Source of the DNA: Caryophanales bacterium UBA1423
Lineage (GTDB): Bacteria; Bacillota_I; Bacilli_A; RF39; UBA660
Direction: 5' to 3'
Length of the DNA stretch: 18,815 bases
NCBI GenBank assembly: GCA_002304855.1
Contig: DBPJ01000004.1
Coordinates: forward strand, 1,048 to 19,862
The translations under genes and the position numbers were made by a program. The notes beneath the pieces are model-generated. The model saw nothing but the letters and a program-made list of their open reading frames with translations, was not told where the DNA came from and did no database searches. Of the stretch, positions 1 to 18,815 are shown piece by piece. Position 1 is the stretch's first letter, and the number at the start of each line of letters is the position of its first letter.

Positions 1-30
1 AAAAAAACTTTGCAGATGCAAAGTTTTTAT
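1..30 (-). terminator. Intrinsic terminator of rplM-rpsI
   Basis: A perfect 12-bp inverted repeat pairs 3-14 with 17-28. In practice it folds as a stem of about 10 bp with a small loop. Read on the minus strand it ends in seven U residues (7 to 1), directly after the rpsI stop at 32-34. The other side is also A/T-rich, so it could act in both directions. This is the typical form of a Rho-independent terminator. Confidence 0.9.
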
Positions 31-31
31 A

Positions 32-451
32 TTATCTCTTTGTAAATTGTGGAGCACGACGTGCTTTCTTTAATCCAGGTTTTTTACGTTCTTTAATTCT
101 TGGATCACGAGTAATGAAACCAGCTGCTTTTAATATTTTTCTAAAACTTGTTTCAGAATTAGGATCAGTATTTTTATCATATTCTAATAACGCTCTAGTA
201 ATACCTAAACGAATAGCTCCAGTTTGACCAGCAAAGCCACCACCTTTGACATTAACTTCAACATCAAAAGTATTTTTGGTATTAGTAACTTCTAATGGTT
301 GCATTAAATCCATAACTAAAGTATCGTATGGTAGATATTGATTAACATCTACGCCATTTATAGTTATTTTGCCATTACCGACTGTCATTCTAACTCTAGC
401 TGTTGAACCCTTACGACGGCCAGTGCCAATATAGATTCTTTTTTCAGCCAT
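32..451 (-). CDS. rpsI: 30S ribosomal protein S9 (uS9)
   Basis: Small-subunit protein S9, whose C-terminal tail reaches the P-site tRNA in the 30S head. The 139-residue product has the [13 protein letters not shown] motif near residues 9-21, the central [15 protein letters not shown] block, and the basic end [13 protein letters not shown] followed by APQFTKR. It is somewhat longer than the usual 130 residues because of a short insertion after RALLEYD. The ATG at 449-451 lies inside the end of rplM (8-bp overlap), which indicates translational coupling. A GGAG ribosome binding site sits about 9 nt upstream. It is the last gene of a two-gene unit closed by the hairpin at 1-30. Confidence 0.97.
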
Positions 452-899
452 TGATATCTTCTCCTTGCTTATTTAGATTTAATACCTCTGGTTTTTGAGC
501 CATATGTGGATGTTCATTACCTGCATAAACAAATAATTTTTTACCCATTGCTCTTCCTAATCTACCAGTAGGTAACATCCCTTTAATAGCTCTTTCAACC
601 ATTTCCACTGGATACTTTTCAACCATTTCTTTAGCCATTCTTACTCTCAATCCACCTGGAAATCTACTATGATCATAATATGCCTTTTTATTTAATTTAT
701 CGCCAGTTAAATTAACTTTTTCAGCATTAATTACAATCACATAGTCGCCACCATCAATATGTGGCGTATAAGTAGGTTTATGTTTTCCTCGTAAAATAGC
801 TGCTACTTTACTTGCTAATCTACCTAATACCATATCGGTAGCATCAACTACATACCATTTACGATTAACCTCTTCTTTTTTTTGCATAAATGTTGTCAT
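444..899 (-). CDS. rplM: 50S ribosomal protein L13 (uL13)
   Basis: Large-subunit protein L13, an early assembly protein that binds 23S rRNA. The 151-residue product shows RKWYVVDA near residue 13, the LGRLAS motif, [19 protein letters not shown], then the [14 protein letters not shown] block with [14 protein letters not shown] near the end. The start at 899 gives the family N-terminus; AAGGA and a second AAAAGG lie just upstream, and an internal Met at residue 5 is a less likely start. The gene follows a strong promoter and a structured leader. In other low-GC Gram-positive bacteria L13 is known to be linked to a leader RNA, so autoregulation is likely here. Confidence 0.97.
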
Positions 900-911
900 C
901 CTTTTATCTTC

Positions 912-966
912 CTTTCTTATATTATGAACAAATATTCCCAGAATTTGTTCAGTGGGTATAAGAAAA
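912..966 (-). ncRNA. Candidate L13-type ribosomal protein leader
   Basis: The transcribed leader of rplM folds into two stacked stems. The outer stem pairs 957-965 with 913-921 (9 bp, plus a G-U pair of 966 with 912). The inner stem pairs 943-951 with 925-933 (9 bp, perfect), leaving a 9-nt loop. An internal loop (CCCAC on the 5' side, UAA on the 3' side) separates the stems. CCCA in the internal loop can pair with UGGG in the apical loop. The outer stem ends at the purine-rich ribosome binding region. L13 leaders are a known family in front of rplM in low-GC Gram-positive bacteria; membership here is inferred from position and structure, not from a covariance-model hit. Confidence 0.72.
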
Positions 967-979
967 TGTACCGAGTAAA

Positions 980-1008
980 ATTATACTTAATTTTAGTTGT
1001 AATGTCAA
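980..1008 (-). promoter_or_regulatory. Consensus sigma-A promoter for rplM-rpsI
   Basis: The minus strand carries TTGACA (1003-1008), a 17-nt spacer and TATAAT (980-985), a perfect match to the vegetative consensus at both hexamers. The predicted start is near 973-976, giving a leader of about 75 nt before the rplM ATG. A small inverted repeat (AACGA, 4 nt, TCGTT at 1007-1020) overlaps the upstream edge of the -35 element. No terminator with a U tract lies between truA and this promoter, so readthrough from truA is also possible. Confidence 0.92.
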
Positions 1009-1026
1009 CGAAATATCGTTATTTTA

Positions 1027-1770
1027 TTAATAATAAACATTTTTCAAATATAGGCCTTGTGGTTCAGCAGTAATTCCAGCTGTTGAACGATCCTTTTTAT
1101 CTAAAATAGCAATAATATCTTCACTTTTAATTTTTCCTTCACCAACTTGAATTAATGTACCAACCATATTTCTAACCATATATCTTAAAAAACCAGTGCC
1201 CACAAATGAAAGTGTTATCTTTTGATTATCTCTAATATCTCTAATTAAATTAGTTTGCGTTATCTTTCTAACATAATCGCTTTTTTCATCATCAGTTGAA
1301 GTAAATGACTTAAAGTCATGCTCACCCTCTAAATATTTTAAAGCTCTTTCAATAGCTACTATATCTAATGATTTATTATATTGATAGACATAATTTCTTT
1401 CTAAGGGATTATATTCACCTAAATTGATGATATAAATATATTCTTTTGCCTTAACATTATATCTAGCATGAAAAGTATTAGATACTTCTTCAATCGATTT
1501 AATATAGATGTCATCAGATAGCAATGAATTTAAACCCATTCTTAATTTATCAACTGTAATATCCATCTCTAAATCAAAATGGGCTTTTTGATTAATGGCA
1601 TGAACATGTGCATCAGTTCTACCTGACCCTACTAATTCAACTTTAGTACCACCGCTTATCTTTTTTAATGCTTTTTCTATTTCCCCTTGTACTGTTCTTT
1701 GTTTAGGTTGTTTCTGAAAACCTTTAAAATTAGTACCATCATAACTAAAAACCATTAAATAACGTTTCAT
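1027..1770 (-). CDS. truA: tRNA pseudouridine(38-40) synthase TruA
   Basis: TruA converts uridines 38-40 of the tRNA anticodon arm to pseudouridine. The 247-residue product has the family length. It shows YDGTNFKGFQ near residues 10-19, the catalytic motif GSGRTDAHVHA with Asp53, and a later RYMVRNMVGTL block. An upstream in-frame ATG exists at 1776, but the ATG at 1770 is preferred. It gives a spacing of about 9 nt from GAGGT, matches the family start, and forms an ATGA 4-bp overlap with the ecfT stop. Placing truA after ecfT is the usual order in Bacilli. It is the last gene of the ECF transcription unit. Confidence 0.95.
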   Translation of the reverse strand: MKRYLMVFSYDGTNFKGFQKQPKQRTVQGEIEKALKKISGGTKVELVGSGRTDAHVHAINQKAHFDLEMDITVDKLRMGLNSLLSDDIYIKSIEEVSNTFHARYNVKAKEYIYIINLGEYNPLERNYVYQYNKSLDIVAIERALKYLEGEHDFKSFTSTDDEKSDYVRKITQTNLIRDIRDNQKITLSFVGTGFLRYMVRNMVGTLIQVGEGKIKSEDIIAILDKKDRSTAGITAEPQGLYLKNVYY

Positions 1771-2525
1771 AACCATACTACCTCACTTAAAATAAAAATT
1801 ATTAATATCATCATATGTAATACTACTATATTATTGTCATATGTCGTCCATTGATTTAATCGATAATGGGTTCTTGTTTTATCATACCCATATAATCTTA
1901 TTTCCATAGCATCAGCTAAATCATCAGCTCTTTTAAAAGATAAGATAAATAATGGAACTAACATCGTTGTTAAAGCTAATATTTTACCTCTAATATTACT
2001 ATATTTAAAATCAATACCTCGACTAGCTTGTGATTTCAATATCTTATTTGCTTGCTCAATCACATTAGGAATAAATTGAATAGCTAAAGATATAATTAAT
2101 GCTAATTGTTCAGTTGAAATCTTAAATAACTTTAACGGCCATAATAACTGTTCTAACGCATACGTAATATCTTTGGGTTTAGTAGTCATCGTTAAGATTG
2201 AAGTATACACTACTATTAATATTATTCTACTACTTGAACTAACTGCTAATGTTATATTTTTAGTTACTAAGTAATCAAATATAAAAATAAAAATAATTAA
2301 CCATTTCAATCCTAAGATACTATTTATTATTAAAGTTATTGGTATTCTAGCTATTATTATTAATATGATAATAAATGCCAATAACAATCCAAATAACCAG
2401 TAATTATTAATAAATAATAACGTAATTAAGAAAAGTAGGGTACAAATAATTTTACTTATTGGATTTAAATTATGAATTGAGGATTGAATGGGATAATATT
2501 TACCACAAATAATACTATTGAACAT
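1767..2525 (-). CDS. ecfT: ECF transporter transmembrane protein EcfT
   Basis: EcfT is the membrane coupling subunit that links the two EcfA ATPases to exchangeable substrate-binding S components for vitamins or metals. The 252-residue product is highly hydrophobic, with about five to six membrane segments between residues 23 and 115, around 185-198 and at 232-250. The family block LEQLLWPLKL (124-133) is present, followed by the cytosolic coupling region. The two Ala-Arg-Gly coupling motifs are modified here to S168-R169-G170 and I209-R210-L211; both arginines remain. The start overlaps the ecfA2 end by 11 bp. No S component gene is in the window, so the transported substrate cannot be inferred. 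Confidence 0.92.
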   Translation of the reverse strand: MFNSIICGKYYPIQSSIHNLNPISKIICTLLFLITLLFINNYWLFGLLLAFIIILIIIARIPITLIINSILGLKWLIIFIFIFDYLVTKNITLAVSSSSRIILIVVYTSILTMTTKPKDITYALEQLLWPLKLFKISTEQLALIISLAIQFIPNVIEQANKILKSQASRGIDFKYSNIRGKILALTTMLVPLFILSFKRADDLADAMEIRLYGYDKTRTHYRLNQWTTYDNNIVVLHMMILIIFILSEVVWL

Positions 2526-3363
2526 GTTTATACACCATCTTTATTAAATCATTTATTTCATAATATTTACCCAAATTCAATCCTTTTTTATCATAAACTT
2601 TTCGCGTAAATGCTGCTACTTTTGGTATACTGATATTATTTTCAAGTAATAATTCAATATCATTAAATACTTCATATTTAGAACCGCTAGCAATAAGTTC
2701 ACCTTTATTTAAAATATGAACAAAGTCTGCAATTTGATATAACATATCGACATCATGACTTATAACAATCACGGTTTTACGATAAAAATATTTTAATCTT
2801 CTAATTAAATTAATTAGTGATTTTCGGCCTCCATTATCTAAACCTACTGTTGGTTCATCTAAAATAATTATTTCAGGATCAAACATTAAAATAGCAGCAA
2901 TTGCAATTCGTCTTTTTTCACCGCCACTTAATTTAAAAGGATTACGATCTAAAAATGAATCATTTAATCCAACCATTTTAAGTACTTCACTAATTCGCTC
3001 ATTAATTTTTATTTTATGATGAAAATATTGCATGCCAAAAGCTAATTCTTGTTTGACAGTCGTTTGGAAAAATTGTTCTTCCGGAAATTGAAATACTAGT
3101 CCCACTTTATAACGCAATAAATTTATTTTATGTTTATCAATATTATGATCAACAATAAAATCGCCAACCATAACTCTACCATTAGTAGGAAGTGATAATC
3201 CATTAATCAATTCAACTAATGTTGTCTTACCACTACCTGTTGGTCCAACAATCGCATTAATTTTATTTTTAGCCATCTTTAAACTAACCTCTTTTAATAC
3301 TTCATTAGCAATTGGGATATTTCGGTTGTAAGTAAAGCAAACATTATCAAAAACTACGTCCAT
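2515..3363 (-). CDS. ecfA2: ECF transporter ATPase EcfA2
   Basis: Second ABC ATPase of the ECF transporter, which forms a heterodimer with EcfA1 and powers EcfT. The 282-residue product has a complete set of catalytic motifs: Walker A GPTGSGKTT (Lys46), Q-loop FQFPEEQ (Gln92), signature LSGGEKRR (145-152), Walker B with catalytic Glu170 in ILDEPT, and H-loop SHD (His203). The C-terminal region after residue 215 is typical of CbiO-type ATPases. The ribosome binding site is GGTGGTGA just upstream. The gene is separated from ecfA1 by the CvpA-like gene, whereas ecfA1 and ecfA2 are normally adjacent. Confidence 0.94.
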   Translation of the reverse strand: MDVVFDNVCFTYNRNIPIANEVLKEVSLKMAKNKINAIVGPTGSGKTTLVELINGLSLPTNGRVMVGDFIVDHNIDKHKINLLRYKVGLVFQFPEEQFFQTTVKQELAFGMQYFHHKIKINERISEVLKMVGLNDSFLDRNPFKLSGGEKRRIAIAAILMFDPEIIILDEPTVGLDNGGRKSLINLIRRLKYFYRKTVIVISHDVDMLYQIADFVHILNKGELIASGSKYEVFNDIELLLENNISIPKVAAFTRKVYDKKGLNLGKYYEINDLIKMVYKHVQ

Positions 3364-3385
3364 AAATTCACCACCAAACTACTTT

Positions 3386-4228
3386 TTATTCTTCTAATAT
3401 TTGAATTAATCCATCAATATCAAAATCAGTTAAATTATTTTCATCAACAATACGCCTTAATAATTGTTCAGTTATTATATTTTCTTTATACAAATCTTTA
3501 ATTATTTTAAATATTTCTGTATCTTTATATTCTTCAATGTTGATTTGGTTAATATCATATTTTTTTAGAAATTCTTTACTACCTTCAACAATTAAATCTT
3601 CGTCAATAATACCAGTTTCAAATAATGATTCAAGTATCTCCTTAACTTTAGGATCATTAAGCAATTCATCTAAATCATCGTATTGATCAATATTATTAGA
3701 TATTTCAATTCCATTTCTAATGATTGTATGTAATTCATTGCCATAACTATATAATGAATAATTAAGACGATAAAATGACTTTAATAATAATGAATTTTCA
3801 AAATAATGAACATTTAAATATTGCGTAAAACTAGTGGTAAATCCAATAATACTAATCAAAAATATGACTTCAAAAACATTTATAACCATTCCCCCATAAG
3901 GGAAGAAATTCTTATCAACTACTATTATTTCTTTTTTCTTTAAAATAGCGAAAATAATTTTAAAAAGAAGATAGAAAATTATAAATGTTACAAACATACC
4001 AACGGTATTAGCTATTTTTGTTTTGAAAAATAAGAAAACTGGTTCATTTATATTGATATTTATGTTATCAATAATTATTTTTCCACCAAAACTTTTTAAG
4101 AGAAAGGCAAATAACATTGATAATGAGAAAATAACTAAATTATATAATTCTTTTAAAAAACCATTACGATATCCAATATAACCAGTTATTAATATTAAAA
4201 TCAAAATTATTAAATCTACCCAAATCAT
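3386..4228 (-). CDS. CvpA-like membrane protein with C-terminal helical extension
   Basis: This gene encodes a 280-residue membrane protein. Four hydrophobic segments are visible at about residues 3-19, 29-46, 76-96 and 114-134. The GYIGYRNGF element after segment 1 and the overall pattern resemble the CvpA (colicin V production) family, which usually has 160-180 residues. The extra C-terminal part (about 150-280) is acidic and probably helical. It contains a degenerate two-copy repeat: residues 197-213 (EILESLFETGIIDEDLI) align with 241-257 (KIIKDLYKENIITEQLL) at a spacing of 44. The start has a strong GAGGTGGGGAT site, 14 nt after ecfA1. Position between ecfA1 and ecfA2 is unusual. Function is unknown; the family assignment is by pattern only. 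Confidence 0.7.
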   Translation of the reverse strand: MIWVDLIILILILITGYIGYRNGFLKELYNLVIFSLSMLFAFLLKSFGGKIIIDNINININEPVFLFFKTKIANTVGMFVTFIIFYLLFKIIFAILKKKEIIVVDKNFFPYGGMVINVFEVIFLISIIGFTTSFTQYLNVHYFENSLLLKSFYRLNYSLYSYGNELHTIIRNGIEISNNIDQYDDLDELLNDPKVKEILESLFETGIIDEDLIVEGSKEFLKKYDINQINIEEYKDTEIFKIIKDLYKENIITEQLLRRIVDENNLTDFDIDGLIQILEE

Positions 4229-4242
4229 ATCCCCACCTCAAT

Positions 4243-5052
4243 TTATGGCCATATTTTATCTATCATTTCATCCATATCTAACATAACATCATCAATTAAG
4301 CCATAAAATTTCAATTTAAGTGATAGCTCTATCATAAAAGGCATCCTTAAACCAATGTTAGTTAATATTTTATCTTTAGTTAATACTTCTAAAGTTTTAC
4401 CTTCAACCACTATTTCTCCATTATTAATGACTACCATTCGATCACCATATAAAGTTTCTTCTAAATCGTTAGTCACATTTATAATCGTTAAATTATTATC
4501 CTTATGTAATTTAACTAATAATTTTAATATTTCTTCTCTTTCAGTTGGATCAATCATCGCTAAAGCATCATCTAAAATAATGACTTTAGGTTGCAATACT
4601 AAGATAGAGGCTAACGCTACTTTCTGTTTTTCGCCACCACTTAACTTATGAGGCTCACAATCTAAAATATTATTAATATTTAATAAATCAGCTACTTTGA
4701 TTATTTTCTCATCTATTTCTTTAACATTATAATTTAAATTTTCTAAGGTAAAAGCAATATCATCTCTAACTGTTGCCCCAATAAATTGATTATTAGGATT
4801 TTCAAAAATAACACTTACTTTTTGTCTTATGTCCATTAAATTTTCTTTAGTAACTAATAAATCATCAATGACAATTCTACTATCAGTATGATTTAAACCA
4901 ACTAATAATCTAATTAAAGTTGATTTGCCACTACCATTTGGTCCTACAATTGAAAGCCATTCGCCTTCTTTAATGATCAAATTAAAATCTTTAAATATTT
5001 GATGATTACCATAACTAAAGTTTAAATCTTCAATTACTATTATATCTTTCAT
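4243..5052 (-). CDS. ecfA1: ECF transporter ATPase EcfA1 with altered catalytic residues
   Basis: First ABC ATPase of the ECF transporter. From the chosen ATG at 5050-5052 the product has 269 residues. GAGGTGA lies just upstream, and the promoter at 5078-5106 excludes the longer reading from 5115. Intact motifs are Walker A GPNGSGKST (37-45), signature LSGGEK (137-142), and MIDP in the D-loop. Three catalytic positions are changed: Q-loop FENP (Glu84 instead of Gln), Walker B ILDDAL (Asp162 instead of Glu), and H-loop TND (Asn195 instead of His). I confirmed all three at codon level. The gene is full length with a normal C-terminus (MPFMIELS), so it does not look like a decaying pseudogene. 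One of the two ATP sites of the EcfA1-EcfA2 dimer is probably weak or inactive. Confidence 0.92.
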   Translation of the reverse strand: MKDIIVIEDLNFSYGNHQIFKDFNLIIKEGEWLSIVGPNGSGKSTLIRLLVGLNHTDSRIVIDDLLVTKENLMDIRQKVSVIFENPNNQFIGATVRDDIAFTLENLNYNVKEIDEKIIKVADLLNINNILDCEPHKLSGGEKQKVALASILVLQPKVIILDDALAMIDPTEREEILKLLVKLHKDNNLTIINVTNDLEETLYGDRMVVINNGEIVVEGKTLEVLTKDKILTNIGLRMPFMIELSLKLKFYGLIDDVMLDMDEMIDKIWP

Positions 5053-5077
5053 GATAATCACCTCACTAATAATTAAT

Positions 5078-5106
5078 ATTATACTAAAAACAGCTTGATT
5101 TAACAA
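5078..5106 (-). promoter_or_regulatory. Promoter of ecfA1-cvpA-like-ecfA2-ecfT-truA
   Basis: The minus strand has TTGTTA (5101-5106), a 17-nt spacer and a perfect TATAAT (5078-5083). The expected start near 5071 gives a leader of about 18 nt before the ecfA1 ATG. The -35 element overlaps the T-rich tail of the terminator for the upstream dehydrogenase gene, so the two signals are packed together. The -10 is strong and the -35 matches 4 of 6 positions. Confidence 0.8.
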
Positions 5107-5135
5107 ACAAAACAATAGATAATTACCTATTGTTT
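5099..5135 (-). terminator. Terminator of the short-chain dehydrogenase gene
   Basis: A 9-bp stem pairs 5127-5135 with 5110-5118 around an 8-nt loop. On the minus strand it is followed by a U-rich but interrupted tail from 5109 downward. The TAG stop codon of the gene (5127-5129) is part of the stem. The stem is A/U-rich with only two G-C pairs, so termination may be partial. Confidence 0.65.
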
Positions 5136-5882
5136 GGCCTTTTTTAATTGAATATTATAAGTTATTTTTAATAATAATTTTAAAGGGATTAATTTTGACA
5201 CATAGTATGTTAATTTCATCAATATTCCTGGAATAATGATTAATTGTTTTTTTAACATCTTATCAATAGCATATCTTGCTACATAACGACTAGACATACC
5301 TTTAATAGCATAATTGATGTTAGCTACTTCATTGAATTTAGTAACTACTGGTCCTGGACATAATACTGATATATTAACTCGCGATCTACTTCTTCTTAAT
5401 TCTTCATATATAGCCATCGTCAATCTTAAAACATATGCCTTTGTTCCATAATAGGAAGCCATTAATGGACCAGCTTGAAAAGCGGCTAATGATGCTACAT
5501 TTAATATATAGCCACTATTTCTTCGTTGCATATCTTTTAAGAATAATTTAGTTAAAATATGAACCGCTTTAATATTAACATCGATCATTTCTAATTCTTT
5601 ATCTAAATCAGTATAGATAAAATCACCATATACGCCAAAACCAGCACAATTGATTAAAATATCAATTCTTTCATCGGTAACTGCCTTATATAATTCATAA
5701 CATGATTCTTCATTAGCTAAATCAAGATCAATGATTCTATTTTCACCAATTAATTCCTTTTGTAATTTTTCTAAACCTTCTTTAGAACGAGCTACTAATA
5801 TTAATTCATGACCTAACTCATTTAAATATTTAGCTATTTCATAGCCAATACCACTAGATGCTCCAGTTATTAATGCTTTCAT
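5127..5882 (-). CDS. Short-chain dehydrogenase/reductase (SDR), substrate unknown
   Basis: Classical SDR oxidoreductase of 251 residues that uses a nicotinamide cofactor. Visible motifs are the Rossmann TGASSGIG (6-13), ARS with Arg32 (which suggests NADP preference), NCAG (78-81), active-site Asn103, Ser131 and Tyr144-x3-Lys148, and CPGPV (175-179). The last 35 residues (about 216-247) are hydrophobic and basic and may anchor it to the membrane, as in DltE- or DHRS7-like members. The substrate cannot be told. It has its own promoter and terminator and sits between the alpha operon and the ECF module, where this gene is not standard. The start has an AGGGGAA site about 9 nt upstream. Confidence 0.88.
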   Translation of the reverse strand: MKALITGASSGIGYEIAKYLNELGHELILVARSKEGLEKLQKELIGENRIIDLDLANEESCYELYKAVTDERIDILINCAGFGVYGDFIYTDLDKELEMIDVNIKAVHILTKLFLKDMQRRNSGYILNVASLAAFQAGPLMASYYGTKAYVLRLTMAIYEELRRSRSRVNISVLCPGPVVTKFNEVANINYAIKGMSSRYVARYAIDKMLKKQLIIIPGILMKLTYYVSKLIPLKLLLKITYNIQLKKAKQ

Positions 5883-5905
5883 ATCATCACTTCCCCTACA
5901 TGATA

Positions 5906-5936
5906 ATTATAACATTAAAAACTATTTTATAAACAA
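5906..5936 (-). promoter_or_regulatory. Extended -10 promoter of the SDR gene
   Basis: The minus strand carries TATAAT (5906-5911) preceded by TG at the extended -10 position (5913-5914), i.e. TGTTATAAT. A weak TTGTTT (5931-5936) lies 19 nt upstream as a possible -35. The extended -10 would compensate for the poor -35. The promoter begins right after the rplQ terminator, making the dehydrogenase an independent one-gene unit. Confidence 0.72.
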
Positions 5937-5957
5937 AAAAGACTCTTGATAGAGTCT
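5934..5957 (-). terminator. Intrinsic terminator of the ribosomal superoperon
   Basis: A 7-bp stem pairs 5951-5957 with 5940-5946 around a 4-nt loop. It is followed on the minus strand by six U residues (5940-5935). The rplQ stop TAG (5956-5958) overlaps the base of the stem. This is the first terminator-like structure seen after the left end of rplD at the window edge. Confidence 0.85.
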
Positions 5958-6303
5958 ATTTTATTAATTCAATAATAACTTTTGGAGCGTAATCGCCACG
6001 ACGTTCATCTAATTTTAATATTCTTGTATAACCACCATTACGTTCTTCATAACGTTTGGCTAAATCATTAAATACTTTAGCTGTAACTTCCTTATCGTTC
6101 ATTAAAATAGCAACCGCATCGCGTCTTGCCTCAACTGTTCCCTTTTTACCTAAAGTAATCAATTTATCTACTAATTTTCGAACTTCTTTAGCTCTTGCCT
6201 CAGTTGTTTCAATTCGCTCATGAGTAATAACTTGCTTAGCTAAATTAGCAAGCATTGCTCGGCGATGTTCTGATGTCGTAGTACCTAATTTTCTATAAGC
6301 CAT
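5956..6303 (-). CDS. rplQ: 50S ribosomal protein L17 (bL17)
   Basis: Large-subunit protein L17, located near the tunnel exit. The 115-residue product starts [18 protein letters not shown] and shows the family blocks [27 protein letters not shown] and [20 protein letters not shown]. It is slightly shorter than the usual 118-125 residues. An AAGGAGG site precedes the ATG, which lies 14 nt after rpoA. As in other Bacilli it closes the alpha operon, here followed directly by an intrinsic terminator. Confidence 0.97.
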
Positions 6304-6317
6304 AATATTCCTCCTTA

Positions 6318-7268
6318 TTATTCGTCTTCACGAAGGGATAAGCCCATTTCTTTTACTTTATCTAAAACTTCTTTCAATGATTTCTTACCTAAATTACGTA
6401 TTTTCATCATTTCAGTTGCACTCTTATTAATTAAATCGTGTAAGGTATGAATACCAGCTCTTTTTAAACAGTTATAAGCGCGAACTGATAGATCTAAATC
6501 TTCAATTGTTGTTTCTAATGCTTTTTGTTTTGAATCTTCAACCTTTTCAATCATTAAACCAGTCATATCAGCAATTTCACTTAAATCAGTAACTATTTCT
6601 AAATGTTCAATTAAAATTCTAGCTGCTAAAGCCATAGCTTCTTCTGGTTTAATTGCTCCATTAGTCCAAACGTGCATAATTAATTTATCATAACTTTCAT
6701 CTTGACCAATACGAGCATTTTCAATTTCATAACTTACTCTTTCAATTGGTGAATATAACGCATCCATTGAAATTAAGCCAATCTTTTTATTTTCAAACAA
6801 TTTCTTATTTTCTTCTGCTCTTACATATCCTCTACCATTATTGACTAACATTTCAATATTAAGTTTACCACCTTTAGTAATAGTTGCAATTACATGATCA
6901 GGATTAATTATTTCAATATCAGCATCTTTATCGATATCTTTAGCTGTTACTACTCCTTCTTTTTCAACATTTAAACGAATGGTCTTTTGTTCTTCAGAAT
7001 GATTGATTAGCACAATCCCTTTTAAATTTAGAATAATGGTAGTAACATCTTCAACTATACCATCGATAGTTTGAAATTCATGTAAAACACCATCAATCTT
7101 AGCTCCAACAATGACACTACCTGGTAATGAAGATAACATTACTCTTCTTAAGGCATTACCTAAAGTAGTTCCAAATCCTCTTTCTAAAGGTTCTAATTCA
7201 AATTTACCATAGTGATTACTTTCCATATATTCAGTAATCTTATAATTTGGTTTTTCAAATTGTATCAT
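6318..7268 (-). CDS. rpoA: DNA-directed RNA polymerase subunit alpha
   Basis: Alpha subunit, which dimerises to start RNA polymerase assembly and contacts promoter UP elements and activators. The 316-residue product has the N-terminal assembly domain (about 1-235, with [22 protein letters not shown] at 29-50) and, after a flexible linker, the C-terminal DNA-binding domain (about 255-313). Arg263 and Asn266 in SVRAYNCL and the RNLGKKS helix start (291-297) match the DNA-contact positions of the family. AGGAG lies about 9 nt before the start. Co-transcription with ribosomal genes couples polymerase and ribosome supply. Confidence 0.98.
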
Positions 7269-7292
7269 CGCAACACACTCCTTTTATTATTT

Positions 7293-7676
7293 TTAACTAC
7301 GCGGTCTTTTTGGTGGACGGCATCCATTATGAGGAATTGGGGTTACATCATCGATTGCTGTAATCTCAAGTCCTGCTGTTTGTAATGAACGAATAGCGGT
7401 TTCACGACCTGGACCAAGTCCTTTAACTACAACTTGTACTTGTTTCATGCCCGCTTCAACTGCTGCTCTGCCAGCAGCTTCAGCCGCTACACCAGAGGCA
7501 TATGGGGTACTTTTCTTACTACCTTTAAAACCTAATGAGCCGGGTGAAGACCAACTAACAGTATTACCAACTGCATCAGTAATGGTAACAATTGTATTAT
7601 TGAATGTTGAATGTATATGAGCTACACCTTCAACCACATTTTTCTTTACTCTACGTTTTCTTGATTGATAAGCCAT
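7293..7676 (-). CDS. rpsK: 30S ribosomal protein S11 (uS11)
   Basis: Small-subunit platform protein that contacts mRNA near the E site. The 127-residue product shows the conserved [16 protein letters not shown] block near residues 19-34, the GLGPGRE motif, and the C-terminal [17 protein letters not shown] tail. Length and ends are typical. A strong AGGAGGG site lies about 6 nt before the ATG. It stands between rpsM and rpoA as in the standard alpha operon. Confidence 0.98.
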
Positions 7677-7692
7677 TATTTTCCCTCCTCAA

Positions 7693-8067
7693 CTATTTAG
7701 CTGCTTTCTTCTTATTAGCTACTACTTTGCCACGACCTTTACGGGTTCTAGCATTACTTCTAGTTCTTTGACCTCTTACTGGTAATCCTTTTTTATGGCG
7801 AACTCCTTGATAGCAACCAATTTCCATCTTAGTCTTAATATTCATATTGACTTCACGACGAAGATCACCTTCAACCATATATTTATCTACTTCTTCGCGA
7901 ATACGTGCTATTTCATCATTATCTAAATCTTTAGTTCTCTTATTAATATCAACTTTTGCGGCTGTTAAAATTTTATTAGCTAAACTTCGTCCAATACCAT
8001 AGATATAAGTAAGTGCAAGTTCAATTCTCTTATCATTTGGAATATCTACACCTTTTATACGTGCCAT
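7693..8067 (-). CDS. rpsM: 30S ribosomal protein S13 (uS13)
   Basis: Small-subunit head protein that forms intersubunit bridges and touches the P-site tRNA. The 124-residue product starts [14 protein letters not shown] and has [32 protein letters not shown] and a basic [13 protein letters not shown] tail. A GGGAGGTG site precedes the ATG. It follows rpmJ by 15 nt, the usual arrangement. Confidence 0.98.
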
Positions 8068-8082
8068 TTAAAACACCTCCCA

Positions 8083-8196
8083 TTAACCTTGTCTTTGTTT
8101 GTGTTTTGGATTTTGACAAATAACATACAAAACACCCTTACGTTTTACTATTTTGCATTTATCACATATTTTCTTAACTGATGCTCTTACTTTCAT
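8083..8196 (-). CDS. rpmJ: 50S ribosomal protein L36 (bL36), zinc-binding form
   Basis: This 37-residue gene is short and easily missed. Its product starts [15 protein letters not shown] and ends KHKQRQG. Cys11, Cys14, Cys27 and His32 form the zinc-ribbon site of the C+ form of L36. The ATG at 8194-8196 is preceded by GGAGGG about 8 nt upstream. It lies 14 nt after infA and 15 nt before rpsM, the standard location. Confidence 0.96.
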
Positions 8197-8210
8197 ATTA
8201 TATCCCTCCA

Positions 8211-8429
8211 TCATTTTCTATAAGTTATACGCCCACGTGTTAAATCGTATGGTGAAAGTTCTAGCACAACTGTATCGCCTGGTAAGATACGAATATAGTT
8301 CATTCGTATTTTACCAGAAACGTGAGCTACTACAATGTGTCCATTTTTTAACTCCACCTTAAATTGTCCACCCGGTAATACATCAATTACCTTTCCTTCT
8401 ACTTCAATAATATCTTCTTTATTAGCCAT
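8211..8429 (-). CDS. infA: Translation initiation factor IF-1
   Basis: IF-1 binds the A site of the 30S subunit during initiation. The 72-residue product is a single S1-like OB-fold with [36 protein letters not shown] and the C-terminal [11 protein letters not shown] motif. Length is exactly that of the family. It follows map by only 4 nt, so its ribosome binding site lies within the end of map. No ybzG-like KOW gene, as found in Bacillus, stands between map and infA. Confidence 0.98.
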
Positions 8430-8433
8430 CTAA

Positions 8434-9183
8434 TCACTCTCCCGTCAATATTTGATAACCATCATGGGTAACAACAATGGTGTGTTCAAAATGAGCTGCT
8501 GGTTTATTATCTAGAGTAATAATTGTCCAGCCATCCATTTCACAACCAATATCACCATTACCTAAAGTCATCATTGGTTCAATTGCGAAAGTCATTCCTG
8601 CTTTTAGAACAATCCCGGTATTAGGTTCACCATAATTAGGTATATCTGGTTCTTCATGTAATTTTCTACCTATGCCATGTCCAACTAATTCCTTAAATAC
8701 TTTTAGGTTATGCTCTTCAGCATATTTACCGATTCGATGTGAAACATCTCCTAATTTCTTACCTGGTCTAATTTCTTTCAAACCTTCATAAAGGGCTTTT
8801 TCAGTATGTTCTAATAGATAAGCTTTATCTTTATCAATTTCACCAATTTTATAAGTATAGGCCCCATCACTATGATAGCCATTATAACAGACTCCTATAT
8901 CAATTGAAATGATGTCACCAGCTTTTAAAGCATACTCACCCGGAATACCATGAACAACTTGTTCATTAACTGATGTGCATATGACTTTAGGAAATCCATT
9001 ATAATCCTTAAATGAAGGAGTACCACCTAAATCTATAATATATTGTTCAGCTAATTCATTTAATCTTTCAGTCGTTACTCCTGGTTTGATATGTTTTTCT
9101 AAATAGCGAAGCGTCTTATAAACTATGGAACCAGCCTTTTTCATTGAGGTAATTTCGTTATCAGTTTTGATTGAAACCATCAT
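8434..9183 (-). CDS. map: Methionine aminopeptidase, type I
   Basis: Removes the N-terminal Met from nascent proteins, using two metal ions. The 249-residue product has all family residues: His79 (VHGIP), metal ligands Asp95 and Asp106 (IDIGV, HSDGA), His169 (GHGIGRKLHE), Glu202 (AIEPM) and Glu233 (EHT). There is no N-terminal zinc-finger extension, so it is the short bacterial type. The first two codons are both ATG (9183 and 9180). The second has slightly better spacing from GGGAT, so the exact start is uncertain by one residue. Only 1 nt separates it from adk. Confidence 0.97.
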   Translation of the reverse strand: MMVSIKTDNEITSMKKAGSIVYKTLRYLEKHIKPGVTTERLNELAEQYIIDLGGTPSFKDYNGFPKVICTSVNEQVVHGIPGEYALKAGDIISIDIGVCYNGYHSDGAYTYKIGEIDKDKAYLLEHTEKALYEGLKEIRPGKKLGDVSHRIGKYAEEHNLKVFKELVGHGIGRKLHEEPDIPNYGEPNTGIVLKAGMTFAIEPMMTLGNGDIGCEMDGWTIITLDNKPAAHFEHTIVVTHDGYQILTGE

Positions 9184-9184
9184 A

Positions 9185-9820
9185 TCATCCCACTTTATTT
9201 ATAATCTTATCTATCGCCTCAAAAATAGCTTGCTCACTCATGCTACCATCAATCGAATATAAGAAATTTTTATTCTTATAATATTCGATTAAAGCAGCTG
9301 TTTCTGCTAAATAAGTAAAGTATCTATTTTTAAAGGTTATAGCATTATCGTCAGAACGCTTTGCTAATGGTGTATAACATACATCACATATATTTGAAAT
9401 AGCAAGTGAGGTAGCGGTAAAAATCTTACCACATTTTGGACAAGTAATTCGATTGTTTATTCTTTTTAATGCTTCCTCTTCACTAATATCTAAAAAGATA
9501 ACAATTTTGTCTCTTTTTTCAAATTTTTCATATAATTCTGCTTGTTTCACTGATCTGGGATAACCATCTAATATATAACCGTTACGACAATCTTTAGCAT
9601 TTAAGCGATTAATGGCAATTTCTATTGTAATTTGTTCATCCACTAAAACGCCATCATCGAGGCACTTCTTAATATATTTCCCTAATTCACTATTTTCTTT
9701 AGCTTTTTCTCTAAGTAGTGCCCCTAAAGAAATGTGCGGTATATTATATTTTTTACTTAATAAAGTAGCTTGTGTTCCTTTACCAGATCCTGGTGGCCCA
9801 ATCAAAACTATATTTTTCAT
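9185..9820 (-). CDS. adk: Adenylate kinase with zinc-type lid and atypical AMP-site motif
   Basis: Interconverts ATP plus AMP with two ADP. The 211-residue product has the P-loop GPPGSGKGTQ (8-17), DGYPRS (85-90, usually DGFPR), and a long lid with four cysteines, C127-x2-C130 and C145-x2-C148, which fits a structural zinc site. The DDN that follows the lid and the later Arg in KNRYFTYLAET are present. The AMP-binding segment normally reads STGD; here it is S31-L32-G33-A34, while Arg37 is kept. The start overlaps the secY stop by 4 bp (ATGA). Function as adenylate kinase is still likely, since it is the only candidate in the usual place. Confidence 0.93.
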   Translation of the reverse strand: MKNIVLIGPPGSGKGTQATLLSKKYNIPHISLGALLREKAKENSELGKYIKKCLDDGVLVDEQITIEIAINRLNAKDCRNGYILDGYPRSVKQAELYEKFEKRDKIVIFLDISEEEALKRINNRITCPKCGKIFTATSLAISNICDVCYTPLAKRSDDNAITFKNRYFTYLAETAALIEYYKNKNFLYSIDGSMSEQAIFEAIDKIINKVG

Positions 9821-11085
9821 ATGCGCTTATAACTCCTATCATATGTTCTACTTACTAAACTACTTTCTAATTGTTTGTAGGTTTCTAAAGCTACACCTAC
9901 CACAATTAATAATCCGGTCCCACCGATGGTTACACTAGTAGGTAAACTACTAAATTTAGTAAAGATGATTGGTAGTCCGGCAATTAACATTAAAAATGCG
10001 CCACCAACAATCGTTAATCTAGATAGTACTTGCCTTATATAAATACTAGTCTCTTTACCTGGTCTAATTCCTGGGATATAACCACCTTGATTTTGTAAAT
10101 TTTTAGCTAATTCATCAGGATTAAGTTGTAAGAAAGTATAAAAGTAAGTAAAGAATAAGATTAAGGCTAGATATAAGGTAAAACCAATCATTGATTCATA
10201 GGTTAGATATTTTTGAACAAATAGCGCCAATTTTTCATTCTCAACAAACTGTATAATCGTCGCTGGTACAGCAATGATAGTTGAAGCAAAGATAACCGGT
10301 ATAACTCCTGCTGAATTTAATTTTACCGGCATAAAGTTTTGCTCTCTACCATATGCCCCAACAGTTCTATTTGAATATTGAATAGGAATTCTTCGATTAG
10401 CTTCTTGAACAAAGATAATACCTATAATAATTATGAAATATACTATGACAAATAAGGTAAATGATACTATTCCTAAAAAGGCTTGTTGAGTTGTATCCAT
10501 CTTAACTAATTGGGTAAATGCTCCAATAAACATCGTTGGTAACGTTCTAATAATACCTGCCATAATGATTAAAGATATGCCATTACCAACACCTTTTTGG
10601 GTAATTTGATCACCTAACCATAAGACAAAAGCGGTACCAGCAGTCAAAATAGTTGCTACTCTCATATATTCAATCGCTAAATGACCACGACCAACAAAGG
10701 CAAATGAGAAAGCATAACCCTCAATAAAAGCTAAGAAAATACCTACATATCTAGTAATTTGATTAATCTTACGGCGTCCAACATGACCTTGTTTAGAAAG
10801 TTCAGCCAAATATGGAATAATATCCATTTCTAATAATTGGATGATAATTGAAGCGGTAATATATGGCATAACCCCTAAGGCAAAGATTGAGAAACGCTTT
10901 AATGCATCTCCTCCCATCGCATTGATGAGTTCTAAAAAGCCAATATCACCAGTAATATCTTTAGTCCCTGGAACTCTAATGGATGTTCCAATGATAAAAA
11001 CTGCCAAGGCCATTAAAGTAAACAATAGTCTTCGTCTAATATCTTTATTATTAGGTTTTAGAATTTGCCTTAAGATAGCAAACAT
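9817..11085 (-). CDS. secY: Protein translocase subunit SecY
   Basis: Central channel of the Sec translocon in the cytoplasmic membrane. The 422-residue product has ten predicted membrane segments. It carries the signature ITASIIIQLLEMDIIPYL (about 77-94) followed by SKQGHVGRRKINQ, and the cytosolic loop block NPDELAKNLQNQGGYIPGIRPG before the last segments. Length is close to the 425-435 typical for Bacilli. The ATG lies 1 nt after the rplO stop, with GAGGTGAT placed inside the rplO end. Map, adk and secY are thus translationally linked to ribosomal genes. Confidence 0.98.
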   Translation of the reverse strand: MFAILRQILKPNNKDIRRRLLFTLMALAVFIIGTSIRVPGTKDITGDIGFLELINAMGGDALKRFSIFALGVMPYITASIIIQLLEMDIIPYLAELSKQGHVGRRKINQITRYVGIFLAFIEGYAFSFAFVGRGHLAIEYMRVATILTAGTAFVLWLGDQITQKGVGNGISLIIMAGIIRTLPTMFIGAFTQLVKMDTTQQAFLGIVSFTLFVIVYFIIIIGIIFVQEANRRIPIQYSNRTVGAYGREQNFMPVKLNSAGVIPVIFASTIIAVPATIIQFVENEKLALFVQKYLTYESMIGFTLYLALILFFTYFYTFLQLNPDELAKNLQNQGGYIPGIRPGKETSIYIRQVLSRLTIVGGAFLMLIAGLPIIFTKFSSLPTSVTIGGTGLLIVVGVALETYKQLESSLVSRTYDRSYKRI

Positions 11086-11086
11086 T

Positions 11087-11530
11087 CTAGATCACCTCTA
11101 TTTTTCCACCAACGGTTTCTATTTTATCTTTAGCAGTAGTAGAGAATTGATGAGCTTTAACGGTCAATTTCTTAGTTAAAACTCCATCCCCTAATACCTT
11201 AACACCATCTAATTGTTTCTTTAGTATTCCTTTTTCTTTTAATAATTCTGGGGTAATAATTGTTCCTTCTTTAAATTGTTCTAAGTCACCCACATTTATA
11301 ACTGCATATCTAATTTTAAATTTAGCATTGCTAAATCCTATTTTAGGTAAGTGTCTAAATAATGGCGTTTGACCACCTTCAAAAGTTGGTCTTACACCAC
11401 CACCACTACGTGCCATTTGTCCTTTATGACCTCTCCCACTTGTTTTGCCATGGCCACTACCTGGACCGCGTCCAACACGTTTAGATCTCTTAATAGCACC
11501 AGCATTTGCTTTTAATTGTTCTAATTTCAT
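11087..11530 (-). CDS. rplO: 50S ribosomal protein L15 (uL15)
   Basis: Large-subunit assembly protein with a long glycine- and arginine-rich N-terminal arm. The 147-residue product starts [20 protein letters not shown] and has [19 protein letters not shown] and the [17 protein letters not shown] motif; the C-terminal half holds the globular domain. Its ribosome binding site is formed by the last codons of rpsE (GAGGAG), 7 nt separating the two genes. In most Bacilli rpmD would lie here; it does not. Confidence 0.97.
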
Positions 11531-11537
11531 ATTTTCA

Positions 11538-12038
11538 CTACTCCTCTACCCGGCCACTTCTTAAGGCTATTACTTCGTCTTTAGTTTTAATAGATTTTAA
11601 GGCATCAAAAGTAGCACGTACCATATTGATAGCGGTTCTAGAACCAAAGGCTTTTGATAAAATATCACGAACACCAGCTAATTCTAAGACTGATCTAACT
11701 GGTCCGCCAGCAATAACACCAGTACCAGCACCAGCTGGTTTTAATAATACTTTAACTGAGCCACACTTACCAATTACTTCATGAGCAATAGTACGACCAT
11801 CAACTAAATTAACTCTAATTAAATTTTTATTTGCAGCTTGAATAGCTTTTTTAATGGCATCAGGTACTTCATTAGCTTTACCAGTCCCCATACCAACTTG
11901 ACCTTTACGATCTCCAACTACGACTGTTGCCGCAAAACGAAGTTGACGTCCACCACGAGTTACTTTAGTAACACGATTAACTGATACAACTTGTTCTTCA
12001 AAATGTTTTGTTTGTGGGTCTTTCTTTTTGTCTTCCAT
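11538..12038 (-). CDS. rpsE: 30S ribosomal protein S5 (uS5)
   Basis: Small-subunit protein important for decoding accuracy and mRNA unwinding. The 166-residue product has the N-terminal double-stranded RNA-binding fold with [19 protein letters not shown], followed by [21 protein letters not shown] and the C-terminal [24 protein letters not shown] block. Length is typical. It ends 7 nt before rplO, with no rpmD in between. Confidence 0.98.
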
Positions 12039-12050
12039 ACTTACCCTCCT

Positions 12051-12416
12051 TTAGAATTCTAGCCCTTTATTGCGAGCAGCTTCTGCTAAGGCTTTAATGC
12101 GACCATGATACAGATAACCGCTACGATCAAAAATAACTTGTTTTATTTTTAATTTCTTAGCCCTTTCAGCAATTAATTCGCCTATCTTTTTAGCAGCTTC
12201 AATATTGCCACCATTTTCTAATTTCAATTCTTTATCAACTGATGAAGCACTTGCTAACGTTACACCTTTTTCATCATCAATAAGTTGTGCAAAAATATGC
12301 TTATTAGATCTAAAGATACTAAGTCTTGGTACTTTAGCTGTACCTTTAATCTTACTTCTAACACGTGCATGTCTATATTTGCGTGCTTCATTACGAGATA
12401 TTTTATTTATCATCAT
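12051..12416 (-). CDS. rplR: 50S ribosomal protein L18 (uL18)
   Basis: Binds 5S rRNA together with L5. The 121-residue product has [15 protein letters not shown] near the start, the [19 protein letters not shown] block and a C-terminal [23 protein letters not shown] end. In-frame ATGs lie at 12422, 12416 and 12413. The first is placed directly against the GGAG site, so 12416 (6-nt spacing) or 12413 (9 nt) is more likely; 12416 is used here. Confidence 0.95.
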
Positions 12417-12434
12417 TAACATCTCCTTTACTCA

Positions 12435-12971
12435 TTAAGTTACCTTTTTACCTTCCTTACGGTGAACATATTCACCTTTATAGCGAATACCTTTACCTTT
12501 ATATGGTTCAGGTTCCCTTACTTTTCTAATATTGGCAGCAAATTCACCAAGTTGTACTTTATCTATACCCGTAACAACTATTTCGGTATTACTTATTAAA
12601 TCTACTTTAATACCATTAGGAATATCTATTTTAACGGGATGTGAATATCCAGCATTAACTACTAAAGAATTATCTTGTAATTGAAAACGATAACCAACAC
12701 CCATAGTTTCCAATTCCTTTTTAAATCCTTCAGTAACACCAATTAACATATTTTTAATGATTGCATTGATCGTACCATGTAATTGTTTTGCCTCTTTAGT
12801 ATCATTTTTTCTTTCAACGACAATCGTATTATCAACTTGCCTAACAATAATATTTTTAGGAATTTTATTAGTTAATTCCCCTTTAGGACCTTTTACCACT
12901 ATCGTGTTACCTTCAACATTAATTGTAACACTATTTGGTATAGTTAATATCCTTTTCCCAATACGACTCAT
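12435..12971 (-). CDS. rplF: 50S ribosomal protein L6 (uL6)
   Basis: Large-subunit protein near the factor-binding site, made of two similar domains. The 178-residue product starts MSRIGKRILTIPNSV, has VVKGPKGELT in domain 1, and ends with REPEPYKGKGIRYKGEYVHR and KEGKK, the family's second-domain signature. Length is typical. A GGAGGTGT site lies upstream of the ATG. Standard spc-operon position between rpsH and rplR. Confidence 0.98.
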   Translation of the reverse strand: MSRIGKRILTIPNSVTINVEGNTIVVKGPKGELTNKIPKNIIVRQVDNTIVVERKNDTKEAKQLHGTINAIIKNMLIGVTEGFKKELETMGVGYRFQLQDNSLVVNAGYSHPVKIDIPNGIKVDLISNTEIVVTGIDKVQLGEFAANIRKVREPEPYKGKGIRYKGEYVHRKEGKKVT

Positions 12972-12994
12972 CTAAGACACCTCCTCAATATTTA

Positions 12995-13396
12995 TTACCA
13001 AATATAAGCTAATACTTCCCCACCAATTTTCTCACGACGAGCTTGTTTATCAGTCATAATACCTTTAGAGGTAGAAATAATAGCTATTCCTAAACCATTC
13101 AATACTTTAGGAATTTCATCAACTTTAGCATACACTCTTAAACCTGGCTTAGATATACGTCTTAAACCAGTAATAATTCTTTCCTTTTTAGGACCATATT
13201 TCAAATAAATAGTTATTACCTTATCTACATCTTTCTTATCTACTTTATAATCCTTAATAAATCCTTCATCTTTAAGGATTTTAGCAATTGCTTCCTTAAT
13301 TGTAGAATAAGGTATTTGTACTTCCTTATAACGCATTTCATTGGCATTGCGAACACGAGTCAACATATCCGCAATTGGATCAGTTACCAATACCAT
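12995..13396 (-). CDS. rpsH: 30S ribosomal protein S8 (uS8)
   Basis: Central-domain 16S rRNA binder; in Escherichia coli it also represses the spc operon. The 133-residue product starts [19 protein letters not shown] and ends with the signature [19 protein letters not shown] then GGEVLAYIW. Length is typical. A GGGAGGAT site precedes the start. Whether S8 regulates this operon cannot be seen from the sequence. Confidence 0.98.
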
Positions 13397-13414
13397 AAAT
13401 ATCCTCCCTTCGTT

Positions 13415-13600
13415 TTACCAGCTAGATTTTCTTACTCCTGGTATTTGCCCTTTTCCGGCTAATTCTCTGAAGCATATACGACATAGACCAAATTTACGTA
13501 AAACAGATCTTGCTCTTCCACATCTTTCACAACGAGTATATTCACGAACCTTAAATTTTTGTTTACGTTTCGCCTTAATAACTAAACTTTTCTTTGCCAT
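13415..13600 (-). CDS. rpsN: 30S ribosomal protein S14, type Z (uS14)
   Basis: Short zinc-binding form of S14, a 30S head protein. The 61-residue product has C24-x2-C27 (RCERCGR) and C40-x2-C43 (LCRICFREL), and the conserved end [11 protein letters not shown]. The final Trp is coded by TGG. The 61-residue length is diagnostic for the zinc form, as against about 89-101 for the zinc-free form. An AGGAGG site precedes the ATG, and the gene follows rplE by 11 nt. Confidence 0.98.
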
Positions 13601-13611
13601 AATATTCCTCC

Positions 13612-14154
13612 TTATTGTTTTCTAAATGGAAGACCAAGTTCACTTAATAAACTTAGGGCTTCTTCATCAGTTTTAGCGGTAGTTACAAAAATAATATCCA
13701 TTCCACGTATTTTAACAATATTATCATATTCTATCTCAGTAAATATTAATTGCTCTTTAATACCTAATGTATAGTTACCTCTTCCATCAAATGATTTAGT
13801 TGATAAACCCCTAAAATCACGTGATCGAGGAAGTGAAATTCTAATTAATTTTTCTAAGAAAGTATACATTCTTTTGCCACGTAAGGTTACTTTGCAACCA
13901 ATAGGTGCACCTTTTCTTAACTTAAAGCCAGAAATAGATTTTTTAGAATAAGTAATTATTGGTTTAAGACCACTAATTAATCTTAATTCCTCAACCGCTG
14001 CATCTAATAACTTACTATTTTGCGTAGCATCACCAACACCCATGTTGATGACAATTTTCTCTAATCTAGGAATTTCCATAACTGAACGATATTTATGTTT
14101 TTTCATTAAGTTAGGAATTACTTCTTTTTCAAATTTTTCTTTTAGGTGGCTCAT
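13612..14154 (-). CDS. rplE: 50S ribosomal protein L5 (uL5)
   Basis: Binds 5S rRNA and contacts the P-site tRNA through the central protuberance. The 180-residue product has [18 protein letters not shown] near residue 26, [14 protein letters not shown], and the [21 protein letters not shown] motif. It ends with the [19 protein letters not shown] block and GLPF. Length is typical. GGAGG lies ahead of the start, 16 nt after rplX. Confidence 0.98.
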
Positions 14155-14170
14155 ACTTCCCCTCCTTTAA

Positions 14171-14449
14171 CTATTTAGCTTTTGCCTTTTTATTACTTTT
14201 ATTTTTAGTTTCTTTTTTAGGTTTTTCAATTGATTCAATTACTTTGACATTAGAAGCATCAATTGGTGCTTCACGTTCAATAATTCCACCTGGATTTCCA
14301 TGACCATCAGATTTAGTATGTACTTTGACCATGTTTAATCCTTCGACAATAACTCTATTTAATTTAGCTATCGTCTTGATTATTTTACCCTCTTTACCTT
14401 TATCTTTACCAACTATAATTTTTACTTTATCACCGACACGTAATTTCAT
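14171..14449 (-). CDS. rplX: 50S ribosomal protein L24 (uL24)
   Basis: Assembly-initiating 50S protein with a KOW fold. The 92-residue product starts MKLRVGDKVKIIVGKDKGKE, the KOW motif, and contains EGLNMVKVHTK and GGIIEREAPIDASNV. The usual length is about 102 residues; here the C-terminal part is replaced by a short lysine- and asparagine-rich tail. A GGAGGC site precedes the ATG. Confidence 0.97.
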   Translation of the reverse strand: MKLRVGDKVKIIVGKDKGKEGKIIKTIAKLNRVIVEGLNMVKVHTKSDGHGNPGGIIEREAPIDASNVKVIESIEKPKKETKNKSNKKAKAK

Positions 14450-14461
14450 AAAAAGCCTCCT

Positions 14462-14830
14462 CTATAATACTTCCTTAGCAAGTGATATGATTTTATCAAA
14501 GCCTTTATCGCGTAGTTCCCTAGCAATAGGACCAAAAACGCGAGTACCAATAGGCGTTTTATCATCTCTAATTAATACACATGCATTATCATCAAACTTA
14601 ATATAAGAACCATCTTCTCTTCTTATACCAGCTTTAGTTCTAACTATTACAGCCTTAACGACACTACTTGCCGCTACTGTACCATTAGGAGTTGCTTTTT
14701 TAACGGTGCCAACTACGATATCACCAATATTAGTACTTTTTACTCTTCCGCCGCCTAACATATTGATGACTAATAGTTCACGAGCACCGGAATTATCAGC
14801 TACTTTTAAACGACTTTCTTGTCGAATCAT
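14462..14830 (-). CDS. rplN: 50S ribosomal protein L14 (uL14)
   Basis: Large-subunit protein forming bridges to 16S rRNA. The 122-residue product begins [20 protein letters not shown], has [21 protein letters not shown], and ends with the [19 protein letters not shown] block. Length matches the family exactly. The 32-nt gap to rpsQ is the widest inside the superoperon and shows only a ribosome binding site (AAGGAGGA). Confidence 0.98.
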
Positions 14831-14862
14831 AAATTTATCCTCCTTCTCTAAAAGAGTTTAGT

Positions 14863-15123
14863 CTATATAACTACTGCCTTCTCTACTATTTCCGCTAAAC
14901 GATAACGTTTAGTTTTTGATAGTGGTCTAGTTTCGACAATACGTACTATATCATTAACTTTAGCTTCATTTAACTCATCATGAGCCGTATATTTCTTTGA
15001 ATATTTAACACGTTTCCCATACAATGGATTTTTCTTATAAGTGACAACTAAAACGGTAATCGTTTTATCATTTCTATCACTTATAACTTTACCAATATAT
15101 TCACGCTTTAATTTCTTTTCCAT
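14863..15123 (-). CDS. rpsQ: 30S ribosomal protein S17 (uS17)
   Basis: Early-binding 16S rRNA protein with an OB fold. From the ATG at 15121-15123 the product has 86 residues, starting [16 protein letters not shown], with [19 protein letters not shown] and the [19 protein letters not shown] block. A longer start at 15138 overlaps the rpmC stop, but the AGGAGG site stands between it and 15123, at about 6-7 nt from the latter. The shorter form also fits the family length (about 87). Confidence 0.95.
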
Positions 15124-15134
15124 TTCAAACCTCC

Positions 15135-15332
15135 TCATTCATTAGCAATCTCACGTTCACGAATAATAGTTTTCATTCTCGCTACTTGTTTCCTTAATTC
15201 TCTTATTCTTGAAGGTTTTTCTAAACTACCTGCGGCTTGCTGAAAACGTAAGTTAAATAATTCTTGCTTAGTTTCTTCTATTTTCTTAATAATTTCTTCA
15301 GTGGTTAGTTCTCTTATTTCATTAACCTTCAT
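15135..15332 (-). CDS. rpmC: 50S ribosomal protein L29 (uL29)
   Basis: Small helical protein at the tunnel exit, near the docking site for trigger factor and SRP. The 65-residue product is two helices, with IRELTTEEI near the start, [18 protein letters not shown] in the middle, and the conserved [13 protein letters not shown] stretch. It overlaps the end of rplP by 11 bp and ends with TGA 11 nt before the chosen rpsQ start. Confidence 0.97.
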
Positions 15333-15759
15333 TTATATCACCACCATTTATATCATCTTTGGTAACAATTTTGCACTTAATTGGCAATTTATGAGATGCT
15401 AAACGTAGTGCTTCACGAGCTATTCCCTCATCAACTTCACCAACTTCAAATAGTATCTTACCTTCCTTAACAACTGCTGCCCATAACTCTGGATTACCTT
15501 TACCTTTACCCATACGAGTTTCTAAAGGCTTCCTTGTTAGTGGCATGTGAGGAAAAATATTAACCCATACTCGACCACCACGTCTCATATAACGAGTCAT
15601 GGCAATACGAGCAGCTTCTATTTGTTGCGAAGTTATCCAAGCACCTTCTTTAGCCATTAAACCATAATCACCAAAAGTTAAAAGGCGATTCCCTTTAGCT
15701 TTTCCCTCATATCTTAAACGATGAGTTTTACGATGCTTAGTTCTTGCCGGTATCAACAT
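15322..15759 (-). CDS. rplP: 50S ribosomal protein L16 (uL16)
   Basis: Late-assembly 50S protein near the A-site tRNA elbow. From the ATG at 15757-15759 the product has 145 residues, starting [14 protein letters not shown], with [21 protein letters not shown] and [14 protein letters not shown]. An in-frame ATG two codons earlier (15765) lies only 2 nt from the GGAGG site (15767-15773), whereas 15759 has 8 nt and agrees with the family start. The gene overlaps rpsC by 23 bp, a sign of coupled translation. Confidence 0.95.
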
Positions 15760-16417
15760 TTTCATTACCTCCCTTTTTATTTTTCTTAGGAAGGATTTCT
15801 CCTTTATAAATCCACACTTTTACGCCAATCTTACCATAAGTAGTATCAGCTTCACGAGTTGCATAATCAACATCAGCACGTAATGTGTGTAGTGGAATCG
15901 TTCCTTCAGTATAGCCTTCATGACGCGCAATATCGACCCCATTTAAACGCCCTGATACTACCGTTTTAATACCCTTAACACCAGCTTTCATTGCTTTTCT
16001 AATTGCTTGTTTTTGGGCAATGCGGAATGATGCTCTTTTTTCAATTTGACGCGCAATATTATCAGCTACTAATTGAGCATTAGTATCTGGATTCTTAATA
16101 TCAATTATTGATATTTGGACATTTTCATTAACTAAATCAGTTAATTTCTTTCTTAACTTTTCTATTTCTTCGCCACCACGTCCAATGATCATACCAGGTT
16201 TAGCTGTATTAATAATAACTTCCGTACGTTTGTTATTACGTTCTACTTCAATCTTGCTAATACCAGCATCTTTTAAATGGCTTGATAGATATTGACGTAT
16301 TTTTATATCATTATTTAAATTTTGCTTATAGTCTTTATTGCTTTCAGCAAACCATTTAGATTCCCAATCTTTATTTATACCAATCCTAAGTCCTATTGGA
16401 CTAACTTTTTGTCCCAT
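15737..16417 (-). CDS. rpsC: 30S ribosomal protein S3 (uS3)
   Basis: Small-subunit head protein at the mRNA entry channel, with helicase activity in the intact ribosome. The 226-residue product starts [18 protein letters not shown]. It contains a type-II KH domain with the GRGG loop (79-82) and the C-terminal signature [20 protein letters not shown]. The last residues are lysine- and asparagine-rich and overlap rplP. AAAGGAGGTTAAC lies just upstream as ribosome binding site. Confidence 0.98.
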
Positions 16418-16429
16418 TGTTAACCTCCT

Positions 16430-16768
16430 TTACCCATTTTTTGAAGCTACCACAATATTGATGTTACTTGTACGATGATAGTGTTTATCAATATGGGTTC
16501 TTGATCCAAAACGAATTCGTTTTAAAATTTCACCCTCATTAATGAAAGCTTCTTTAACATACAAATCATCTTTGTTTAATCCTAAATTGTTGACGGCATT
16601 AGCCACCGCTGACTTCAATACCTTAGCAATCAATACTGCTGCCTTACGATTTAATTTTTTTAAAATTGCTTCTGCTTCGGTAACATCTTTACCGCGTATT
16701 AAATCGATAACTAAACGCATTTTTAGGGGAGTCATTCTAACTCCTTTAGCAATTGCTTTTGCTTCCAT
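16430..16768 (-). CDS. rplV: 50S ribosomal protein L22 (uL22) with unusual tunnel loop
   Basis: L22 lines the peptide exit tunnel through a long beta hairpin that, with L4, forms the tunnel constriction. The 112-residue product starts with [14 protein letters not shown], followed by a normal helical core ([10 protein letters not shown]), and then the hairpin from about residue 78. The hairpin arms are recognisable (KRIR at 83-86, RTSNINIVV at 99-107), but the tip reads FGSRTHI (87-93) where the family normally has PRA-x-GRA. The length of the hairpin is preserved. This may be a lineage-specific form. Confidence 0.96.
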
Positions 16769-16788
16769 ATATTAGCCTCCATTCATAA

Positions 16789-17070
16789 CTATACATTAGT
16801 CTCAGTTGATTTACCTCCACCATGGGCAATAAATTTACGGGTTTGGGCAAATTCACCAAGTTTATGACCAATCATCTCTTCAGTAACATATACCGGAATA
16901 AATTCTTTACCATTATGTACTGCAAAAGTATGACCTAAAAATTCAGGAAATATTGTTGAACGGCGAGACCAAGTTTTAATAACCTCTTTCTTGCCACTTT
17001 TATTTAATTCCCTAACCTTTTTCATTAAACGATCAAATACATAAGGTCCTTTTTTAAGACTTCTAGCCAT
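16789..17070 (-). CDS. rpsS: 30S ribosomal protein S19 (uS19)
   Basis: Small-subunit head protein that pairs with S13 and contacts the 50S subunit. The 93-residue product starts [19 protein letters not shown], has [22 protein letters not shown] and the [19 protein letters not shown] block. The C-terminal tail differs from the usual GHxxDKK pattern: it reads [12 protein letters not shown] and lacks the basic cluster. GGAGGC-type site upstream is not clear; AAAGGATG lies just before the ATG. Confidence 0.97.
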
Positions 17071-17085
17071 TTAAATCATCCTTTC

Positions 17086-17913
17086 TTATTTTGTGCGACG
17101 ATGCGTAATCAATTTATTTGATAGTTTGCGTTTACGTGTTTTATATCCAAGGGCAGGTTTGCCCCATGGTGTAACCGGTCCTGGACGACCTATTGGTGCT
17201 TTACCTTCTCCACCACCGTGTGGGTGATCAGCCGGATTCATAACTGAACCACGAACTGTTGGTCTAATTCCTAAATGACGAGTACGACCAGCTTTACCAA
17301 GATCCACTAACTCATGGTCAATATTGCCAACTTCACCAATTGTAGCACGACACTTTTCAAGCACTTTTCTCGTTTCACCACTAGCCAGTTTGATGATGAC
17401 ATATTTACCTTCACGTCCTAATATTTGGGCACTTGAACCAGCCGCTCTAGCTAATTCGCCACCCTTACCAGGTTGCAATTCAATATTATGTACTACTGTA
17501 CCTACCGGAATACTGCCAATTGGTAGAGCATTACCGACTTTAATATCGACATTTTCACCACTAACAATCGTCATTCCAACTTTTAATCTATTAGGAGCAA
17601 TAATATATCTTTTTTCACCATCTTTATAATTGATTAACGCTATATTAGCTGTTCTATTTGGATCATATTCAATTGATGCTACTTTTCCTTCGATGTTATC
17701 CTTATCGCGTTTAAAATCAATAACACGATATTGGCGTTTTACCCCACCGCCACGATGTCTGATCGTTATTTTACCTTGATTATTACGTCCACTCTTACTT
17801 TTTAATGGCACTAAAAGGCTTTTTTCAGGAGTGGTTTTAGTAATTTCATTAAAATCTAAAACGTTCATTCCACGTCTAGCGTTGGTAGTTGATTTATAAC
17901 TCTTGACAGGCAT
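17086..17913 (-). CDS. rplB: 50S ribosomal protein L2 (uL2)
   Basis: Large-subunit protein required for subunit association and peptidyl-transferase centre assembly. The 275-residue product starts [16 protein letters not shown] and has [18 protein letters not shown], the [10 protein letters not shown] core and the essential C-terminal block [20 protein letters not shown] with its conserved histidines. Length is typical. AAAGGAGGG lies ahead of the start, 12 nt after rplW. Confidence 0.98.
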
Positions 17914-17925
17914 GTTAACCCTCCT

Positions 17926-18207
17926 TTAATCTAAATCTATTTTATGACCTTTTGCTAAAGTTACAATTGCTTTCTTATAACGATTAGTTTTACCTGCATA
18001 ACGTCCTACACGCTTAGTCTTAGGTTTACCAGTAATCGTATTAATAGCTTTAACTTTAACTTTAAATATTTCTTCAATTGCTTTTTTAATTTCTATTTTA
18101 TGTGCCTTAGCATCTACTTTAAAAATATATTTATTTTCACTTGCGCCGCTAGTACTCTTTTCAGTTACTAATGGTGCTTTAATAATATCACGATAATTAC
18201 TCATCAT
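17926..18207 (-). CDS. rplW: 50S ribosomal protein L23 (uL23)
   Basis: Tunnel-exit protein that docks trigger factor and SRP. The 93-residue product has [15 protein letters not shown] near the start, [25 protein letters not shown] in the middle, and the [20 protein letters not shown] tail. Two consecutive ATG codons (18207, 18204) follow an AGGAGGT site at 9 and 12 nt; the first overlaps the rplD stop by one base. Confidence 0.97.
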
Positions 18208-18815
18208 TATCCAAGCACCTCCTCTAATTTATTGACTGCTTCTAATGTTATTACTAAATAATCAGCATTTACTAAATCAAGTACATTTACTTCATTTGGT
18301 TCAATTACTCTAACTAAACTTAAATTGCGTGATGCTAACTCTAAATTATCAGTTAATTCATTAACAACCAATAATGCTTTGTTATCAATTTTAAGTTTAT
18401 TCATAATTGCGACCATTTCTTTAGTTTTAGGATTTTCTAACTTTAAATCATCAATAACTACTATTCTCTTATCTTTTACTTTATACGATAAAGCACTCTT
18501 TAATGCTAAGCGATATGCTTTCTTATTCATTTTTTTATCGTAATCTCTTGGTTTAGGAGCAAATACTACTCCGCCACCAACCCATTGTGGGGCGCGAATT
18601 GAACCTTGTCTTGAACGACCACTACCTTTTTGTGGTCTTGGTTTTCTACCACCGCCCCTAACTTCAGCACGCGTTTTAGTACTTTGCGTTCCTTGTCTTA
18701 AAGCTGCTCTTGCTAAAATAATGGCATCATATAATACTGCATCATTTGGAGCAGTATTCCAACATTCAGCTTTTAAATCTATATCGCCAACTTTTTCACC
18801 TTTAATATTTAAAAC
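18207..18815 (-). CDS. rplD: 50S ribosomal protein L4 (uL4), 5' end outside the window
   Basis: L4 binds 23S rRNA and reaches into the exit tunnel with an extended loop. The reading frame is open to the window edge: 202 residues are visible, from [14 protein letters not shown] (near the family N-terminus) to KLEEVLG. About five residues are missing. The loop region has [30 protein letters not shown] and [18 protein letters not shown]; the usual KPWRQKGTGR is changed at W-R to R-P. An internal ATG at 18530 is not the start, since conserved sequence continues upstream without interruption. Confidence 0.97.

Follow-up and report, generated by a model that had tools for sequence, protein, structure and literature searches.

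Loss of Catalytic Residues from One ATP Site of the ECF ATPase Pair in a Family of Bacilli

Introduction

Is an ECF motor that has lost the catalytic residues of one ATP site an evolved asymmetric machine, a transporter falling out of use, or an artifact? The question is raised by a stretch of 18,815 nucleotides from Caryophanales bacterium UBA1423 (hereafter, the window), for which the initial annotation reported that EcfA1, one of two paired ECF ATPases, lacks three catalytic residues and likened the pair to asymmetric ABC exporters. ABC exporters with one degenerate site include TAP, CFTR, TM287/288, and BmrCD, and PatAB also figures in this literature; among degenerate-site ABC transporters an altered signature in the partner half is common, not universal. 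To judge by resemblance, the window family may belong with uncultured gut Bacilli of reduced genome, RF39 among them.

RF39 and other uncultured gut Bacilli are described as having small genomes and auxotrophies for vitamins and other compounds, in a paper whose main text, in the parts available, does not contain the word "transporter" (PMC6784871). For ECF motors in general, a 2023 structural paper, in its accessible parts, names the sequence in which the two sites bind and hydrolyze ATP as a point yet to be settled (PMC10368641). We found no description of degenerate ECF ATPases in the accessible portion of the full-text literature on ECF ATPases and degenerate sites, in which few subscription journals are covered.

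Results and Discussion

The ECF Locus

The module lies on the minus strand within a ribosomal protein cluster whose genes run, in downstream order, rplQ, SDR (short-chain dehydrogenase), ecfA1, CvpA-like, ecfA2, ecfT, truA, rplM, and rpsI; the names rplQ, rplM, and rpsI were assigned by reading the sequences. The features are listed in Table 1. Two ECF-type ATPases adjoin an EcfT gene, as in group II ECF motors, and gene order, EcfT, and paired ATPases with a C-terminal extension are all shared with the L. delbrueckii folate/pantothenate EcfA-EcfA'-EcfT motor (5d3m, 8bmp-8bms), which the window EcfA1 also resembles in sequence. The best models for the two ATPases are TIGR04520 and TIGR04521, respectively, and both scores fall below the NCBI cut-offs of 315 and 330 bits, so automatic annotation relying on these models may miss the names. 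Of the 137 family loci described below, just two, the window and its congener L062, were seen to have the CvpA/colicin V gene between ecfA1 and ecfA2. In EcfT, the second coupling motif is xRL-like in most family members and the first is SRG in 57; the class loci end before the second motif, which makes this a comparison within the family, with no outside control.

Table 1. Positions of the ECF module and its motifs in the window
Feature	Position	Strand	Evidence
ecfA1, ECF ATPase 1, 269 aa, ATG at 5052-5050	4243..5052	-	TIGR04520 277.9 bits; PDB EcfA1 E 5e-59; AlphaFold pLDDT 91.9
EcfA1 Q-loop position: Glu84, GAA; canonical Gln	4801..4803	-	codon reading and alignment
EcfA1 Walker B catalytic position: Asp162, GAT; canonical Glu	4567..4569	-	aligns with L. 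delbrueckii EcfA1 Glu169
EcfA1 H-loop position: Asn195, AAC; canonical His	4468..4470	-	codon reading and alignment
EcfA1 Walker A GPNGSGKST (37-45), intact	4918..4944	-	sequence; G42 and K43 invariant in 38 diverse family members
EcfA1 signature LSGGEK (137-142), intact; would face EcfA2-held ATP	4627..4644	-	sequence
EcfA1 C-terminal motif P238...W268; outlives ATP site in relatives	4249..4341	-	profile and remnant alignments
ecfA2, canonical ECF ATPase 2, 282 aa; K46, Q92, D169, E170, H203	2515..3363	-	TIGR04521 290.4 bits; motif reading
EcfA2 signature LSGGEK, residues 145-150	2914-2931	-	sequence
ecfT, transmembrane coupling component; coupling motifs SRG (first), IRL (second)	1767..2525	-	PF02361 103.3 bits (cut-off 25)
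CvpA/colicin V production family membrane protein, between ecfA1 and ecfA2	3386..4228	-	PF02674 53.9 bits
truA, downstream boundary of ECF cluster	1027..1776	-	TIGR00071 203.7 bits

The three substitutions and their codons were read exactly as first reported; the interval given for them, 4467..4803, is right at its upper end and begins one base too low. The EcfA1 Walker A and signature are intact, as had been noted, and so are Walker B Asp161 and D-loop Asp168; the fold is predicted with confidence, the mean pLDDT of 91.9 being based on a 31-row alignment. All EcfA2 motifs proved canonical, again in agreement with the initial annotation. The nearest homologues of known structure, which are EcfA1 chains of ECF transporters, hold Q, E, and H at the three columns (best three alignments). 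The window pair thus lacks the group II complement of Q, E, H, and LSGG in both subunits, EcfA1 having E/D/N, and shows what defines a degenerate-site ABC protein, namely catalytic residues lost in one ATPase half and kept in the other. The residues agree with the proposal that the site formed by the EcfA1 Walker A, Walker B, and H-loop with the EcfA2 signature (site 1) is degenerate, and that the other (site 2, formed by the EcfA2 Walker motifs with the EcfA1 signature) is canonical.

The Triplet among Close Relatives

Do close relatives carry the exact E/D/N triplet as a conserved unit? They do not. In 121 rows comprising the query and the best 120 of 3,027 homologues, the residues at the Q, E, and H columns are EEH in 62, EDH in 24, QEH in 6, DEH in 5, EDQ in 3, and EDN in 2 (the query and its own entry), the remaining triplets being rarer. 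An EcfA1 tree was built with FastTree from 263 proteins, 239 of them family-side tips, with the motif columns omitted; many of its deep nodes are weak. EDN occurs among the 239 tips in the window alone. The window EcfA1 groups with P0005 (EEN) and with P0003 and P0007 (DEN), and then with P0004 and P0006 (EEH); nearby are P0008 and P0011 (DEH) and three normal proteins, P0021, P0028, and P0036 (QEH). Asn195 is thus common to the nearest group, Glu84 is part of a broader tendency, and Asp162 is peculiar to the window lineage. A conserved triplet was accordingly rejected, and relatives with normal residues, named at the outset as grounds for abandoning the idea, do exist, six in the best 120 homologues and three of these near the window branch. 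Their position is close and weakly supported, and is compatible both with one Gln loss followed by regains and with many losses.

The minimum number of changes on the tree is at least 19 for Glu, at least 28 for His, and at least 5 for Gln (25 losses if no regain is allowed). All three residues are lost in 44 of the 239 family-side tips, against 24 expected under independence, a comparison from which relatedness has not been removed. In another genus (g158), a locus fetched later, L215, is EDN and its near-twin L124 is EDH; since they differ at the H-loop (Asn versus His) at an EcfA1 dS of 0.20, the change there is recent, and EDN probably arose in that genus a second time, separately.

One-Sided Degeneracy across the Family

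The family set comprises 137 EcfA1 loci, from 142 match rows over 386 genomes; an adjoining EcfA2 was found for 135, and these pairs span 69 of the 150 genera searched. The loci were picked by similarity to the window EcfA1, which biases the set toward well-kept genes, single-sequence E-values missing the most degraded ones. Gln is kept in 3 of the 137 EcfA1, Glu in 78, and His in 67; no EcfA1 has the full set, and in 47 not one of the three residues is left. Lys43 persists in 136 (the exception being a partial frame), as does Asp161 in 136, and four columns, G42, K43, D161, and P238, do not vary in a profile of 38 diverse EcfA1. In the 135 EcfA2, Lys is kept in 118, Gln in 89, Glu in 110, His in 66, and the first signature Gly in 11, leaving the signature that faces site 1 altered at that Gly in 124 pairs.

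Taken by site, the losses are nested: alterations affect site 1 in all 135 pairs and site 2 in 84 (one of these, congener L062, counted solely for a split EcfA2 frame), and site 2 is never altered alone. With the Q-loop ignored, the EcfA1 His or part of the EcfA2 SGG is still lost in all but one of the 135 pairs. In the congener (genome G001, L062 3162-4396), EcfA2 is split over two overlapping open frames, through either an assembly indel or a real break. Mutual exclusion between the EcfA1 His and the EcfA2 signature was considered and dropped, the signature being kept in just 10 of 135 pairs, from few lineages.

Loci from other families of the class served as a control. All 24 are canonical in both subunits, which bears out the premise that ECF pairs normally have two complete sites; they are the best-matching loci and not a random draw, from a search of 296 genomes in which 174 matched (10 of them of the window's family). 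The contrast between 24 of 24 class loci with Q, E, and H and 137 of 137 family loci missing at least one of them in EcfA1 is beyond chance. Judged from sequence, it is the degeneracy of site 1, and not the exact E/D/N triplet, that is a conserved trait of the window family.

Erosion of EcfT and Shrunken ATPases

EcfT was sought at the cluster, where its profile matched beside all 51 pairs with an intact site 2 and beside 54 of the 84 with an altered one. Among the 30 EcfT-negative pairs, the EcfT slot is filled by a membrane protein of 194-234 aa in 16, and ecfA2 adjoins truA in 11; 2 of the rest stop at a contig end and 1 is ambiguous. L226, L158, and L164 were left unclassed for the EcfT slot.

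A deeper set of 30 loci was fetched from 36 other genomes, and 28 more degraded EcfA1 were retained from it; L270 and L291 were left out because a different C-terminus marks them as non-orthologues of EcfA1. GK[ST] is readable in 26 of the 28 and missing in L265 and L290. In 15 further genomes, picked because their best EcfA1 match was at or near background, the region beside truA was inspected. Nine of these loci (L298 and L300-L307) hold an EcfA1 remnant of 155-217 aa, beside an EcfA2 of 184-205 aa in seven and of about 270 aa in two (L304 and L307). The P-loop is present in the EcfA1 remnants of L300 and L304 and missing in the other seven; it was found in none of the nine partner EcfA2, and LSGG in none of the eighteen proteins of these loci. 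The pair in L299 is longer (the fetched stretch ends within its EcfA1), and EcfT is present in L297. In L296 and L308 (the latter with an incomplete truA) nothing separates the SDR gene from truA, the entire module having disappeared, and in L294 and L295 nothing was found beside truA in the fetched stretch. Short tandem EcfA1/EcfA2 remnants beside truA can be seen at L300 372-920, L301 496-960, L303 456-956, and L305 2771-3421, together with their neighbours.

The match of the EcfA1 remnants to the EcfA1 profile covers mainly the stretch that starts at position 84-165 and runs through to the C-terminal end. Conservation is at least 91% at each of P238, F239, L243, S244, L247, Y250, and W268 across 176-177 sequences, remnants included. 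The remnant of L301, which has no Pfam match, has 42 homologues at E 1e-5, of which 34 are exactly 149 aa long and 40 are of 149-153 aa, and 18 columns are invariant in 38 aligned homologues. AlphaFold predicts its fold with a pLDDT of 92.2 and a pTM of 0.85, and the first Foldseek match in the PDB is the L. delbrueckii EcfA1 chain 8bms_A (E 5.7e-7). The near-fixed length, invariant columns, and predicted fold indicate that such remnants are not random leftovers.

S-Components and Other ATPases

Without an S-component the window motor would not be a transporter. None was detected in the window genome, which is 68% complete, with PF12822, PF07155, PF02632, PF09515, or PF07456; congener G001 (96% complete) has one PF07456 protein. 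PF12822 matched in 4 of 25 family genomes (the window's own included in the 25) versus 14 of 15 class genomes, the four comprising a short match inside a 2,406-aa frame (G018) and three PF07456 proteins. The corresponding counts are 1 of 25 (partial, in a longer frame) versus 12 of 15 for PF07155, 1 of 25 (partial, below cut-off) versus 8 of 15 for BioY, and 0 of 25 versus 12 of 15 for ThiT. Of the 386 family genomes, 67 encode a PF07456 protein; G001 is one of these and the window's incomplete genome is not. One genome, G313, has two such proteins, on two contigs (C27 and C28).

We infer that the PF07456 proteins are S-components of the family's ECF motor. EcfT is present in all 60 pairs from PF07456-positive genomes versus 45 of 75 from negative ones (Fisher 1e-9 on raw counts). 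On the tree the link comes down to 5-6 supported independent contrasts (8-16 if unsupported branches are included), and no test was significant, so that the tie between PF07456 and the state of the module is a lead. A second intact ECF ATPase pair was not found in the window genome, incomplete as it is; the other matches are FtsE, two exporter-type ATPases, a PhnT/ProV-like protein, and SufC, with one weaker match (L008) untyped.

Selection on the ATPase Genes

Does the pattern amount to plain decay, the module being unused, both ATPases drifting to pseudogenes, and the three changes having no meaning? Much about the family invites this reading. Its genomes are small (listed sizes 0.4-1.9 Mb, not all of them complete), the usual S-components are hardly detected, motifs are lost stepwise, EcfT is eroded or missing at the cluster in 27 of the 30 EcfT-negative pairs, and in 2 of the 15 inspected truA loci the module has disappeared. 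The coding sequences speak otherwise. Within genera, 212 EcfA1 or EcfA2 comparisons were made by the Nei-Gojobori method, which gives rough values on such AT-rich DNA; the 200 with dS below 2.2 have a median dN/dS of 0.185, and 175 fall below 0.4. Eleven exceed 0.5, up to a maximum of 0.89 (genera g31, g94, g124, and g169), as drift would have it. Even in the 25 comparisons (10 genera) in which neither locus has EcfT, dN/dS is 0.116-0.552, with a median of 0.253. At a dS of 1.16, the window and its congener give 0.247 for EcfA1 and 0.243 for EcfA2 (congener frame split).

The ATPase genes are thus mostly under purifying selection, which is not the mark of pseudogene decay. None of the 142 match rows contains an internal stop, and the mostly low dN/dS, together with the near-fixed length and confident ECF-ATPase-like fold of the L301 remnant family, argues against pseudogenes. 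We therefore regard plain decay as improbable. The original verdict of evolved asymmetry in place of decay holds insofar as the ATPases are mostly under purifying selection; it is too simple insofar as the window resembles an early stage of a wider erosion.

A Probable Motor with Two Unequal Sites

We think it likely that the window encodes an ECF motor with two unequal ATP sites, at an early stage of a family-wide erosion. Site 1 retains the residues that bind phosphate and magnesium but not the Gln of the Q-loop, the catalytic Glu, or the His of the H-loop; with catalytic residues lost and binding residues kept, it most likely binds ATP and hydrolyzes little or none, and would hold ATP and the dimer together. 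Site 2, which is complete, would carry out hydrolysis, and each cycle of closing and reopening the motor would cost one ATP. In the family at large, vitamin S-components of the usual kinds are scarcely found, site 1 is changed in each of the pairs, and changes or losses reach site 2 and EcfT in many; both ATPase genes persist all the same, in some genera as short proteins that lack a complete ATP site. Read as a sequence in time, this would be a gradual erosion. Several points sit awkwardly with the reading of the window as an unequal-site motor: its EcfA2 signature is intact, unlike that of most of the family; Asp162 is found in no other close relative; no S-component turned up in its incomplete genome; Q/E/H relatives lie close by in the tree; and replacing this Glu in L. 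delbrueckii EcfA alone (see below) stops a canonical motor.

The comparison with known systems cuts both ways. Degenerate-site ABC exporters are like the window in that, in one half, the Walker B Glu is replaced by Asp or some other residue and the switch residue is not His, and like most of its family in that the partner signature is altered too. They are unlike it in that the window has an importer-type ECF motor with an intact partner signature (EcfA2 LSGGEK), and unlike its relatives, in which loss proceeds to both sites and EcfT. The L. delbrueckii EcfA is the orthologue of EcfA1, Phe13 and Glu169 matching the 8bmr_A numbering. In the accessible parts of the structural paper, the EcfA site kept ATP and EcfA' held ADP in an ATP-supplied structure (PMC10368641); the site degenerating in the window family is thus the one that already lags in L. 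delbrueckii.

Alternatively, both sites might hydrolyze, with Asp162 substituting for Glu and Glu84 and Asn195 tolerated, in what would be a slower canonical ECF transporter. Asp is indeed the commonest replacement of Glu (35 of the 59 non-Glu residues among 137 EcfA1), and the window has kept its Walker A, Walker B Asp, and signature. Yet three catalytic positions are altered together, the Glu has become Asn, Gly, Lys, Ser, Cys, or His elsewhere in the family, and the facing EcfA2 signature is altered in most pairs. As far as the available text of the same paper goes, Glu-to-Gln in either EcfA or EcfA' of L. delbrueckii stopped ATPase activity and transport, both glutamates being needed, and the change in EcfA alone abolished ATPase activity and folate transport (PMC10368641). 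Loss of the Glu is therefore not harmless in a canonical motor, and the window EcfA1, with neither Glu, His, nor Gln, departs from the L. delbrueckii motor in just this respect. Hydrolysis at both sites seems to us quite improbable.

An assembly error or a variant private to one strain is scarcely credible, even with a source assembly in 19 contigs and Asp162 confined, among close relatives, to the window's own protein cluster (P0002), since the cluster has 5 member sequences on 8 contigs and a representative identical to the window protein (members being clustered at 90% identity, all three residues need not occur in each), Asn195 is common to P0003, P0005, and P0007, and Gln is gone from 134 of 137 family loci. 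Error was thus rejected for Glu84 and Asn195, the nearest relatives also having Asn195 and a residue other than Gln at 84; Asp162 is the one residue to which the suspicion of an isolated variant still applies.

A Possible Second Role for the ATPase Pair

If the unequal-site motor is the start of the series, what keeps the genes at its end? We see an even chance that the EcfA1/EcfA2 pair has a second job that needs neither ATP hydrolysis nor EcfT, and that it is kept for this as uptake fades. What would be retained is at first ATP/Mg binding and the C-terminal domain and then the C-terminal half only, giving the small ECF-derived pair beside truA, whose EcfA1 resembles that of L. delbrueckii by fold; the window would stand at the first step. 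Where EcfT and both sites are gone, the C-terminal domain might, at a guess, act as a scaffold or regulator.

Natural alteration has struck the same ECF site in all 135 pairs, across 69 genera, and so bears on the question of the order of events at the two sites. The intermediates, which range from a single degenerate site to clusters without EcfT, allow one to ask which features an ABC motor can do without and what the ATPase pair is still needed for.
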